NCBI RefSeq assembly: GCF_009547075.1
Contig: NZ_WIPH01000007.1
Location: forward strand, 51,137-115,136
Direction of reading: 5' to 3'
Length of the DNA: 64,000 nt
DNA from: Gluconobacter aidae
GTDB taxonomy: Bacteria; Pseudomonadota; Alphaproteobacteria; Acetobacterales; Acetobacteraceae
In this document: piece by piece, positions 1 to 64,000 of the stretch
Layout: each line of letters begins with the position of its first letter
Position numbering within the stretch: the first letter of the stretch is position 1
Translations under genes and position numbers: made by a program
The notes under the pieces: model-generated
What the model saw: the letters and a program-made list of their open reading frames with translations, nothing else
The model's database searches: none
Told to the model about the DNA's origin: nothing

Positions 1-1263
1 CTGTTTGACGGGCATGCGGTTCTGAATGCGCATTTCGTGCAGCAGGCCAATGAGATGTCCGATCTGAAACTGTCGCTGGACATGGCGCAGGCGGTGCTGA
101 CGGTGCCGATCTGGGCCAAGCCGATGGGCGAGCCTGCGACGGCGGTGGTGCATATCGGGTTCCAGAAAGGGCGGATGTCGGTTCTGGACGGATTGCAGGC
201 ACATGGGACCGGGCTTTCCGTGGCGGGACGGGGCGTGACCCGTGCGGGCAAGCTGACGGGGATCGTGCTTGAGGGCTTCCGGATCGGCAGGACGGAGGGT
301 GATGCGCGTATTGCCCTGCCGCAGAGCGCGGATCAGCCGATTGGCGTGACGGTCGATGCCGATCCGCTGGATCTGGCGCCGATGTTCGCGCCGCATCTGC
401 CGAGAGCACCCGCTGCCGCGTCACAGGGTGACGCGGGCGAGAAGAGCGTGTCCATGGGGGATGACTGGTCTATCAGTCTGAATGCGCCGCATGTCTATTA
501 TGGACCCAAGGCGCAGGTGGGAGGTGTCGTCTCGCAGATCGAACTGCGGAATGGGCATCTGACATCCGGGCGGTTTGCGCTCGATGCGCCGACGCGGGTG
601 CGGGCGGTTCTGGCCGATACGGGGCGTGAGCATCCGTTCGTGCTGGATATCGATAATCTGGGGACGCTGCTTGAAGGTCTGGGGCTGTATGACCGTATCC
701 GGGGCGGGCAGACGCATCTGGACGGGGTGTTCACGCCGGACGAGACGACCGTGCGGAAGGTGCCGGAAGGTCGGAATACGAAATCTGCCGGGTTGTGGGG
801 CGGGTTGCCGCCGTTCCGCGGGCATGTGGAAATGGGGCCGTCGCAGTTCCTGCGGCCGCCTCTGACGCTGACGGCGGTGTCGGACCTGTCGCCGCTGCAC
901 TGGCTGACCAATCATCTGGACCGGTTCGAGATCAGCCATCTGGCGACGCGTCTGAGCCTGGCGGGGAACCTGCTGGTGCTGCATGACGGCGTGATCGGCA
1001 ATCAGGCGCTTGGGGCCACGATGGAAGGGCCGATCGACCTGACGACGTCTAAGTTGAACCTGAACGGGACGATCGTCCCGCTCTTCGGGCTCAATGCGCT
1101 GCCAGGGCGGCTGCCGGTGCTGGGGCATCTGCTGTCTCCCGAAAAGGGGGGCGGCCTGCTGGCGGCGACGTTCGATCTGCACGGGACGGTCGAGAAGCCG
1201 GATCTGTCGGTCAATCCGCTGTCGATGCTGCTGCCGGGCGTGATGCGGCGCATCCTTCATTAA
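1..1263 (+). CDS. AsmA/YhdP-like protein (DUF3971-type C-terminal part), 5' end outside window
   Basis: The reading frame is open from the first base, so the gene starts upstream of the window; only about 420 C-terminal residues are visible. They form the repetitive beta-rich pattern of AsmA-like proteins, the envelope-spanning family thought to move or organise phospholipids between the inner and outer membranes. The last residues contain a typical tail (GTVEKPDLSVNPLSMLLPG), which in DUF3971/YhdP proteins closes the AsmA-like C-terminal region. The next gene, rarA, starts 118 bases downstream on the same strand. A GTG at base 37 could be read as a start but sits inside the conserved beta repeats, so I treat the gene as truncated by the window edge. 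A second AsmA gene lies about 2.5 kb downstream. Confidence 0.8.
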   Translation: MFDGHAVLNAHFVQQANEMSDLKLSLDMAQAVLTVPIWAKPMGEPATAVVHIGFQKGRMSVLDGLQAHGTGLSVAGRGVTRAGKLTGIVLEGFRIGRTEGDARIALPQSADQPIGVTVDADPLDLAPMFAPHLPRAPAAASQGDAGEKSVSMGDDWSISLNAPHVYYGPKAQVGGVVSQIELRNGHLTSGRFALDAPTRVRAVLADTGREHPFVLDIDNLGTLLEGLGLYDRIRGGQTHLDGVFTPDETTVRKVPEGRNTKSAGLWGGLPPFRGHVEMGPSQFLRPPLTLTAVSDLSPLHWLTNHLDRFEISHLATRLSLAGNLLVLHDGVIGNQALGATMEGPIDLTTSKLNLNGTIVPLFGLNALPGRLPVLGHLLSPEKGGGLLAATFDLHGTVEKPDLSVNPLSMLLPGVMRRILH

Positions 1264-1381
1264 GTCGGCGGCCGGGGTTATGCTCCGGTAACGTGAGGCC
1301 GGGGATTTTCCTGACCGGCCGGGCTCCCCATATCCGGGGAAGCAGACCTTCTGACGGGGCTTCGGGGAGCGGGAGACGCCA

Positions 1382-2800
1382 GTGACCGACATGACAGATC
1401 TTTTCGGCGGCGCTCCGGAAGCGAACCGCTCCCCCGGACATGCTTTGGGCCGTGGGCCGTCCCGTGCGCCGGAGAACATGCGGCAGCAGCGCCCGATCGA
1501 AGCACCTCAGGTGCAGCGCCAGCCGCCGTCGCGGACGCAGCCTCTGGCGGACCGTCTGCGGCCGAAGCGGCTGGAAGACGTGCGGGGGCAGGATCATCTG
1601 CTCGGGCCTGAAGGAACACTCACGCGGATGCTGGCGCGGGGCACGCTGTCCAGCCTGATCCTGTGGGGCGGTCCGGGATGTGGCAAGACGACGATTGCAC
1701 GGCTTCTCGCAGGGCGGGCCGGGCTGTTCTATTCGCAGATTTCGGCTGTTTTTTCCGGCGTTGCAGATCTGCGGCGGGCGTTTGAGGAAGCGGACAAGAA
1801 GCAGGCGGCGACGGGCAAGGGCACGCTGCTGTTCGTGGACGAGATCCATCGCTTCAACCGGGCGCAGCAGGACGGGTTCCTGCCCTATGTGGAGCGCGGG
1901 ACGGTGGTTCTGGTGGGGGCGACCACGGAGAACCCGTCTTTTGCGCTGAATGCGGCGCTGTTGTCGCGGTGTCAGGTTCTGGTGCTGAACCGGCTGGATG
2001 ATGCGAGCCTTGAGAGCCTGCTGCTGCATGCGGAAGAGGAAGTCGGGCGTCCTCTTCCTCTGGACGGGGAAGCGCGGGCCAGTCTGCGGGCCATGGCGGA
2101 CGGGGACGGGCGGTATCTGCTGAACATGGTCGAGCAGCTTGTGGCGCTTGACCCGTCGAAAGTACTCACACCGCGCGATCTGGCGGCGATCCTGTCGCGC
2201 CGGGCCATCCTGTATGACCGCGACCGGGAAGAGCACTACAATCTCATTTCCGCGCTGCACAAATCGCTGCGGGGGAGTGATCCGGATGCTGCTTTGTACT
2301 GGTTCGCGCGGATGCTGGAGGGTGGGGAAGACCCGCGCTACATCGCCCGGCGTCTGACGCGGTTTGCGGCCGAGGATGTGGGGCAGGCCGATCCGTCCGC
2401 GCTGCCGTTGGCCGTGGCGGGATGGCAGACCTATGAGCGGCTGGGCTCACCGGAAGGGGAACTGGCGCTGGCTCAGGTCGTGGTGCATCTGGCGACTGCG
2501 CCGAAATCCAATGCGGTTTATACGGCCTATAAGGCGGCCCGGGCTCTGGCGCGCGATACCGGAAGTCTGATGCCGCCGTCACATATCCTGAACGCGCCGA
2601 CGACCCTGATGAAGGATATCGGGTACGGCAAGGGCTATGAATACGACCATGACAGCGAGGACGCGTTTTCGGGTCAGAACTACTTTCCGGAAGGGATGCC
2701 CAGAGCGTCCCTTTATCATCCCACGGACCGCGGACATGAGGGGCGGATCAGAAAACTTCTGGACATGCGGGCCGCCAAAAGGGCATCCCGCGAACCATGA
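1382..2800 (+). CDS. rarA: Replication-associated recombination protein A (RarA/MgsA), AAA+ ATPase
   Basis: RarA is a clamp-loader-like AAA+ ATPase that acts at stalled replication forks. The 472-residue product has a Walker A motif (GGPGCGKT, residues 96-103) and a Walker B motif with the family signature DEIHRFN (about 153-159). The usual MgsA C-terminal tetramerisation region follows (YDRDREEHYNLISALHKS and onward). A variable N-terminal extension of about 50 residues precedes the conserved core. The GTG at 1382 follows a GGGAG ribosome site at good spacing; an ATG nine bases further in is the alternative. Its stop overlaps the start of the pseudouridine synthase gene by four bases (ATGA), indicating translational coupling. 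Confidence 0.95.
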   Translation: MTDMTDLFGGAPEANRSPGHALGRGPSRAPENMRQQRPIEAPQVQRQPPSRTQPLADRLRPKRLEDVRGQDHLLGPEGTLTRMLARGTLSSLILWGGPGCGKTTIARLLAGRAGLFYSQISAVFSGVADLRRAFEEADKKQAATGKGTLLFVDEIHRFNRAQQDGFLPYVERGTVVLVGATTENPSFALNAALLSRCQVLVLNRLDDASLESLLLHAEEEVGRPLPLDGEARASLRAMADGDGRYLLNMVEQLVALDPSKVLTPRDLAAILSRRAILYDRDREEHYNLISALHKSLRGSDPDAALYWFARMLEGGEDPRYIARRLTRFAAEDVGQADPSALPLAVAGWQTYERLGSPEGELALAQVVVHLATAPKSNAVYTAYKAARALARDTGSLMPPSHILNAPTTLMKDIGYGKGYEYDHDSEDAFSGQNYFPEGMPRASLYHPTDRGHEGRIRKLLDMRAAKRASREP

Positions 2801-3804
2801 CAGTTACCAACCGCATCGTGACCGAGGATGAGGCCGATATTCGCCTCGACCGCTGGTTCAGACGTCACTACCCCAATCTGACGCAGGGCGCGCTCCAGAA
2901 GCTGTGCCGCAAGGGACAGATCCGCGTGGAGGGAGGGCGTGTTCAGACCAATACGCGCCTGATCCCCGGACAGAGCGTCCGCATCCCGCCGCTGCCGGAC
3001 GTGGACAAGCCCGCGCCGCTGCCACCGCCGGACCCGATGCTGGAGCGCGAGATCCGCAAGATGGTGATTTACGAGGACGAGCATCTGCTGGTTCTCGACA
3101 AGCCGTCCGGCCTTGCGACGCAGGGTGGTCCGGGCATTACGAAGCATGTGGACATGATGCTGGACGGTCTGCGGCCCGAAGGCGGGGACCGGCCACGTCT
3201 GGTGCACCGCATTGACCGTGATACGTCCGGTATTCTCCTGATCGCGCGGACGCCGGGTGTGGCGGCGAAGCTTGCGGCGGCGTTCCGTGGGCGTGATGTG
3301 GAGAAGACGTACTGGGCCGTGGTTGTCGGACGGCCTTCGCCGGAATCCGGCATCATCGACCAGCCTCTGGCGAAGATCGGTGCGGGCGGCGCGGCTCTGG
3401 TGATTGCGGCATCGCGCGATGAGGAAGACGCGGCTTCGGCCAAGACGGAATATGAGACGCTTGATGCGGCGGGCAAGAAACTGAGCTGGCTGAAGCTGTC
3501 TCCGCTGACCGGTCGGACGCATCAGTTGCGCGTGCATACCGAATCCATCGGAACACCGATTGTCGGTGATCCGCGCTATGGCGGGAAAGCGGCGCATCCG
3601 GAAGGCTTCATCGACCGGCTGCATCTGCATGCGCGCCAGCTTGATATTCCGCATCCCGCCGGCGGACGTCTGATCGTGACGGCACCTCTGCCGCCACATA
3701 TGCGCGAGACGTTCCGCACGCTCGGTTTCGTGCCGGGTGAGACGCCGGCGCCCAGGCGTGTCCGGGGTGGGAGCAGCAGCAAGGGCCGGGGGCCTGTAAA
3801 ATGA
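2797..3804 (+). CDS. rluC: RluA-family 23S rRNA pseudouridine synthase (RluC-like)
   Basis: The protein has an N-terminal S4 RNA-binding domain (about residues 13-75) and a pseudouridine synthase domain carrying HRIDRDTSG at 138-146. The aspartate of RID (residue 140) is the expected catalytic nucleophile. At 335 residues with an S4 domain it fits RluC/RluD, which isomerise uridines in 23S rRNA; RluC is the more likely because a separate RluD is normally encoded elsewhere, but the target cannot be read from sequence. The C-terminus is basic and glycine/serine-rich. The gene overlaps rarA upstream and the AsmA gene downstream by four bases each, so the run is probably one operon. Confidence 0.85.
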   Translation: MTVTNRIVTEDEADIRLDRWFRRHYPNLTQGALQKLCRKGQIRVEGGRVQTNTRLIPGQSVRIPPLPDVDKPAPLPPPDPMLEREIRKMVIYEDEHLLVLDKPSGLATQGGPGITKHVDMMLDGLRPEGGDRPRLVHRIDRDTSGILLIARTPGVAAKLAAAFRGRDVEKTYWAVVVGRPSPESGIIDQPLAKIGAGGAALVIAASRDEEDAASAKTEYETLDAAGKKLSWLKLSPLTGRTHQLRVHTESIGTPIVGDPRYGGKAAHPEGFIDRLHLHARQLDIPHPAGGRLIVTAPLPPHMRETFRTLGFVPGETPAPRRVRGGSSSKGRGPVK

Positions 3805-6299
3805 AGAAGCTGACCGGCGTTCTGATTGCCGTCATCGTTGCCATTGTGGGTGTGAGTGTGGCCACGCATGTCCTGATCGATCAGGATGCGCTGCGCGAGC
3901 GTGTGGCTGTGGCGCTGAAGCACCAGACGGGGCTTACGATGCAGGCCGGTCATTCATCGGTGCAGCTTCTGCCCTGGCCGGCCTTCGAGGCTACCGACGT
4001 TGTGTTGACGCGCGATGGACAGGCACCGCTTCTCAAGGCCCATACGATCCATGCCGGGATCGCCGTTTTCGCTCTGTTGCACCGTGAGGTCCGGTTTCAG
4101 GATGTCGTGATCGAAAAGGCGACGGTCAGTCTGGTGCGAGGTCTGGACGGGCAGGCGAACTGGTCCCTGACGCCGGATCGTGAGAACGAGGACGCCTCGC
4201 TTCCCGTCCGTGGGCGGAGCGGGCAGCGGATTCATGCGCACTGGGATCTGTCTCTGGACGGGTTGCATGTCGCGCAGGCGGCCGTGCTCTGGAACGACCG
4301 TTTGACCCGTACGAGCGGGTCGTTCGGTGTCGATACGCTGGATCTGGACGGACTGCGCAGTCCCAGCCCGTGGATTAGCCTTCAGGGGCATCATGCGGGC
4401 ACGCCGTTCACGCTTAAGGGGCATGTGGGCAACCTGTCGCAGATCCGCGGAACGGACCCCTGGGCGTTCAGCATCGGAACGACGCTGGGCGATGGCGAAA
4501 AGCGCGACTGGCTGAATCTGGACGGGCGGATCGGCAATCCGTCGCGGATGGAAAACGTGGTTCTGACAGCGCAGGGCGAGTGGCCCAATCTTCAGGATGC
4601 GCATCGTCTGTTCCCGCATGCCAATCTTCCCAATGTCCCGGCCCTTGGCGGGGATGTTGCGGTTCAGGGTAGTCCCGGACCGCTGACAGGACTGACCGGA
4701 GACGCGCTGCTACATCAGGTTCTGGGCAGCATGAATCCGACGCGGGTGCATCTGCATGCCGGCTATGTCGGGCTGCGGCAGGGCGCGTTGCAGAACCTGC
4801 ATGTTGATGCCGCCGGGCCGGATGCGGCGCTGACCGTCACAGCGGATACGCAGTGGCGGGATACGGCCTGGCACGTCGAAGGCGGGGCAGGGACGATGCA
4901 ACAGGCGCTTGCGGCCTGGCGCGACGGGTTGAAGACCGCTGTTCCGCTGACGGTGCAACTGCGGAGCCAGACGACGCTTCTGTCCGGTGCGCCTTCGCTC
5001 AATGCGCAGGACAGTGCCCGTTTTGCCCTTTCGGGAACGATCGGTGCGGAAAACGGACATGTCGTGGCGGAAGGGAGCGGCAGGACGCTCCATCTGCCGG
5101 GTGCGGTTCTGCATGATGTCAGTCTGCATGGCACGCTGGACGCGCCGGACCGCGAGAACCTGTCGCTCGACGGGCTGACTTTCGGCAGTCAGGAACTGTC
5201 TGTGGACGGAGCACTGAAGCTGGTTCTTGGGCATGGCGTTCCGCCGGTCGTGAGCGGGAACCTCCATGCCGCGAAAATGGATATGGATGTGCTCAAGGGG
5301 CTGTGGCTCCAGCCTGCGCAACCGGCTGTTCCGGCTGTGCCCGCGCTGAAGCCTGTAGCAGCGCAGAATGAGAGCGCGGTTTCGGCTGTGAGCGGTCATC
5401 TGTCGCCTGAGACGGCCGCTGCGGACCCGACACCGTCCTGGGTGAAGCGGTTGCGGGCGCAGGATATGAACCTGCATCTGACGGCGGATCATGTCGTGTT
5501 CGCGGGGCGGGACTATACGGATCTGGCGACGCGCCTGACGCTGTCGGGCGGGCATCTGCGTCTGGACCCGATTTCCGGTCAGGCCCAGGGACTGCCGCTG
5601 TCGGGAATGGCGGAACTGGATGCCAGTGCGCTTGCGGTGACGGGTAGCGTGACGTTCCAGCCGCTGATGCTTCCGGCCGGGTTGCTGGAGACGCAGCTTG
5701 GAATGCCGCTTCTGCTTCAGGGGCCCGTGCAGATCGTGGGGCAGCTTTCGGCGAAGGGCAACAGTTCGCAGGAACTGCGGCAGTCGCTGGACGGACATCT
5801 GGGCATTTCCATGGTGGATGGCCGGGTGCAGAGTGAACTTCTGGGGCGGATGGCAGGGTCTGCGGCCAGTATGGTGCTCGGGAAGGGGGACCGGTCGCTC
5901 CGCTGCCTGGGGCTGCATATGAGCATTGCGAACGACGTTGCTCATATCGACACGCTGGGGCTTCAGTCCGGGCGATTCTCGACGTCGGGCAGCGGGACTG
6001 TCGGGCTTGGGACGCAGGCGCTGGATCTTCGTCTTCTGCCGGTGGTGGATTTTGAAGGGGCGGGGGCGTCCACGCCGGTCGTGCTGACGGGGACGCTGGG
6101 GGCCCCGCATGTCGAGCAGGATCGTGACGCGGGCGGCAATTTTCATGTGACGATCGGCGGGGACAGCAATGCGGTCGACCCCTGCACGGCACCGCTGGCG
6201 GCGGCGCGGGAAGGGCAGGCTGGGCCGGCTCCTTCGGCGGTCAAGGCGCATCATTCGAAGGCCGGGGATATCCTGCGGGCTCTGGGAGTTCTGCATTGA
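3801..6299 (+). CDS. AsmA family envelope protein
   Basis: This is a full-length AsmA-type protein of 832 residues. It has an N-terminal membrane anchor (about residues 5-25, LTGVLIAVIVAIVGVSVATH) followed by the conserved entry into the AsmA domain (LKHQTGLTMQAGHSSVQLLPWP region). A long repetitive beta-rich periplasmic part follows, and the family C-terminal module lies near residues 600-760 (LDGHLGISMVDGRVQSELLG). AsmA proteins sit in the inner membrane, reach into the periplasm and affect outer-membrane lipid homeostasis. A proline/alanine-rich linker near residues 500-520 separates two beta blocks. The ATG overlaps the rluC stop, and the stop overlaps the ATP12 start. Confidence 0.88.
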   Translation: MKKLTGVLIAVIVAIVGVSVATHVLIDQDALRERVAVALKHQTGLTMQAGHSSVQLLPWPAFEATDVVLTRDGQAPLLKAHTIHAGIAVFALLHREVRFQDVVIEKATVSLVRGLDGQANWSLTPDRENEDASLPVRGRSGQRIHAHWDLSLDGLHVAQAAVLWNDRLTRTSGSFGVDTLDLDGLRSPSPWISLQGHHAGTPFTLKGHVGNLSQIRGTDPWAFSIGTTLGDGEKRDWLNLDGRIGNPSRMENVVLTAQGEWPNLQDAHRLFPHANLPNVPALGGDVAVQGSPGPLTGLTGDALLHQVLGSMNPTRVHLHAGYVGLRQGALQNLHVDAAGPDAALTVTADTQWRDTAWHVEGGAGTMQQALAAWRDGLKTAVPLTVQLRSQTTLLSGAPSLNAQDSARFALSGTIGAENGHVVAEGSGRTLHLPGAVLHDVSLHGTLDAPDRENLSLDGLTFGSQELSVDGALKLVLGHGVPPVVSGNLHAAKMDMDVLKGLWLQPAQPAVPAVPALKPVAAQNESAVSAVSGHLSPETAAADPTPSWVKRLRAQDMNLHLTADHVVFAGRDYTDLATRLTLSGGHLRLDPISGQAQGLPLSGMAELDASALAVTGSVTFQPLMLPAGLLETQLGMPLLLQGPVQIVGQLSAKGNSSQELRQSLDGHLGISMVDGRVQSELLGRMAGSAASMVLGKGDRSLRCLGLHMSIANDVAHIDTLGLQSGRFSTSGSGTVGLGTQALDLRLLPVVDFEGAGASTPVVLTGTLGAPHVEQDRDAGGNFHVTIGGDSNAVDPCTAPLAAAREGQAGPAPSAVKAHHSKAGDILRALGVLH

Positions 6300-6991
6300 G
6301 CGGGCATAAGCGTTTCTGGAAAGCGGTTTCGGTCGTATCGGAGGACGGGCTGTTCCAGCCACGTCTGGACGGGCGGCCGATCCGTCTGCCACAGGGCCAT
6401 GTTCTGGCGGTGCGTTCCTCTGCGCTGGCCGAGGCTATTGCCGGGGAGTGGGGGCAGATCGCGGAAGGCGCGGCCTTCACACCGGACGCGCTACCCCTGA
6501 CGCGGATGGCCGGGACGATGATCGAGCGTATTGCGCCCGATCCGCAGGCGGCGCGGGAGATGCTCCTCGGATTCGGCGTGGATGACGGGCTCTGCTACTG
6601 CGCAGATGGGGCCGGGCCTGTTGCGGCGCAGGTTTTCGCCTGGCTTTCGGGTTACGGCATCCACCCGAATGTAACTGACGGTCTCATGCCGGTGGCCCAG
6701 CCCGAGGACTACACGGAGGCCCTGGGAAGGCTTCTGGCGGGGCGGGATGATCTGGAACTGGCGGCTCTGGGCGTTCTGGCTCAGGCGACGGGTAGCCTCC
6801 TGCTGGCGCTTGCCGTCGTGAGACGCGCTGTCAGCCTCGTCGACGCCGTTCTGTGGGCCAATAATGATGAAAACGAGCAGCTTGCGACCTGGGGGCAGGA
6901 TGACGAACTCATCCGTTCCATGGAGAACCGCGAGAAAGACATGCTTGACGCGGATCTGTTCCTCACGTTGGGAAGCAAGGTTTCAGTCTGA
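6296..6991 (+). CDS. ATP12 family chaperone for F1-ATPase assembly
   Basis: The 231-residue product begins with the conserved ATP12 opening (FWKAVSVV, then LDGRPIRLP and LAEAIAGEWG). ATP12 binds the F1 alpha subunit during ATP synthase assembly in mitochondria and alphaproteobacteria. The length and the conserved N-terminal and central blocks fit the bacterial family. The start is a TTG that overlaps the TGA stop of the AsmA gene; no better start exists because the conserved motif begins four residues later. The protein is soluble with no signal peptide. It is the last gene of the overlapping rarA-rluC-asmA run. Confidence 0.9.
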   Translation: MSGHKRFWKAVSVVSEDGLFQPRLDGRPIRLPQGHVLAVRSSALAEAIAGEWGQIAEGAAFTPDALPLTRMAGTMIERIAPDPQAAREMLLGFGVDDGLCYCADGAGPVAAQVFAWLSGYGIHPNVTDGLMPVAQPEDYTEALGRLLAGRDDLELAALGVLAQATGSLLLALAVVRRAVSLVDAVLWANNDENEQLATWGQDDELIRSMENREKDMLDADLFLTLGSKVSV

Positions 6992-7049
6992 GAGGAAAAT
7001 ACCCTGAATGGGGCACGATCTTGCCATATTCGGAGATCATTAGAGGGCG

Positions 7050-7063
7050 CTGTCATGTGACAG
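7050..7063. promoter_or_regulatory. Short palindrome upstream of the small ORF (possible operator)
   Basis: The sequence CTGTCATGTGACAG is a perfect 14-base palindrome 83 bases before the small ORF at 7146. It could be a binding site for a dimeric regulator, but I recognise no matching family and 14-base palindromes also arise by chance. Confidence 0.25.
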
Positions 7064-7145
7064 AACGAGAGAATTGGTGACTCGTTCCCATGGGGGAGCA
7101 AACGCTATTTCACGGATCTGTCGAACACCGTCAGAGGCGATAAAG

Positions 7146-7280
7146 ATGTCCGTATCCGTCGTTCGTAGACCCATGCTGCACCACATGGGTACCCGAGTCG
7201 TGAAAACCTGCTCCATCGGAGCGTGGCTCTTTCTGGCCGCGACGCCGCTGATTGTTGTGGTCTGCGCCATTCACGGCTGA
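7146..7280 (+). CDS. Putative 44-residue membrane protein
   Basis: A short ORF encodes 44 residues with a basic N-terminal half and one hydrophobic segment (GAWLFLAATPLIVVVCAI, about residues 26-43) that could span the membrane. It is preceded by GAGGCGATAAAG, an acceptable ribosome binding site, and followed 18 bases later by a strong terminator hairpin. The in-frame TTG/GTG-type extension upstream to 7074 has no ribosome site. I recognise no family. The support is the RBS, the transmembrane segment and the position just before a terminator; it could still be a chance frame. Confidence 0.4.
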   Translation: MSVSVVRRPMLHHMGTRVVKTCSIGAWLFLAATPLIVVVCAIHG

Positions 7281-7297
7281 GCCGCCGCACGATCCGG

Positions 7298-7346
7298 CAT
7301 AAGAAAGCCCGGCCCTCTGCGAAAAAGGAGGCCGGGCTTTCTTATG
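7298..7346. terminator. Bidirectional intrinsic terminator
   Basis: A perfect 17-base inverted repeat (arms 7298-7314 and 7330-7346, core AAGAAAGCCCGGCC) encloses a 15-base loop. The arm ends provide A- and T-rich tails on both strands. It separates the rightward rarA-ATP12 run and the small ORF from the leftward lprI-like gene. Confidence 0.85.
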
Positions 7347-7363
7347 CGTCAGGGCCGGAGCGC

Positions 7364-7816
7364 TCAGTTCTGGGGGCTGATTGCAGGTTCGGGAAGGATC
7401 GGGGTTGCCCGGTCCGGAGCAGTCAGCCAGTTCTGCCAGAGTTCGTAGGTCCGCTCTTCCGTGAGCTTCAGGCGGCAGGACAGTTCCATGGACGTCCTGA
7501 TCGTGCCGTCTGACCAGCGGCCTGCGACGGCTTTGCATTCTGCTTCCCGAAAAGCCCGCCACGCTGTTTCGCCCTTGCGGAAATCCGCCTGTGTCCGGGC
7601 CGCGATGCCCGGACCCTGCATCCGCCGAAGAGCCGCTTCCGTATATCGCTTCAGTTGCGCCTCGGCCTGAGCCAGACGGGTGCTGAAGCAGGACTGGATT
7701 TCCGACGTTGTCTTACCGGAGCAGCCACTGCCGGCTGGCTCAGCATCAGGGCGGTGACGCAACAGAGGGGCAGGTAGCGGATTCTCGTGGCGGTGCTCCG
7801 GATGGGGGCTATGCAA
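7364..7816 (-). CDS. Lysozyme-inhibitor LprI-like (DUF1311) protein with an apparently disrupted N-terminus
   Basis: The mature part has the DUF1311/LprI pattern: a cysteine near its start (CSGKTTSEIQSCF), a second cysteine shortly after, a central FRKGETAWRAFREAEC block and a distal cysteine (LSCRLKLTEERTYELWQ). Family members are secreted or lipoproteins. In this frame the first 30 or so residues (from a TTG) look nothing like a signal peptide. The other frame over about 7721-7788 reads RIRYLPLCCVTALMLSQPAV, a good signal peptide. One extra base near 7720-7730 would join it to the mature part, so I suspect a frameshift. The gene follows ispDF by seven bases. Confidence 0.65.
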   Translation of the reverse strand: MHSPHPEHRHENPLPAPLLRHRPDAEPAGSGCSGKTTSEIQSCFSTRLAQAEAQLKRYTEAALRRMQGPGIAARTQADFRKGETAWRAFREAECKAVAGRWSDGTIRTSMELSCRLKLTEERTYELWQNWLTAPDRATPILPEPAISPQN

Positions 7817-7822
7817 TGAAGG

Positions 7823-8989
7823 TCAGGCTTCTCCGGTATCGGGTACCATAATGCTCACTGCGGCGGTAGCGGCAATCCCTTCTTCACGGCCCGTGAAGCC
7901 CAGACGCTCGGAAGTCGTGGCCTTGACCGAGATGCGGCTGACGCTGACCTTCAGGAGATCGGCGAGGCGGTTGCGCATGACTTCGGCGTGCGGACCGATC
8001 TTGGGGCGTTCGCAGATCAGCGTGACATCGGCGTTCACCAGAAAGCCGCCGCGTTCGCGGATGCGCTCTCCGGCATGGATCAGGAAGCGTGCCGAATCCA
8101 TGTCCTTCCATTCGTTGTCGGACGGCGGAAAATGGCGTCCGATATCGCCTTCGGCCAGAGCGCCGTAAATGGCGTCGCACAGCGTGTGGATGCCGACATC
8201 GGCGTCGGAATGTCCTGCGAGGCCCTTTGTATGGGGCACCTCGATACCGCACAGGATCAGCTTGCGGCCTTCCTCGAAGGCATGGACGTCATAGCCCAGT
8301 CCGACGCGGGGCAGCAGGTTCCGGTCAATCACACCTTCAAGACGCATCAGGTCCTCCGCAACAGTCAGTTTGATATTGTCTTCCGACCCTTCGACGATCG
8401 CCACCGGATGGCCAGCCTGTTCGAGCAGGGCGGCATCGTCAGTACGCGCGTCGCGATGGGTGCGGTGAAGTTCGAGCAGAGTGCCGAAGCGGAAACCCTG
8501 CGGGGTCTGGGCACGCCACAGCCCGTCCCGCGGGACGGTATCGACGATAATGCCGTCGGCGGCTTTCTTGATCGTGTCGATGACGGCGACGGCCGGAATG
8601 ACGCCCTCATGGGTCTTCAGGGCGTTGATGACGTTCTGCACCACTTCGGCCGGGACGCAGGGGCGGGCGCCGTCATGGACCAGCACCAGATCGGGCGGTT
8701 CGGGCAGTTTCGCCAGAGCTTCGAGACCGTTGCGTACGCTGTCATGGCGTTCCGCGCCGCCACTGACGGGGGGCAGGATGTCCAGTCCTTCGAGGCTGTC
8801 GGCCAGCAGGGGATCGTCCCCGACCGGCAGAAGCACATCGACATGCGGCAGGAGGGCTTCGGCGGCTCTGCGGATGACGGGTTTGCCCCGCAGCATCCGG
8901 AACTGCTTGGAAGAATTTTCCCCGCTCTGCGAGGAGGCGTCAAAGCGCCGGCCACGACCGGCAGCAAGAAGAAGGGCAGCGATACGCAT
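7823..8989 (-). CDS. ispDF: Bifunctional IspD/IspF (MEP cytidylyltransferase / MECDP synthase)
   Basis: The N-terminal half is IspD, with the nucleotide-binding start [11 protein letters not shown] at about residues 6-16, and it transfers CMP to 2-C-methyl-D-erythritol 4-phosphate. The C-terminal half (about residue 232 onward, [12 protein letters not shown]) is IspF, with metal ligands in DVH and the conserved GHSDADV block, and it makes the cyclic diphosphate. Both are steps of the non-mevalonate isoprenoid pathway, and the fusion is common in alphaproteobacteria. I chose the ATG at 8989 because the IspD motif begins two residues after it; the open frame runs 26 residues further upstream with no family similarity. 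Confidence 0.95.
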
Positions 8990-9073
8990 GGGTGAGGAAT
9001 GGGCCGGGACGGCGGGCACGTCAAGCTTGTGTGACTGTTCCTCTGCCTGTCCGTGCGGCCCGCCCACGCCCGG

Positions 9074-9547
9074 TCAGTGCACCAGTGTGCTGTCGTGGGG
9101 GCTGTCGAGGCTGAAAACGGGAATGCTGACGTCGAAACGGTGGCCCGAGCGGGGCTCGACCATGTGGTAGATGCCGCGCATGAAGCCGGTCGGCGTCGTG
9201 AGCATGGCGCCGGACGTGTAGTCGAACTGTTCGTTAGGCGCGATCACGGGCTGTTCGCCAACGACACCATCGCCGTGGACGTGTTCTTTCCGTCCAAGTC
9301 CGTCCACGATTTCCCAACTGCGCGAGAGAAGCTGGAACGTGTCTTTCCGCTCGTTTTCGATGCTGATGTGGTAGGCCCAGGCGAATTGATGGTCTTCGGG
9401 ATGGGACTGGTCGTCCAGCCAGAAGGTCCGGACCGTGACCGTCACGTCGTCCGTGGTTTCGCTGAAGCAGGGTGCGCTTTCCATGGCTTCGGCGAGTGCC
9501 GTCTCGGGATCGGTATGCAGATGGGGGTGGGATGACTTGTCAGGCAT
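9074..9547 (-). CDS. apaG: ApaG domain protein
   Basis: The 157-residue protein is an ApaG/F-box-associated beta-sandwich domain. The family core is clear: FAWAYHISIENE, LLSRSWEIVDGLG, GVVGEQPVIAPNEQFDYTSG and the glycine-rich GFMRGIYHM segment. ApaG has been linked to divalent cation and Ap4A metabolism, but its biochemical role is not settled. It has about 30 extra N-terminal residues compared with the E. coli protein. It lies 42 bases downstream of metZ on the same strand and 84 bases before the ispDF start, so co-transcription is possible. Confidence 0.93.
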   Translation of the reverse strand: MPDKSSHPHLHTDPETALAEAMESAPCFSETTDDVTVTVRTFWLDDQSHPEDHQFAWAYHISIENERKDTFQLLSRSWEIVDGLGRKEHVHGDGVVGEQPVIAPNEQFDYTSGAMLTTPTGFMRGIYHMVEPRSGHRFDVSIPVFSLDSPHDSTLVH

Positions 9548-9588
9548 GATGCCATTGTAAAGCCATCCCGGGGATTTGTCAGGAAAAC

Positions 9589-10782
9589 TTATGCGAGGGC
9601 CGCGACGGCGGCTGCGCCGCGCCTGAGATCGTCGATCAGGTCTGCGGGATCTTCCAGACCGACGGAGAGGCGGATGGCGCCATCCGTGATGCCGAGACGG
9701 GCACGCTCCTCCTCGCTGACGCGCATGTGGGTCGTCGTGGCGGGGTGCGTGGCCAGGCTGCGGGCGTCGCCGAGATTGTTGGAAATCGCGATGATCTTGA
9801 AAGCGTTCATGAAGGCGAACGCGCCCTCGCGGCCCCTGTCCACGACGAAGGCGACCATGGAGCCACCATTGTTCATCTGGGTTTTGGCCAGATCATGCTG
9901 CGGATGGTCGGCACGACCCGGATAGCGGACCTGAACGATTCCCGGCAGTTCGGCCAGTGCATCGGCTACAGCGGCGGCATTGCGGGCCATGGCATCCGTG
10001 CGGAGCTGGAGCGTTTCCAGACCCTTGAGCAGGACCCAGGCGTTGAACGGCGACAGGGCGTTGCCGGTGTTGCGGGTGAAAGGCTGGAGCGTCTCGCTGA
10101 TCCATTTGCTGGAGCCGAGCACCGCACCACCGAGAACGCGACCCTGACCGTCGATATGTTTCGTACAGGAATAGACGATCACGTCCGCGCCGAGCTTGAG
10201 CGGGGACTGGCCGAGTGGGGTGGCGAAAACATTGTCCACGATCAGCAGGCCGCCGGCCTTGTGTGTCAGCTCGGCGATGCGGGCGATGTCGAGAACGTCG
10301 AGCATCGGGTTGGACGGGCTTTCGATCAGCACGGCGGCTGTCGGTCTGGACAGCGCGCGCTCCCAGGCGTCGTAATCCGTGCCGTCCACCAGTTCGGTTT
10401 CGATGCCGTAGCGGGGCAGGAGGTTGGTCACGATCCAGTAGCAGGAGCCGAAAATGGCGCGGGAGGCGACGACGCGGTCCCCGGCCTTTACAGTTGACAG
10501 GATGGCCGAGGAGACGGCGCCCATGCCGGTCGCGGTGGCGACGCAGGCTTCCGCACCTTCGAGAAGGGCCAGGCGCTCCTGAAGCGTGTCCACGGTCGGG
10601 TTGCCAAAGCGGGAATACTGGAAGTGCTGGACGTCGCCCGTGAAGGTGGCGGCGGCCTGTTCGGCGCTGTCATAGACGAAGCCGGATGTCAGGAAGAGTG
10701 CCTCGGACGTTTCGCCGAACTCAGTGCGGTTCGGGGCTTCGTGCAGGAGACGGGTGGCTGTGCGCCAGTTTTCTGAAGACAT
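9589..10782 (-). CDS. metZ: O-succinylhomoserine sulfhydrylase
   Basis: This is a PLP-dependent Cys/Met-metabolism enzyme of the MetZ branch, which makes homocysteine directly from O-succinylhomoserine and sulfide for methionine synthesis. The PLP lysine lies in SCTKHIDGQG. The N-terminal LLHEAPNRTEFGETSEALFLT block and the SVGLEDPADLIDDL C-terminus are family features. The ATG at 10782 follows GGAGGG at good spacing, so I prefer it to the ATG five codons upstream. The leader carries a SAM-II-like riboswitch and a terminator-like hairpin directly before the ribosome site, so expression probably falls when S-adenosylmethionine is plentiful. Confidence 0.93.
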   Translation of the reverse strand: MSSENWRTATRLLHEAPNRTEFGETSEALFLTSGFVYDSAEQAAATFTGDVQHFQYSRFGNPTVDTLQERLALLEGAEACVATATGMGAVSSAILSTVKAGDRVVASRAIFGSCYWIVTNLLPRYGIETELVDGTDYDAWERALSRPTAAVLIESPSNPMLDVLDIARIAELTHKAGGLLIVDNVFATPLGQSPLKLGADVIVYSCTKHIDGQGRVLGGAVLGSSKWISETLQPFTRNTGNALSPFNAWVLLKGLETLQLRTDAMARNAAAVADALAELPGIVQVRYPGRADHPQHDLAKTQMNNGGSMVAFVVDRGREGAFAFMNAFKIIAISNNLGDARSLATHPATTTHMRVSEEERARLGITDGAIRLSVGLEDPADLIDDLRRGAAAVAALA

Positions 10783-10797
10783 GATGTGTCCCTCCAT

Positions 10798-10820
10798 AAA
10801 ACGCCCTGTTGTGCAGGGCG
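10798..10820 (-). terminator. Terminator-like hairpin in the metZ leader (riboswitch expression platform)
   Basis: On the minus strand CGCCCTG (10820-10814) pairs with CAGGGCG (10808-10802) around a five-base loop and is followed by TTTT, then immediately by the GGAGGG ribosome site of metZ. The position between the riboswitch aptamer and the start codon suits either transcription termination or ribosome-site control. The T run is short. Confidence 0.55.
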
Positions 10821-10867
10821 CATGTGGCGGGCCGTGGAAGTCCTGGAAATCGTTCGATAACGACGCA

Positions 10868-10928
10868 GGGCCTCTTTAGCGCAGTTCTTTAGCCTCGCCG
10901 CAAGCCGGCCGCTCAAATCACGAGGGTC
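10868..10928 (-). promoter_or_regulatory. SAM-II-type riboswitch upstream of metZ
   Basis: Read on the minus strand, CCTCG (10925-10921) is followed by TGATTTG and a CCGGCTTGC segment, then the matching CGAGG (10897-10893). Two GCTAAA repeats follow (about 10892-10887 and 10880-10875) and then GAGGCC, which can pair with the loop GGCC to form a pseudoknot. This order is the remembered SAM-II (metA-motif) consensus of alphaproteobacteria, and SAM-II elements typically precede metA, metX and metZ. The aptamer lies about 90 bases before the metZ start. A covariance-model search would settle it. Confidence 0.8.
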
Positions 10929-11003
10929 AGGCACGCCATGACGTTTCTGACGGGCAGGACTATGAGCCGTATTTCGGTTTTGCGTCAACACCTTGAAGGC
11001 GGA

Positions 11004-11032
11004 TTGCGAAGGGATCGCAGAGCGGTTATGCT
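11004..11032 (+). promoter_or_regulatory. Putative sigma-70 promoter of the tRNA-Gly gene
   Basis: TTGCGA (11004-11009) and TATGCT (11027-11032) are separated by 17 bases. The -10 box ends 11 bases before the first base of the tRNA, which is the expected distance for a tRNA promoter. Confidence 0.55.
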
Positions 11033-11043
11033 CGGGGTCGTTA

Positions 11044-11117
11044 GCGGGCGTAGTTCAATGGTAGAACGGCAGCTTCCCAAGCTGCATACGGGGGTTCGAT
11101 TCCCCTCGCCCGCTCCA
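11044..11117 (+). tRNA. tRNA-Gly, anticodon CCC
   Basis: The sequence folds as a tRNA. The acceptor stem is GCGGGCG/CGCCCGC and the D arm contains GTTCAATGGTAGAAC. The anticodon stem GCAGC/GCTGC closes a TTCCCAA loop, so the anticodon is CCC and reads GGG glycine codons. The T arm is GGGGTTCGATTCCCC. The discriminator base is T at 11114 and the CCA end is encoded at 11115-11117. It stands alone between the metZ leader and a secreted hypothetical gene. Confidence 0.97.
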
Positions 11118-11139
11118 GACTTTCCTGAAAAATCAGTGG

Positions 11140-11691
11140 TTATTTGGGCATCGGCGGCGCGCTGAGCGTGTCCTGATATTCCTTGCCGTTCCAGATCCAG
11201 CGGTCGTTCGGGCTGACCAGAAGGTCATGCATGCCTTTATGGCGCGTGGGCAGAACGGAAATGTCGCCGTTCACCGAGTCCAGAACCGTGTTCCAGGTGT
11301 TGTTGTGCTTCAGGTAGACGGACGTCGTGCAGCCTGCGGAACCGCAGAGGCGCGCGGACTGGAGCTGTACGAACAGGGCTTCGTCATTCTTGCCTGAAGA
11401 CAGCGGAGCGGAACCGACCAGTACGACCGGCTGGTCATGGTGCTTGGCGGCGTCCTGAAGATCGTCTTCGTTCAGTTTGCGGGCGTCTTCATCCAGCTTC
11501 GTGCCCGGATGGGCCGTGAGGATGACGGGGGCCGCCCCGGCATTGGCGGACTGGGCCGCATGCCGGCTGTGATGGCGGGTCTTGCCTGTCGCGGCATCCG
11601 CACAGGACAGGCCTCCGGGGAGCATGAAGGACAGGGCCAGAAGCGCCGCGGGGCGGGAAAGAATCTGCTGGATCGACATGAGACCTGTCAT
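11140..11691 (-). CDS. Secreted hypothetical protein
   Basis: The 183-residue product has a signal peptide (about LSRPAALLALSFMLPGGLSCADA), with a likely cleavage after ADA near residue 33. An Ala/His-rich linker and a compact periplasmic domain follow. The two cysteines in LCGSAGCTTSVYL could form a disulfide. The end reads NDRWIWNGKEYQDTL. I do not recognise a family, though the last part resembles small periplasmic domains of unknown function. The start may be the first ATG (11691) or the ATG four codons later; both leave the signal peptide intact. It lies 40 bases downstream of the dioxygenase gene on the same strand. Confidence 0.75.
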   Translation of the reverse strand: MTGLMSIQQILSRPAALLALSFMLPGGLSCADAATGKTRHHSRHAAQSANAGAAPVILTAHPGTKLDEDARKLNEDDLQDAAKHHDQPVVLVGSAPLSSGKNDEALFVQLQSARLCGSAGCTTSVYLKHNNTWNTVLDSVNGDISVLPTRHKGMHDLLVSPNDRWIWNGKEYQDTLSAPPMPK

Positions 11692-11731
11692 AACACGAAA
11701 TTGAAGAAGAACATCTGTGACGCTTCAGGCG

Positions 11732-12481
11732 TCATTCGTGGCGGAGCGTCACCACCAGCACGTCCCGATAGGCCGGCTGTGACGGATCGACGGGCTGGAC
11801 GGCCGTGACGCCATGATAGACGCGGTGGTCGTCCACGATGGCGGCATCCAGCGGGTTGGTCAGCGTGAAAGAACCGAGCGGTTCCTTGCGCATGCCGTGG
11901 ATCGTGGTGACGCCCTGTTCGACGTTATGGCGGGCGACCATCAGTACGAGAACCCAGTCCACGCCATCGCGATGCAGGCCCTCGGGTGTGGGATGGCCTT
12001 CATTGCCCGGACGGGCCTCAATGCGGAACTGATGCACCTCGACATGCCAGACGGGCGGTTTTTCCGTTGGTGGCGTCAGGGCATTGGCAATCCGGCTGAT
12101 GGTGCGGATGGCGGCGGTCATGGCGGGATGGGTGGCGATGGCGTCCGTTACCGCCGGAAACCAGCGCTCGATGCCGCCATTGAGCAGGTTGTAATCCCGG
12201 CTCTGGTAATGGGGCTGGTGTTTCTTGCGGGTGATGGTGTCGCCCGAGACGGCGAAGGTTGCATAACGGCGGCGGCGGTAACGGCCGCCATCCGCCATGT
12301 AGCGGTCAAGACCCAGATGGTTCCAGCTCTCGGCGAAACCCTGCCAGTCCGTCAGGCCTTCATGCTCAAGCAGAGGGCGCGTGACATCGGCCTGCAGGAA
12401 GGAAAACCCTTTTTCCAGCAGCGTGTCTTCGATGCCGGTCAGAACCCTGTCAAAGGGCGGAGAGAGATCGGTAGGGTTCAT
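11732..12481 (-). CDS. 2-oxoglutarate/Fe(II) dioxygenase family protein (2OG-Fe_Oxy_2 type)
   Basis: The 249-residue protein has the iron-binding triad of a cupin-fold dioxygenase: His170 and Asp172 in LHRDGVDWV and a distal His223 in VYHGVTAV, with Arg239 as a candidate 2-oxoglutarate ligand. The overall pattern (RYRRRRYATF near the start, HQFRIEA before the triad) matches the family that includes bacterial L-isoleucine 4-hydroxylase and other free amino acid hydroxylases. The substrate cannot be read from the sequence. It lies between type II ndh and a secreted hypothetical gene, all leftward. Neither neighbour suggests a substrate. Confidence 0.8.
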   Translation of the reverse strand: MNPTDLSPPFDRVLTGIEDTLLEKGFSFLQADVTRPLLEHEGLTDWQGFAESWNHLGLDRYMADGGRYRRRRYATFAVSGDTITRKKHQPHYQSRDYNLLNGGIERWFPAVTDAIATHPAMTAAIRTISRIANALTPPTEKPPVWHVEVHQFRIEARPGNEGHPTPEGLHRDGVDWVLVLMVARHNVEQGVTTIHGMRKEPLGSFTLTNPLDAAIVDDHRVYHGVTAVQPVDPSQPAYRDVLVVTLRHE

Positions 12482-12561
12482 GAGTTCTCGGACCAGGGGA
12501 CGCAGGGTTGGATGAGGCTGCGTCCCACATTCCCTCTTTGACGGGCATCTGAAAAGGGTTT

Positions 12562-13791
12562 TCAGCCACCCAGATCAGGTTTGACCGGAGAAAGATGCTC
12601 ACGGAGCGTGCTACAGGCTGTCGGCGTGACACCCAGAATGCCTGCGAGATGCTGGCGGTACAGTCCTTCATGGATCAGGCGTGCCGCCAGACCGGAGAGC
12701 AGGCCGCCGCCGAAGCTGCGCTTGGCGTCCAGCATGCCCCAGCCGTTATAGTCTCCGAGGGCTACCACGGCGCCGCGATCGTTATAGGCGAACGGGGCAG
12801 GGGCCCTGCCGGCGATGATGTCCGGCAGGGCACGGCCGATATACTGGCCCTGCTGCCGTGCGGCCTGTGCCGTGGGTGCAATCGGCGCTGCGTCGATGCG
12901 GGAGCAGTCGCCGATGGCGAAAACGGTCGGGTCCTGCGTGGTCTGAAGCGTAGCGGTGACGCCGAGCTGACCCGAGCGTCCACGTTCCAGACCTTCCAGA
13001 AGGTTTGTAGCATCGGAGGCGCGCACGCCGGCGGCCCAGATGCGGAGGCTGGCGGGGATGTGCTCGCCGGATTTGAGGTTGAAGCCGGTTTCGTCCGCGC
13101 CAACGACCATGGCCTCGGTCCGCACGGAGATCCCGAGCTTTTCGAGCTGCTGCGTAGCGGCGGAGGAGACGGCTTCGGGGAAGGCCGGGAGGATACGCGG
13201 TCCGGTTTCGATCAGCACGGCGTTCAGCAGGGATTTGCGAACGGCAGGGCCGAGACCGCGGGCATCGTCAATGGACTTGCACAGTTCGGCAATAAGCTGA
13301 ACGCCGGTCGCGCCACCGCCCACGATCCCGACCGAGAGCTTTTCGCCAGCGGCACGGGCTTTCTGCACGGCTTCGCGGAAGGTGGCGAAGAGTGCGTCGG
13401 CGTCGTTCAGGCTGTCGATGAACATGCAGTGATCGACGATGCCGGGAATGCCGAAATCATTCGCACGCGAGCCAAGGGCGACCACCAGATAATCGTAGGG
13501 CAGTGTCGCGCCGGTATCGAGCGAGACGGTCTTGTTCTCGCGGTTGACGGCAACGGGGCTGCCCTGGACGAAGGTGAAGCCGAATTTGGCTGCCGTTTCG
13601 GTGAAGGGGATGCAGTTCCCCTGGTGCTGCATGGTGCCCGCGGCGAATTCGTGCAGAGCGGGCTTCCAGTAATGGACGGGGCTGCGATCAACGAGTGTCA
13701 GGGAAATATTCTGGTGACGACCCAGCGCAGCAGCAGCTTCAAGCCCCCCAACGCCACCGCCAAGAACAAGCACGCGAGCTGCAGCAGACAT
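12562..13791 (-). CDS. ndh: Type II NADH dehydrogenase (single-subunit NADH:quinone oxidoreductase)
   Basis: The product is a two-dinucleotide-domain flavoprotein. An FAD-binding GGGVGG motif is at residues 11-16 and an NADH-binding GIVGGGATGVQLIAEL motif lies about residue 162. AIGDCSRI, the second FAD contact, lies in the C-terminal half. These features match NDH-2 enzymes, which pass electrons from NADH to ubiquinone without pumping protons; acetic acid bacteria rely on such non-pumping respiration during rapid sugar oxidation. The ATG at 13791 follows GAGGA at good spacing, so I prefer it to the ATG five codons upstream. No clear terminal membrane helix is visible, which is usual for peripheral NDH-2. 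Confidence 0.88.
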   Translation of the reverse strand: MSAAARVLVLGGGVGGLEAAAALGRHQNISLTLVDRSPVHYWKPALHEFAAGTMQHQGNCIPFTETAAKFGFTFVQGSPVAVNRENKTVSLDTGATLPYDYLVVALGSRANDFGIPGIVDHCMFIDSLNDADALFATFREAVQKARAAGEKLSVGIVGGGATGVQLIAELCKSIDDARGLGPAVRKSLLNAVLIETGPRILPAFPEAVSSAATQQLEKLGISVRTEAMVVGADETGFNLKSGEHIPASLRIWAAGVRASDATNLLEGLERGRSGQLGVTATLQTTQDPTVFAIGDCSRIDAAPIAPTAQAARQQGQYIGRALPDIIAGRAPAPFAYNDRGAVVALGDYNGWGMLDAKRSFGGGLLSGLAARLIHEGLYRQHLAGILGVTPTACSTLREHLSPVKPDLGG

Positions 13792-13890
13792 GGATTTTTT
13801 CCTCATATCAAGTGCGAAACGGCACCCGGATTTTGCTAACGGCAGAGGCGGGGACGCACAAGCCCCGCTCTCGCGGACGTGTTGGGACGG

Positions 13891-15126
13891 TCAGCTGCGG
13901 TAGGAGCCGTTGATGTCGATGTAGCCATGTGTCAGGTCGCAGGTCCAGACGCGGGCCTGTCCGTCACCCAGGCCGAGATCGACGGCAATTTCGATCTCCT
14001 GACCTTTCATGTGGGCGACGACCGGAGCTTCATTGTAATTCTCGACGACACCGCCGTCTTTCGCGATCCACGTACCGCCGATGGCGACGGAAAGACGGTC
14101 GCGGTCTGCGGGTTCACCGCTTTTTCCCACAGCCATGACCACGCGGCCCCAGTTGGCGTCCTCGCCTGCAATGGCGGTTTTGACGAGGGGGGAGTTGGCG
14201 ATGCACAGCGCGATGCGGTGGGCGGAAAGGTTGGTCTGCGCTCCGGTGACGGCGATACGGACAAGTTTTGTCGCACCTTCGCCATCACGGACGACCATCA
14301 GTGCGAGCTCAAGCAGGAGATCGTTCAGCGCAAGGGTAAACTCGGCGAGAGCGGGGTCATTGACGTCGTCGACCTCGGGATTGTCGGCCAGTCCGGTCGC
14401 GAAAATCATCAGCATGTCCGAAGTGGACGTGTCCGAATCGACGGTAATGGAATTGAAGCTCTGGGCGCAGCCGGAAGCCAGCAGGGATTGCAGGACATTC
14501 TGCGGCAGTTTGGCGTCGGTTGCGACATAGGCCAACATCGTGGCCATGTCCGGGGCCACCATGCCCGACCCCTTGGCGATGCCCTGAATGCGGACGGATG
14601 TGCCGCCAATTTTCACGTCGCGACGCGCGGCCTTGGGGAACGTGTCCGTCGTCATGATGGCGCGGGCCGCGTCGGCCCAGCTATCTTCGTTCAGCCCGGC
14701 CTTTGCGGCAGGAAGAGCGGCAATGATGCGATCCTGCGGCAGTTTTTCGCCAATTACGCCTGTCGAAGCGAGAAAGACGTCCTGGGGCGGGCAGTCGAGA
14801 AGCTGTGCGGTAGCGTCGGCGCAGTCGGCACAGGCCTGAATTCCGGCGCGGCCGGTAAAGACGTTGGCGTTGCCTGCATTGACGAGCAGGGCGCGGGCAT
14901 AGGGCGTGCTCAACGCTGAGCGACACCACAGGACCGGGGCGCCGGGGCAGGCGTTCTTCGTATAGACGCCCGCGGCGACCGTGCCGGGGATGAATTCCGC
15001 GAGCATCAGGTCCGTTCGGTCCTGATAGCGGATTCCCGCGGCGACGGCGGAAAGCCGCACTCCCGCAATCGTGGCAAGCTCAGGAAGCGGGCGAGCGAGC
15101 GGAGAGACAGGAAGCGGCTTTGCCAT
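13891..15126 (-). CDS. argJ: Bifunctional glutamate N-acetyltransferase / amino-acid acetyltransferase
   Basis: ArgJ moves acetyl from N-acetylornithine to glutamate and can also use acetyl-CoA, closing the acetyl cycle of arginine synthesis. The 411-residue protein has the self-cleavage site KGSGMVAPDMATML, where the Thr after Ala becomes the N-terminal nucleophile of the beta subunit. GNANVFTGRAG and the C-terminal HGYIDINGSYRS are also family hallmarks. The gene starts four bases after the end of the upstream parvulin gene on the same strand, so the two are probably co-transcribed although no functional link is evident. Confidence 0.96.
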   Translation of the reverse strand: MAKPLPVSPLARPLPELATIAGVRLSAVAAGIRYQDRTDLMLAEFIPGTVAAGVYTKNACPGAPVLWCRSALSTPYARALLVNAGNANVFTGRAGIQACADCADATAQLLDCPPQDVFLASTGVIGEKLPQDRIIAALPAAKAGLNEDSWADAARAIMTTDTFPKAARRDVKIGGTSVRIQGIAKGSGMVAPDMATMLAYVATDAKLPQNVLQSLLASGCAQSFNSITVDSDTSTSDMLMIFATGLADNPEVDDVNDPALAEFTLALNDLLLELALMVVRDGEGATKLVRIAVTGAQTNLSAHRIALCIANSPLVKTAIAGEDANWGRVVMAVGKSGEPADRDRLSVAIGGTWIAKDGGVVENYNEAPVVAHMKGQEIEIAVDLGLGDGQARVWTCDLTHGYIDINGSYRS

Positions 15127-15130
15127 GGAC

Positions 15131-16057
15131 TTACTTCTTCGCGGGTGCAGCGGCGGCGGGAGCCGCGTTCGGGATTTCCTTGCCCTTGGCGTCGTAGTGA
15201 ACGATTTTCACCTGAGCTTCAGCAGCCTTGACGATGTCACGTACCTTTTCGCGAATCAGTTCCTGACGGACCTGGTCGTGGACCTGATCGAAGGTCGGGA
15301 TCGGGGCTGTACGGGTCGCGAGAACCTGGATTACGTGCCAGCCATACTGGGTGTGAACCGGAGTCTGGGAGATCGTGTTCGGCTTCATGGCGAAGGCGGC
15401 CGCGGAGAAGGCCGGCAGCATGTCAGCCTTCTTGAACCAGCCCAGATCGCCGCCATTCGCGCCAGCCGAGCCCTTGTCCTTGGAAAGCTGTGCGGCGAGC
15501 TTGCCAAAATCAGCACCCTTGTTGAGCTGGGCGATGATGTCCTTGGCCTGCGCCTCACTGTCCACGAGGATGTGGCGGGCGTGGATTTCTTCTTCCGGCT
15601 TCTTGTTTGCGTAATGCGACTGGTAATAGTCGTGCATCGCGGAATCAGTGACCAGCGGGCCGACCTTTTCTTCGAGATAGGCGTTCTGCAGCGCATTCGC
15701 GGCAGCGGCGTCCATGGCGGCCTTCACGTCCGGCTTGCGGTTCAGGCCTTCCTTGTCGGCGGCGATCTGCACGGCCTTCTGGTCGACGAGCTGGTTGACG
15801 ATCAGCGGAACCAGAACGGAGGGCTGGATCTGGCGGGCCTGCGGCGGGAGATTGCCCGCCGCGCGCTGCACGTCACCAAGCGTGATCTTCGCACCGTTGA
15901 CGGTGGCGATCAGCATGTCGGGGTTGGGGGCAGCGGCCGGAGCACCGGTCGGAGCGGCTGCGGGTGTTGCGGCGGGAGCGGCGAAGGCCGTTGATGCTGC
16001 GACCGACGTGCCGGCCAGAAGGGCGGCGAGAGCGAAAGTGGAGCGGGAAAGCCGCAT
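15131..16057 (-). CDS. Periplasmic parvulin-type peptidyl-prolyl isomerase (PrsA/SurA-like)
   Basis: The 308-residue protein starts with a signal peptide (LSRSTFALAALLAGTSVAAS) followed by an Ala/Pro-rich linker. An N-terminal SurA-N-like chaperone region contains a NQLVDQKAVQIAADKEGL helix. A PPIC domain follows from about residue 155, with the conserved HARHILV, NGGDLGWF and YGWHVIQV blocks. It probably assists folding of outer-membrane or periplasmic proteins. The C-terminal tail is again Ala/Pro/Lys-rich. It is divergent from secA, so a secretion-related chaperone and the secretion motor share one intergenic region. Confidence 0.92.
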   Translation of the reverse strand: MRLSRSTFALAALLAGTSVAASTAFAAPAATPAAAPTGAPAAAPNPDMLIATVNGAKITLGDVQRAAGNLPPQARQIQPSVLVPLIVNQLVDQKAVQIAADKEGLNRKPDVKAAMDAAAANALQNAYLEEKVGPLVTDSAMHDYYQSHYANKKPEEEIHARHILVDSEAQAKDIIAQLNKGADFGKLAAQLSKDKGSAGANGGDLGWFKKADMLPAFSAAAFAMKPNTISQTPVHTQYGWHVIQVLATRTAPIPTFDQVHDQVRQELIREKVRDIVKAAEAQVKIVHYDAKGKEIPNAAPAAAAPAKK

Positions 16058-16247
16058 GTGGGACTACCTCGGATATAACCTGGAAAAAAGGATGGCCTGC
16101 ACCATGACAAAGGCTGGTCCGCCCTGCAAGGGTGCGGTCCGTTACCATTCCTTCACGCGGGATACGGATGGGGTATGGTCTGCGGGGTGGATGTGACACT
16201 GCGATGACAATGAGGACATTTCATCAGGGTTCTCGGCGGCCTCTCCA

Positions 16248-16276
16248 TTGACCCTACGCGGCCCCGGTCCTATTTC
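16248..16276 (+). promoter_or_regulatory. Putative sigma-70 promoter of secA
   Basis: TTGACC (16248-16253) and TATTTC (16271-16276) are 17 bases apart. The predicted start would give secA a leader of roughly 90 bases. This is the best promoter match in the 314-base gap 16058-16371; I see no gene or terminator in the rest of that gap, and the leftward parvulin promoter was not recognised. Confidence 0.6.
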
Positions 16277-16371
16277 CAGCAGACGTGAAAATCCTGACGG
16301 CACGGTGTGGCGGGTCTTTCCGGTAGTGGAAAGAGCTGGCGCTTCGGGCCTTCGGCATCTCAAGGTTCAGC

Positions 16372-19137
16372 ATGTTCGCACGCCTCGCCCGCGCCCTTTT
16401 CGGTTCCGCCAACGATCGCACGCTCAAGGCGTATCAGCGCCGTGTGCCCGAGATCAATGCACTGGAGCCTGCGGTCCAGGCGCTCTCTGATGAACAGCTC
16501 CGGCACAAGACGGTCGAGTTCAGGGAGCGGCTTGAGAAGGGCGAAACCCTTGATGGTCTGCTTGCGGAAGCCTTTGCGGTCTGCCGTGAGGCATCGCGCC
16601 GGGTTCTGGGCAAGCGTCATTTCGATGTACAGCTCATTGGCGGTATGGTCCTGCATGGCGGACGGATTGCCGAGATGCGGACCGGCGAGGGCAAGACCCT
16701 GGTGGCGACGCTTGCGGTCTACCTGAACGCGCTGAGCGGCAAGGGTGTGCATGTCGTCACGGTGAATGACTATCTTGCGCGGCGTGATGCAGAGGAAATG
16801 TCTGTTCTTTACAGCTTCCTTGGGCTGACGACGGGTGTGATCGTGCCGAACCTGTCGGACGGGGAGCGCCGCGAGGCCTATGCCGCCGACATCACCTACG
16901 GCACGAACAATGAGTTCGGTTTCGACTATCTGCGCGACAATATGAAATATTCGCTCGCCGACATGGTGCAGCGTCCCTTCAACCACGCGATCGTGGATGA
17001 GGTGGATAGCATCCTGATCGACGAGGCACGGACCCCGCTCATCATTTCCGGTCCGGCGGATGACAGCTCCGACCTCTACCGCTCTGTCGATGATGTGGTC
17101 GTGAAGCTCGTTCAGGAGCCGGATGTCTACGACAAGGACGAGAAGCTGCGTTCGGTCACACTGACCGAAGAAGGTTCGCATCGTGTCGAGGAACTTCTGG
17201 CGCAGGCCGGGGTGCTTCAGGAAGGCGGGCTGTACGACATTCACAACGTGGCGGTGGTTCATCACGTCCAGCAGTCCCTGCGGGCGCATACGCTGTTTAC
17301 GCGGGATGTGGATTACATTGTCCGTGAGGGTAAAGTCGTCATCATCGACGAGTTCACGGGCCGCATGATGGACGGACGCCGTTATTCGGACGGTCTGCAT
17401 CAGGCACTGGAAGCCAAGGAGCATGTGGAGATCCAGCAGGAGAACCAGACGCTCGCTTCCATCACGTTCCAGAACTATTTCCGTCTCTATCCGAAGCTGT
17501 CCGGCATGACCGGTACGGCCATGACCGAGGCCGACGAGTTCGCGGAAATCTATCATCTCGATGTGGTGGAAATTCCGACGAATCTGCCGGTGCAGCGGAT
17601 CGACACGGATGATGAGGTCTATCTGACGGCGGCCGAGAAGTTCAATGCCGTGGCGGACCTGATCCGCGATATCCACAAGACGGGTCAGCCCATTCTCGTG
17701 GGGACGACCTCCATCGAGAAGAGTGAATATCTCTCCCATATCCTGACGCAACGCGGCATTCCGCATAACGTGCTCAATGCCCGTCAGCATGAAAAGGAAG
17801 CCATCATCGTCGCGCAGGCGGGTGCGCCGGGCGCGATCACGATTGCGACCAACATGGCCGGTCGCGGAACCGACATCAAACTGGGCGGCAATATCGAGAT
17901 GCTGGTGAAAGCCAGTATCGAGAACGTCGAGGATGAAGCGCAGCGCGAGGCCGTCGAGCGGGACATCCGCGCGAGCGTCGGGGAGCATCACGAGGAAGTT
18001 CACAAAGCCGGCGGTCTGTATGTGATCGGCACGGAGCGGCATGAAAGCCGCCGCGTGGACAACCAGTTGCGCGGACGTTCGGGCCGTCAGGGCGACCCGG
18101 GCAATTCGCGCTTCTTCCTGTCACTCGAAGACGATCTGATCCGCATTTTCGCCAGCGACCGTATGGGCGCGATGATGCAGAAGATGGGGCTCAAGGAAGG
18201 CGAGGCGATCGTTCATCCCTGGCTGAACAAGGCTCTGGAAAAGGCGCAGAAGCGGGTCGAGGCGCGCAACTTCGACATGCGCAAGAACACGCTCAAATAT
18301 GACGACGTCATGAATGACCAGCGCAAGGAGGTTTATGCCCAGCGCCGGGAATACATGGCGACGGACGATCTGTCTGGTGTGATCGCGGAACTGCGCGAAC
18401 ACACGATCGAGGATCTGGTGCATGCGCATATTCCCGAGAAGTCCTTTGCCGAGGCGTGGGATACGGACGGGCTGACGAAGGAAGTCTCCCGTATTCTGAA
18501 TCTGGATCTGCCGATTGCGGACTGGGCGAAGGAAGACGGCATGGATTCCGAGGGCGTGATCGAGCGGATCGAGGCGGAAGCCGCGAAGGCGCAGGCGGCA
18601 CGGACGGCCAATATGGGACCCGAGCTGATGCGTCTGATCGAAAAGCAGGTTGTGCTGACGACATTCGATGCGGTGTGGAAAGAGCATCTGCACGGGCTGG
18701 ACCAGCTTCGTCAGGGCATTGGTCTGCGGGCTTACGGTCAGCGTGATCCGCTGAACGAGTACAAGCAGGAAGCCTTCCAGATGTTCACGGCAATGCTGGA
18801 TGACATGCGCATCCGTGTGACCGAGACGATGTGCCGTATTCAGGCTGTGTCCGAGCCGCCGCCGTTCCCGGTTATCAATACCGAGACGTCCGGTCCGTCT
18901 GAAGAACCTGCGGGGCTGTTCGCGCAGGGAATGACGGGGGGCGATATTCCGGCGCCGCAGCCAATGGCGGGTTTCCCGTCCGCTGCTCCGATGCCGCCAC
19001 GTCCGCAGCCTGTCCCGATGGGTGCGGAGCCTGATGCGGCCACGCTTCAGCGCTGGTATGCTGAGACGCCGCGCAATGCTCTTTGCCCGTGCGGATCGGG
19101 TCTGAAGTTCAAACACTGTCATGGCAGGCTCGCCTGA
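16372..19137 (+). CDS. secA: Preprotein translocase ATPase SecA
   Basis: SecA drives post-translational export through SecYEG. The 921-residue product has Walker A in MRTGEGKTL (102-110) and the [19 protein letters not shown] block. [13 protein letters not shown] and the arginine-rich [13 protein letters not shown] of the second motor domain are present, as are the helical scaffold and wing regions. After a proline-rich linker it ends in a zinc-binding SEC-C motif ([14 protein letters not shown]), which contacts SecB or lipids. The length is typical for alphaproteobacteria. It is preceded by a promoter at 16248-16276 and followed 34 bases later by yebC. Confidence 0.98.
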
Positions 19138-19171
19138 GCCTCTGACACGACGATAGAGGAAGGAGCGACCG

Positions 19172-19921
19172 ATGGCCGGTCATTCACAGTTCAAGAACAT
19201 CATGCACCGCAAGGGTGCGCAGGATGCCAAGCGCGCCAAGCAGTTCGCCAAGGTCCTGCGTGAGATCACGGTTGCGACACGTTCGGGTCTGCCTGATCCG
19301 GCGTCCAATCCGCGTCTGCGTGCCGCGATTTCCATGGCGCGTGAAGTCAACATGCCCAAGGACAATGTCGAGCGCGCCATCAAGAAGGCGTCCGGTGCCG
19401 CGGGTGGCGACGACTATGTGGAAGTGCGTTACGAGGGCTATGGCCCGGCCGGTGTTGCGCTGATCGTTGAAGGTCTGACGGATAACCGCAACCGGACGGC
19501 GGGGGAAGTCCGCGCGGCGTTCTCGAAGCATGGCGGTTCGCTGGGCGAGACGAACTCGGTGTCGTTCATGTTCCAGCGCCTTGGCGTCATCAGCTATCCG
19601 CTGGATGTGGCTTCCGAGGACGAAATGCTGGAAGCCGCGATCGAAGCCGGTGCGGACAATGCAGAGACGACGGAAGAAGGCCACGAAGTGACCTGTGCGA
19701 TGGAGAACTTCTTCGCCGTGCGTGATGCGCTTGAGAGCCGTTTCGGTGAGCCGCAGTCGGCCAAGCTCGACTGGCGCCCGGAAAACAGTGTGACGCTGGA
19801 CGAGGACAAGGCGCGGTCGGTCATGAAGCTGATCGACGTGCTGGAAGACAGCGACGATATCCAGGCTGTCTATGCGAATTTCGACATTCCCGACGATGTG
19901 GCTGAGGCGCTGGCTGCTTGA
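19172..19921 (+). CDS. yebC: YebC/PmpR family translation or transcription factor
   Basis: The 249-residue protein opens with the invariant [20 protein letters not shown] segment and carries the [11 protein letters not shown] and [14 protein letters not shown] blocks of the family. YebC-type proteins were described as DNA-binding regulators and more recently as ribosome-associated factors that relieve stalling at proline-rich stretches; which applies here cannot be read from the sequence. The proline-rich TolA nearby could be a client (inference). The gene has a strong AGGAAGGAG ribosome site and its stop overlaps the TTG start of ruvC. Confidence 0.96.
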
Positions 19922-20424
19922 TCCGCCTGATGGGCATTGACCCCGGCCTGCGTTTCATGGGCTGGGGCATCATCGACGTGGACGGCAATCATCTCAAGCA
20001 TGTGGCTTCGGGTGTGATTGGGACCGATGGGTCCGAATCCGTGCCGCTGCGTCTGTGTGAACTGCATGGCGCGCTCAAGAAGCTGATCCGCGAATATGCT
20101 CCGGCCGAGGCGGCTGTCGAAGAGACGTATGTGAATCGTAACGGCTCCTCGACGCTCAAGCTCGGCTATGCGCGTGGAGTGGCTCTGCTGACGCCTGCCT
20201 ATGAGGGGCTGCCGGTTGCGGAGTACGGGGCGATGACGGTCAAGAAATCCGTGGTCGGGACCGGGTCTGCGAGCAAGGAACAGGTGACGATGATGGTGAA
20301 GCGGCTTCTGCCTGGGGCGGAAATCCGCAAGGCCGATGCGTCCGATGCGCTCGCGGTTGCGATCTGTCATGCGCATCACCGTGCAAGTGCGGCCCATGTC
20401 GTGGCCGGAAAGCGCATGGCATGA
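19918..20424 (+). CDS. ruvC: Crossover junction endodeoxyribonuclease RuvC
   Basis: RuvC resolves Holliday junctions made by RuvAB branch migration. The 168-residue product has the first catalytic Asp in [12 protein letters not shown], the catalytic Glu in VEETYV, and the distal acidic pair in [17 protein letters not shown] use the TTG at 19918, which overlaps the yebC stop and gives the usual [10 protein letters not shown] opening; an ATG four codons later is the alternative. The stop overlaps ruvA by four bases. Confidence 0.97.
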
Positions 20425-21023
20425 TCGGGCAGCTCACCGGACTTGTCGGGCAGATCGAGGGCGAACGCTGCATCGTGGACGTCAATGGCGTGGGGTATGT
20501 GGTGTCGGCCTCGACCCGCACGCTGGCGGCGCTGCCGCAGCCGCCATCTGTGGCGCGTGTGCTGATCGAGACGATCGTGCGTGAGGATGCGATCCAGCTT
20601 TTCGGTTTTGCGACGACGGATGAACGCGACTGGTTCCGGCTGCTGACGACCGTTCAGGGCGTGGGCGCGAAAGTCGCGCTGGCGATCCTGTCGGCGAACA
20701 GCTCGGGTGAGCTTCTGCTGGCGATCAATGCCGGAGACAAAGGCTCGCTGACCCGTGCAGCCGGAGTTGGGCCGCGTCTGGCGGACCGGATCCTGAGCGA
20801 ACTGCGCAACAAGGTTGCGAAAATGCCGGGTGGGGGCGGGACCGTGTCCGCGCCGGGGATCGTCTCGGGGCCGAGTGTCGAGAACGATGCGCTGCTGGCG
20901 CTGGCGGGGCTTGGGTTCCGCCGGGCTGAAGCCTGGCCGGTTCTGAGTAAGGTATTGGCCGAGCACGAGAATGCGACGCTTGATCTGGCGATCCGGCTGA
21001 GCCTGAAGGATCTCGCGCGATGA
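20421..21023 (+). CDS. ruvA: Holliday junction branch migration protein RuvA
   Basis: RuvA forms the tetrameric junction-binding platform for RuvB. The 200-residue protein has the N-terminal OB fold ([20 protein letters not shown]) and the two helix-hairpin-helix motifs ([29 protein letters not shown]). A flexible glycine-rich linker joins these to the C-terminal RuvB-contact domain ([13 protein letters not shown]). It overlaps ruvC upstream and ruvB downstream by four bases each. Confidence 0.97.
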
Positions 21024-22069
21024 GCGACGACTACCGCGAAACCGATCCGGCCCGTCAGCCCGAGGATATGGGCGAGGGTAGTCTGCGGCCTGAAACGCTT
21101 GCGGATTTTACGGGCCAGAAGGCCAGCCGCGAAAATCTGGCGATTTTCATCGAGGCGGCGCGCGCGCGTGGCGAGGCGCTGGATCATGTTCTGCTGCATG
21201 GGCCGCCGGGTCTGGGCAAGACGACGCTGGCGCAGATTGTGGCGCGGGAACTGGGTGTGGGGTTTCGGGCGACGTCCGGACCGGTCATTCAGCGCGCGGG
21301 TGATCTGGCGGCGATCCTGACGAATCTTCAGCCGCGCGATGTGCTGTTCATTGACGAAATCCACCGTCTCCAGCCGGCGATCGAGGAAGTGCTCTATCCG
21401 GCGATGGAAGACTTCCAGCTTGACCTGATTATCGGCGAAGGGCCTGCCGCGCGCTCCGTGCGGATTGATCTCGCGCCGTTCACGCTTGTGGCGGCCACCA
21501 CGCGGGCGGGATTGCTGGCGACACCTCTGCGGGACCGGTTCGGTATTCCCCTGCGGCTGGTGTTCTATACGCCGGAAGAACTGCGGGCGATCGTCTCGCG
21601 CGGGGCTTTGAAGCTCGGGATGCGTCTGACGGATGATGGCGCGGAAGAAATCGCCCGGCGCTCTCGCGGGACGCCGCGTATTGCGGGGCGTCTGCTGCGT
21701 CGGGTGCGGGATTTCGCGCTGGTCTCGAAGCACGCGGTTGTGGATCGTGCGCTGGCCGATGCGGCTCTGGGGCGGCTTGAGGTCGATGAGCGCGGGCTGG
21801 ATGCGATGGACCGGCGCTACCTCAAACGGATTGCCGAGCATCATCATGGCGGTCCCGTTGGTGTGGAAACGCTGGCGGCGGGGCTTGCCGAAGCGCGCGA
21901 TACGCTGGAAGACGTGATCGAGCCTTACCTGATTCAGGAAGGGCTGGTTCTGAGGACGGCCCGCGGGCGGATGCTGGGTGAGGCGGGATGGCGTCATCTT
22001 GGCCTGACGCCGCCGGCGAGCCAGCTGGATCTGCTCTCCTCGCTGGAGCAGGACGATTCCGCGCCCTGA
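21020..22069 (+). CDS. ruvB: Holliday junction branch migration helicase RuvB
   Basis: RuvB is the hexameric AAA+ motor of branch migration. The 349-residue product has Walker A (GPPGLGKTT), Walker B (LFIDEIHRL), sensor 1 (AATTRAG) and the arginine-finger region ([11 protein letters not shown]). The C-terminal winged helix ends in [14 protein letters not shown]. It starts inside the last codons of ruvA, completing a ruvCAB cluster in the standard alphaproteobacterial order, upstream of ybgC and tol. Confidence 0.98.
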
Positions 22070-22121
22070 AAGGCCCTGAACACGGTTCGGGGTATGGGCG
22101 CACCATGACTGGAGAAACAGT

Positions 22122-22547
22122 ATGGCCACGCACAAGATCAGGTTCCGGGTTTATTACGAAGACACCGATGCGGGCGGCATTGTCTATCACGCGCGCTATC
22201 TGGGCTTTGCCGAGCGTGCGCGGAGCGAGGCGATGCGGGATGCGGATGCGTCCGTTACCGAGCTTCTGAATGATTTCGGACTGGTCTTCGTGGTGCGTCA
22301 GGCGGCACTCCGCTATCGCTCGCCGCTCCGACTCGATGACGAGATGGAAATCGAGACGGCGCTGGAGGCCATGACGCCGACGCGGCTGAAACTTTGTCAG
22401 ACCGTCCGGAATTATTCCGGGGGTGGCGAAACGGCTACGGTTATCGACGTTGAGCTGGCCTGTCTGAACGCCGCGGACATGAAACCTGCCAAAATTCCGC
22501 CTCGCTGGCGTGATGCAGTCAGAAAACTGGAGGCAGGAGAGGTCTGA
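22122..22547 (+). CDS. ybgC: Tol-Pal associated acyl-CoA thioesterase YbgC
   Basis: The 141-residue hotdog-fold protein has the 4-hydroxybenzoyl-CoA thioesterase signature YYEDTDAGGIVYHARYL, with the conserved Asp and His/Tyr of the active site, followed by the FAERARSE helix. YbgC hydrolyses acyl-CoA thioesters and may be linked to phospholipid metabolism at the cell envelope. It is the conserved first gene of tol-pal clusters and sits 77 bases before tolQ here. A clear GGAGAAACAGT ribosome site precedes the ATG. Confidence 0.95.
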   Translation: MATHKIRFRVYYEDTDAGGIVYHARYLGFAERARSEAMRDADASVTELLNDFGLVFVVRQAALRYRSPLRLDDEMEIETALEAMTPTRLKLCQTVRNYSGGGETATVIDVELACLNAADMKPAKIPPRWRDAVRKLEAGEV

Positions 22548-22624
22548 CCCACTTTCCTGTTTCGTCATGAAGTGCAATGGAGAGTCCAGACCCGCAAGGG
22601 ACAGGATCTGTACAGGAGAGAACA

Positions 22625-23368
22625 GTGGATCATGAGGTAAGTTCGAGTGCGCTTGGGGCGGTCGGTGCGGCCGGTCTTTCGCCTCTGGACCTGTTCCTGC
22701 ACGCCTCCATCGTTGTAAAGCTGGTGATGCTGGGTCTGCTGCTGTGCAGCGCCGGCGTATGGGCGATCATTGCGGAAAAAATCATTCTCATCCGTCGCGT
22801 CAACCGTGAGGCGACCGAGTTCGAGGACCGTTTCTGGTCGGGCGGATCGCTCGACGATCTCTACGAATCCGACGGTGCGCGTCCAACCCATCCGATGGCG
22901 GCCGTGTTTGGTGCGGCCATGGGTGAGTGGCGTCGCTCCGCCCGGATCGGCGGTATCGACCTGTCGCGTGGTGGGGTGCGCGAGCGCGTGGACCGCGCCA
23001 TCGACATCACCATCATGCGTGAGAACGACCGTCTGACGCGCCGTCTGATCTTCCTTGCGACGATCGGCCCGGTGGCACCGTTCGTCGGTCTGTTCGGAAC
23101 GGTCTGGGGCATCATGCATTCGTTTGCGTCCATCGCGCAGATGCACAACACGAATCTTTCGGTCGTGGCGCCTGGTATTTCCGAAGCCCTGTTCGCCACG
23201 GCGATCGGCCTCGTGACGGCCATTCCGGCCTATATCGCCTATAACGGCCTGAGCAACTCGTTCGAGAAGTTCACGGACCGCATGGAAGCCTTCGGCACCG
23301 AGTTCGCGGCCATTCTGTCGCGGCAGTCCGAGGAACGTGCGGACGATACGACCGGCGGGAAGGCCTGA
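22625..23368 (+). CDS. tolQ: Tol-Pal system inner-membrane motor protein TolQ
   Basis: TolQ is a MotA/ExbB-type protein that, with TolR, uses the proton gradient to power outer-membrane constriction at division. It has three transmembrane segments: one near the N-terminus ([18 protein letters not shown]) and two in the C-terminal half ([37 protein letters not shown]). I chose the GTG at 22625 because AGGAG lies six bases before it; the frame is open to an ATG at 22577, which would add 16 residues with a weak ribosome site. tolR follows three bases after the stop. Confidence 0.93.
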
Positions 23369-23371
23369 ACC

Positions 23372-23812
23372 ATGGGGATGTCTGCGGGAGGACGGGCTGG
23401 AGGAGGCGGACGCCGCAAGCGTCGGCCCGAGTCTGAAATCAACGTCACGCCACTGGTGGACGTCATGCTGGTGCTGCTCATCATCTTCATGGTGACGGCG
23501 CCGATGCTGACCAGCGGCGTCAATGTCGATCTGCCGAAGACGGATGCGAGCCCGGTCAATTCGGATTCCAAGCCGATCACCGTCTCCCTGAAGACGGATG
23601 GATCGCTCTATCTGGGGGATCAGCAGGTGACGTCGGACCAGCTGATCGACCAGCTCAAGGCACAGTCGCAGAATGATCCGACCCACCGCATTTTCGTCCG
23701 GGCCGATGCGCATATCGACTACGGACAGGTGATGCAGGTCATGGGACAGATCACGTCGGGCGGCTTCACGCATGTTGCGCTTCTCGCGCAGCAGCCCCAG
23801 AGCGGCCAGTAA
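23372..23812 (+). CDS. tolR: Tol-Pal system protein TolR
   Basis: This ExbD/TolR protein of 146 residues has a Gly/Arg-rich cytoplasmic start and a single membrane helix ([20 protein letters not shown]). That helix contains the conserved Asp expected to carry protons. A periplasmic domain ends in [21 protein letters not shown]. TolR partners TolQ in the proton-driven motor. It sits between tolQ and tolA. Confidence 0.96.
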
Positions 23813-23824
23813 GAGGCCGCTGCC

Positions 23825-24820
23825 GTGGTGCGTCCACGCCGCTCTGACAACAGGCGCTTTCGTCATGCGCTGTACGGATCAGCCGCCGTTCACCTGGGGC
23901 TGATCGCGTATCTGCTTGTGCAGATCCCCCCCGAAAAACCGCCCGAGCCGCCTGAGCCCCCCACGGTTCAGATGGAGTTCGAGAAGGCGGGTCCCCCGAC
24001 CCATCCGGTCAAGGGCGATCATCCGGCGCCTGCGCCCGCTCCGGCCCCCGCACCCGTGAAAAACGAGGCGCCTCCTGCCCCGACGCCGCCCCTGAAGGCG
24101 CCGACGGAAGAGCCGCCTCCGCCACCACCGCCGCCTCAGCCCGTGCCGCCTCCGCCGGAGACGCCGCCGCAGAAGCTGCCGGACATCAAGCTGCCGCCGA
24201 AGATGACGGATGAGTCGCCAGAGCCTGTGCCGGCATCGCCGCCCAAACCGTCCCCGCCATCCAAATCGACGATGGTCGCACCGCCGAGCCCGCAGACGCA
24301 GAAGGCCGACAAGCTGCCGGATATGCCGAAATTCTCGCATATGACGCAGCCGAATGCGGCCAAGAAAACCGAAGCCGACAGTCATTCGCTTCTGGCGACG
24401 CTGGATAATTTCCGGGCGGACCAGAAGCAGACCCATGCGCCGACCGCGAAGGCCAATCCGCCGCAGGGTGGTGCGCCGAACGGGGGCGGAGTGCCGAATG
24501 GTGACATCACCAAGTCCCTGTCCATGGCGGATCAGAAGGCCATCGGTGGGTCCGTGCGCCGTTGCTACACCGAAGATACCGAGGCGCGGAACTATGCGAG
24601 CTTTGTCGCGCATATGGTCGTGACCGTTGATGCGACCGGCGAGGCGCGGATCGTCAAATTTGCGCCTGAAACGGCTGCGAAGATGGCCGCAGATCCGTCT
24701 TATCGCGTTCTGGCGGAGCGGGCGCGGGATGCGGTGCTGAGCCCCACCTGTGCCCATCTGCCCATTCCCTCCAAGATGCTTGGTCAGACGCATGAACTGC
24801 GTTTTGTCTTCAGGCCGTAA
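23825..24820 (+). CDS. tolA: TolA-like energy transducer, proline-rich
   Basis: The 331-residue protein has one N-terminal membrane segment (YGSAAVHLGLIAYLLV, about residues 18-33). A very long Pro/Ala/Lys-rich periplasmic stalk follows (about 40-230, with runs such as PPPPPPPPQPVPPPP). A TonB/TolA-type C-terminal domain ends the protein (VRRCYTEDTEARNYASFVAHM onward). By position between tolR and tolB it is TolA, which reaches across the periplasm to Pal and TolB. The start is GTG. The proline-rich stalk differs from the alanine/lysine coiled coil of enterobacterial TolA and makes the gene a plausible target of factors that rescue polyproline stalling. Confidence 0.9.
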   Translation: MVRPRRSDNRRFRHALYGSAAVHLGLIAYLLVQIPPEKPPEPPEPPTVQMEFEKAGPPTHPVKGDHPAPAPAPAPAPVKNEAPPAPTPPLKAPTEEPPPPPPPPQPVPPPPETPPQKLPDIKLPPKMTDESPEPVPASPPKPSPPSKSTMVAPPSPQTQKADKLPDMPKFSHMTQPNAAKKTEADSHSLLATLDNFRADQKQTHAPTAKANPPQGGAPNGGGVPNGDITKSLSMADQKAIGGSVRRCYTEDTEARNYASFVAHMVVTVDATGEARIVKFAPETAAKMAADPSYRVLAERARDAVLSPTCAHLPIPSKMLGQTHELRFVFRP

Positions 24821-24836
24821 TCCACGAGGAAGTCTC

Positions 24837-26198
24837 ATGTCCTTCATTTCCGATACCGACGCCGAGGCCCTGAGCGCGCTGTTTTCGCGCCGCTCCGTTC
24901 TGGGAGCCACCGCCGCTGGTGGTCTTCTGGCAACGCCTCTGGCGGCCTTTGCCCAGTCAGGCGCGGCTTCCGGCCCTGGTGAAGCCGAAATTACCGTCGA
25001 TCAGGCCCGTCAGGAGCCGATCCCCATCGTCGTTCCGAACTTCGGAGCGGGCCTGGGTGAGCAGATTTCCGGCGTGATTACCTCCGACCTGAACGGAACC
25101 GGTCTGTTCAAGGTCATGAGTGGCGATGTCCCACCGGGTTCCACACCGGATTTCAGCGCGCTCAAGGCACAGGGTGCCCGCGCCGCTGTGGCCGGTCAGG
25201 CCGTTGGCTCGGGCAGCGTGCGCGTCGAGATGCGTCTGTGGGACGTGCTTTCCGGGCAGCAGCTCCAGGGTACGGCCTATACGGCGTCCAACAACAACTG
25301 GCGCCGGATCGCGCATATCATTGCTGACGTGATCTATGAGCGGATGCTGGGCGAGAAGGGTTATTTCGATACCCGTATCGCCTATATCGCCCGGACTGGG
25401 CCGCGCCATCACCAGATCACGCGGCTGGCCCTGATGGATCAGGATGGCGCCAACGAGCGCATGCTGACGGGGGGCGAGTGGCTGACGCTGACGCCGCGCT
25501 TCAATCCGGTGCGTGACCAGATCGCGTTCATGTCCTACTCGAACAATCGTCCGCGCGTGTATCTGTTCGATCTGGCCTCTGGCCGTCAACAGATCCTCGG
25601 TGAATTCTCGGGCATTTCCTTTGCGCCGCGCTTTTCTCCGACGGGCAGCTCGGTCGTTCTGTCCGCCACGCGCGGTGGTGGATCAGATATCTTCGTTGTG
25701 GATCTGGCCTCGCGCGCGAAACATCAGATCACCAATTCCAATGGTGCGATCAATACCAGCCCCTGCTTCAGTCCGGATGGCAGCCAGATCGTGTTCAATT
25801 CCGATCGTGGAGGCAGCCCGCAGCTCTACATCATGAGTGCGTCTGGGGGGGCGGCCAAGCGGATCTCCTATGGCAATGGCCAGTATGGCTCTCCGGTCTG
25901 GTCTCCACGTGGCGACCTGATCGCCTTCACCCGGATTGGCAGCGGTGGGTTCTCACTCGGTGTCATGAACCCGGATGGTACCGGGGAGCGTATTCTGACG
26001 CAGGGCTTCACGGTGGATGGGGCCACGTTCTGTCCCAATGGCCGTGTGCTGGCCTTCTGTCGCCAGAGCGCGTCCGGTGCGGGCGGTGCAGGTTTTGCAT
26101 CCGGCATCGGCACGATCGATATTACGGGTTTCAACGAGCGTCCGATCCGGATCTCGACGGGTGCGTCCGACCCGGCCTGGTCTCCGCGGAACGGCTGA
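24837..26198 (+). CDS. tolB: Tol-Pal system beta-propeller protein TolB
   Basis: TolB is a periplasmic protein that binds Pal and communicates with TolA. The mature part has the TolB N-terminal domain (VVPNFGAGLGEQISGVITSDL) and a six-bladed propeller of WD40-like PD40 repeats (SPTGSSVVLSATRGG, SPDGSQIVFNSDRGG and similar). The N-terminus is unusual: SRRSVLGATAAGG at about residues 17-29 is a twin-arginine (Tat) type motif ahead of a hydrophobic stretch ending AAFA. I use the ATG at 24837, which has GAGGA upstream, rather than an in-frame ATG 29 codons earlier inside tolA. A terminator follows at 26207. Confidence 0.96.
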   Translation: MSFISDTDAEALSALFSRRSVLGATAAGGLLATPLAAFAQSGAASGPGEAEITVDQARQEPIPIVVPNFGAGLGEQISGVITSDLNGTGLFKVMSGDVPPGSTPDFSALKAQGARAAVAGQAVGSGSVRVEMRLWDVLSGQQLQGTAYTASNNNWRRIAHIIADVIYERMLGEKGYFDTRIAYIARTGPRHHQITRLALMDQDGANERMLTGGEWLTLTPRFNPVRDQIAFMSYSNNRPRVYLFDLASGRQQILGEFSGISFAPRFSPTGSSVVLSATRGGGSDIFVVDLASRAKHQITNSNGAINTSPCFSPDGSQIVFNSDRGGSPQLYIMSASGGAAKRISYGNGQYGSPVWSPRGDLIAFTRIGSGGFSLGVMNPDGTGERILTQGFTVDGATFCPNGRVLAFCRQSASGAGGAGFASGIGTIDITGFNERPIRISTGASDPAWSPRNG

Positions 26199-26206
26199 GG
26201 TCAGGC

Positions 26207-26237
26207 TCCGCGCTTTCGGTTGGAAAGCGCGGATTTT
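26207..26237 (+). terminator. Intrinsic terminator after tolB
   Basis: TCCGCGCTTTC and GAAAGCGCGGA form a perfect 11-base-pair stem with a five-base loop (GGTTG) and are followed by TTTTC. It should separate the ybgC-tolQRAB transcription unit from pal, which lies 450 bases further on. Confidence 0.75.
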
Positions 26238-26393
26238 CAGGGGTGGAAAACCCCTTTTCCCAGAGTCCAGTCGCGGCGTTGATTCGGTCTGTGGTCGTCA
26301 GGACCATGCAGACCGGCTCCGGGTGCTACGCCTGTAACGCTTGGCTGCCACGCGGGCAGCGCATGTATTCAAACTGTAAAACTTCAATGATGA

Positions 26394-26425
26394 GACGAAT
26401 GTGGCGGAATTCTGCCACATTCGTC
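26394..26425. repeat. 32-base near-perfect palindrome in the tolB-pal gap
   Basis: GACGAATGTGGC and GCCACATTCGTC are perfectly complementary 12-base arms around GGAATTCT. There is no T run on either side, so it is not a standard terminator. It could be an operator, an RNA hairpin or a transcription-pausing element. It sits about 115 bases upstream of the candidate pal promoter, in the largest gap of the window (26199-26685). Apart from this, the tolB terminator, a smaller GCTGCC/GGCAGC hairpin near 26344 and the pal promoter, I see nothing in that gap. Confidence 0.5.
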
Positions 26426-26509
26426 AGAGTTGGTGTGACATTTCTGCCGAGTTTTGTGGTTCCGAAACTGAATCGAACTTTCCAGCCCCAACCCGCGTTA
26501 AGACGACAC

Positions 26510-26539
26510 TTGACCCATGATTTGAGTCATGAGTATGGG
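26510..26539 (+). promoter_or_regulatory. Putative pal promoter with an internal inverted repeat
   Basis: TTGACC (26510-26515) and TATGGG (26534-26539) are 18 bases apart. The spacer contains CATGA-tttgag-TCATG, an inverted repeat that could bind a regulator between the -35 and -10 boxes. It would give pal a leader of roughly 140 bases. The -10 match is only moderate. Confidence 0.4.
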
Positions 26540-26685
26540 CCCTTATGGCCACTGGTTTTCAGGCGCGGCAGACAGGAATCAGAACCGACTCCTGTATCTT
26601 CTGGTCTGGGGAGAAGTGGTCCGGGATAACGCGGCATTTTCCGCATTCGGTTCCCGATGTGGGGCCGTTCTCAGGATTGAGACAC

Positions 26686-27165
26686 ATGAAGTTCAAGGTA
26701 TTTGGCGCGCTTGGTCTGGCGCTTGTTCTCGCAGCCTGTTCCAACGGCAACACCAACAAGGGTGACAGCACCGGCGCGGGCGCCGTCGCTCAGGAAGCCG
26801 GCCCGACGCCCGGCAGCGAAGCCGATCTGGTCGCCAATGTCGGCGATCGCGTCTTCTACGAGCTGAACCAGTCCCAGCTTTCTGAAGAAGCCCGCGCAAC
26901 GCTGGACAAGCAGGTTGCCTGGCTCGCCAAGTATCCGCAGGTCAGCATCCAGGTTGCTGGCAACTGCGATGATCGCGGCACGGAAGAATACAACATTGCT
27001 CTTGGCCAGCGTCGTGCAAACGCAGCCCGCGACTATCTGGTCGCCAAGGGCGTGAGCGCTTCGCGCATCACCACGATCTCCTACGGCAAGGACCGCCCGA
27101 CCGCCGATGGCGATGACGAGCAGTCCTGGGCCCAGAACCGTAACGCCATCACGTCTGTTCGCTGA
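26686..27165 (+). CDS. pal: Peptidoglycan-associated lipoprotein Pal
   Basis: Pal anchors the outer membrane to peptidoglycan and is the outer-membrane end of the Tol-Pal system. The 159-residue product starts with a lipoprotein signal peptide (GALGLALVLAAC, lipobox cysteine at residue 17). After a flexible Gly/Ala-rich stretch comes an OmpA-like domain with the peptidoglycan-binding block (NCDDRGTEEYNIALGQRRAN). The ATG at 26686 is required by the signal peptide; the frame is open far upstream but without family similarity. Separate terminators before and after suggest pal has its own transcript. Confidence 0.97.
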   Translation: MKFKVFGALGLALVLAACSNGNTNKGDSTGAGAVAQEAGPTPGSEADLVANVGDRVFYELNQSQLSEEARATLDKQVAWLAKYPQVSIQVAGNCDDRGTEEYNIALGQRRANAARDYLVAKGVSASRITTISYGKDRPTADGDDEQSWAQNRNAITSVR

Positions 27166-27201
27166 ACCGACGTTTCAGGCCTGACGGACTGGGATGATGA
27201 G

Positions 27202-27236
27202 CGGCCGGGGGATTATCCCCCGGCCGTTTCTGTTTT
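27202..27236 (+). terminator. Intrinsic terminator after pal
   Basis: CGGCCGGGGGAT and ATCCCCCGGCCG form a very stable hairpin (arms 27202-27213 and 27215-27226) followed by TTTCTGTTTT. It lies between pal and cpoB, so cpoB may need its own promoter or read-through. Confidence 0.8.
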
Positions 27237-27308
27237 ATGACTGGGCCATGTCGCACGCGAGACCTCCCTGCGTGCCCGTGACCGTGAGTTTGTCTCAGGA
27301 GATCCGTT

Positions 27309-28175
27309 ATGGTGCTGTCCCGTTCCCTGCGTGCCGTCTTTCTGGGCACGGCTCTTTCCGTCCTGTCGCCCGTCGTTCCGGCGCTGGCTCAGGATGCCCC
27401 TGACAGCGGGGAAATTTCCTCACGCGAAGCCATTGTCCTTCAGGATCAGATCGCATCCCTGCGGCAGCAGCTTTCTCAGATTCAGAACGGTGGGGGCCTC
27501 GCTGCGCCAAGCACGACAGCCGCTCCGCAGGCTTCGGCCGCAGACGGCAATCTGACGGCGCAGCTTCTGGAGCGTGTTTCGGCTCTGGAAGAGCAGAACC
27601 GCCAGATGCGAGGCGAGCTGGATCAGCTCAGCAACTCCGTCCGGGACAATCAGGCCAGCGTGTCCAAGCAGATTTCGGACATGCAGTTCGCGTCCCAGAA
27701 TGGCGGGGGATCATCCGCCCCGGCTCCTGCCAAGGCTGCCACCGGGGAAAAGGTATCCACCCCTGCCGCAGAGGTCGCCGAACAGCCGAAAACGGCTCTC
27801 GATGCCCTGAAGGCCGGAAACGCCTCCCTGCATTCGGGCAATTATACGGACGCGGAAAGCAATGCCCGCTTCGCCATCAAGACGGCGCATAGCGTGTCGG
27901 GCAAGATGGATGCGCAGTTCCTGCTGGCCCAGTCCCTGGCAGGGCAGAAGCAGTACCGTCAGTCCGCCGTTGCCTATTACGACGCCTATACCAAGGCACC
28001 CAAATCCCTGAAGGCCCAGGACTCCCTGCTTGGCGTTGCGGCTTCGATGCTGGCGCTCGGGGACAAGGGATCGGCCTGTCAGGCGCTGGACAAGCTCAAG
28101 GCGGAGTTCCCTGCACCCGCGCCGCGCGTGAAGACGGCGGAGACAATGTTCCGGGGCCGCGCCGCCTGTCACTGA
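27309..28175 (+). CDS. cpoB: Cell division coordinator CpoB (YbgF, tol-pal system protein)
   Basis: CpoB links peptidoglycan synthesis and outer-membrane constriction. The 288-residue protein has a signal peptide ([20 protein letters not shown]) and a coiled-coil trimerisation region (about residues 37-125, with [16 protein letters not shown]). After an Ala-rich linker come TPR-type repeats ([35 protein letters not shown]). Its place at the end of the tol-pal block is the standard one. tilS starts 23 bases after its stop. Confidence 0.93.
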
Positions 28176-28198
28176 GCGCTGTCTTTCTGAGTTCGGGC

Positions 28199-29434
28199 AT
28201 GGATTATCCGGTCGGGGAGCAGGAGTTTGCCGATCGGATGGCCGGGTTTGGTCCGTGGCCACCCGATATCGATGACGCACCAGTCGGGCTGGCAGTCTCG
28301 GGGGGCGCCGATTCCATGGCGCTCGCGTTTCTGACCCGTCGCTGGCGACGGAATGTCGTGGCGTTCGTCGTGGATCATGCCTTGCGTCCTGAGTCCGCTG
28401 CCGAAGCCCATCTGACGGTTCGTCGTCTTGCCGGGATGAACGTGAAGGCCCGGCTTCTGACGCTTGCGCCGTTTCCGAAAGGCCGGACGCAGGAGCGCGC
28501 CCGCCAGGCCCGGTTCGATGCTCTTGAGGCGGCCTGTGTTTCGGAAGGTTGCCTGGATCTTCTGGTTGCGCATCATGCCGGCGATCAGGACGAGACGGTG
28601 TGGATGCGGCATCTGCGGGCGAGCGGCCCTCTGGGGCTGAGTGGCATCCAGCCTGTTTCCGTTCGTGGGCGCATTCGGCTGGTCCGGCCGCTTCTGACGT
28701 TTCCCACAGCGCGTCTGCGCCTGACTCTACAAGAGGCGAACCTGCCCTGGATCGAGGATCCGTCGAACGCCAACCGGCGTTTCGAGCGCGTTCGTCTGCG
28801 GCAGGACCTGACGCCGGAGCAGAGACAGGAAGCCAGTGCTCTGCAACGGGTGGCCCTACAGGAGCGTCAGCGCCTTGAGACGCAACGGGCGAGGCGGCTT
28901 GGTCGCCATGCCATCTGGTACCCCCAGGGCTGGGTTTTTCTCGGGCAGGGGGGCGTGGATGAAGAGAGCCTGTCCGTTCTGATCCGTCTGCTTTCGGGGA
29001 GTGTCTATCGTCCGGCGCGTGCGGCTGTGCAGACTTTGCTGGCACGGGGTTTCGGAACGCTGTCAGGGGTGCAGGTCCGGTCGGCGGGGCGCTTTGGAGA
29101 CGGGATCATTCTGGTGCGCGAGGAAAGGGCGCTCGGGCCGTCAGTTCCCGCGAAGATCGGAGCGGTCTGGGATGATCGATGGCGCCTTATGGTTCCCGAT
29201 CTTCCGGGGGAGAGCCTGATCGGGCCGCTGGGGGACGCGGTTCATGCGCTGGATCTGCGCAGGCTGGGTGTGCCTTACGAGGCTGCCCGCTGTCTTCCGG
29301 GCGTATGGCATGAGGGCCGGGTGGTTTTTTGGCCGCGTCTGGAAGGGATTACGTGGGGTGAATCCGCTGGTGAGGCGGATTTTGTCTGGTTGTCCGACGT
29401 CCCTGCGACGGGAGAAAATCATTTCACGACTTAA
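28199..29434 (+). CDS. tilS: tRNA(Ile)-lysidine synthase TilS
   Basis: TilS converts the wobble cytidine of tRNA-Ile(CAU) to lysidine so that it reads AUA. The 411-residue protein has the PP-loop ATP motif SGGADS (34-39) and the family segments [22 protein letters not shown] and RPLL. The C-terminal half is divergent, as usual. It directly follows cpoB and is separated from ftsH by a small terminator-like hairpin. The tilS-ftsH order is widely conserved in bacteria. Confidence 0.94.
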
Positions 29435-29444
29435 AAAGCGCTTC

Positions 29445-29467
29445 AAAAACGCAAGAAATGCGTTTTC
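29445..29467 (+). terminator. Short terminator-like hairpin after tilS
   Basis: AAAACGCA (29446-29453) and TGCGTTTT (29459-29466) pair around a five-base loop, giving a hairpin whose own 3' arm supplies four T residues. The stem is short and partly A-T, so termination may be inefficient. Confidence 0.45.
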
Positions 29468-29605
29468 CTGCCCCTGATGGGGTAGGATCGTGGGCGCGGA
29501 GGCTTATGTTATGGAGTCAACGCAGAATGTGACCGGTCGGCCAGTTGTGACGGGGGGGCCCGAAACGCATCTGACGGAACAGTCTGAAGGACAACAGAGA
29601 GCGAG

Positions 29606-31510
29606 ATGAACAATTTAGGCCGTAACGTCGCGATCTGGGTGGTCATCATCGTGGTCGGAATGGCAGTGCTGACAGCCTTCCAGCCCGGTGGCGGCCAGCA
29701 TGCAGCCCAGCAGATCGCCTATTCCGATTTCATCCATGATGTGGACCAGCATCAGGTCCGTTCGGTTGTGATCCAGGAGCAGAATGTCTCCGGAACGCTG
29801 ACGAACGGGACGTCTTTCGAGACCTACGCTCCGCTTGATCCGAGCCTTCCGGCCCGTCTGACAGCCGCGAACGTCGAAGTGACGGCCAAGCCGATGGAAA
29901 GCGGCGAAAGCCCGATTCTGCGTTATGCGAGCGCCTATCTGCCGGTTCTGCTGCTGCTCGGGCTGTGCTTCATGGTTTTCCGCCAGATGCAGGGTGGTGG
30001 CGGTCGGGCCATGGGCTTTGGCAAGTCCCGTGCCAAGCTGCTGACGGAGAAGACCGGCCGCGTGACGTTTGAAGACGTCGCCGGTATTGATGAGGCGAAG
30101 TCCGAGCTTCAGGAAATCGTCGAGTTCCTGCGCGACCCGCAGAAATTCACCCGTCTGGGCGGCAAGATTCCCAAGGGCGCGCTGCTGGTCGGACCTCCGG
30201 GCACCGGTAAGACGCTGCTGGCCCGCGCCATTGCGGGCGAGGCCAATGTGCCGTTCTTCACGATTTCCGGTTCGGACTTTGTGGAAATGTTCGTCGGTGT
30301 CGGTGCGTCCCGTGTGCGTGACATGTTCGAACAGGGCAAGAAATCCGCGCCCTGCATCATCTTCATCGACGAAATCGATGCGGTGGGTCGCCATCGTGGC
30401 GCCGGTCTTGGCGGCGGGAACGATGAGCGTGAGCAGACCCTCAACCAGATGCTGGTCGAGATGGACGGTTTCGAGAGCAATGAGGGTGTCATCCTGATTG
30501 CCGCGACCAACCGTCCGGATGTTCTGGATCCGGCCCTGCTGCGTCCTGGTCGTTTCGATCGTCAGGTTGTCGTGCCGAATCCGGATGTTGCAGGGCGGGA
30601 GAAGATCCTGCGCGTTCACATGCGCAAGGTTCCGCTGTCGTCAGATGTCGATCCGAAGGTCATTGCACGGGGTACGCCGGGCTTTTCGGGTGCGGATCTG
30701 TCCAATCTCGTGAACGAGGCTGCGCTGATGGCGGCCCGTCAGGGACGGCGGACTGTCGGCATGGCGCAGTTCGAAGAGGCCAAGGACAAGGTCATGATGG
30801 GAGCGGAGCGTCGTTCCATGGTCATGACCGAGGACGAAAAACGCTCGACGGCCTATCACGAATCCGGACATGCCATCTGCGCGATCTTCACGCCGGGTAG
30901 CGATCCGATCCACAAGGCGACCATCGTGCCGCGCGGCCGGGCGCTGGGTCTGGTCATGACCCTGCCGGAGAAGGACAACATTTCCTACAGCCGCAAATGG
31001 TGTCTGGCCCGTCTGGTCATTGCCATGGGTGGCCGCGTGGCCGAGGAAATCATCTTCGGACGCGAGGAAGTCAGCGCAGGTGCCTCGGGTGACATCAAGA
31101 GCGCGACCGATCTTGCGCGCCGCATGGTCACCGAATGGGGCATGAGCGATACGCTCGGCATGATCGCCTATGGCGATAACGGGCAGGAAGTGTTCCTTGG
31201 CCATTCCGTGACCCAGAGCAAAAATATTTCGGAAGAGACGGCCCGCGAAATCGACAAGGAGGTCAAGGCCCTGATCGACACGGCTTACAGGCAGGCCCAC
31301 GATCTGCTGACGACCCGTATCGATGACCTGCACCGCCTGACCGCGGCGCTTCTGGAATATGAAACGCTGACGGGTGAGGATGTTGGTCGCATCATGCGGG
31401 GTGAGGCCATCGAGCGTACATCGGACGATGAACAGGTTCCCGATAACCGTCGTGCATCTGTTCCGACCACGCGCCCCGGCGCGTTTGATCCGGCGCCTCA
31501 GGCGGGGTAA
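29606..31510 (+). CDS. ftsH: ATP-dependent zinc metalloprotease FtsH
   Basis: FtsH is a membrane-anchored AAA+ protease that removes misassembled membrane proteins and short-lived regulators. The 634-residue product has two membrane helices (about residues 9-24 and 111-125) flanking a periplasmic domain. Walker A (GPPGTGKT, 196-203), the second region of homology ([18 protein letters not shown]) and the zinc motif HESGH (418-422) follow. It is downstream of tilS and upstream of glmM, an order common in alphaproteobacteria. I looked for a heat-shock promoter upstream and found no convincing match. Confidence 0.98.
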
Positions 31511-31533
31511 TCAGGCAGCCAATCGCACCAACG

Positions 31534-31572
31534 GGCGCGTCATCGGGATCTTCCCCGGTGCCGCGCCTTTTT
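31534..31572 (+). terminator. Intrinsic terminator between ftsH and glmM
   Basis: GGCGCG (31534-31539) and CGCGCC (31562-31567) form the base of a stem with an inner CGGG/CCCG pairing and are followed by TTTTT. It ends 31 bases before the glmM start, so glmM may have its own promoter upstream or depend on read-through. Confidence 0.6.
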
Positions 31573-31603
31573 CATTTCTGGCAGACAGGCAGGATTCTTC
31601 ATT

Positions 31604-32962
31604 ATGGCCATCAAAAGGTCTCTGTTCGGTACTGATGGCATTCGGGGAACGGCTAATACCGCGCCCATGACGGTCGAGATCGCACAGAGGCTGGGGCAGG
31701 CCGCCGGCCTGTATTTCATGCGCAGTCAGAACCGCCGGCACAGCGTCGTGCTCGGCAAGGATACGCGCCTTTCGGGCTATATGCTGGAATGCGCCCTGGT
31801 CGCAGGCTTTCTGTCGGCCGGGATGGACGTCATTCTGGTCGGACCGCTGCCCACGCCCGCCATTGCCATGCTGACGCGCTCCCTCCGGGCGGATCTGGGT
31901 GTGATGGTCTCGGCATCGCATAATCCCTTTACCGATAACGGCATCAAACTGTTCGGACCGGACGGTTTCAAGCTTTCTGACGAAGTGGAAGGCGAGATCG
32001 AGGATCTGATGTCACAGGACCTGTCCGCGCGACTGGCATCCCCGGCGCAGATTGGCCGGGCGTCCCGTCTGACGGATGCGGCCGGACGGTATATCGAGAA
32101 TGCGAAAGCCTCTTTTCCGCGTGGCCTGCGTCTGGATGGCCTGAAGATTGTCATCGACTGTGCCAATGGATCGGCCTATCGCGTGGCGCCCACGGCCTTG
32201 TGGGAGCTTGGTGCGGATGTCATCAAGATCGGCTGTTCACCTGATGGATTGAATATCAACGATGGCGTGGGATCAACGCATCCTGAAACGCTGTGCGCAG
32301 CCGTCAGGGAGCATGGTGCGGATTTCGGTATTGCGCTGGATGGTGATGCGGACCGTGTCCTGATTGCGGATGAGAATGGCAATCTTGTGGATGGAGACCA
32401 GATCATTGGTCTGATTGCTGCCTTCTGGAAACAGCATGACCGGTTGCGGGGCAATACCGTGGTGACGACCGTCATGTCCAATATGGGACTGGAAAAGGCC
32501 CTGGCGGAGAATGGTCTCGAACTTCAGCGCACGGCGGTCGGTGATCGCTATGTTGTCGAGCGGATGCGGGAAATCGGGGCCAATCTGGGCGGCGAGCAGT
32601 CTGGTCACATGGTCCTGTCAGACTATGCCACCACGGGCGATGGCCTGATTGCTGCATTGCAGGTCCTTGCTGTCTCCGTTGAGACCAAGCGGCCTGCCAG
32701 CGAAATCTGCCGTTTCTTCACGCCCTATCCGCAGATTCTGAAAAATGTCCGCTATTCAGGAACCAGCCCGATGGGCAGTCCGGATCTCGCCGCGGCCAAG
32801 GCGTGGGCAGACGAGCGGCTGGCCGGAAGTGGCCGTCTTGTCCTGCGGGCAAGCGGGACTGAACCGCTGATCCGTGTCATGGCCGAGGCGCAGGATGAGG
32901 CGTTGGTGCATGAGGTTGTGGACCATGTCTGTGATGTCATCCGCGCGATCGCACACGCCTGA
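31604..32962 (+). CDS. glmM: Phosphoglucosamine mutase GlmM
   Basis: GlmM interconverts glucosamine-6-phosphate and glucosamine-1-phosphate on the way to UDP-GlcNAc, peptidoglycan and lipopolysaccharide. The 452-residue protein has the N-terminal FGTDGIRG block, the phosphoserine loop SASHNPF (active Ser about 105), the metal loop DGDADR and the sugar-binding GEQSGH. The phosphate-binding [12 protein letters not shown] is near the end. A terminator hairpin lies just upstream. Confidence 0.97.
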
Positions 32963-33038
32963 CTCTGGTAAATGACTATGCAAAGCGCGAACCTGTCGTG
33001 AATGAGCGGGGAGTCTGACCCCGAGAGGCTGTCTGACG

Positions 33039-33782
33039 TCAGACGGCTGCGCCGACGGCGGGAAGAGTGTTTTTGGAAGGAACGTCTGTTGCGGCGGGGA
33101 TCTCCGCGGTGTCATCTTCGCGCAGGATGTAACCGCGTCCCCAGACCGTAGCGATCAGGTTCCCCGCACCGACATTCTGGAGTTTTCGGCGCAGCTTGCA
33201 GATGAAGACGTCGATGATCTTCATTTCCGGCTCGTCAATGCCACCATACAGGTGGTTGAGAAATGCATCCTTGGTCAGGACGGATCCTTTGCGGATCACC
33301 AGCAGTTCGAGAATGGCGTATTCCTTGCCCGTCAGGTGCAGGGGAGCGCCGTCGACCGTGACGTTCTTGCCATTCAGGTCCAGTTCCAGGCTACCGATGC
33401 GAAGCTTCGGTTCGGCAAAGCCCCGCGAGCGCCGCATGACGGCCTGAAGGCGGGCGACCAGTTCACCTGCGTCGTAAGGCTTGGTCATGTAATCATCCGC
33501 GCCCACGGAGAAAGCCCGGATTTTTGCCTGAGGCCGCAGCAGGGCGGACAGGACGAGGATGGGCGTCGTGATACGCGCGGCCCGGGCGCGGCGAATGACT
33601 TCGTAGCCTTCAAGGTCGTTCAGCATCAGTTCGAGCACAACCACATCGTAGTCGTAATGGCGAAGCATCTCGATGGCTTCTTCGCCAGACGGCGTATGGT
33701 CTACGGTGAAAGAGGCTGTCCGCAGGACCTGGGACAGTGTGGCGGCGGCTGACTGATCGCTTTCGACAAGAAGAATACGCAT
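33039..33782 (-). CDS. ctrA: Cell-cycle response regulator CtrA with a substituted phosphoacceptor (D51E, D8S)
   Basis: The 247-residue OmpR-type regulator is clearly CtrA: LTGKEYAILELL, FLNHLYGGIDEPEMKIIDVF and VWGRGYILR are near identical to the Caulobacter DNA-binding domain. CtrA controls cell division, flagellar and replication genes in alphaproteobacteria. The receiver aligns without gaps to Caulobacter CtrA, but residue 51, the phosphorylated Asp, is Glu (VVVLELML), and Asp8 of the metal-binding pocket is Ser (VESD). Lys of YMTKPY is kept. The ATG at 33782 follows GGGAG; the frame continues 54 residues upstream without similarity. The C-terminal tail after the DNA-binding domain is about 25 residues. 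The gene is divergent from fliI. Confidence 0.95.
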   Translation of the reverse strand: MRILLVESDQSAAATLSQVLRTASFTVDHTPSGEEAIEMLRHYDYDVVVLELMLNDLEGYEVIRRARAARITTPILVLSALLRPQAKIRAFSVGADDYMTKPYDAGELVARLQAVMRRSRGFAEPKLRIGSLELDLNGKNVTVDGAPLHLTGKEYAILELLVIRKGSVLTKDAFLNHLYGGIDEPEMKIIDVFICKLRRKLQNVGAGNLIATVWGRGYILREDDTAEIPAATDVPSKNTLPAVGAAV

Positions 33783-33826
33783 TTTTTCAACTCCCGGCTT
33801 GGTGAAATAATGGTTACTACCCAAGG

Positions 33827-33842
33827 TTGTATCTGTCGATAG
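33827..33842. repeat. Short inverted repeat between ctrA and fliI
   Basis: TATCTGTCGATAGATA is an inverted repeat with 5-base perfect arms, in the ctrA leader 45-60 bases before the start codon. It could be a protein binding site or a small hairpin; the partner is unknown. Confidence 0.3.
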
Positions 33843-33894
33843 ATATGGATCAAAAATCGTAAAATTGTCATTATTCTTCTCGTTGAAGAAGAAC

Positions 33895-33910
33895 GTTAGG
33901 GTTCTCTTAA
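33895..33910 (-). promoter_or_regulatory. Near-consensus CtrA binding site in the ctrA-fliI intergenic region
   Basis: On the minus strand the sequence reads TTAA-GAGAACC-CTAAC, which matches the full CtrA box TTAA-N7-TTAAC at eight of nine positions. It lies 113 bases upstream of the ctrA ATG and 64 bases upstream of fliI. On the ctrA side a possible -10 element (AATAAT within 33870-33880) follows about 18 bases later, so the box could overlap the -35 region, as at the autoregulated Caulobacter ctrA promoter. Confidence 0.6.
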
Positions 33911-33973
33911 GGGTGTGGTTGTAGGGTCGGGGGACTTGAAACAATCCGCGGAAAACGGTCAGAAATTGCCATT

Positions 33974-35326
33974 ATGGATGACTACGACAGACTGCTTGAA
34001 AGGCTTTCGAATCTCACCTGCAACTGGGTTATAGGGAGTGTTAAAGACGTTATCGGTCTGTGCCTGACCGTTATCGGACTCGAAGGTTTTATTACGATTG
34101 GAGATCGAGTCGCGGTAATGGCGCGGGATGGTCGTATCGTGCAATCGGAGGTTGTTGGGTTTCAGGGTAACGTCGCGCGACTTATGTCTTTTGGTCCACT
34201 GGATGGGATTGGGCCGGGATGTGAGGCCAGGATTCCGCTGAACCGTCATGATGGTGGTCTTGGCGTCAACGAAAACTGGCTGGGCCGCGTGGTGGACCCG
34301 CTGGGAGAGCCGATCGACGGGAAGGGGCCTCTGTTTCCATCGTTTGAGCGGCAGCCGGTTCAGTGTCCTCCGCCCAATGCCGCAAGCCGGGCGCGGCTTG
34401 GCGATCGTATCGACCTCGGGGTCCGGGCGCTTGATACTTTCACGACCTGCCGGCGGGGGCAGAGGCTCGGGCTTTTCGCAGGATCGGGCGTCGGGAAATC
34501 CACATTGCTCTCCATGTTGGCGCGCGGTGCGGATTGTGATGTCGCCGTGATTTCGCTTGTGGGCGAGCGTGGGCGTGAGGTGCGGGAGTTCATCGAGGAT
34601 GATCTCGGGCCGGAAGGGCTGGCGCGTAGCGTGCTGGTGATAGCGACTTCGGACTCACCGCCACTGATGCGTCGCGAAGCCGCCCTGTCCGCCATGGCCA
34701 TCGCGGAATATTTCCGGAACCAGGGCAAATCGGTCCTGCTGCTGATGGACAGCGTGACGCGGTTTTGCATGGCGCTGCGTGAAATCGGTCTGTCAGCAGG
34801 AGAGCCCCCCGCGACACGGGGGTATCCGCCTTCGGTCTTTGCCGAGTTGCCGCGTCTTCTCGAGCGGGCGGGCCCGGGCTATGCCGATCAGGGCATGATC
34901 ACGGCGCTTTTCACGGTTCTTGTGGAAGGGGATGACCAGAATGAGCCGGTTGCGGATGCCGTGCGTGGCATTCTGGACGGCCATATCATTCTTGATCGCA
35001 AGATCGGCGAGCAGGGGCGTTATCCTGCCATTGATGTTCTGCGTTCCCTGTCGCGTGCGGTCCCGGGATGTAATTCGCCTGAGGAAAACGCTCTGACGCG
35101 ACGCGCACGGGCCGCGATGGCGACCTATCAGCGGATGGCGGACATGATCCGGCTGGGGGCGTACAAGCCCGGAACGGATCGTGAGGTGGATGAAGCCATT
35201 GCCCTGATGCCGAAGCTGAACGAATTCCTGTCTCAGGGGCGGAACGAACGCACCACGCGCGCCGAAGCCTTTGAGCAGCTGGCGCAGATCATGCAGGTGC
35301 CGCTGAAAAACCTGCCTCCTGAATGA
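33974..35326 (+). CDS. fliI: Flagellum-specific ATPase FliI
   Basis: FliI is the ATPase of the flagellar type III export apparatus. The 450-residue product has the F1-beta-like fold with Walker A AGSGVGKS (170-177), the conserved LVGERGREVREFIEDDL block and DSVTRFCMALREIGL. The family signature GEPPATRGYPPSVFAELPRLLERAG follows. It is divergent from ctrA and shares the intergenic region holding the CtrA box. The next gene looks like fliJ. No other flagellar genes are in the window, so the main flagellar clusters are elsewhere. Confidence 0.95.
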   Translation: MDDYDRLLERLSNLTCNWVIGSVKDVIGLCLTVIGLEGFITIGDRVAVMARDGRIVQSEVVGFQGNVARLMSFGPLDGIGPGCEARIPLNRHDGGLGVNENWLGRVVDPLGEPIDGKGPLFPSFERQPVQCPPPNAASRARLGDRIDLGVRALDTFTTCRRGQRLGLFAGSGVGKSTLLSMLARGADCDVAVISLVGERGREVREFIEDDLGPEGLARSVLVIATSDSPPLMRREAALSAMAIAEYFRNQGKSVLLLMDSVTRFCMALREIGLSAGEPPATRGYPPSVFAELPRLLERAGPGYADQGMITALFTVLVEGDDQNEPVADAVRGILDGHIILDRKIGEQGRYPAIDVLRSLSRAVPGCNSPEENALTRRARAAMATYQRMADMIRLGAYKPGTDREVDEAIALMPKLNEFLSQGRNERTTRAEAFEQLAQIMQVPLKNLPPE

Positions 35327-35346
35327 ATTGTAAAGGACCTCACATA

Positions 35347-35772
35347 ATGGAACGCTCTCCTCTCGAGACATTGATTATCCTGCGGGAGCAGGAACTTGAT
35401 CTTGTGGAACGCAGCTTTTCAGAGGCCGTGGCGCGAGAAACGGTAGCGGAAGAAAAACTGGCTGCCGCCCAGACAGAAATCCTGAACGAACAGCGAGCCG
35501 CGTCCAGCTCGACTGCGGATGATGGGGCCGTGGAAGCGTTCAGTCGCTGGCTTCCCGCCGGGCGACAGGCCGTTTTGGATGCTCGAGAGTGCTGTCGGGA
35601 AGCGGCGATGGATCGCGAGGCAGTGCGCGCAGCCCTAATCGCTGCCCGGGCAGCCATGGAGGCCGTCAGGACCTTGCGGGAAGAGCACAAGGAAGAGGAG
35701 CGGCAGGCTGACCTCAGAAAGGAACAGAACGCTCTGGATGAACTCGCTGTCCGTCAGTTCGGCAGGTCGTGA
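35347..35772 (+). CDS. fliJ: FliJ-like coiled-coil flagellar export protein
   Basis: The 141-residue protein is almost entirely alpha-helical and rich in Glu, Ala and Arg, with heptad-like patterns (REQELDLVERSFSEAVARET; EERQADLRKEQNALDEL) typical of FliJ, the stalk protein that couples FliI to the export gate. FliJ sequences are poorly conserved, so the call relies on coiled-coil character, length and position directly after fliI. The ATG at 35347 has AAGGA upstream; an ATG at 35323 overlapping the fliI stop is the alternative. Its 3' end overlaps the convergent hypothetical gene by 19 bases. Confidence 0.75.
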   Translation: MERSPLETLIILREQELDLVERSFSEAVARETVAEEKLAAAQTEILNEQRAASSSTADDGAVEAFSRWLPAGRQAVLDARECCREAAMDREAVRAALIAARAAMEAVRTLREEHKEEERQADLRKEQNALDELAVRQFGRS

Positions 35773-36185
35773 GAGGGTTCATGCCCGCGTAAAGCCGTTC
35801 CGATCTGGGCTGTGGTTCCGATCAGCGCGCAGGCGACCGGGTGGGTGCTGTCGCGGACGAAAGCCAGGACGAGGTCGGGATCGCTTGGGAAAAGATCGCT
35901 TTGCAGCGTGATGACCGGTGTCATTTCGCCGTTGCGTGATGCTCCTTCGGCTGCATGGGAGAGAAGACGGGCAACAGCTTTTTCCAGTGCTGGAAGAATG
36001 ACCGTGTGGGGGGCGTCATGATGCGCGGCATGGGCCGCAATCAGTTCCTCCCAGCCGCTACGGGTTACGAAAGCGGGGATGCCGTCCGGTGGAGTTTCGC
36101 GCTCGGCGCGCAAAAGGGCGCCGGACTGGGCCATGCCAAGGATATCCAGGGCAGGGAGAATCGCGGGATCGAGTTTGATGGACAT
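35754..36185 (-). CDS. Hypothetical protein
   Basis: The 143-residue product has no signal peptide or membrane segment and I recognise no family. It shows an even mix of helical and strand-like stretches (ILPALDILGMAQSGALLRAE; PVITLQSDLFPSDPDLVLAFV) and a composition typical of a real soluble protein. It is convergent with fliJ, overlapping its last 19 bases, and has no strong terminator beyond. It lies 68 bases downstream of the end of the gene on its right, on the same strand as ctrA and the aminopeptidase gene. Confidence 0.6.
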   Translation of the reverse strand: MSIKLDPAILPALDILGMAQSGALLRAERETPPDGIPAFVTRSGWEELIAAHAAHHDAPHTVILPALEKAVARLLSHAAEGASRNGEMTPVITLQSDLFPSDPDLVLAFVRDSTHPVACALIGTTAQIGTALRGHEPSHDLPN

Positions 36186-36253
36186 TCTGGTCTTTGGTTC
36201 GCGGGTGGAAGAGGCCGGGTCATTCCGGGGAAGGAACGGCCTCTGAGCCGTTT

Positions 36254-36808
36254 TCAGTGCGGTGGGTTGCCCATCGCCTGCATCAGGGCCGTAACCTGTT
36301 CGGGCTGGGCCTTGAAGAGGGCGACATTGGACGGGTTGGGGCTGGGCATTCCTGTCGGGAGCTGTCCGTTACTGGCGGCCAGGGTCATGCCGAATGTGGT
36401 CATGCCCATGACAAAGCTCTCGGGTGTGAAACCGTGGCTTTGCAGGACGGGTGCCAGTCCCGGCACCTGACTGATCTGCCGGATCGTTTCTGAGAGGCTC
36501 GTGCCATGGGAGTTGGGGGGCTGGATATTCCGGGCCTGGAGTTCGGCGATCGTTGCGGCGGCCCGGGTCATGAAGTCGGGTGGCAGCGGGTAGCGCATGG
36601 CGCGCTCCGTATCGGCGCGGACCTGCGGCGAGACCTGCTGGGTCTGCTGCGGCGCGCCCTGAAGGGGGGCGCTTCCGTCGATCTGGGTCTGGCTCTGGGT
36701 GCTGCCCTGATAGGCGGAGGGTGGATAGGACTGGGCCTGTGCTGCGAGCGGCAGCATTGCAGCGGAAACGAGGAGGGCGGAGAGCCCTGTCATGCGGGGA
36801 AATGTCAT
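36254..36808 (-). CDS. Secreted hypothetical protein, coupled to an aminopeptidase gene
   Basis: The 184-residue protein has a clear signal peptide (MTGLSALLVSAAMLPLAAQAQ, cleavage probably after AQA). A Gln/Ser/Pro-rich linker and a helical domain rich in Met, Thr and Pro follow (PDFMTRAAATIAELQARNIQPP, ESFVMGMTTFGMTLAASNG). I do not recognise a family. The ATG at 36808 overlaps the TGA stop of the upstream aminopeptidase gene (ATGA), which decides the start and indicates co-translation. Confidence 0.75.
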   Translation of the reverse strand: MTFPRMTGLSALLVSAAMLPLAAQAQSYPPSAYQGSTQSQTQIDGSAPLQGAPQQTQQVSPQVRADTERAMRYPLPPDFMTRAAATIAELQARNIQPPNSHGTSLSETIRQISQVPGLAPVLQSHGFTPESFVMGMTTFGMTLAASNGQLPTGMPSPNPSNVALFKAQPEQVTALMQAMGNPPH

Positions 36809-38088
36809 GCCTGCACCCATTCGCCAGCGCGCATCAGCGGCACGCGATTGCCATTCTTGAGACCGTCGAGGTCGATCTTGTCCGAACCGATCATCCAGTC
36901 AATGTGGATGAGGGAGTCGTTGACGCCTCGCTCCAGCAGTTCTTCCGGCGTCAGGCCTTCGATATCGACCATGCATTTCGTATAGGCCTGACCGAGGGCA
37001 ATGTGGCTGGACGCATTTTCGTCGAACAGCGTGTTGCGATACAGGATCTTGCTGGCCGAGATGGGCGAGGAGTGCGGTACGAGGGCCACTTCACCAATCC
37101 GGGCCGCGCCTTCATCGGTGCTGAGGATGCGCTTGAGCACGTCTTCGCCCTGGCTGGCGGACGCTTCGACAATCTTTCCGTTTTCAAAGCGGACCGAGAT
37201 GTCGTCGATCAGCGTGCCCTGATGGAAAAGCGGCTTGGTGCTGCTGACCCGGCCATCGACCTTGCTGCGATGGGGCGTCGTGAAGATTTCTTCCGTCGGG
37301 ATATTCGGGTTGCAGACAATGCCGTTGCCCGATTTTTCCGAGCCGCCTGCCCAGAGATGGCCATCCGCGAGACCGACCGTCAGATCGGTGCCGGGGCCGC
37401 TGAAATGCAGGGCGTCAAAGCGGCTGTCATTCATGTATTTTGCCCGGGCATGCAGACGGGCATTATGGGCTTTCCACTCGGCGACGGGATCGGCCACGTC
37501 GACGCGGGAGGCTTTGAAGATTCCGTCCCACAGGGCGGCGAGTGCTTCGTCGGCCGGAAGCTCCGGGAAGACCTGTGCGGCCCAGGCCGGGGTGGCGCAG
37601 GCGATGATGTTCCAGTTCACGGCGAACTGCGTGATGATTTCCATCGCCGGGCGGTTGGCCTTGGAATTGGCACGGTTGGCCCGGGAAATACGCTCGGGGT
37701 CCTGGCCTTTCAGAAGGGTCGGGTTGGCGCCCGTGATGGCCATGCGGGCTGCGCCTTCACGGAAAGCGCGGGCCATGCCGTCAGCGAGCCATGTGGGGGC
37801 GACGTCGAAAGCCTCGTCCGGGGCATGGATGAAGCGGGCCAGCGTGGTTTCATCGTCCGCGTACAGCGTTGTCACGAGAGAAGCGCCAGCCTTGTAGGCG
37901 TGTTCCGTCACCCGACGGACCAGCGGGACGGCGGCCAGCGGTGCTGTGATGAGAAGCTGCTGCCCCGGCGCGATGTTCAGGCCAACGCGGACGGCAACCT
38001 CGCCCAGGCGGTCAAGCAGCTGTTCGTGCGAAAAGGTGGAAGGAGCGGACACGTTGGACTCTTTCGCAGTGATCATTCTGTCCGTCAT
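36805..38088 (-). CDS. M29 family metallo-aminopeptidase (AmpS/AmpT type)
   Basis: The 427-residue product matches the thermophilic aminopeptidase (M29) family. The N-terminal half has the NIAPGQQLLITAPLAAVPLVR pattern. The C-terminal half has the metal-binding region: IPTEEIFTTPHRSKVDGRVS, the NASSHIALGQAY block and HIDWMIGSDKIDLDGL. These enzymes remove N-terminal residues from peptides and use two metal ions. I chose the ATG at 38088; the frame is open far upstream but that part overlaps the divergent glycosyltransferase gene and has no similarity. A weaker alternative is the ATG at 38076. Confidence 0.9.
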   Translation of the reverse strand: MTDRMITAKESNVSAPSTFSHEQLLDRLGEVAVRVGLNIAPGQQLLITAPLAAVPLVRRVTEHAYKAGASLVTTLYADDETTLARFIHAPDEAFDVAPTWLADGMARAFREGAARMAITGANPTLLKGQDPERISRANRANSKANRPAMEIITQFAVNWNIIACATPAWAAQVFPELPADEALAALWDGIFKASRVDVADPVAEWKAHNARLHARAKYMNDSRFDALHFSGPGTDLTVGLADGHLWAGGSEKSGNGIVCNPNIPTEEIFTTPHRSKVDGRVSSTKPLFHQGTLIDDISVRFENGKIVEASASQGEDVLKRILSTDEGAARIGEVALVPHSSPISASKILYRNTLFDENASSHIALGQAYTKCMVDIEGLTPEELLERGVNDSLIHIDWMIGSDKIDLDGLKNGNRVPLMRAGEWVQA

Positions 38089-38172
38089 GGTGTGCCCTGT
38101 GGCGCCGAAGTGCAAGAGAGCAGGGCGGGGTGTGAGGTGACAGTCCTGTAGGGGCGCAGTATCGTTTTCGCC

Positions 38173-38991
38173 ATGAAACCCGGACTTCACATTTTCGCCG
38201 ATCCAGGTGAGCCCGACCAGAGTCCATTCGATGTCGCGGTCGTCATGCCGAGCCTGTTGCGGCCGAGTATCGTCCGGGCGCTTCAGTCCATCTTCGAGCA
38301 GAAGGGTGGCTTGCGGGTCCAGATCATGATCGGGCTGGATCGGGCTCCGGGAGAAGGTGCGGACGAACTGCTGCGACGTGCGGTCGAAGGACGGCCGCCT
38401 GGCTGGGCTGTCGAAGTGCTGTGGCCCGGCTATTCCACGTCCCAGAGGCATGGCGGATTTGGCCGTGCAAAGGATGGGGGCGTGTTGCGCAGTGTGCTCA
38501 GCCAGCTCTCGAATGCGCCGCGGATTGCCTATCTCGATGACGACAACTGGTGGGCGCCGGATCACCTGTCCTCTCTGCTGACGGTGATTGAAGGGCAGGA
38601 CTGGGCCTGGGCCGGGCGCTGGTTCGTGCATCCGCGGACGCTGCGCCCTATCTGCGAGGACCAGTGGGAGTCGGTCGGGATCGGGGGCGGGATTTTTCGG
38701 GAAAGCTATGGCGGATTTGTCGATCCGAACTGCCTGATGATCGACCGGACGCGGGTGCCGGAAGCTCTGGAGATGTGGAACCAGCCTCTGGCCGGAGACG
38801 GGACGCAGATGACGGCGGACCGGAATGTTTTCAGGCTGCTGAAGGACAGGCCAGGCAGGCCGACCGGCGAATATACGGCGTATTATGTCCTGACCGAGAC
38901 CGACGGATTGCACCTGACGCGGCTGCGTCTGATGGGGTCGGCCGTTTGGGACAGAGCAGCGGCTTGCAGAACGGCTGGTCAGGACGCCTGA
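38173..38991 (+). CDS. GT2-like glycosyltransferase
   Basis: The 272-residue protein has a GT-A-fold opening (VAVVMPSLLRPSIVRALQSIFEQ) and an acidic metal-binding motif LDDDNWWAPDHL (Asp at 122-124). A distal acceptor-site region (GIFRESYGGFVDPNCLMIDR) follows. It is likely an inverting family 2 transferase for a cell-surface glycan, but donor and acceptor are unknown. There is no signal peptide or membrane helix. It is a single gene, divergent from the aminopeptidase, and is closed by a strong terminator directly after the stop. Confidence 0.75.
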   Translation: MKPGLHIFADPGEPDQSPFDVAVVMPSLLRPSIVRALQSIFEQKGGLRVQIMIGLDRAPGEGADELLRRAVEGRPPGWAVEVLWPGYSTSQRHGGFGRAKDGGVLRSVLSQLSNAPRIAYLDDDNWWAPDHLSSLLTVIEGQDWAWAGRWFVHPRTLRPICEDQWESVGIGGGIFRESYGGFVDPNCLMIDRTRVPEALEMWNQPLAGDGTQMTADRNVFRLLKDRPGRPTGEYTAYYVLTETDGLHLTRLRLMGSAVWDRAAACRTAGQDA

Positions 38992-38992
38992 T

Positions 38993-39037
38993 GTGAAAAA
39001 CCCGGCGCGGAGACACTCTCCGTACCGGGTTTTTCAC
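38993..39037. terminator. Bidirectional intrinsic terminator
   Basis: GTGAAAAACCCGG (38993-39005) and CCGGGTTTTTCAC (39025-39037) are perfect 13-base arms, with an inner GGAGA/TCTCC pairing. The A/T part of the stem gives a T run on both strands. It lies between the convergent glycosyltransferase gene and the small coiled-coil gene. Confidence 0.9.
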
Positions 39038-39045
39038 GGTATTCC

Positions 39046-39300
39046 TCACATGGAGCGGATCGTGTTGCGACGTGGCGGCCGGCGCTGACGGTCGGCCTGC
39101 GCGTCCGGATTGGCGGCCTTGGCAGCCTTTTCACGCGCGATGGTGCGCAGTTCGACTTCCAGTTCGCGAATGCGGCGCTGGATGCTCTCCTTCAGTGTCG
39201 GAGAGGTGTGGGATTTCATGGAGGCGATCGTCTCCTTGAGGTCCCGGAGCTGTTTTTCCTTTTCGGCCTGATTACGGCGAATAGGCTGGTTGTCGGACAT
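39046..39300 (-). CDS. Small basic coiled-coil hypothetical protein
   Basis: The 84-residue protein is highly charged and predicted helical (EKEKQLRDLKETIASMKSH; ESIQRRIRELEVELRTIARE), with an Arg/Pro-rich tail (RQRRPPRRNTIRSM). I do not recognise a family. The ATG at 39300 follows AGGGACAG, a good ribosome site; the frame extends 41 codons upstream without features. It ends nine bases before a strong bidirectional terminator. Confidence 0.65.
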   Translation of the reverse strand: MSDNQPIRRNQAEKEKQLRDLKETIASMKSHTSPTLKESIQRRIRELEVELRTIAREKAAKAANPDAQADRQRRPPRRNTIRSM

Positions 39301-39458
39301 CTGTCCCTGAAATGCACGCATGTGTTCGTCTTTCCGCATGAAGCATTCACGGGCCTCCCGCTCATCCGGGGATGGCGGGATGGAACACGCAAAAGCGTGC
39401 CCGGCTGGCCCTGTGTGGCTCATGATTATGGGGGACGGGGTATTACCGTCCGGTTAAT

Positions 39459-40526
39459 TCAGGATCGGGGAGAAAGGATGTCCCGCAAAGCGTCTGTCAG
39501 GCGTATGCAGGCTTCGTCCGTTCCGATCGAGATGCGCAGCCAGTCCTGGATGCGCGGGGTTGAGAGATGCCGGACAAGGATCGCCCGCTCGCGCAGGGCT
39601 GCGGCGATGGCTCCGGCCTTGTGCTCCGGATGGTGCACGAGAACGAAGTTGGCACAGGATGGCAGGACTTGGAAGCCAAGATTTCGCAGATCCGGGACCA
39701 GCCTGTCACGGCTCGCGACGACGCGCGCCGTGATGTCCGCAAGCCAGTCGGTATCCTGGATCGCGGCGATGGCCCCGGCCTGTGCCGGGCGGGAGAGAGG
39801 ATAGGAATTGAAGCTGTCCTTGACCCGGATGAGACCTTCGAGCAGCTCGGGGGAGCCGATCGCAAAACCCACACGCAGCCCTGCCAGGGCATAGGACTTG
39901 GACAGCGTCTGGACCACCAGAAGATTGTCATACCGGTGTGTCAGTTCAATGGCGGACTGCGCCCCGAAATCGACATAGGCCTCGTCGATGATGACGGTGC
40001 GGTCCGGATGGCGCTTCAGGAGCGTCTCGATCTGCTCCAGTGGGAGGGCGATACCCGTGTTCGCATTGGGATTGGCGACGATGATGCCGCCGCAGTCACC
40101 GGTATAGGCGTCGATGTCGATCGCAAAATCGTCATTGAGCGGGATATGGCGGAACGGCTGTTCGAACAGGCCGCAATAGACCGGATAGAAGCCGTAGGTC
40201 ACATCCGAGAACAGGACCGGTGCGTCATCGTGGAACAGGGCGCGGAAGGCATGGGCCAGCACTTCGTCCGAGCCGTTGCCGACGAAAACACGGTCCGGCG
40301 TCGTACCAAAGCGCGTGGCAATGGTGTCGCGCAGAACTGTCGCCGTCGGGTCCGGATACAGGCGCAGGTCGTCGGAGGCGGCTTCCCGGATGGCGTCGAG
40401 AACCTTCGGGCTTGGACCGTAGGGAGACTCGTTCGTGTTGAGCTTCAGCAGGTCTGCGACTTTCGGCTGCTCGCCCGGAACATATGGATGCAGGTCACGG
40501 ACACGGCGGTTCCAGAAACGGCTCAT
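39459..40526 (-). CDS. hisC: Histidinol-phosphate aminotransferase
   Basis: HisC transfers an amino group from glutamate to imidazole acetol phosphate in histidine synthesis; related enzymes also act in aromatic amino acid metabolism. The 355-residue protein has the fold-type I PLP signature SKSYALAGLRVG with Lys210. LNTNESPYGPSP near the start and ANPNANTGIALP are also diagnostic. It is not in a his operon; its start overlaps the end of the ankyrin gene by four bases (ATGA on the minus strand), so the two are coupled. Confidence 0.92.
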   Translation of the reverse strand: MSRFWNRRVRDLHPYVPGEQPKVADLLKLNTNESPYGPSPKVLDAIREAASDDLRLYPDPTATVLRDTIATRFGTTPDRVFVGNGSDEVLAHAFRALFHDDAPVLFSDVTYGFYPVYCGLFEQPFRHIPLNDDFAIDIDAYTGDCGGIIVANPNANTGIALPLEQIETLLKRHPDRTVIIDEAYVDFGAQSAIELTHRYDNLLVVQTLSKSYALAGLRVGFAIGSPELLEGLIRVKDSFNSYPLSRPAQAGAIAAIQDTDWLADITARVVASRDRLVPDLRNLGFQVLPSCANFVLVHHPEHKAGAIAAALRERAILVRHLSTPRIQDWLRISIGTDEACIRLTDALRDILSPRS

Positions 40527-41023
40527 GCGGGCGTTCCGGTGAACAGGCTGGTCATGAGCTGGCGCTCGGCGAGGTCACGGGCGGAAACGCCATCCGCGTC
40601 TTTCAGATCCGGGTTGGCCCCGGCGGCCAACAGCTTCCGTGCCATGTCTTCGCGGTTGAACATGATGGAGAACATCAGCGGTGTGCGACCCGCATGATTG
40701 GCGTGATCCACCTGGGCGCCGTGATCGAGCAGAAGTGTTGCGATGTCGGTCAGGCCCTTGAAAGCCACACCGGACAGTGCCGTGGCGCCCTTGAGATCGG
40801 TGGCTTCCGTATCGGCGCCCCGGTCCAGCAGCAGGCGCGTGGCATCTGCGTGGCCGTTATAGGTGGCGACGATCAGCGCGGTGTAGCCGCGGCTGTCGGG
40901 CGTATCGATGGCCATGCCGGCGTCCAGAAACTGGGTCAGGAGGTCGGTATCGCCTTCACGGGCCGCGTCGATGAACAGGGCGGTGATCTGGTCTGACGTG
41001 AAAGTGACGTTCTGGGCGTTCAT
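40523..41023 (-). CDS. Ankyrin repeat protein
   Basis: The 166-residue protein contains about four ankyrin repeats (GYTALIVATYNGHADATRLLL; ATALSGVAFKGLTDIATLLL; RTPLMFSIMFNREDMARKLL; preceded by a shorter first repeat) and has no signal peptide or membrane helix, so it is likely a cytoplasmic protein-binding scaffold. The ATG at 41023 is preceded by GGAAA; a GTG four codons upstream is possible. It overlaps hisC downstream by four bases. Its partner is unknown. Confidence 0.88.
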   Translation of the reverse strand: MNAQNVTFTSDQITALFIDAAREGDTDLLTQFLDAGMAIDTPDSRGYTALIVATYNGHADATRLLLDRGADTEATDLKGATALSGVAFKGLTDIATLLLDHGAQVDHANHAGRTPLMFSIMFNREDMARKLLAAGANPDLKDADGVSARDLAERQLMTSLFTGTPA

Positions 41024-41074
41024 GACGGTTTCCACATGGCGGTGTCCCCTCGCGGGGTGTTGTCGGGCAGGAGA

Positions 41075-42109
41075 TTAGCTTTTTGTGTCAGCGGGCGGAA
41101 GGGTAAGGCTCTCACCGTTCTCCAGTGCCGCGAAGGGGCGGCTTCCGGGGCGGCTGGCGAATTCCAGACGGGTGGGGGGCTCCAGAATGGCCTCATCGGT
41201 GAGCTGGAAGGTCCCGAAATGGATGGGCAGCCCCTGTTTTGCCCTGAGCGTATCGAAGGCCATGAGGGCTTCTTCGGGCGACATATGGACGCGCCGCATC
41301 AGCTCCCTCGGATCGTAGGCGCCGATGGGCAGGATGGCGAGATCGATCTCCGGCCAGCGGCGGTGAATCGCGTCGAAATGCTTGCCCCAGGCCGTATCCC
41401 CCGCGAAAAACACCGTGTGACCATCCGCTTCGATCGTAAATCCGCCCCACAGCGCATGGTTGGAATCGAACGGCGTGCGGGCGCTGCCATGCAGGGCCGG
41501 GGTTGCCGTGACGCAGGCACCATCGTCGGTCGTGCTTTCCCACCAGTCCAGCTCGGCGATACGGGGCAGATCGGCCTTTTCCAGATGGCGGCGGTTGCCG
41601 GGCAGCGAGATGCACAGCGGGTCGTCCCGTTCGGCCAGGGCGCGCAGGCTCGGCAGGTCCATGTGATCGTAATGGCAGTGCGAGACGAGGATGATGTCGA
41701 TGCGGGGGAGGGCATCCAGTGCAATGCCGGGCGGACGGACGCGACGGGGACCGAAACTGCGGAAGGGGGAGCAGCGTTCGGAGAATACCGGATCAGTGAT
41801 GATCCGCAGAGGGGCGCGTCCCGCGCGGCCGAACTGGAGCAGAACGGTCGCATGGCCGATGAACGTGACGCAGCATTCTCCCGGAGCCGGCGTAGCCTGC
41901 GGCCAGGCTTTCTGGGGTGGAAGGGCGTCCGGCCAGCGAGGGCGCAGCCCCATCTGCCAGCGGAAGATATTCCCGATCCGCTGGGACGTCGTGCGGGCCG
42001 TGCGTGTCTCGTCGGGACGCCATGCCTCTGGATTTCGGTAATGACGCCCGTCGAAATGTGGCAGGTTGTCATTAAGCACAAGAGCGTGTTTCACAATATG
42101 GTTTACCAA
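41075..42109 (-). CDS. Metallo-beta-lactamase-fold hydrolase (NAPE-PLD/UlaG-like)
   Basis: The product of about 344 residues has the zinc signature HCHYDHMD (His144, His146, Asp148, His149) and the upstream strand VTFIGHATVLLQF. FFAGDTAWGKHF and LPIGAYDPRELMRRVHMSPEEA follow. These are hallmarks of the branch that includes N-acylphosphatidylethanolamine phospholipase D and UlaG-type lactonases. The actual substrate is not known. The start is uncertain: the longest form begins with TTG at 42109, and GTG codons shortly downstream are alternatives. It lies 51 bases upstream of the ankyrin gene on the same strand and is divergent from tkt. Confidence 0.85.
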   Translation of the reverse strand: MVNHIVKHALVLNDNLPHFDGRHYRNPEAWRPDETRTARTTSQRIGNIFRWQMGLRPRWPDALPPQKAWPQATPAPGECCVTFIGHATVLLQFGRAGRAPLRIITDPVFSERCSPFRSFGPRRVRPPGIALDALPRIDIILVSHCHYDHMDLPSLRALAERDDPLCISLPGNRRHLEKADLPRIAELDWWESTTDDGACVTATPALHGSARTPFDSNHALWGGFTIEADGHTVFFAGDTAWGKHFDAIHRRWPEIDLAILPIGAYDPRELMRRVHMSPEEALMAFDTLRAKQGLPIHFGTFQLTDEAILEPPTRLEFASRPGSRPFAALENGESLTLPPADTKS

Positions 42110-42216
42110 TCAGCCATTGCGTCCGGCGCGACTTCGCGTCATGCCGTGGCAGCAGAAGGTGCGGGAGACATCGTTGCGTGTCTTCCCGTCAGTCACAAGC
42201 CGGAGACCCCATTCCG

Positions 42217-44274
42217 ATGAGTACGCTTCCCCAACTCGCCATCAATACGATCCGTACCCTTTCGATGGAAGGTGTCGAACGCGCCAATTCCGGCCATCCC
42301 GGCACGGCCATGGCCCTTGCCCCCGCGATGTATGCCGTCTGGCAGCATGATCTGAAATATGATCCGGCCGATCCGTGCTGGCCGGCGCGCGACCGTTTCG
42401 TCCTCTCGGTCGGCCATGCTTCGATGCTGCTGTACTCCACCCTGTTCCTGACGGGTGTGAAGGATATCCGGGACGGCAAGGTTGTCGATGCACCGTCGCT
42501 CACTGTCGAGGACCTGTCGCAGTTCCGCCAGCTGAACTCCAAGACGCCGGGCCATCCGGAATACCGCTTTACCGCTGGTGTCGAGACCACGACCGGCCCG
42601 CTCGGTCAGGGCTGCGGCAATTCCGTCGGTATGGCGATCGCGCAGAAATGGATGTCCGCGCGTTATGACCGCCCGGGCTTCAAGCTGTTCGACTACCATG
42701 TGACGGTGTTCTGTGGTGACGGTGACATGATGGAAGGCGTGGCGTCCGAAGCCGCCTCCACCGCCGGTCATCTGGCGCTGGGGAACCTGACCTGGATCTA
42801 TGATTCGAACCAGATTTCCATTGAAGGTTCGACGGATCTTGCGTTCACGGAAAACGTGGGCAAACGCTTCGAGGCCTATGGCTGGCATGTCCAGACGCTG
42901 ACGGACGGCAATGATGTGGACGCCATTCTGGCTGCTCTGAAAGCTGCGCGAGCGGTGACGGATCGTCCGAGCATGATCGTTCTCAAAACGGTCATCGGCT
43001 ATGGCGCACCCAAGAAGGCCGGTACGGCTTCGGCACATGGTGAGCCGCTGGGCGCGGAAGAAATCAAGGGTGCGAAAGCCGCTTATGGCTGGCCGGAAGA
43101 TGTGCCGGATTTCTACGTCCCCGATGGCGTGAAGGAGCATTTCGCCGAGGGGCTTGGCAAGCGTGGCGCGGAAGCCAATGCGGAATGGCGCGAGCTTTTC
43201 TCGGCCTATCGCGAAGCACATCCGGACCTCGCGGCTGAAATCGACTGCATCATCGAGCACCGCCTGCCGGAAGGTTGGGACAAGGACATTCCGACTTTCG
43301 AAGCCGACGCCAAGGGCGTTGCCTCGCGTGCAAGTTCCGGTCAGGTGCTGAACGCGGTTGCGAAGAACCTTCCCTGGATGATCGGTGGTTCTGCCGACCT
43401 GACGCCGTCCACCAAGACGGACATCAAGGGCGGTGGCTCCTTCCAGCCGGAAAAATGGAACGGCAGCTATGGCGGCCGGAACATCCATTTCGGTGTGCGC
43501 GAACATGCGATGGGCTCCATCTGCAACGGCATCGCGCTGTCGGGCATCCGCGCTTACGGTTCGGGCTTCCTGATCTTCTCCGATTACATGAAGGCGCCGA
43601 TCCGTCTGTCGGCCATCATGGAACTGCCGGTTCTGTACATCTTCACGCATGACTCCATCGGCGTGGGTGAAGACGGACCGACGCATCAGCCGATCGAGCA
43701 GCTCGCACAGCTTCGCGCCACGCCGGGTATCATGACGATCCGCCCGTCCGACGCCAACGAAGTGGCCGAAGCCTGGCGGACGCTGATCCCGATGACGCAC
43801 AAGCCGGCGGTCCTGGCGCTGAGCCGTCAGAACCTGCCGACGATCGACCGTACGAAATATGCCTCCGCCTCCGGTCTGGCGAAGGGTGGCTATGTGCTGG
43901 CGAGCTGTGAGGGCAAGCCCGACGTGATCCTGATTGCTTCGGGTTCGGAAGTCAGCCTCGTGGTTGCGGCTTACGAGAAGCTGACGGAAGAGGGCATCAA
44001 GGCCCGCGTCGTGTCCATGCCGAGCTTCGACCTGTTCGAAGAGCAGAGCCAGGAATACCGCGATTCCGTGCTGCCGCCTGACGTGATCGGTCGCGTTGCG
44101 GTCGAGCAGGCTGCGGCTTTCGGCTGGGATCGTTACGTCGGTCTGGGTGGCGCGATCATCGCCATGAACACGTTCGGTGCGTCGGCTCCGGCCTCGGCAC
44201 TGCTCACGAAATTCGGTTTCACGCCTGAGGCGGTCTACGACGCGGCGAAGCGTCAGGCCCTTCGCGGCAAGTAA
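42217..44274 (+). CDS. tkt: Transketolase
   Basis: Transketolase moves two-carbon units in the non-oxidative pentose phosphate pathway and needs thiamine diphosphate. The 685-residue protein has the ThDP motif GDGDMMEGVASEAAS followed by the Asn-containing YDSNQISIEG. The pyrimidine-domain FGVREHAMGSICNGIAL and the HDSIGVGEDGPTHQPIEQL block are present. The ATG at 42217 gives the standard TLPQLAINTIRTLSMEG opening; an ATG 13 codons upstream is less likely. It is the first gene of a block that continues with tal-pgi 12 bases after its stop. Confidence 0.97.
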   Translation: MSTLPQLAINTIRTLSMEGVERANSGHPGTAMALAPAMYAVWQHDLKYDPADPCWPARDRFVLSVGHASMLLYSTLFLTGVKDIRDGKVVDAPSLTVEDLSQFRQLNSKTPGHPEYRFTAGVETTTGPLGQGCGNSVGMAIAQKWMSARYDRPGFKLFDYHVTVFCGDGDMMEGVASEAASTAGHLALGNLTWIYDSNQISIEGSTDLAFTENVGKRFEAYGWHVQTLTDGNDVDAILAALKAARAVTDRPSMIVLKTVIGYGAPKKAGTASAHGEPLGAEEIKGAKAAYGWPEDVPDFYVPDGVKEHFAEGLGKRGAEANAEWRELFSAYREAHPDLAAEIDCIIEHRLPEGWDKDIPTFEADAKGVASRASSGQVLNAVAKNLPWMIGGSADLTPSTKTDIKGGGSFQPEKWNGSYGGRNIHFGVREHAMGSICNGIALSGIRAYGSGFLIFSDYMKAPIRLSAIMELPVLYIFTHDSIGVGEDGPTHQPIEQLAQLRATPGIMTIRPSDANEVAEAWRTLIPMTHKPAVLALSRQNLPTIDRTKYASASGLAKGGYVLASCEGKPDVILIASGSEVSLVVAAYEKLTEEGIKARVVSMPSFDLFEEQSQEYRDSVLPPDVIGRVAVEQAAAFGWDRYVGLGGAIIAMNTFGASAPASALLTKFGFTPEAVYDAAKRQALRGK

Positions 44275-44286
44275 GGGAGAGATCCT

Positions 44287-47160
44287 GTGGCAGACACAAT
44301 CTCCAATACCGGTCTGAACGAAGTCGGCAGTGTGCTGCGCGACCTTGAGAAATACGGTCAGTCTCCCTGGCTGGACTTCATCCAGCGCAGCTTCACGGAG
44401 GATGGCAGCCTCAGCAAACTGGTGGACGAGGATGGCCTGCGGGGCGTGACGTCCAACCCGGCCATTTTCGAGAAGGCCATCGGACACGGCACGGAATACG
44501 ATCCGCAGATCCGCAAGCTGCTCGAAGGTGAGGGCCTGTCGCCCGGCGAACTCTATGAGCATCTCGCCATCGACGATATCCGCTCGGCCTGTGCTGTGCT
44601 GGACCCGGTGTTCGAAAAGACCAAGGGGCTGGATGGCTATGTCAGCCTTGAGGTCTCGCCCTACCTCGCCTTTGATGCGCATGGGACCATCACGGAAGCG
44701 CGCCGTCTGTGGAAGGCGGTCGGGCGTCCGAACCTGATGATCAAGATTCCGGGTACGGTTGAAGGCACGGGTGCGATCCGCGAAGCCATTGCGGACGGCA
44801 TCAATGTCAACGTGACGCTGCTGTTCTCGCTGGACGCATACAAGGCCGTTCTGGAAGCCTATATTTCCGGTCTTGAGGCTCGTGTGGCCCGTGGCGAGGA
44901 AATCTCGCGCATTTCCAGCGTGGCGTCGTTCTTCGTCAGCCGGATCGATGGCAAAATCGACGCGGAAATCGATCGCCGCGTTGCTGCTGGCGATCCGGAA
45001 GCCGAAGCGCTGAAGGCCATTCGCGGCAAGGTCGCAATTGCCAATGCCAAGATGGCGTACCAGTACTATCTGGAAGTCCGGAACAGCCCGCGCTGGAAGG
45101 CGCTGGCCGAGAAGGGCGCGAACCCGCAGCGTCTGCTGTGGGCCAGCACCGGCACCAAGGACAAGGCCTATTCCGACGTCCTGTATGTCGAGGAACTGAT
45201 CGGTCCAGAGACGGTCAACACCATCCCGCCGGCAACATTCGATGCGTTCCGCGACCATGGCAAATCCCGTGCGAGCCTGACGGAGAATGTCGATCAGGCA
45301 CGGCACGTCATGGCAGAAGCCGAGCGTCTGGGACTGGGGCTGGATGCGATTACGGCCAAGCTGGTCAAGGATGGCTGCGCGGCCTTCAGCGTCTCGTTCG
45401 ATACGCTACTGACGGCTGTTGCCACCAAGCGCGAGGCCGTGCTGGGCGATCGTCTCCTGCGGGTCAGCGCCGACCTTGCGCCCGATCTGCGCGATGACGT
45501 CGCGGCGGCCGAAAAGGACTGGAGCCATAGTGGCGGTCTGCGCCGCATCTGGAAGAAAGACCCGTCTGTCTGGACGAACGGTCCGGAAGCCGGCTGGCTG
45601 AACTGGCTGACGGTCGTGCAGGATCGTCTGTGGCATATCGAGGAGCTGGAAGTCCTGGCCCGTGATGTCCGCAGTCGTGGCTTCAAGGATATCCTGCTTC
45701 TCGGCATGGGTGGTTCGAGCCTCGGCCCCGAGGTTCTGGCCGAGACGTTCGGGCAGCGCGAAGGCTGGCCGAAGCTGCATGTTCTCGACAGCACAGACCC
45801 GCAGCAGGTTACGGCCTTCGAGAAGGCGATCGATCCGAAGAACACGCTCTTCATCGTGGCCAGCAAGTCCGGCGGGACGCTGGAGCCGAACATCCTGTTC
45901 GCGCATTTCTGGCAGGTCGCGGGGCAGGCTCTGGGCAAGAAGCCGGGTGACAGCTTCATCGCAATCACTGATCCGGACTCCCACATGCAGAAAGTGGCCG
46001 AGGAAAACGGCTTCTGGCGTGTGTTTTACGGCGATCCGAAAATCGGCGGCCGCTATTCGGTACTGTCCAATTTCGGACTGGTTCCTGCGGCGGCAAGCGG
46101 TATCGATGTCCGCAAGCTGCTGACGGTCACGCGCCTGATGGTGGAATCCTGTGACGGAAGCGCGCCGCCTTCCGCCAATCCGGGCGCGGTTCTGGGCCTG
46201 ATCCTGGGGCATGCCGCGCACTGCTTTAATCGTGACAAGGTCACGATCCTGGCGTCCGAAGGCATTGCGTCGCTTGGGGCCTGGCTGGAACAGTTGATTG
46301 CCGAGAGCACGGGCAAGAAGGGTCTCGGCCTTATCCCCATCGATGAGGAAGAGCTTGGAACGCCGGATGTCTACGGAACGGACCGCGTTTTCGTGGACCT
46401 GCTGCTCGGCGACGATGTTCCCGACAGCCGCCTTGGCGCCCTGCGTGCTGCTGGCGCGCCGGTGGTCACCATCCGTCTGGCGGACAAGGCCCAGATCGGG
46501 CAGGCGTTCTTCCTGTTCGAGTTCGCCACGGCCGTGGCGGGTGCGGTTCTGGGGATCGATCCGTTCGATCAGCCGGATGTGGAGTTCAGCAAGCTCGAGA
46601 CGCGCAAGCTGACCTCGGCCTATGCCGAAACGGGATCGCTGCCGCCGGAAACGCCCTTCGCCAAGGATGGTCCGCTCTCCTTCTATGCGGATGCGAAGAA
46701 CACGGAAGCCTCTGGAAACAAAGGCGATGCGGTCTCCATTCTCAAGGCGCTCTTTGATCGCGTAAAGCCGGGTGACTATGTCGGGCTGCTCGCCTATATC
46801 AGGCGCGACCAGCAGACGCGGGACTGGGCACAGTCCGTCCGCATGGAGCTTCGCGATGCGCTGAAGGTGGCGACAGCCGCTGAATTCGGACCCCGGTTTC
46901 TGCACTCGACGGGGCAGGCCTACAAGGGTGGGCCCGACAGTGGCGTGTTTCTGCAGGTCACGGCAACGGATGCGGCGGATGTGCCGGTTCCGGGGCATGG
47001 CTTCAGCTTCAGTATCGTCAAGGCGGCACAGGCGCGGGGCGATTTCGAAGTGCTTGCGGCCCGTGGTCGGCGTGCCCTTCGTGTTCATATCGACGGATCT
47101 CTGGAAGACGGGCTGAAGGCTCTGGAAACGGCGATCCACAAAGCATTGGCAGGAGCATAA
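44287..47160 (+). CDS. tal-pgi: Bifunctional transaldolase / glucose-6-phosphate isomerase
   Basis: One 957-residue polypeptide carries two enzymes. Residues 1 to about 370 are a TalB-like transaldolase, with GVTSNPAIFEKAI and the Schiff-base lysine in LMIKIPGT (Lys153). Residues from about 400 onward are a Pgi domain, with GMGGSSLGPEVLAETFG and the sugar-isomerase block KSGGTLEPN. An extra C-terminal portion ends in GSLEDGLKALETAIHKALA. The fusion links fructose-6-phosphate formed by transaldolase to glucose-6-phosphate for the oxidative branch, giving a cyclic pentose phosphate route. The GTG start has GGGAGAG upstream. gnd starts three bases after the stop. Confidence 0.96.
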   Translation: MADTISNTGLNEVGSVLRDLEKYGQSPWLDFIQRSFTEDGSLSKLVDEDGLRGVTSNPAIFEKAIGHGTEYDPQIRKLLEGEGLSPGELYEHLAIDDIRSACAVLDPVFEKTKGLDGYVSLEVSPYLAFDAHGTITEARRLWKAVGRPNLMIKIPGTVEGTGAIREAIADGINVNVTLLFSLDAYKAVLEAYISGLEARVARGEEISRISSVASFFVSRIDGKIDAEIDRRVAAGDPEAEALKAIRGKVAIANAKMAYQYYLEVRNSPRWKALAEKGANPQRLLWASTGTKDKAYSDVLYVEELIGPETVNTIPPATFDAFRDHGKSRASLTENVDQARHVMAEAERLGLGLDAITAKLVKDGCAAFSVSFDTLLTAVATKREAVLGDRLLRVSADLAPDLRDDVAAAEKDWSHSGGLRRIWKKDPSVWTNGPEAGWLNWLTVVQDRLWHIEELEVLARDVRSRGFKDILLLGMGGSSLGPEVLAETFGQREGWPKLHVLDSTDPQQVTAFEKAIDPKNTLFIVASKSGGTLEPNILFAHFWQVAGQALGKKPGDSFIAITDPDSHMQKVAEENGFWRVFYGDPKIGGRYSVLSNFGLVPAAASGIDVRKLLTVTRLMVESCDGSAPPSANPGAVLGLILGHAAHCFNRDKVTILASEGIASLGAWLEQLIAESTGKKGLGLIPIDEEELGTPDVYGTDRVFVDLLLGDDVPDSRLGALRAAGAPVVTIRLADKAQIGQAFFLFEFATAVAGAVLGIDPFDQPDVEFSKLETRKLTSAYAETGSLPPETPFAKDGPLSFYADAKNTEASGNKGDAVSILKALFDRVKPGDYVGLLAYIRRDQQTRDWAQSVRMELRDALKVATAAEFGPRFLHSTGQAYKGGPDSGVFLQVTATDAADVPVPGHGFSFSIVKAAQARGDFEVLAARGRRALRVHIDGSLEDGLKALETAIHKALAGA

Positions 47161-47163
47161 GTA

Positions 47164-48162
47164 ATGCGCATCGGAATCATCGGACTGGGACGGATGGGCG
47201 GTAATATTGCCGTCCGTCTGACGCGCCACGGACATGATGTCGTCGTGCACGATCGCACGCCGGAAGTGACGGCTTCGGTCGTCAGTCGTTGTGAAGCCGG
47301 GCGCGCGACGGCCGCCGACACGGTGGCGGACATGGCGACACTGCTCGAAGGTGACGAGCACCGGGTGGTGTGGGTCATGCTGCCGGCGGGACCTGTCACC
47401 GAGGACTGCGTTCAGCAGCTCGGTGGTCTTCTGGGGCGCGGCGATATCATCATTGATGGTGGCAACACCTACTACAAGGATGATGTCCGCCGTTCGGCCG
47501 AACTGGCCGAAAAGGGCATTTCCTATGTCGATGTCGGGACTTCAGGCGGTGTCTGGGGGCTGGAGCGCGGCTACTGCATGATGTTCGGTGGAACGAAAGA
47601 GACCGCTGAATATATCGACCCCATCCTCAGCGCGCTGGCGCCGGGTATCGGAGACGTGCCGCGCACGCCGGGTCGTGAAGAAAAGGGTCATGATCCCCGG
47701 GCCGAGCAGGGTTATCTGCACTGTGGCCCCGCCGGTTCGGGGCACTTTGTGAAGATGGTCCATAACGGCATCGAGTATGGCATGATGCAGGCCTTTGCCG
47801 AAGGCTTTGATATCATGAAGAGCAAGAACTCCCCGATCCTTGCGGAAAAGGACCGGTTCGAGCTCAATATGGGTGACATCGCGGAAGTCTGGCGTCGCGG
47901 TAGTGTCGTGTCGTCCTGGCTGCTCGACCTGACAGCCGAGGCCCTGACCCGTTCCGAGACGCTCAATGAGTTCTCGGGTGAGGTCGCGGATTCCGGAGAA
48001 GGCCGCTGGACGATCGAGGCTGCCATCGAAGAAGACGTGCCGGCTCCGGTCATGACGGCTGCGCTGTTCACGCGCTTCCGCTCGCGGTCCGGTAATAATT
48101 TTGCCGAGAAGGTGCTCTCGGCACAGCGTTTCGGTTTCGGCGGACACGTCGAGAAGAAATAA
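47164..48162 (+). CDS. gnd: 6-phosphogluconate dehydrogenase (decarboxylating), short GndA-type
   Basis: This enzyme oxidises and decarboxylates 6-phosphogluconate to ribulose-5-phosphate. The 332-residue protein is the short family, about 140 residues shorter than the E. coli enzyme. The dinucleotide motif [11 protein letters not shown] is at 4-14, [11 protein letters not shown] at 97-107 and the catalytic Lys197 lies in [16 protein letters not shown]. The second strand of the nucleotide fold ends in HDRTPE; the Asp suggests NAD use, in line with other short-type enzymes, but cofactor choice needs assay. A terminator-like hairpin lies between it and the next gene. Confidence 0.95.
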
Positions 48163-48227
48163 GACGACGCCCCGCATGGGCAAGGACTGGCTGGCAAGGT
48201 ATGGTTTTGCCATCGATGACCAGCCAG

Positions 48228-48256
48228 CCCCCGCAAAGACTCTGACGGGGGTTTTT
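48228..48256 (+). terminator. Terminator-like hairpin inside the pentose-phosphate block
   Basis: CCCCCG (48228-48233) and CGGGGG (48246-48251) pair around a 12-base loop and are followed by TTTTT (48252-48256). It lies 66 bases after gnd and only 12 bases before the HAD gene, so it may reduce expression of the downstream HAD-pgl-rpiA-gntK genes relative to tkt-tal-gnd. Confidence 0.65.
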
Positions 48257-48268
48257 ACAGGGGCTCTT

Positions 48269-49129
48269 ATGTCCGTTGACCTCGACGCCATCCACGCGGA
48301 GCTGCCTCCGCTGCCACAGACCATCCGGATGGTCGTGTCCGACATGGATGGAACCCTCCTGACCCCTGACAAGACCCTGGCTCCTTCGACGCTGGCCATG
48401 GCGAAGATGCTTCAGGAACGCGGAATTCCGCTCTGTCTGGCCAGTGCGAGGCCCCCTGCCGCGATGATCCCCTATATCGAGCAACTCGGTCTGACCGGGC
48501 AGAATGCCGGGTTTAATGGCGGCATCATTTTCAGCCCTGACGGCACTACGTCCGTCAGTCGCATCCTGTCCCCCGGTGTGCTGGCGATCGTCCATGACAT
48601 GCTGCATCTGCACGGGATCGAGACCTGGTTCCTGCGGCAGTCCTACTGGATGGTAAAGGACGCCTATACGCCCTTCGTGCAGCACGAACAGGGCATCACC
48701 GGTCTGACGCCGCATCAGGTTCCCGATCTTCGCAAGGAGTTCGAGGGCATCGGCAAGGTCATGGGCGTGAGCAGCGATACCCGCCTGCTCCAGGATGTCG
48801 AAACCGAGCTTGGCGCCATGCTTCAGGGTGATGCGAGCGTGCGTCGTTCTTCCGATATTCTTCTCGATGTGACACCGGCCCTGGCCAACAAGGGCGAGGC
48901 TGTTCGCGAACTGGCGCTTGCCCATGGCATTGCGCCGCATGAGGTCGCCTGTCTTGGCGATGCCCATAATGATCTGCCGATGTTTTCGGTTGCGGGTCTG
49001 GGCATTGCGATGGGGCAGGCCGAAGACGATGTGAAAGCCGCCGCGCAGCTTCTCACGGACACCAACGAGCGCGATGGCTGGGCCAAGGCCGTCGAGCGCT
49101 ACATCCTGCCGAGAGTTCCCAATCCATGA
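48269..49129 (+). CDS. Cof-type HAD-IIB sugar phosphatase family protein
   Basis: The 286-residue protein has the HAD nucleophile motif VVSDMDGTLLTPDKTL, a cap region and the C-terminal CLGDAHNDLPMFSVAGLGIAMG, which carries the metal-binding Asp pair of the Cof/HAD-IIB family. It probably dephosphorylates a sugar phosphate. Its place within a pentose-phosphate operon suggests a repair or overflow function, which is inference. The ATG at 48269 has AGGGG upstream. Its stop overlaps the start of pgl by four bases. Confidence 0.88.
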   Translation: MSVDLDAIHAELPPLPQTIRMVVSDMDGTLLTPDKTLAPSTLAMAKMLQERGIPLCLASARPPAAMIPYIEQLGLTGQNAGFNGGIIFSPDGTTSVSRILSPGVLAIVHDMLHLHGIETWFLRQSYWMVKDAYTPFVQHEQGITGLTPHQVPDLRKEFEGIGKVMGVSSDTRLLQDVETELGAMLQGDASVRRSSDILLDVTPALANKGEAVRELALAHGIAPHEVACLGDAHNDLPMFSVAGLGIAMGQAEDDVKAAAQLLTDTNERDGWAKAVERYILPRVPNP

Positions 49130-49866
49130 CCACCGACATCCGTGCCGCCACGCTGGAAACCCTTCCTGACTCTGAAGCCGTTGCCCTGCGGATGGCGGAT
49201 CTTCTCGTCGAAGGCATTCTGGCCAAAACGGAAGGCCTGTTCCGGGTCGCCCTGTCCGGCGGCTCCACGCCCAAGCGCCTGTTCGAGATCCTCGCCACGC
49301 CCTCCCGGGCGAAGCTGATCCCGTGGGAGCGTGTCGAGATTTTCTACGGCGACGAGCGACACGTGCCGGAAGGTCATGCTGACAGCAATCACACGGTCGG
49401 CGAGTCTGTCCTGCTGTCCCACGTCCCGGTGCTGAGGCGGAACGTCCATGCCATCCCGACTGCGGCTACAGTGGAAGAGGATGCGAAGGCTTACGAAAAG
49501 ACTCTTCAGGCTGCTTACGGCGCAACGGAGCTTGATCCGAAGCGTCCGCTGTTCGATCTGGTCATGCTGGGTCTGGGGACGGATGGTCATACCGCTTCGC
49601 TGTTTCCGGGGCAGCCGGTCCTGAAAGAGCGGACGGCCTGGGTTGGAACGGCCGCGCCGTCCACAGCGCCTTATGAGCGTATCACGCTGACCTATCCTGC
49701 CATCCAGTCCAGCGCGCTGGTCGTGTTTCTCGTGACGGGAGCTTCCAAAGTCGAGATGCTGGAGCGTCTGGTCGAGGGCGACAGTTCCATTCCCTCCGCC
49801 CGCGTGACGAGCGAAGGGCGGATCATCATTCTTGCGGACCGTGCCGCGGTGGGAGAAGGCGCGTGA
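49126..49866 (+). CDS. pgl: 6-phosphogluconolactonase
   Basis: This DevB-type enzyme hydrolyses 6-phosphogluconolactone in the oxidative pentose phosphate pathway. The 246-residue protein has FRVALSGGSTPKRLFEIL near residue 42, the FYGDERHVP block and LVMLGLGTDGHTASLFPG, all diagnostic of the glucosamine-6-phosphate isomerase-like fold of this family. It overlaps the HAD gene upstream and rpiA downstream by four bases each. I see no zwf gene in the window, so glucose-6-phosphate dehydrogenase is encoded elsewhere. Confidence 0.95.
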   Translation: MTTDIRAATLETLPDSEAVALRMADLLVEGILAKTEGLFRVALSGGSTPKRLFEILATPSRAKLIPWERVEIFYGDERHVPEGHADSNHTVGESVLLSHVPVLRRNVHAIPTAATVEEDAKAYEKTLQAAYGATELDPKRPLFDLVMLGLGTDGHTASLFPGQPVLKERTAWVGTAAPSTAPYERITLTYPAIQSSALVVFLVTGASKVEMLERLVEGDSSIPSARVTSEGRIIILADRAAVGEGA

Positions 49867-50558
49867 ACGGGCCGGATATGAACATTCACAAGCGCACTGC
49901 CGCGCGTGAAGCCGCCGACATGGTCAAGAGCAGCATGGTGGTGGGGCTCGGGACCGGTAGCACCGCCGCTTACATGATCGAACGTCTGGGCGAGCGCGTC
50001 GCCGAAGGGCTGGAGATCTTCGGGATTCCGACCTCCGATGACAGTGAGGACAAGGCGCTCAGGGTCGGGATTCCGTTGACCGATTTCAGCGCGCATCGCC
50101 GGATCGATATTGCCATTGATGGCGCGGACGAGGTCCAGCGCGGTCCGCTCAATCTCATCAAGGGTCTGGGCGGTGCGCTGCTGCGTGAGAAAATCGTGGC
50201 GCAGGCAGCCAAGCGGTTCGTAGTGATCGTGGACGGTACCAAGCCCGTGGATCGGCTGGGCGAACGGGCGCCTGTGCCAGTGGAAGTGATTTCCTTCGGC
50301 TGGGAATGTACGGCGGAACGTCTGGCGGCCTGTGGCGCGCATGGTGTGAAGCCGAGGACGGACCGGGCCGGATCGCTGTTTGTGACCGATACCGGCAACA
50401 TGATTCTGGACTGCCATTTCGGGCCGATCGAGAGGCCTGAGGAACTGGCGGAAAAGATCGACCGGATTGTTGGTGTCGTGGAGCACGGCATGTTTCTCAA
50501 CATGGCATCCGAAGTCCTCGTGGCGAAGCAGGATGGCGTGGAACGGTGGGAGCCATGA
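49863..50558 (+). CDS. rpiA: Ribose-5-phosphate isomerase A
   Basis: RpiA interconverts ribose-5-phosphate and ribulose-5-phosphate. The 231-residue product has the family blocks VVGLGTGSTAAYMIERLGE, DIAIDGADEVQRGPLNLIKGLGGALLREKIVA and VEVISFGWE, with the catalytic acidic residues in DGADEV. The GTG start overlaps the pgl stop and the TGA stop overlaps the gntK ATG, so pgl, rpiA and gntK are translationally coupled. Confidence 0.96.
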   Translation: MNGPDMNIHKRTAAREAADMVKSSMVVGLGTGSTAAYMIERLGERVAEGLEIFGIPTSDDSEDKALRVGIPLTDFSAHRRIDIAIDGADEVQRGPLNLIKGLGGALLREKIVAQAAKRFVVIVDGTKPVDRLGERAPVPVEVISFGWECTAERLAACGAHGVKPRTDRAGSLFVTDTGNMILDCHFGPIERPEELAEKIDRIVGVVEHGMFLNMASEVLVAKQDGVERWEP

Positions 50559-51100
50559 AAATGACCGAATATGAAACGCAGATGGGTCTGAAGCCGCATT
50601 TTCTTGTGGTCATGGGCGTGTCCGGAACAGGCAAGACAACGGTTGCAGCCGGGTTGGCCACGCGTCTGGGCTGGCATTTTCAGGAGGGTGACGCGCTGCA
50701 CCCACCGGCCAATGTCGAGAAGATGAGCACCGGCCAGCCGCTGACCGATGCGGACCGCGCACCCTGGCTTGCGCTCTGTCATGACTGGCTGCGCAAACAG
50801 GTGCAGGCTGGACATGGTGCCGTTCTGACCTGTTCCGCGCTCAAGCGCTCCTATCGTGAGCAGCTTCGCGGTGAAGAAGGTCTGCCGATCGAGTTCGTGC
50901 ATATCGATACGTCGGCCGCGGAGCTTGCCGACCGGTTGCAGCGTCGGGAAGGGCATTTCATGCCGGTGAGTCTGCTGCCGAGCCAGCTTGCGACGCTGGA
51001 AGTGCCGGGCGACGACGAGCCGGTGATCCGGGTCTCGGGCGAGAAGCATCCCGATGTGGTGCTGGAGGAACTGATCCGTCATTTCCAGGCGGAGGACTGA
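50555..51100 (+). CDS. gntK: Gluconokinase
   Basis: Gluconokinase phosphorylates gluconate to 6-phosphogluconate, feeding it to Gnd. The 181-residue protein has the P-loop GVSGTGKTT (21-29), then FQEGDALHPPANVEKMSTGQPLTD, VLTCSALKRSYREQLR and REGHFMPVSLLPSQLATLE, all diagnostic of GntK/IdnK. The ATG at 50555 overlaps the rpiA stop. Acetic acid bacteria of this type produce much gluconate in the periplasm, so this enzyme would return imported gluconate to the pentose phosphate cycle. Confidence 0.96.
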   Translation: MKMTEYETQMGLKPHFLVVMGVSGTGKTTVAAGLATRLGWHFQEGDALHPPANVEKMSTGQPLTDADRAPWLALCHDWLRKQVQAGHGAVLTCSALKRSYREQLRGEEGLPIEFVHIDTSAAELADRLQRREGHFMPVSLLPSQLATLEVPGDDEPVIRVSGEKHPDVVLEELIRHFQAED

Positions 51101-51103
51101 TTC

Positions 51104-51631
51104 GTGGCCGAGACCACCCGGCTTCTGGTGGATGCCGATGCGTGCCCGGTCAAGGATGAGATCTACCGGGTCGGGGCACGTTACGGCCTGAAGACAGTCA
51201 TCGTTGCCAATAGCTGGATGAACATTCCACAGTCTCCGCTTATCGAACGTGTCGTGGTGCCGGAAGGGCCGGACGTGGCGGATGACTGGATTGCGGAACA
51301 GGTCACGCGGTCTGATATCGTCATCACCAGTGACATTCCGCTCGCGGTGCGCTGTCTGGCGAAACAGGCTTCCGTTCTGCGCCCCAATGGTGAAGAAATC
51401 GACGAGCGTTCTGTCGGCATGGTCTCGGCCATGCGGGACCTGATGCAGGGGCTGCGCGAGACGGGGACGGTCACGACCTACAATCCGTCCTTTGGAAAAG
51501 CCGACCGGAGCCGGTTTTTATCCGCACTGGATACACTTATCGTGCGACTCCGCAGGAAAGCTGCCCTCGCGCGATCGGTCCCCAGTTCTTCAGAAACAAT
51601 CCACAGGTCCTTCCCCGAAGATGTTCCCTGA
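51104..51631 (+). CDS. YaiI/YqxD (DUF188) family protein
   Basis: The 175-residue protein begins with the DUF188 signature LLVDADACPVKDEIYRV, followed by VVVPEGPDVADDWIAEQV and VITSDIPLA. The acidic residues suggest a PIN-like metal-binding fold, but the biochemical function of the family is not established. The GTG start lies three bases after the gntK stop, so it may be the last gene of the pentose-phosphate transcript, with no evident metabolic link. No strong terminator is visible in the 54 bases before the LysR gene. Confidence 0.9.
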   Translation: MAETTRLLVDADACPVKDEIYRVGARYGLKTVIVANSWMNIPQSPLIERVVVPEGPDVADDWIAEQVTRSDIVITSDIPLAVRCLAKQASVLRPNGEEIDERSVGMVSAMRDLMQGLRETGTVTTYNPSFGKADRSRFLSALDTLIVRLRRKAALARSVPSSSETIHRSFPEDVP

Positions 51632-51685
51632 TTCTGGGGATATCTTCTTCCGGGGATAATCCCGCCCTGATGAGGATATTTTCCC

Positions 51686-52558
51686 ATGAATCCGCTCCGT
51701 CTTGCCCAGATTGAGATGTTCTGCGCGGTTGTGGAGGAGGGAACGGTCGTTGCCGCATCCCGGCGCCTGAACTGCGTGGCGTCCAATGTGACGGCTCGGT
51801 TGAAGGAACTGGAGCTTCTGGTCGGGCAGAGGCTGTTCCTGCGGGAGAAAGGCCGCCTGACCCTCACCCCCGAAGGCCGCCTGTTCTATCAGCAGGCTAT
51901 GCCGGTTGTGTCTGGCGCGCGAGGTCTGACAGACCTGTTTTCCGAAGGCACGCCGCAGGGCATTCTGAATATCGGCGCGCTGGATGTCGCGCTTGAGGGA
52001 TATCTGCCGCGGATCGTGCCTGAGTTCCTCAAAGCCTGCCCGGGTGTGGAACTGAAGATGTTCCTGCGCCCGACCTATACGCTGGAGAGGATGCTGGCGG
52101 ATGGGGAAATCGATCTGGCGCTGACGGACGGTCCGATCGTTCATCCCCTGATGGAAAGCCGTTTTGCCTTTCGCGAGAAACTGGCGCTGGCCATGCCGGA
52201 GGGGCAGAAAGGCGCGCGGGACGGGCAGCATGTATTCCTGTTCAACACCGACTGCTTCTATCGCCGGTATTTCGAGACCTGGCTTGAGCGCCACGAGGTG
52301 TCGAACGCGATCATCCACACGGTCGAATCCTACGACGTCATCCTTGCCTGCGTTCAGGCGGGGCTGGGCATTTCCTGTGTTCCGCACAGCATCATTTCGC
52401 AGATCAAGAAGCGGCGGCGTGAAGGGATCACCTTTACATATCCGGAAGATCTGAAAGGGAGCGAAGTTTATTTCATCTGGCGTGAGCCGGGACTGAATGA
52501 TCTCGGGCGAAGATTGATGGATTATGCGCCGCCACATCCGGATACTCATGAAAAGTGA
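51686..52558 (+). CDS. LysR-family transcriptional regulator
   Basis: The 290-residue protein has the N-terminal LysR winged helix (QIEMFCAVVEEGTVVAASRRL, VTARLKELELLVGQRLFLRE) and a periplasmic-binding-like effector domain (GILNIGALDVALEGYLPRIV, LERMLADGEIDLALTDGPI). Near its end ILACVQAGLGISCVP is the usual effector-pocket motif. It is followed in the same direction by the AldA-like dehydrogenase gene, a plausible target, but the effector is unknown. A terminator-like inverted repeat overlaps its stop codon. Confidence 0.93.
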   Translation: MNPLRLAQIEMFCAVVEEGTVVAASRRLNCVASNVTARLKELELLVGQRLFLREKGRLTLTPEGRLFYQQAMPVVSGARGLTDLFSEGTPQGILNIGALDVALEGYLPRIVPEFLKACPGVELKMFLRPTYTLERMLADGEIDLALTDGPIVHPLMESRFAFREKLALAMPEGQKGARDGQHVFLFNTDCFYRRYFETWLERHEVSNAIIHTVESYDVILACVQAGLGISCVPHSIISQIKKRRREGITFTYPEDLKGSEVYFIWREPGLNDLGRRLMDYAPPHPDTHEK

Positions 52559-52587
52559 GCCTCGGGTTCACGAATCATCACTTTTTA
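52551..52587 (+). terminator. Terminator-like inverted repeat overlapping the LysR stop codon
   Basis: AAAAGTGA (52551-52558) and TCACTTTT (52578-52585) form eight base pairs with a 19-base loop and end in TTTTTATT. The stem is A-T rich with a large loop, so efficiency is uncertain. If active it separates the regulator from the aldehyde dehydrogenase gene. Confidence 0.45.
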
Positions 52588-52697
52588 TTATCGGGGAATG
52601 CCTGCACCTTACAGTCATCGAATGAACTGCTGGTTGGCTGATGCGTCTGTTTCATCAGGAAGCGCATGGTCGCCACCCAGAAAATGCAGGAAATTTC

Positions 52698-54140
52698 ATG
52701 ACTGGAAAAAGCAATCTTTTCATCAATGGTAACTGGGTCGCACCAAAAAGCGGCGAATGGATCACAGTTGAAAACCCGGCCACGAAAGCGGTTGTGGGTG
52801 AGGTGGCCAAGGGCGGTCACGCCGATGTGGATGCAGCCGTCGCGGCTGCGAAATCGGCTTTTGTCGGCTGGAGCCGTCGCACGGCGACCGAGCGGGCGGA
52901 CTATATTCATGCTCTTAAGGATCTGGTGAAGCGGGACAAGGAAAAGCTGGCCGCCATCATCACGTCAGAAATGGGCAAGCCACTGAAGGAAGCCCGGATC
53001 GAGGTGGATTTCGCTATCGGTCTGCTGCGCTTTGCCGCCGAGAATGTGCTGCGCCTTCAGGGCGAAATCATCCCGGGCAGTTCTCCGGAAGAGAAGATCC
53101 TGATCGACCGTGTGCCGCTCGGCGTTGTCGGTGCGATCACGGCCTGGAACTTCCCGCTGGCCCTGTGTGCCCGCAAGATCGGTCCGGCTGTGGTCGCGGG
53201 TAATACCATTGTCGTCAAGCCGCATGAACTGACGCCGCTGGCCTGTCTGCATCTGGCGAAGCTGGTTGAGGAAGCGAAGATTCCGCATGGTGTCATCAAT
53301 GTCGTCACGGGTGATGGCAAGGATGTCGGTGTACCGCTGGTGGCGCATAAGGACATCAAGCTCATTACGATGACGGGCTCGACTCCTGCCGGCAAGAAGA
53401 TCATGGCCGCCGCGTCCGAGACGCTGAAGGAAGTCCGGCTTGAACTGGGTGGCAAGGCGCCGTTCATGGTCATGGAAGACGCTGATCTGGACAAGGCCGC
53501 CGATGCAGCGGTGGCTGCGCGTTTTGGTAATGGCGGGCAGGTCTGCACGTCCAACGAGCGGACCTATATCCACGAGGCTGTTTACGACAGGTTCGTTCAG
53601 AAGGTCCGTGAGAAGATCGAGGCTCTGAAGGTCGGCCTGCCGACGGACCCTTCCACGGATATGGGGCCCAAGGTGAGCGAGGATGAGCTTAACAAGGTTC
53701 ATGAGATGGTTGAGCATGCGGTCCGGCAGGGCGCGCGTCTGGCCATCGGCGGCAAGCGTCTGACGGGCGGGATCTATGACAAGGGCTATTTCTATGCCCC
53801 GACGCTCCTGACGGATGTGACGCAGGATATGGACATCGTTCATAACGAGGTGTTCGGTCCGGTCATGTCGCTGATCCGCGTGAAGGATTTCGATCAGGCC
53901 ATCGCCTGGGCCAATGACTGCCGCTACGGCCTGTCGGCCTATCTCTTTACGAATGATCTGGGGCGGATCCTGCGTATGACCCGCGATCTGGAGTTCGGTG
54001 AGGTCTATGTGAACCGTCCGGGTGGTGAGGCGCCGCAGGGTTTCCACCACGGCTATAAGGAAAGTGGTCTCGGCGGCGAAGACGGACAGCATGGCATGGA
54101 AGCCTATGTCCAGACGAAGACCATTTACCTCAACGGGTAA
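52698..54140 (+). CDS. NAD(P)-dependent aldehyde dehydrogenase, AldA-like (lactaldehyde/glycolaldehyde type)
   Basis: The 480-residue protein is a class I aldehyde dehydrogenase. The catalytic Cys283 is in GNGGQVCTSNE and the general base Glu249 in LELGGKAP. The AITAWNFPLALCARKIGPA cofactor loop is intact. The C-terminal EVYVNRPGGEAPQGFHHGY and SGLGGEDGQHGMEAYVQT closely match E. coli AldA, so lactaldehyde or glycolaldehyde oxidation is the best guess; succinate semialdehyde dehydrogenase is the usual automatic alternative name. The ATG at 52698 follows AGGAAATTTC; the frame extends 19 codons upstream without similarity. Confidence 0.85.
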   Translation: MTGKSNLFINGNWVAPKSGEWITVENPATKAVVGEVAKGGHADVDAAVAAAKSAFVGWSRRTATERADYIHALKDLVKRDKEKLAAIITSEMGKPLKEARIEVDFAIGLLRFAAENVLRLQGEIIPGSSPEEKILIDRVPLGVVGAITAWNFPLALCARKIGPAVVAGNTIVVKPHELTPLACLHLAKLVEEAKIPHGVINVVTGDGKDVGVPLVAHKDIKLITMTGSTPAGKKIMAAASETLKEVRLELGGKAPFMVMEDADLDKAADAAVAARFGNGGQVCTSNERTYIHEAVYDRFVQKVREKIEALKVGLPTDPSTDMGPKVSEDELNKVHEMVEHAVRQGARLAIGGKRLTGGIYDKGYFYAPTLLTDVTQDMDIVHNEVFGPVMSLIRVKDFDQAIAWANDCRYGLSAYLFTNDLGRILRMTRDLEFGEVYVNRPGGEAPQGFHHGYKESGLGGEDGQHGMEAYVQTKTIYLNG

Positions 54141-54197
54141 TGGACGAACGGGCGGCGGTAAGGCGGTCGCCCGTCTTTTGCGGAAAGGAGCAGCAGC

Positions 54198-54725
54198 ATG
54201 GTAAAAGTCGCCGCACTGGCCACTGATGGCCTCGAAGAAGTCGAACTGACTGGCCCGCAGGACGCATTGGAAAAAGCAGGGGCGACCGTCACGGTCATTT
54301 CCCTCAAGGCGGGGGAGTTTCAGGCTGTGAACAAGGATATCTATCCGTCCCGCAAGATCCGGGCCGATCTGGCGATTGCCGATGCGAAAGCCGAGGATTA
54401 CGACGCGCTGCTGCTTCCGGGAGGTCTGGCCTCTCCTGACGCACTGCGGATGAACCGGGACGTGGTGACCTTCGCCAAGGCGTTCGTGAAGGCGAACAAG
54501 CCGATCGCCGCCATCTGCCATGGCGCGCAGACGCTGATTGAAGTGAATGAACTGAAAGGTCGGACCGTCACCTCCTGGCCGGCTATTCGGACGGATCTGG
54601 AAAATGCCGGTGCGACCTGGGTGGATAATGAGGTCGTGGTTGACGGACCTTATGTCTTCTCACGCTGCCCGGATGATATTCCGGCTTTCAACAAGGCCAT
54701 CATCAAGCACTTCAAGCTCGCCTGA
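54198..54725 (+). CDS. DJ-1/PfpI family protein (YhbO/HSP31-like)
   Basis: The 175-residue protein has the class I glutamine-amidotransferase-like nucleophile elbow AAICHGAQTLIE (Cys107, His108), the glutamate-containing start KVAALATDGLEEVELTGP and the LLLPGGLASPDALR block. Members act as deglycases, glyoxalases or stress proteins and handle reactive carbonyls. It follows the aldehyde dehydrogenase gene by 57 bases and has AAAGGAGCAGCAG as ribosome site. Its neighbour fits a role in aldehyde or carbonyl defence (inference). Confidence 0.9.
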   Translation: MVKVAALATDGLEEVELTGPQDALEKAGATVTVISLKAGEFQAVNKDIYPSRKIRADLAIADAKAEDYDALLLPGGLASPDALRMNRDVVTFAKAFVKANKPIAAICHGAQTLIEVNELKGRTVTSWPAIRTDLENAGATWVDNEVVVDGPYVFSRCPDDIPAFNKAIIKHFKLA

Positions 54726-54742
54726 GATTTTCGTCTGATCAT

Positions 54743-54783
54743 AAAAAAAAGAGGCTCTCCTGTGCGGGGAGACCTCCTTTTTT
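54743..54783. terminator. Bidirectional intrinsic terminator
   Basis: GAGG-c-TCTCC pairs with GGAGA-CCTC (54751-54760 with 54768-54776), flanked by eight A residues on the left and seven T residues on the right. It works on both strands between the convergent PfpI and glpQ genes. Confidence 0.8.
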
Positions 54784-54799
54784 GTGAGGAAATGGTGAA

Positions 54800-55906
54800 T
54801 CAGATGGTGTCGTCTACGGCCCTGCGTCCCAGTGCGGGATCGTCCGTGAAGAAGCCGTCGATCCCCATGTCCAGATAGCGATGCAGTTCCGCGATCATGC
54901 CTTTGGGATTGCGGGCGGCGTCGCCTGCGTTGCTGCGAAGCTGCGCCGGGAGGAAATGGTTTTCCGGTCGGGCCGTGTAAGAATGGACAAGAAGCCCGGC
55001 CCGATGGGCATCGGTCACGAGGGTGGAAGGTTCCAGCCACGCCCCCTTGCTGTCACGCGGGATCAGGTCCGTGTTGGACGGACCAATCACGTCGGCATAG
55101 CGGCGAACTTCCTTGAGACCATCGGGCGTCATGAGATCGCCGAAGGTCGTGGTCTTGCCCGCTGCCAGCAGATCTGGCGGTACATCTTTGCGCTCACCCA
55201 TCAACAGCATCAGCCGGGCCTGGGGATTGATGGACAGGACGTCCGCCCGGATGCGGCCCAGATTTCCGGTCTCGAAGGACTGGACCTCCAGCGGGGCCTG
55301 CCGGGTGTACTCGTGGGCGGCAATGGTCTGGAGAAACGCGGCTTCGGGGTTCAGGCCAAGGCTGTTGAAATGTGTGGAATGCTTGATTTCCGGCACGAGG
55401 CCAAAAACCTTGCCTGTCGCCGCGGACTGGGCCGCGACCTGTTCGATGACCTCGTCGAAAGTCGGGATTTCGAAATGGTCGTCATAACGGGTGTTGTGGA
55501 CCCGGATCGTGGAAAGGCGTTCACGGGCACGGAGGGTCTTGAGTTCAGCCAATGTGAAATCGGTGGTGAACCAGCCGGTCTCCACGCGCCCGTCGATCTT
55601 GAGAGAACGGTGACGGGAGGCGAATTCCGGATGGTCCGCGACATCCGTCGTGCCCGCGATGTTGCTCTCATGGCGGACGACCAGATGGCCGTCCTTTGTC
55701 ATGACGAGGTCGGGCTCGATGAAGTCCGCGCCATCCATCATGGCGCGGGCATAGGAGGCCAGTGTGTGCTCCGGACGCAGGGCCGAGGCCCCGCGATGGG
55801 CGAAGACGAGAGGCTTCGGCGCCAGTGAGGGCGCGGCTTTCGCCCGCAGGTGCAGGGCGGGAAGCCCGGCTGCGAGCAGGCCGAGGCTCTGGCGACGTGT
55901 CAGCAT
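54800..55906 (-). CDS. glpQ: Glycerophosphodiester phosphodiesterase, periplasmic GlpQ type with Tat-like signal
   Basis: GlpQ hydrolyses glycerophosphodiesters to glycerol-3-phosphate and an alcohol. The 368-residue protein has the catalytic HRGASALRPEHTL block (His37, Arg38), the metal ligands Glu64 and Asp66 in DFIEPDLVMTKDG and a second catalytic His79. The N-terminus LTRRQSLGLLAAGLPAL carries a twin-arginine-type motif, implying export in folded form. It starts 13 bases after the TonB-dependent receptor gene on the same strand, so the two probably form an operon for uptake and cleavage of a phosphodiester compound (inference). Confidence 0.94.
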   Translation of the reverse strand: MLTRRQSLGLLAAGLPALHLRAKAAPSLAPKPLVFAHRGASALRPEHTLASYARAMMDGADFIEPDLVMTKDGHLVVRHESNIAGTTDVADHPEFASRHRSLKIDGRVETGWFTTDFTLAELKTLRARERLSTIRVHNTRYDDHFEIPTFDEVIEQVAAQSAATGKVFGLVPEIKHSTHFNSLGLNPEAAFLQTIAAHEYTRQAPLEVQSFETGNLGRIRADVLSINPQARLMLLMGERKDVPPDLLAAGKTTTFGDLMTPDGLKEVRRYADVIGPSNTDLIPRDSKGAWLEPSTLVTDAHRAGLLVHSYTARPENHFLPAQLRSNAGDAARNPKGMIAELHRYLDMGIDGFFTDDPALGRRAVDDTI

Positions 55907-55919
55907 GGGGCAGTATTCC

Positions 55920-58316
55920 TTACAGGGCCGCGCTGAGGCTCAGGAAGAACATGCGCGGCGCGATGGGGTAGGCCGAGAACTGACCCGAAGTCTGGGTCGC
56001 GTTGATCGTGGACCATCCCTTCGTGTTTGTCAGGTTGGTGATGTTGCCCTGAACCTTCAGCGACGCCAGATGCGGGATGTTGTGGAACGTGTAGCCCGCA
56101 TTCAGGTTGAACTGGGCGTAAGGCGCGGCCCACATGTCGTTGGTGTAGGTTGCATAGCGCTTGCCGATGACATCACCGATGAACTGGCCGTAGGCGCTGC
56201 CCCAGTTGGTGGTGAAGACGAACTTCTCCGACCAGTCCGGCATCCCGACCACGTTCTTGCCAGCCGTATGGATGATGCTCGAGCCCGTGCTGTAGTTATC
56301 GTTGTAAACGGACTTGTTGTAGGACAGCGCGTTATACAGCGAGAAATGCGGGCCGAAATGGGTGGTGAAGGAGAAGTCCATACCATCCGTCGTGACCGAG
56401 CCCACGTTTGCAAGCGTGGTGGCCGAGCCGATGATGGACGACAGCGTCTGGGTCGTCGCGACGGCCAGCAGGCGGTTCGAGAAGTGAACGTGATAGTACT
56501 CGACCTGACCTTCAATGGCCGTCAGCGGGCCGAGATGGATCTGGCGATGTTCACGCAGACCGGTTTCGTAGGTCCATGAGGTTTCCGGCTTGCCGTTCTT
56601 CTTGAACTCTTCGAAAGCGGCCTGGCTGGTCGCGCCCCACGGGGTGGCGTTACCATAGCCCGCATCCTGGAAGGAGCGCATGTTCTCCTGGATGTTGGCG
56701 AACCACTGCTCATGCTTCGTGATGTCCCAGACCGCGCCGAACGCGGGCAGGAACGGCTTGGCGGCGTCGATTTCGCCACCCGGTGCCGTCACGGCATAGG
56801 AGGGGGAGAGGGAACCCGCCTTGGCGGCGACCGGCAGGGTGCCGTTGGTATAGACCAGCTCGGACTTGAAGCCCGCCATCAGGGAGAAATTCTTCGAAAT
56901 CTGCCAGTTGTCCTGCAGATGCGTTACGAAGGTGTTGGTGTAGAAATTGTTCGTGTACTGATCGATCAGCGCGTTTTGCTGACGCTCGTAGGGGGTCGTG
57001 GGGTTGGTGGCGCTGAGCGGATACCAGCGACGCGCCTGCGTGTTGTTGTTGCGTTCGTACCAGCCGCCCAGTTCGATCGAATGATGGCCGAGATGGTAGC
57101 GCAGCGTGGACATCAGGCCGCCGCGGTTGTCCCAGTATTCCGTCGTGCGCGTCGCGTAGCCCGAACCGCCGAAGACGGTGTTCAGGTCCTGCCCCGGATA
57201 ATACGCGGCGAACAGCGTCGGCAGACCGGCCGCCGAGATCGGGCCGGCCACAACACCTTCACCCAGATCATGGTGATAATAGATGCTGTTGTCCCAGTGA
57301 AGGTTTTCGCTGAAATCATGCGTCCACTTTGCGTAGGCAAGAAAATCTTCACGCTGTGCCGCGGAATAATAGTTTCGGTAGTTCAGACCGGCATTCGTAT
57401 AGGCTGCGGAGTTGATGTACGACTTGGCATACGCAAAATTCGGATAGGTGAACGGACGCACATAGGTCCCGTAACCGTTCGGAAGCGTGATGCTGTCTTC
57501 GTTTGGCTCCACCTTCTGGGACCAGTCGAAAAAGACGGATACATGGTCGCGCGCACTGTGATGCACGAACTTCGCGTTGACCTGATAGCCACCCTGATGA
57601 CCGGCGAAGTCCCAGGCGCGGGCGTCCTGACGGACGAAGGAGACATAGGCCGAGTTTCCGTTGCCGAATTCGCCCGTATCGAGGCGGGCGAAGGTGCGGA
57701 ACGTGGACCAGCTTCCGAAAACCTGTTCGATCTGCGCGCCACGCTTCTTCAGCGGGTCCTGCGTCGTGAACTGAAGCGTGCCACCGAGGTTGGAAGTCGA
57801 CGCTGTACCAAGTGCACCGGCACCCGAGGAGACCGACGCCGAACCGATGTTCTCACTGATGGCCGCGCGCTGTGGGGATAGGCCGTTATAATTGCCGTAG
57901 GCCTGATCGCCCAGCGGAATGCCGTCGAGCGTATAGCCGAGCTGGTTCTGGTTGAAGCCGTGGACGTAGAGCGAAGAGTTCTGTTCGTTATTGCCCCACG
58001 GATCAGCGTTGTTGAACACGACGCCCGGCAGCATTTCCAGCGCCTTGATCGGGTTCACGCCCGGTAGGATACGCTGGATCTGGACGTGGCTCAGCCCCTG
58101 TTCGGAGCGGGTACGGCGCGCGGTGATGACGAGCTGTTCCGTACCACCGGCCACGGCGTCAACCCTGGCCCTGTGTTTGGTGTCATGCTTGGCGGTTGTG
58201 ATTTTTTTCGTTCCTGCCGTTGCCGCATCGGCAGGGTGGAAGAGGGCGGCAGCAAGCGCGAATGGCGAGCAGAAAACGGTCAGAAGCAGGCGGGAACGCA
58301 GCAGGTTGCGCGGCAT
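55920..58316 (-). CDS. TonB-dependent outer-membrane receptor
   Basis: The 798-residue protein has a signal peptide (RLLLTVFCSPFALAAALFHPADA), a plug domain (RILPGVNPIKALEMLPGVV, SLYVHGFNQNQLGYTLDGIPLGD, NLGGTLQFTTQDP) and a beta-barrel ending in the aromatic C-terminal strand RMFFLSLSAAL. Such receptors import scarce substrates such as siderophores, cobalamin or sugars with energy from TonB. No Fur-like box is evident upstream. The gene directly precedes glpQ, hinting at a phosphodiester-containing substrate, but specificity cannot be read from sequence. Confidence 0.92.
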   Translation of the reverse strand: MPRNLLRSRLLLTVFCSPFALAAALFHPADAATAGTKKITTAKHDTKHRARVDAVAGGTEQLVITARRTRSEQGLSHVQIQRILPGVNPIKALEMLPGVVFNNADPWGNNEQNSSLYVHGFNQNQLGYTLDGIPLGDQAYGNYNGLSPQRAAISENIGSASVSSGAGALGTASTSNLGGTLQFTTQDPLKKRGAQIEQVFGSWSTFRTFARLDTGEFGNGNSAYVSFVRQDARAWDFAGHQGGYQVNAKFVHHSARDHVSVFFDWSQKVEPNEDSITLPNGYGTYVRPFTYPNFAYAKSYINSAAYTNAGLNYRNYYSAAQREDFLAYAKWTHDFSENLHWDNSIYYHHDLGEGVVAGPISAAGLPTLFAAYYPGQDLNTVFGGSGYATRTTEYWDNRGGLMSTLRYHLGHHSIELGGWYERNNNTQARRWYPLSATNPTTPYERQQNALIDQYTNNFYTNTFVTHLQDNWQISKNFSLMAGFKSELVYTNGTLPVAAKAGSLSPSYAVTAPGGEIDAAKPFLPAFGAVWDITKHEQWFANIQENMRSFQDAGYGNATPWGATSQAAFEEFKKNGKPETSWTYETGLREHRQIHLGPLTAIEGQVEYYHVHFSNRLLAVATTQTLSSIIGSATTLANVGSVTTDGMDFSFTTHFGPHFSLYNALSYNKSVYNDNYSTGSSIIHTAGKNVVGMPDWSEKFVFTTNWGSAYGQFIGDVIGKRYATYTNDMWAAPYAQFNLNAGYTFHNIPHLASLKVQGNITNLTNTKGWSTINATQTSGQFSAYPIAPRMFFLSLSAAL

Positions 58317-58439
58317 TGAAAGTCTTTCCGGCAGGAGAAGAGATCGAATGCGGCGAAACCTAATCGTTCCTTAAAGGGCTGCGTGTGAAGCTCCTGTGAA
58401 CGTGGTATGACAGAATGATGACAATCGGGCGCCACCGTG

Positions 58440-59879
58440 TCAGGCTGTCTGCCATCCCCGCCCGACGATGGCGACACGGCGGCCCAGCGGCGTGTCCTGG
58501 AGGACGATGACTTCCCGTTCTTCCAGATAGTTCAGCTGGCGTCGTGCACGGCCAAGCGAGTGTGTTCCATAAGCGCGGGCCAGGGCTTCGTCACCCGGGC
58601 AGGCTTCGCCGTCGAGCGCCGTCCGGGCGAGAAGCAGGAAGACTCCCTGCACGTCTTCGGGCAGGGTCGCGGCAATGGCCTGGGCCTGTTTCCAGTCCTC
58701 ACTTTCGGAACGCTCGCGGTCCAGTCCGGCGCGGATGGTGGCCAGCATCCGGTGGAACGGCCCCAGTTCCAGCACATTGCGCGACAGGCCCTGAATCCGC
58801 GCCCGGAGCTGAAAGTCCTGATACAGGGTGGCGAGCGGCTTGTAGTCCGAGCCTTCGCCGGCCACCACGTCGGCGACCAGCGACCAGAGCTGATCGGGAT
58901 CGGCCTCTACCGCGGCTGCCACGGGAGCAGGCTCTTCAGCCTCGCGTTCAGCGCCATAAGCGTCGAGCTGCGCCAGAAGGTCCGGCGGAGGGGGGCGGGT
59001 CTCCCGGCGGGGACGGGGCGTGAACTCCTGGACCGGTTCAAGAATGATGTCCCGCAGGTCTTCGGCAGAGACCGGTTCAAGTGGTACGAGAACCGGGCCG
59101 GTGGCATGACTGGCTGTCGTGACGGGACCGATGGTCACGAGTTTCGGGCGACGGCTCAGGGCCGGACCAAGCGCCATGAACTGCCCGCGCGCCAGATCCC
59201 GGAAGGATTCCGCAGCCCGGCGCTCCATCCCCAGAAGATCGGCGGCACGCGCCATGTCGATATCGAGGAAGGTCCGCCCCATCAGGAAGTTGGATGCCTC
59301 GGCCGCGACGTTCTTGGCCAGCTTGGCCAGACGCTGGGTTGCGATGACACCGGCCAGACCGCGCTTTCGGCCACGGCACATGAGGTTCGTCATGGCCCCC
59401 AGCGACAAACGCCGGGCTTCATCGGACGTGTCACCGCCCGCGACAGGCGCGAAGAGCTGGGCTTCATCGACCACCACGAGAACGGGATACCAGTGCGCAC
59501 GGGGGGCATCGAACATGCCGTTGAGGAACGCGCCGGCTGCCCGAAGCTGCATTTCGGCTTCGACCTGCTCAAGGTTCAGCACCACGGAGGCGCGATGGGC
59601 ACGCACGCGCTCGCCAGCGGCGCGCAGGCTGGCTTCGGACTGGTCTTCAACGTCGATCACCAGATGGCCGTAGTGGTCGGCCAGGGTGACGAAATCACCT
59701 TCCGGATCGATCATGACCTGCTGGACGAGGGTGGCCGTCTGCTCCAGCAGACGCCGCAGGAGATGCGATTTCCCCGAGCCGGAATTGCCTTGGACCAGCA
59801 GGCGCGTGGCCAGGAGTTCCGGCAGATCAATGCAGGTATCGGAGCCGTCGCGGCCCTGTCCGAGAACGATGGATGTCAT
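58440..59879 (-). CDS. HerA-like P-loop ATPase (DUF87 type)
   Basis: The 479-residue protein has Walker A GNSGSGKS (31-38), Walker B VLVVVDEAQLFAP (Asp138, Glu139) and the sensor region GVIATQRLAKLAKN, the layout of HerA/FtsK-superfamily ATPases. These pump DNA or act with nucleases, but no NurA nuclease is adjacent. A Pro/Arg-rich linker near residue 290 leads to a helical C-terminal domain with a winged-helix-like end (SLGRARRQLNYLEEREVIVL). It starts four bases after the flavoprotein gene's stop on the same strand. Its function is unknown. Confidence 0.85.
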   Translation of the reverse strand: MTSIVLGQGRDGSDTCIDLPELLATRLLVQGNSGSGKSHLLRRLLEQTATLVQQVMIDPEGDFVTLADHYGHLVIDVEDQSEASLRAAGERVRAHRASVVLNLEQVEAEMQLRAAGAFLNGMFDAPRAHWYPVLVVVDEAQLFAPVAGGDTSDEARRLSLGAMTNLMCRGRKRGLAGVIATQRLAKLAKNVAAEASNFLMGRTFLDIDMARAADLLGMERRAAESFRDLARGQFMALGPALSRRPKLVTIGPVTTASHATGPVLVPLEPVSAEDLRDIILEPVQEFTPRPRRETRPPPPDLLAQLDAYGAEREAEEPAPVAAAVEADPDQLWSLVADVVAGEGSDYKPLATLYQDFQLRARIQGLSRNVLELGPFHRMLATIRAGLDRERSESEDWKQAQAIAATLPEDVQGVFLLLARTALDGEACPGDEALARAYGTHSLGRARRQLNYLEEREVIVLQDTPLGRRVAIVGRGWQTA

Positions 59880-59883
59880 GGCG

Positions 59884-61107
59884 TCAGGCGATAGCCGAAC
59901 TGGACGATTCTAGCCACCCAAGGACACCATTTGCCGCCGCATAAGCGGTGGAAAAACACCCCTGAAGCAGATAGCCGCCCGTGGGCGCCTCCCAGTCCAG
60001 CATTTCTCCCGCCACGAAAATACCGGGGCGGGATTTCATCATGAACCGCTCGTCCACGGTATCCTGCCGTATGCCGCCGGCTGTCGAGATGGCGCGATCA
60101 AGGGCGTCCATGCCGATCAGCGGCAGGGGAAGGGCTTTGAGGGTCTGGGCAAGCTGAAGCGGCGTGGCGTCTTTCGGGGTGGCGTGCTTCAGAAGCTCGC
60201 GGGAGGGGGAATCCAGCGACAGGGCCTTGCGCAGCCGGTTGCTCTGGCTTTCGCGTTCCCGCTGGCTCAGCAGGCGTTTGAGGATATCCTCGGCTGAAAG
60301 CGTGGGACGCAGGTCGAGTGTAAGGACTGCCCGTCCTTCGGTCGTGATCCTGTTTCGCAGATCCGCCGAAAGCGCATAAAGCGCCGAACCTTCTAGCCCG
60401 CGCGAGGTTATGGTCAGGTCGCCACGGGTCTGACGTGTCCCGAAGGTCAGACCCACGGAATGAAGTACGCTGCCTTCGTGCCGGGTCGCAAAATCGGCGG
60501 GCCAGTCGGGCAGGAAACCACAATTCGCGGGAGCGAAAGGCGCTGTCTCACCCGTCATGAAATCCGCCCAGCGGCCGTCCGATCCCAGACGGGACCAGCT
60601 TGCGCCCCCCATTGTCAGAATGGTCGCATCGGCCCTGACCGAGGTCTGGCCGGCCGCCGTCTCGAACAGCAAAGTTGTGTCGTTCCAGCCCGTAAAGCGA
60701 TGCCGGGTATGGATCTGGACGCCCTGTTCCGTCAGCCGCTGGAGCCAGGCACGCAGCAGGGGAGAGGCTTTCATGGCTGTGGGGAAGACGCGCCCGGATG
60801 AACCGGAAAAGCAGATCTGTCCCAGTCCTTCAGCCCATTCCGTTAACGCCGATGGCGGAAACGCGCGGATGGCGGGTTCGAGCCATTTCCGTGCTTTTCC
60901 GTAGCGTGTCAGAAAACGGTCCAGCGGCTCCGAATGGGTCAGGTTCAGGCCGCTGCGACCGGCCATGAGCAGCTTGCGCCCCACGCTCGGCATCCGGTCG
61001 AAAACCTGCACCTTACATCCCCGCGCGGACAGGATTTCTGCCGCGAACAGTCCGGCGGGACCGGCTCCGATAATGGCGACGGAGGGGGAAAGGGGCGCAG
61101 TATTCAT
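59884..61107 (-). CDS. HI0933/YhiN family FAD-dependent oxidoreductase (BaiN-like)
   Basis: The 407-residue flavoprotein has an N-terminal dinucleotide motif AIIGAGPAGLFAAEIL, the family block RKLLMAGRSGLNLTHSE and a TMGGASWSRLGSDG segment. The C-terminal FVAGEMLDWEAPTGGYLLQGCF is the second FAD contact. The physiological reaction of this family is poorly known; one member was named BaiN for bile acid reduction, which does not transfer here. The ATG at 61107 gives the standard opening; the open frame extends 38 codons upstream without similarity. It is divergent from panC, with herA directly downstream. Confidence 0.9.
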   Translation of the reverse strand: MNTAPLSPSVAIIGAGPAGLFAAEILSARGCKVQVFDRMPSVGRKLLMAGRSGLNLTHSEPLDRFLTRYGKARKWLEPAIRAFPPSALTEWAEGLGQICFSGSSGRVFPTAMKASPLLRAWLQRLTEQGVQIHTRHRFTGWNDTTLLFETAAGQTSVRADATILTMGGASWSRLGSDGRWADFMTGETAPFAPANCGFLPDWPADFATRHEGSVLHSVGLTFGTRQTRGDLTITSRGLEGSALYALSADLRNRITTEGRAVLTLDLRPTLSAEDILKRLLSQRERESQSNRLRKALSLDSPSRELLKHATPKDATPLQLAQTLKALPLPLIGMDALDRAISTAGGIRQDTVDERFMMKSRPGIFVAGEMLDWEAPTGGYLLQGCFSTAYAAANGVLGWLESSSSAIA

Positions 61108-61181
61108 AAGCGCCTGATTGCCATGTGAAGCAGGGTTTGTCAGGCTCCGCGCCCGCAGTTCTGGCGGGAAAGGAACATGAC

Positions 61182-62009
61182 ATGCAGGTTTTTGAGACAA
61201 TCGGGGCGTTTCGCGCGGCACGGACGGCTTATCCGACCTTGGGCTTCGTTCCGACCATGGGGTTTCTGCATGAAGGTCATCTTGGACTGGTCCGGCGGGC
61301 GAAGGCGGAGAATGGCGCGGTGGCCGTCAGTATTTTCGTTAATCCGACTCAGTTCGGGCCAAACGAGGATTATGCCTCCTATCCGCGCGATCCGGAGCGC
61401 GATCTGGCGCTTCTGAAAGAGGCCGGGGCCGATCTGGTGTTTCTGCCAACGCCCGATGTGCTTTATCCGCCCGGTGCCGTCACCCGGATTGAAGTTGGCG
61501 GCGTTGCGGAAGAACTCGAAGGCCAGTCCCGCCCCGGACATTTCTCCGGTGTGGCGACGGTGGTGAGCAAGCTGTTCAACATCGTCCAGCCGCAGCGGGC
61601 CTATTTCGGGCAGAAGGATGCCCAGCAATGCGCGGTTGTGCGGCGCTTTGTAGCGGATCTGGATATTCCGGTTGAAATCGTGGTCTGCGATATCGCGCGT
61701 GAAGCGGATGGGCTTGCGCGTTCCAGCCGCAATGTGCGTCTGACGACCGAAAACCGTCAGAAAGCGCCGGCCCTGTTTCAGGCGCTACAGCAAGCCGCGC
61801 GGCTGTTCCGCAATGGCGAGCGTGATGTGGACGTTTTGGAAAATGCCATGCGCGCGGTCCTGACCGAAGCCGGACTTCCGGATATTGACTATGCGACGGT
61901 TGTGAACGCAGGCACGTTCCGCCGCGAAAAGCCCTGTTCTGATGACGCTCTGGCCCTTCTGGCCGTGCGGGCTGGAGAGGTCCGGCTGATCGACAACATG
62001 CCGCTTTGA
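61182..62009 (+). CDS. panC: Pantoate--beta-alanine ligase
   Basis: PanC joins pantoate and beta-alanine to make pantothenate, the precursor of coenzyme A. The 275-residue product has the HxGH nucleotidyltransferase motif in GFVPTMGFLHEGHLGLV (His30, His33), IFVNPTQFGPNEDYASYPRD and the KMSKS-like region DIAREADGLARSSRNV. The ATG at 61182 has AAAGGAAC upstream and gives the usual length; the frame continues 19 codons upstream. Confidence 0.96.
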   Translation: MQVFETIGAFRAARTAYPTLGFVPTMGFLHEGHLGLVRRAKAENGAVAVSIFVNPTQFGPNEDYASYPRDPERDLALLKEAGADLVFLPTPDVLYPPGAVTRIEVGGVAEELEGQSRPGHFSGVATVVSKLFNIVQPQRAYFGQKDAQQCAVVRRFVADLDIPVEIVVCDIAREADGLARSSRNVRLTTENRQKAPALFQALQQAARLFRNGERDVDVLENAMRAVLTEAGLPDIDYATVVNAGTFRREKPCSDDALALLAVRAGEVRLIDNMPL

Positions 62010-62067
62010 GTTGCTCACCCTTCGTGCGGTATAAGCATGCACTGCTGACGTACGGAGGATTTCAGGC

Positions 62068-63765
62068 ATGCAGAAAACCATCATGCGTCGCGTGGCTCAG
62101 GGTCAGGGCCACGAACCCGCCGATCTGGTCATCCGGAATGTCCGGCTGTTCGATCTGGTCACGGGCGATCTCATCCCGACCGATATCGCCATCTGCGGCG
62201 ACCGGATCGTCGGGACCTATGGCTCATACGAAGGCGTGCAGACGATCGCCGGCGCGGGCCGGATCGCCGTACCGGGCTTCATCGACACCCATCTGCACGT
62301 TGAATCCTCGCTCGTCACACCGTTCGAGTTCGATCGCTGCGTTCTGCCGCATGGTGTGACGACGGCCATCTGCGATCCTCATGAAATGGCCAATGTGCTG
62401 GGGCGTGCGGCGTTCGATTACTTTCTGGCCGCTGCCGAGCGGACCATCATGGATCTGCGCCTCAACCTGTCGAGCTGTGTTCCAGCCACGTCCATGGAGA
62501 CATCGGGCGCGGTTCTGAACGTGGATGATCTGCTGGCCTATCGGGGCCATCCGAAAGTGATCGGTCTGGCCGAGTTCATGAACATCCCGGGTGTTCTGAA
62601 TGGCGATCCGGGATGCATGGACAAGCTGGCGGCCTTTGCGGACGGGCATATCGACGGTCACGCACCGCTCATGCGGGGCAAGGCCCTGAACGGCTATCTG
62701 GCTGCCGGGATTTCAACCGATCATGAAGCCACGGCTGCTGACGAAGCACTGGAAAAAGTGCGCAAGGGTATGACGGTCCTGATCCGGGAAGGGTCGGTCT
62801 GCAAGGATCTTGAAGCACTGGCGCCGTTGCTGAACGTCGCCACATCGCCGTTCTTCGCGTTCTGCACCGATGACCGCAATCCGCTTGAAATTGCGCATGA
62901 GGGTCATCTGGATTTCCTGATCCGTCGGGCTATCGAACTCGGGGTGGAGCCTCTGGCTGCCTATCGTGCGGCTTCCCTGTCCGCCGCGACGGCGTTTGGC
63001 CTGAAAGATCGCGGACAGATCGCGCCGGGCAAGCGCGCGGATATCGTCCTGCTCGATGATCTGGAACGCTGTCAGGTGTCGGACGTCATTTCCGCCGGTC
63101 GTCTGGTGAATGATGCGCTGTTTGCCCGACGCGAGATCGTGGCGCCCGTCGGACTGGAGAGCGTGCGACTGCCGCGCCCTGTCACCGCGCAGGACATGGC
63201 TGTTGAAGGCAGCGGCGCAGACCGTCCGGTCATGGGCATCATTCCGGGACAGATCATCACGGAGTTCCTGCGTTTTGATCTGCCGGAAAAAGAGGGGCAG
63301 GTCTTACCCGACTCCATGCGGGATATCGCGAAGGTCTGTGTCGTCGCGCGGCATGGACATAATGACAATATCGGCCGGGGCTTTGTGCGCGGTTTCGGCC
63401 TGAAGGACGGCGCACTGGCCTCGTCCGTTGGGCATGACAGTCACAATATCTGCGTCGTGGGCACCAGTGACGCCGACATGGCCTGCGCGGTGAACCATCT
63501 GGAAAAAACCGGCGGTGGTTTCGTGGCAATCCGCAATGGACAGGTTCTCGCGGACCTGCGCCTTCCGGTCGCGGGGCTGATGAGTGATGCACCTTACGAA
63601 CAGGTGCGCGATGATCTGGTCGTGCTCCGGCAGGCCGCGAAAGAGATGGGGGTTGTTCTGGAGGAGCCATTCCTGCAACTGGCCTTCCTGCCCCTCCCGG
63701 TCATCCCCCATCTCAAAATCACGGATTTCGGAATGATTGATGTCCGGACCATGAGCGTAGTGTGA
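62068..63765 (+). CDS. ade: Adenine deaminase
   Basis: Ade deaminates adenine to hypoxanthine for purine salvage. The 565-residue amidohydrolase has the metal motif [16 protein letters not shown] (His75, His77), [41 protein letters not shown] and [14 protein letters not shown]. The adenine-deaminase-specific C-terminal domain follows ([21 protein letters not shown]). Length and motifs match the AdeC/YerA type rather than the Add-like adenine deaminases. It follows panC by 58 bases on the same strand with GGAGGATTTCAGGC as ribosome site. Confidence 0.95.
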
Positions 63766-63813
63766 AGCATAGGGTGCCGTTCCTGATAAATTTCGCAATC
63801 CTCGGTCACAAAC

Positions 63814-63850
63814 CTGTTGCACCACGGCCCGTTCGGAATCGTGGCAACAG
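63814..63850. repeat. Imperfect inverted repeat after ade
   Basis: CTGTTGCACCACG (63814-63826) and CGTGGCAACAG (63840-63850) pair except for a two-base bulge. There is no T run beside it, so it is not a clear terminator. It ends just before the small ORF at the window edge and could be its regulatory site or the end of the ade transcript. Confidence 0.35.
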
Positions 63851-63858
63851 CAATACAG

Positions 63859-64000
63859 ATGAAGAACGACAGTACCGGGATCATTAAGAACGGCTACTAT
63901 GGATTTTCTTGGACGACGTTCTTTTTTGGAGCTTTGCCTGCTTCCCAGGTCCGAGGTGCTCGATGGCTCCTTGATATACATATGTGCAGGGCCTGGAAGG
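63859..64000 (+). CDS. Start of a small membrane-type protein (DUF2628-like), cut by window end, possibly frameshifted
   Basis: From an ATG at 63859 the frame reads MKNDSTGIIKNGYYGFSWTT and continues FFFGALPA, an opening that resembles small membrane proteins with the GFSWTTLFFG motif. After ALPA the same frame becomes Arg/Trp-rich and unlike the family. A one-base shift near 63937 instead reads RSEVLDGSLIYIC, which fits the family better. This suggests a frameshift or sequencing error, but only 47 codons are visible. The ribosome site is weak. Confidence 0.35.
   Translation, partial: MKNDSTGIIKNGYYGFSWTTFFFGALPASQVRGARWLLDIHMCRAWK

What the first reader, a model, noticed from the sequence alone, without database searches (positions are those of the whole stretch)
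33039..33782. CtrA with Glu at the phosphoacceptor position and a degraded acidic pocket
Seen: the codon for residue 51 is GAA (VVVLELML) where Caulobacter CtrA has Asp51, and residue 8 is Ser (VESD) where the pocket Asp is expected; the alignment needs no gaps and the DNA-binding domain is nearly identical. Known: in Caulobacter, changing Asp51 to Glu gives a phosphomimetic, constitutively active CtrA, and Asp8 helps hold the magnesium needed for phosphotransfer. Inference: this CtrA may work without phosphorylation by the CckA-ChpT relay, so control would shift to transcription, proteolysis or other partners. I do not know whether this has been described for the genus.
Basis: partly seen in the sequence, partly recalled or inferred. 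Interest (0 to 1): 0.8.

Follow-up and report, generated by a model that had tools for sequence, protein, structure and literature searches.

The report
Master regulator CtrA unplugged from phosphorelay
In Gluconobacter and many other acetic acid bacteria the master regulator CtrA has lost the amino acids needed to receive a phosphate, the go-between that would deliver it was not found and the kinase gene is gone from its usual place, so CtrA likely runs as a permanently 'phosphorylated-looking' regulator whose output would depend on how much of it is made.

Summary
Observation confirmed. The gene is on the minus strand (33782 to 33039): codon 8 is AGC (Ser), codon 51 GAA (Glu), and no second CtrA was found in its genome (Gluconobacter, near G. 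potus/G. oxydans). It is no local quirk: 26 of 26 genus-level genomes have E51 and S/N8, and 68 of 207 family CtrAs read have E51. ChpT was not detected in any of 7 genus genomes searched, and cckA is absent from its ancestral place after flhB: the window's genome has flhB, 202 bases, recA, where three canonical relatives have flhB-cckA-recA. In 173 scorable family genomes ChpT goes with D8+D51 (86 of 88) and its absence with a non-canonical pocket (73 of 85), mostly through one large clade. Some Acetobacter keep D8 with E51; other lineages carry Arg, His or Ala at 51. DNA-binding domain and CtrA-type boxes (ctrA/fliI, fliP operon, dprA) persist, and the receiver stays under purifying selection. 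Most likely a CtrA turned atypical, phosphorylation-independent regulator, E51 acting as built-in phosphomimetic. Relay loss rests on sequence searches; constitutive activity is inferred.

The parts
33039..33782 (-). ctrA coding sequence, 247 aa plus stop; receiver + winged-helix response regulator
   Evidence: translation; Pfam PF00072 80.0 bits and PF00486 72.8 bits; NCBIfam CtrA model NF045991 best hit, 326.6 bits, below its cut-off of 350
33447..33776 (-). receiver domain (residues 3-112), a pseudo-receiver by its residues
   Evidence: residues 8 and 51 not Asp
33759..33761 (-). codon 8, AGC = Ser, where the Mg-binding Asp is expected
   Evidence: Asp in 4qpj_C and in 99% of 87 ChpT-bearing relatives
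33630..33632 (-). codon 51, GAA = Glu, where the phosphoacceptor Asp is expected
   Evidence: Asp in 4qpj_C. All 87 ChpT-bearing relatives have Asp, but that set was chosen for D51; the one further ChpT-bearing CtrA with a known residue, G156, has Glu
33618..33620 (-). codon 55, AAC = Asn, where Pro is the rule in ChpT-bearing relatives
33546..33548 (-). codon 79, Ser, conserved active-site Ser/Thr, retained
33480..33482 (-). codon 101, Lys, conserved active-site Lys, retained
33123..33347 (-). DNA-binding domain (residues 146-220)
33896..33910 (.). predicted CtrA box, TTAG-N7-TTAA on + (TTAA-N7-CTAA in the ctrA direction), one mismatch, between ctrA and fliI; begins 128 bases before the ctrA start codon
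   Evidence: within one base of this distance in 22 of 26 genus genomes while the spacer changes (whose offsets count from the end of the start codon)
33974..35326 (+). fliI, flagellar export ATPase, divergent neighbour
   Evidence: PF00006, PF18269; ORF
35323..35772 (+). fliJ
   Evidence: PF02050; ORF
31604..32962 (+). glmM-like sugar-phosphate mutase, the neighbour downstream of ctrA here, where most canonical stretches opened have che genes
   Evidence: PF02878-PF02880; synteny

Best explanation
This is the CtrA orthologue of a Gluconobacter whose receiver lacks the Asp that accepts phosphate (Glu51) and the Asp that holds magnesium (Ser8), in a genome with no detectable chpT and no cckA at its ancestral site, so it likely acts as a phosphorylation-independent, constitutively active CtrA. 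Shown: the residues, their fixation in the genus, flhB directly followed by recA, no ChpT match, retention of the DNA-binding domain and of CtrA-type boxes, purifying selection on the receiver. Inferred: Glu51, with the retained Lys101 and Ser79, mimics phospho-Asp and favours the DNA-binding dimer; output is then set by the amount of protein (autoregulation at the box between ctrA and fliI, turnover) rather than by a phosphate signal. The states seen suggest that on the branch to Gluconobacter Glu51 came while D8 was still present (as in some Acetobacter and Ameyamaea today), then D8 was lost; other lineages lost D8 first or decayed further.
For: Residues. Genus: 26 of 26 E51. Family: 68 E51, 114 D51, 20 other, 5 undetermined of 207. 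ChpT: PF10090 matches 185 of 299 family genomes (174 over cut-off) and of 14 controls only Caulobacter, but 0 of 7 genus genomes. chpT lay within 7 kb of ctrA in 8 of 9 ChpT-bearing stretches opened, which I chose partly for that; that segment is not beside ctrA here. CckA: directly after flhB in 11 loci fetched as CckA matches and in 5 of 5 ChpT-bearing genomes opened by flhB, but in 0 of 25 others (21 without a ChpT match, 3 with only a weak one, G025 not searched). Three relatives (L126, L350, L354) show flhB-cckA-recA; 13 of the 25 show flhB-recA, with 202 bases between in G000 (genes by Pfam). In 173 genomes: ChpT+ 86 canonical, 2 not; ChpT- 12 canonical, 73 not. Receiver dN/dS median 0.044 vs 0.031 for the DNA-binding domain (crude). 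CtrA box before ctrA/fliI in 22 of 26, before the fliP operon in 3 of 3 species opened, before dprA in G000. Caulobacter D51E is used as a phosphomimetic (PMC12186491, passages); Glu is the commonest residue at the D position of pseudo-receivers and may bind the conserved T and K (PMC12632262, passages).
Against: No experiment. The association rests largely on one big clade: the phylogeny-aware pair test had 4 independent pairs and no signal. Glu51 is not kept everywhere in the clade: Arg, His, Ala, Ser or Asn occur, and two groups have D51 without D8, so a charge at 51 may matter less than assumed. G156 has E51 with D8 and a ChpT match. Asp->Glu fails to activate some response regulators (PMC4395418, passages). 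Exact TTAA-N7-TTAA is not enriched genome-wide (11 sites against 15 for the reversed control). ChpT is small and divergent, so an undetected HPt cannot be ruled out. Absence of cckA is shown at one site only: G227, which has ChpT, carries its best CckA match on another contig than its flhB, the window's genome has two hybrid kinases 35-39% identical to CckA, and Brilli 2010 lists cckA as present in organisms of this group (passage).
Confidence: 0.72

Rival explanations
1. Relaxed pseudo-receiver: once the relay was lost the phosphorylation pocket simply decayed; Glu51 is one tolerated state, and activity comes from an intrinsic dimer interface or a partner, not from phosphomimicry.
For: Other CtrAs without ChpT have R, H, A, S or N at 51, or D51 with N8 or P8 nested among E51 relatives; P55 and G80 are lost in most E51 CtrAs too; ChxR, also Glu at this site, kept binding DNA after change to Asp or Ala (PMC4395418, passage).
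Against: Within the genus E51 is 26 of 26 with synonymous changes, receiver dN/dS is about 0.04, and K101 (25 of 26) and S79 (26 of 26) are kept.
Confidence: 0.22
2. A replacement input: another kinase or phosphotransferase modifies this receiver at another residue (for example D9 or D56), or a ligand or protein binds the pocket.
For: D9 and D56 are retained in 25 and 26 of 26; hybrid kinases with a match reaching the CckA receiver region exist in G000, G011 and G025.
Against: None of these kinases is at the cckA site; D8 and D51 are both needed for normal phosphotransfer chemistry (established knowledge); no ChpT was found.
Confidence: 0.05
3. A canonical relay exists but was missed, and Glu51 is a recent or erroneous change.
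For: ChpT is a small divergent protein; draft genome with 127 contigs; earlier authors listed cckA in this group (PMC2877005, passage).
Against: G000 is 99.99% complete; 26 of 26 genomes agree on E51; flhB and recA abut in G000 and relatives; one- or two-contig E51 genomes (G050, G014) also lack ChpT matches.
Confidence: 0.02

Closest known systems
Caulobacter/Brucella CtrA under the CckA-ChpT phosphorelay
   Same: Orthologue by sequence, gapless receiver, DNA-binding domain and CtrA-type box kept, beside fliI.
   Different: No D51, no D8; chpT not found and cckA not at its site; C-terminal AA/VA/LA end mostly lost (14 of 66 E51 CtrAs against 93 of 113 D51 ones).
Caulobacter ctrA D51E laboratory allele (phosphomimetic)
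   Same: Same substitution at the same residue (PMC12186491, passages).
   Different: Natural, fixed in the genus, combined with loss of D8 and of the relay.
ChxR of Chlamydia trachomatis and other aspartate-less receivers (ALR, pseudo-receivers)
   Same: OmpR/PhoB regulator with Glu at the acceptor position (PMC4395418, PMC12632262, passages).
   Different: Derived from a known master regulator whose ancestral relay can be seen in relatives; intermediate states survive.
Degenerate CtrA circuits of 'cluster D' (Brilli 2010) and of Rhodospirillales (Tomasch 2021)
   Same: Those surveys already reported ctrA without chpT, and chpT, cckA and divL in only 27-36% of Rhodospirillales genomes against 72-82% for ctrA, gcrA and ccrM (PMC2877005, PMC8116508, passages).
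   Different: Word finds in Brilli gave 0 for D51, aspartate and receiver; the Tomasch passages suggest lower selection or hard-to-find homologues. Brilli lists cckA as present in the group; here the flhB-recA junction speaks against it.

Membership tests
CtrA (by descent) | REC + Trans_reg_C architecture | tested here: met
CtrA (by descent) | Best match to CtrA rather than other OmpR-type regulators | tested here: met
   best NCBIfam model by far, best solved receiver 4qpj_C, gapless; genome paralogues at most 37% identical
CtrA (by descent) | Curated NCBIfam CtrA cut-off (NF045991, 350 bits) | tested here: not met
   326.6 bits; G. morbifer 321, A. nitrogenifigens 351.9, four relatives with D8 and no E51 352.8-371.2
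CtrA (by descent) | Conserved TTAA-N7-TTAA-type box at own or flagellar promoters | tested here: met
   22 of 26 genus genomes at one place before ctrA, up to one mismatch; fliP operon 3 of 3. Family-wide only 75 of 198 (31 expected)
Phosphorelay-controlled CtrA | Phosphoacceptor Asp51 | tested here: not met
   Glu
Phosphorelay-controlled CtrA | Mg-binding Asp8 | tested here: not met
   Ser
Phosphorelay-controlled CtrA | chpT in the genome | tested here: not met
   no PF10090 match
Phosphorelay-controlled CtrA | cckA in the genome | tested here: inconclusive
   not at its ancestral site; hybrid kinases 35-39% identical exist elsewhere
Aspartate-less / pseudo-receiver regulators | Receiver lacking Asp at the acceptor position and other pocket residues | tested here: met
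Aspartate-less / pseudo-receiver regulators | Activity without phosphorylation | not testable with these tools
   needs biochemistry

The most novel reading that the evidence does not exclude
A whole branch of bacteria, the acetic acid bacteria, has adopted the laboratory phosphomimetic CtrA mutation, lost cckA (leaving flhB next to recA) and chpT, and turned the alphaproteobacterial master regulator into a hard-wired, dosage-controlled factor; living relatives preserve the stages, from E51 with D8 intact to receivers with Arg, His or Ala at 51 that keep only the DNA-binding half.
Probability: 0.6. Interest if true: 0.78.

Novelty: new variant of a known kind. Interest (0 to 1): 0.68.

Why it matters
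CtrA phosphorylation is the textbook way alphaproteobacteria tie motility and cell cycle to signals. Earlier surveys left open why Rhodospirillales keep ctrA without chpT or cckA. A fixed D51E with loss of the relay offers a direct, testable answer, a natural counterpart of a much-used laboratory mutant, and an evolutionary series for how a two-component system is taken apart while its regulator survives. It also warns against transferring Caulobacter-type CtrA control to Gluconobacter, Asaia and their kin.

Tried and rejected
Tried: (1) CckA by its catalytic domain alone: 277 of 299 genomes matched, so it cannot tell orthologues from similar kinases; replaced by the site after flhB. (2) Full-length CckA in 50 genomes: 35 matched; in genomes without ChpT the matches were to hybrid kinases 33-45% identical; not taken as CckA, which is a judgement. 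(3) SciP (PF06627) and RcdA (PF07323) in 54 genomes each: 0 of 54 over cut-off, canonical relatives included (one sub-cut-off SciP match, G062), so they say nothing about E51. (4) Phylogeny-aware pair test: 4 pairs, no power. (5) Genome-wide CtrA-box enrichment: none. (6) Window-wide box scan: 4 against 1.35 expected, 5 of 100 shuffles as many; not significant by itself. (7) Papers: searches listed no paper that by title, abstract start or passage read describes a non-Asp acceptor in CtrA of acetic acid bacteria (one search listed none at all); only openly licensed PMC papers are held. Passages were read in PMC8116508, PMC9756655, PMC2877005, PMC12733265, PMC4395418, PMC12632262, PMC12186491 and PMC4426382; PMC13214618 and PMC3960148 held none of the words asked for. 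Rejected: sequencing error, second CtrA, pseudogene (intact ORF, dN/dS). Not done: structure prediction; DivK and CpdR were not searched by a model.

Limits and rows dropped: the 207 genomes are those that I opened, not all with a match (247 of 299). The 173 leave out 19 genus genomes not in the ChpT draw, genomes with ChpT matches between 1e-4 and 1e-3, those with residue 8 or 51 undetermined, and rows with long gaps. One search lists only 20 of its 114 non-matching genomes; the rest were taken as non-matching because its match table holds all 185 matches. dN/dS used 212 (receiver) and 218 (DNA-binding domain) of 325 pairs. flhB loci were capped at 30 of 36 genomes with a match. Genes named from recalled sequence, not by a call: tilS, fliO, cheB, cheW and cheY. 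Pfam-checked: fliI, fliJ, glmM and ftsH of the window, FlhB and RecA of G000, and one relative's cheA, cheR and chpT.

Full report
What is there. The ORF is on the minus strand, 33782 to 33039, 247 aa. Codon 8 is AGC (Ser) and codon 51 GAA (Glu); codons 79 (Ser) and 101 (Lys) are intact. It carries a receiver and a winged-helix domain, aligns without a gap to the solved CtrA receiver 4qpj_C, which has Asp at both places, and stands back to back with fliI-fliJ. Its best NCBIfam model is CtrA, at 326.6 bits, below the cut-off of 350; four relatives with D8 and no E51 pass (352.8-371.2), A. nitrogenifigens just passes (351.9), G. morbifer does not (321). The genome (G000, 99.99% complete) has no second CtrA: the next of 12 other matches is 36% identical, and the 7 opened keep both Asp residues.

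Where it comes from. Named genomes place the window in Gluconobacter: nearest CtrAs are G. potus (95%) and G. oxydans (94%). All 19 named Gluconobacter and Neokomagataea loci (L270-L288) have S8 and E51. In the genus set 26 of 26 have E51, 25 S8 and 1 N8; codon 51 is GAA in 23 and GAG in 3. E51 is also in the one locus each of Tanticharoenia, Brytella, Swaminathania, Acidomonas and Saccharibacter, in 5 of 7 Asaia (2 undetermined) and in 4 of 7 loci named Bombella (2 have Ala, 1 undetermined). In Acetobacter musti, A. fallax and A. nitrogenifigens E51 stands with D8 still present; Ameyamaea (P0038) likewise.

Across the family. One CtrA was read in each of 207 genomes (genus included): 114 have D51, 68 E51, 20 another residue (R, H, A, N, S), 5 undetermined; 101 have D8 and D51. 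So Glu is the main but not the only departure. Some lineages have lost D8 while keeping D51 (g54: H, T or N; g56/g71: G or S).

The relay. ChpT (PF10090) matches 185 of 299 family genomes, 174 over cut-off, and of 14 control genomes only Caulobacter; none of the 7 genus genomes in the draw matches. In 8 of 9 ChpT-bearing stretches opened (chosen partly for this) chpT lies within 7 kb of ctrA; in G227 it heads a run with cheA and cheR that reaches ctrA, while in G257 it lies on the fliI side. Beside ctrA in the window there is glmM, then ftsH, and the genome's chemotaxis genes lie on another contig. CckA sits directly after flhB in 11 loci fetched as CckA matches. Of 30 flhB loci opened, 5 of 5 from ChpT-bearing genomes have cckA there and 0 of 25 others do (21 without a ChpT match, 3 with only a weak one, G025 not searched for ChpT). 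The order flhB-cckA-recA is seen in 3 relatives (G063, G189, G257), and flhB-recA without cckA in 13 of the 25. In the window's genome 202 bases separate flhB and recA. This shows loss at that site. Whether a CckA-like kinase elsewhere could stand in is open: G000 has two hybrid kinases 35-39% identical to CckA, ChpT-bearing G227 has its best CckA match on another contig than flhB, and Brilli 2010 lists cckA as present in organisms of this group.

How tight is the link. In 173 scorable genomes ChpT presence goes with D8+D51 in 86 of 88 and absence with a non-canonical pocket in 73 of 85 (Fisher p 3e-33, not corrected for relatedness). Exceptions: G156 (E51, D8, ChpT) and G221 (E8, D51, ChpT); and 12 canonical CtrAs without ChpT, 10 of them in draft genomes outside the acetic acid clade and two (G055, G038) inside it. 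On the CtrA tree of 204 rows at least 11 changes of E51, 11 of ChpT and 10 of D8 are needed (there genus genomes not searched for ChpT count as lacking it, and weak matches as absence). Most of the signal is one big ChpT-less clade; g81 (H8, E51, no ChpT; 2 genomes) and g54 (D8 lost, no ChpT) look like separate cases. A test on independent pairs had 4 pairs and no power. The tree is of the gene itself, by a quick method, with long branches and no inferred root, so the order of steps is a reading of the states, not a result.

Is the protein still used. Receiver dN/dS in the genus is about 0.044 and that of the DNA-binding domain 0.031 (crude). Of positions conserved in ChpT-bearing relatives, 58 of 63 in the DNA-binding domain and 50 of 61 in the receiver are unchanged; positions that differ between the two groups include 8, 14, 51, 55 and 80. 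A CtrA-type box (TTAA-N7-TTAA with at most one mismatch) begins 127-129 bases before ctrA in 22 of 26 genus genomes while its spacer varies; in the whole family such a box is found in 75 of 198 upstream stretches against 31 expected from shuffles. Exact boxes precede the fliP operon in all three species opened (Pfam for G000, matching sequence for the others), dprA in the window's genome, and a PAS-GGDEF-EAL gene in G004 and, by similar sequence, G012 (G. cerevisiae and G. potus). Exact boxes are not enriched overall: 11 against 15 for the reversed control. In 10 of 46 genomes no flhB was found although a CtrA or CtrA-like gene is there, so flagellar export need not be its only use.

Mechanism. 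Shown by sequence: acceptor and magnesium residues gone, relay genes not found as said, rest of the protein under selection, DNA sites kept. Inferred: Glu51 with Lys101 and Ser79 imitates phospho-Asp. This rests on the D51E allele of Caulobacter (PMC12186491, passages) and on the general view of pseudo-receivers (PMC12632262 and PMC4395418, passages), which also warn that Asp->Glu is not always activating and that in ChxR the Glu can be replaced without loss of binding. Control by amount is a further inference; the altered C-terminus (AA, VA or LA ends in 93 of 113 D51 but 14 of 66 E51 CtrAs, a grouping of mine) suggests that turnover changed as well.

Known and new. Brilli 2010 and Tomasch 2021 reported missing chpT, and Tomasch missing cckA, in Rhodospirillales (passages); neither is seen to mention residue 51 in what was read, and word finds for D51, aspartate and receiver in Brilli gave 0. 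The searches listed no report of E51 CtrA in this group. I file it as a new variant of a known kind: a CtrA that has become an atypical response regulator.

Noticed in passing
L161, L163, L164, L167-L169, L171-L173, L175, L176, L178 (genus codes g68, g96): CtrA relatives with Arg or His at 51 and no Lys at 101, on long branches: receivers decayed well beyond E51 while the DNA-binding half is kept. The genera could not be named.
   Followed up: partly
genomes G033, G097, G165, G158, G125, G094, G071, G038, G065, G236: A CtrA or CtrA-like gene is present although no flhB was found, so CtrA may outlive flagellar export in several lineages.
   Followed up: partly
L326 (Bombella dulcis), L324 (Asaia platycodi): The best single-frame ctrA match covers only the later part of the gene; the receiver part seems disrupted in these records (real or assembly).
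   Followed up: no
L323 (uncultured alphaproteobacterium BRZ_DV bin2): A CtrA relative not named as an acetic acid bacterium with Ser at both 8 and 51, possibly another pseudo-receiver CtrA.
   Followed up: no
L087:2514-6001 (G000:C40): Two kinase genes side by side, the second a hybrid with an N-terminal receiver and a 685-aa open frame, also in G011 and G025; function unknown.
   Followed up: partly
receiver position 98: Tyr in 65 of 68 E51 CtrAs against Phe in 77 of 101 canonical ones: the aromatic next to the switch changed together with E51.
   Followed up: partly
L414:1501-1515: Exact CtrA box directly before dprA in the window's genome; similar exact sites are listed in two other Gluconobacter genomes but were not opened.
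   Followed up: partly
G156 (L203): Lone E51 CtrA with D8 and a ChpT match, in a draft genome: either an early stage or a variant under an intact relay.
   Followed up: no
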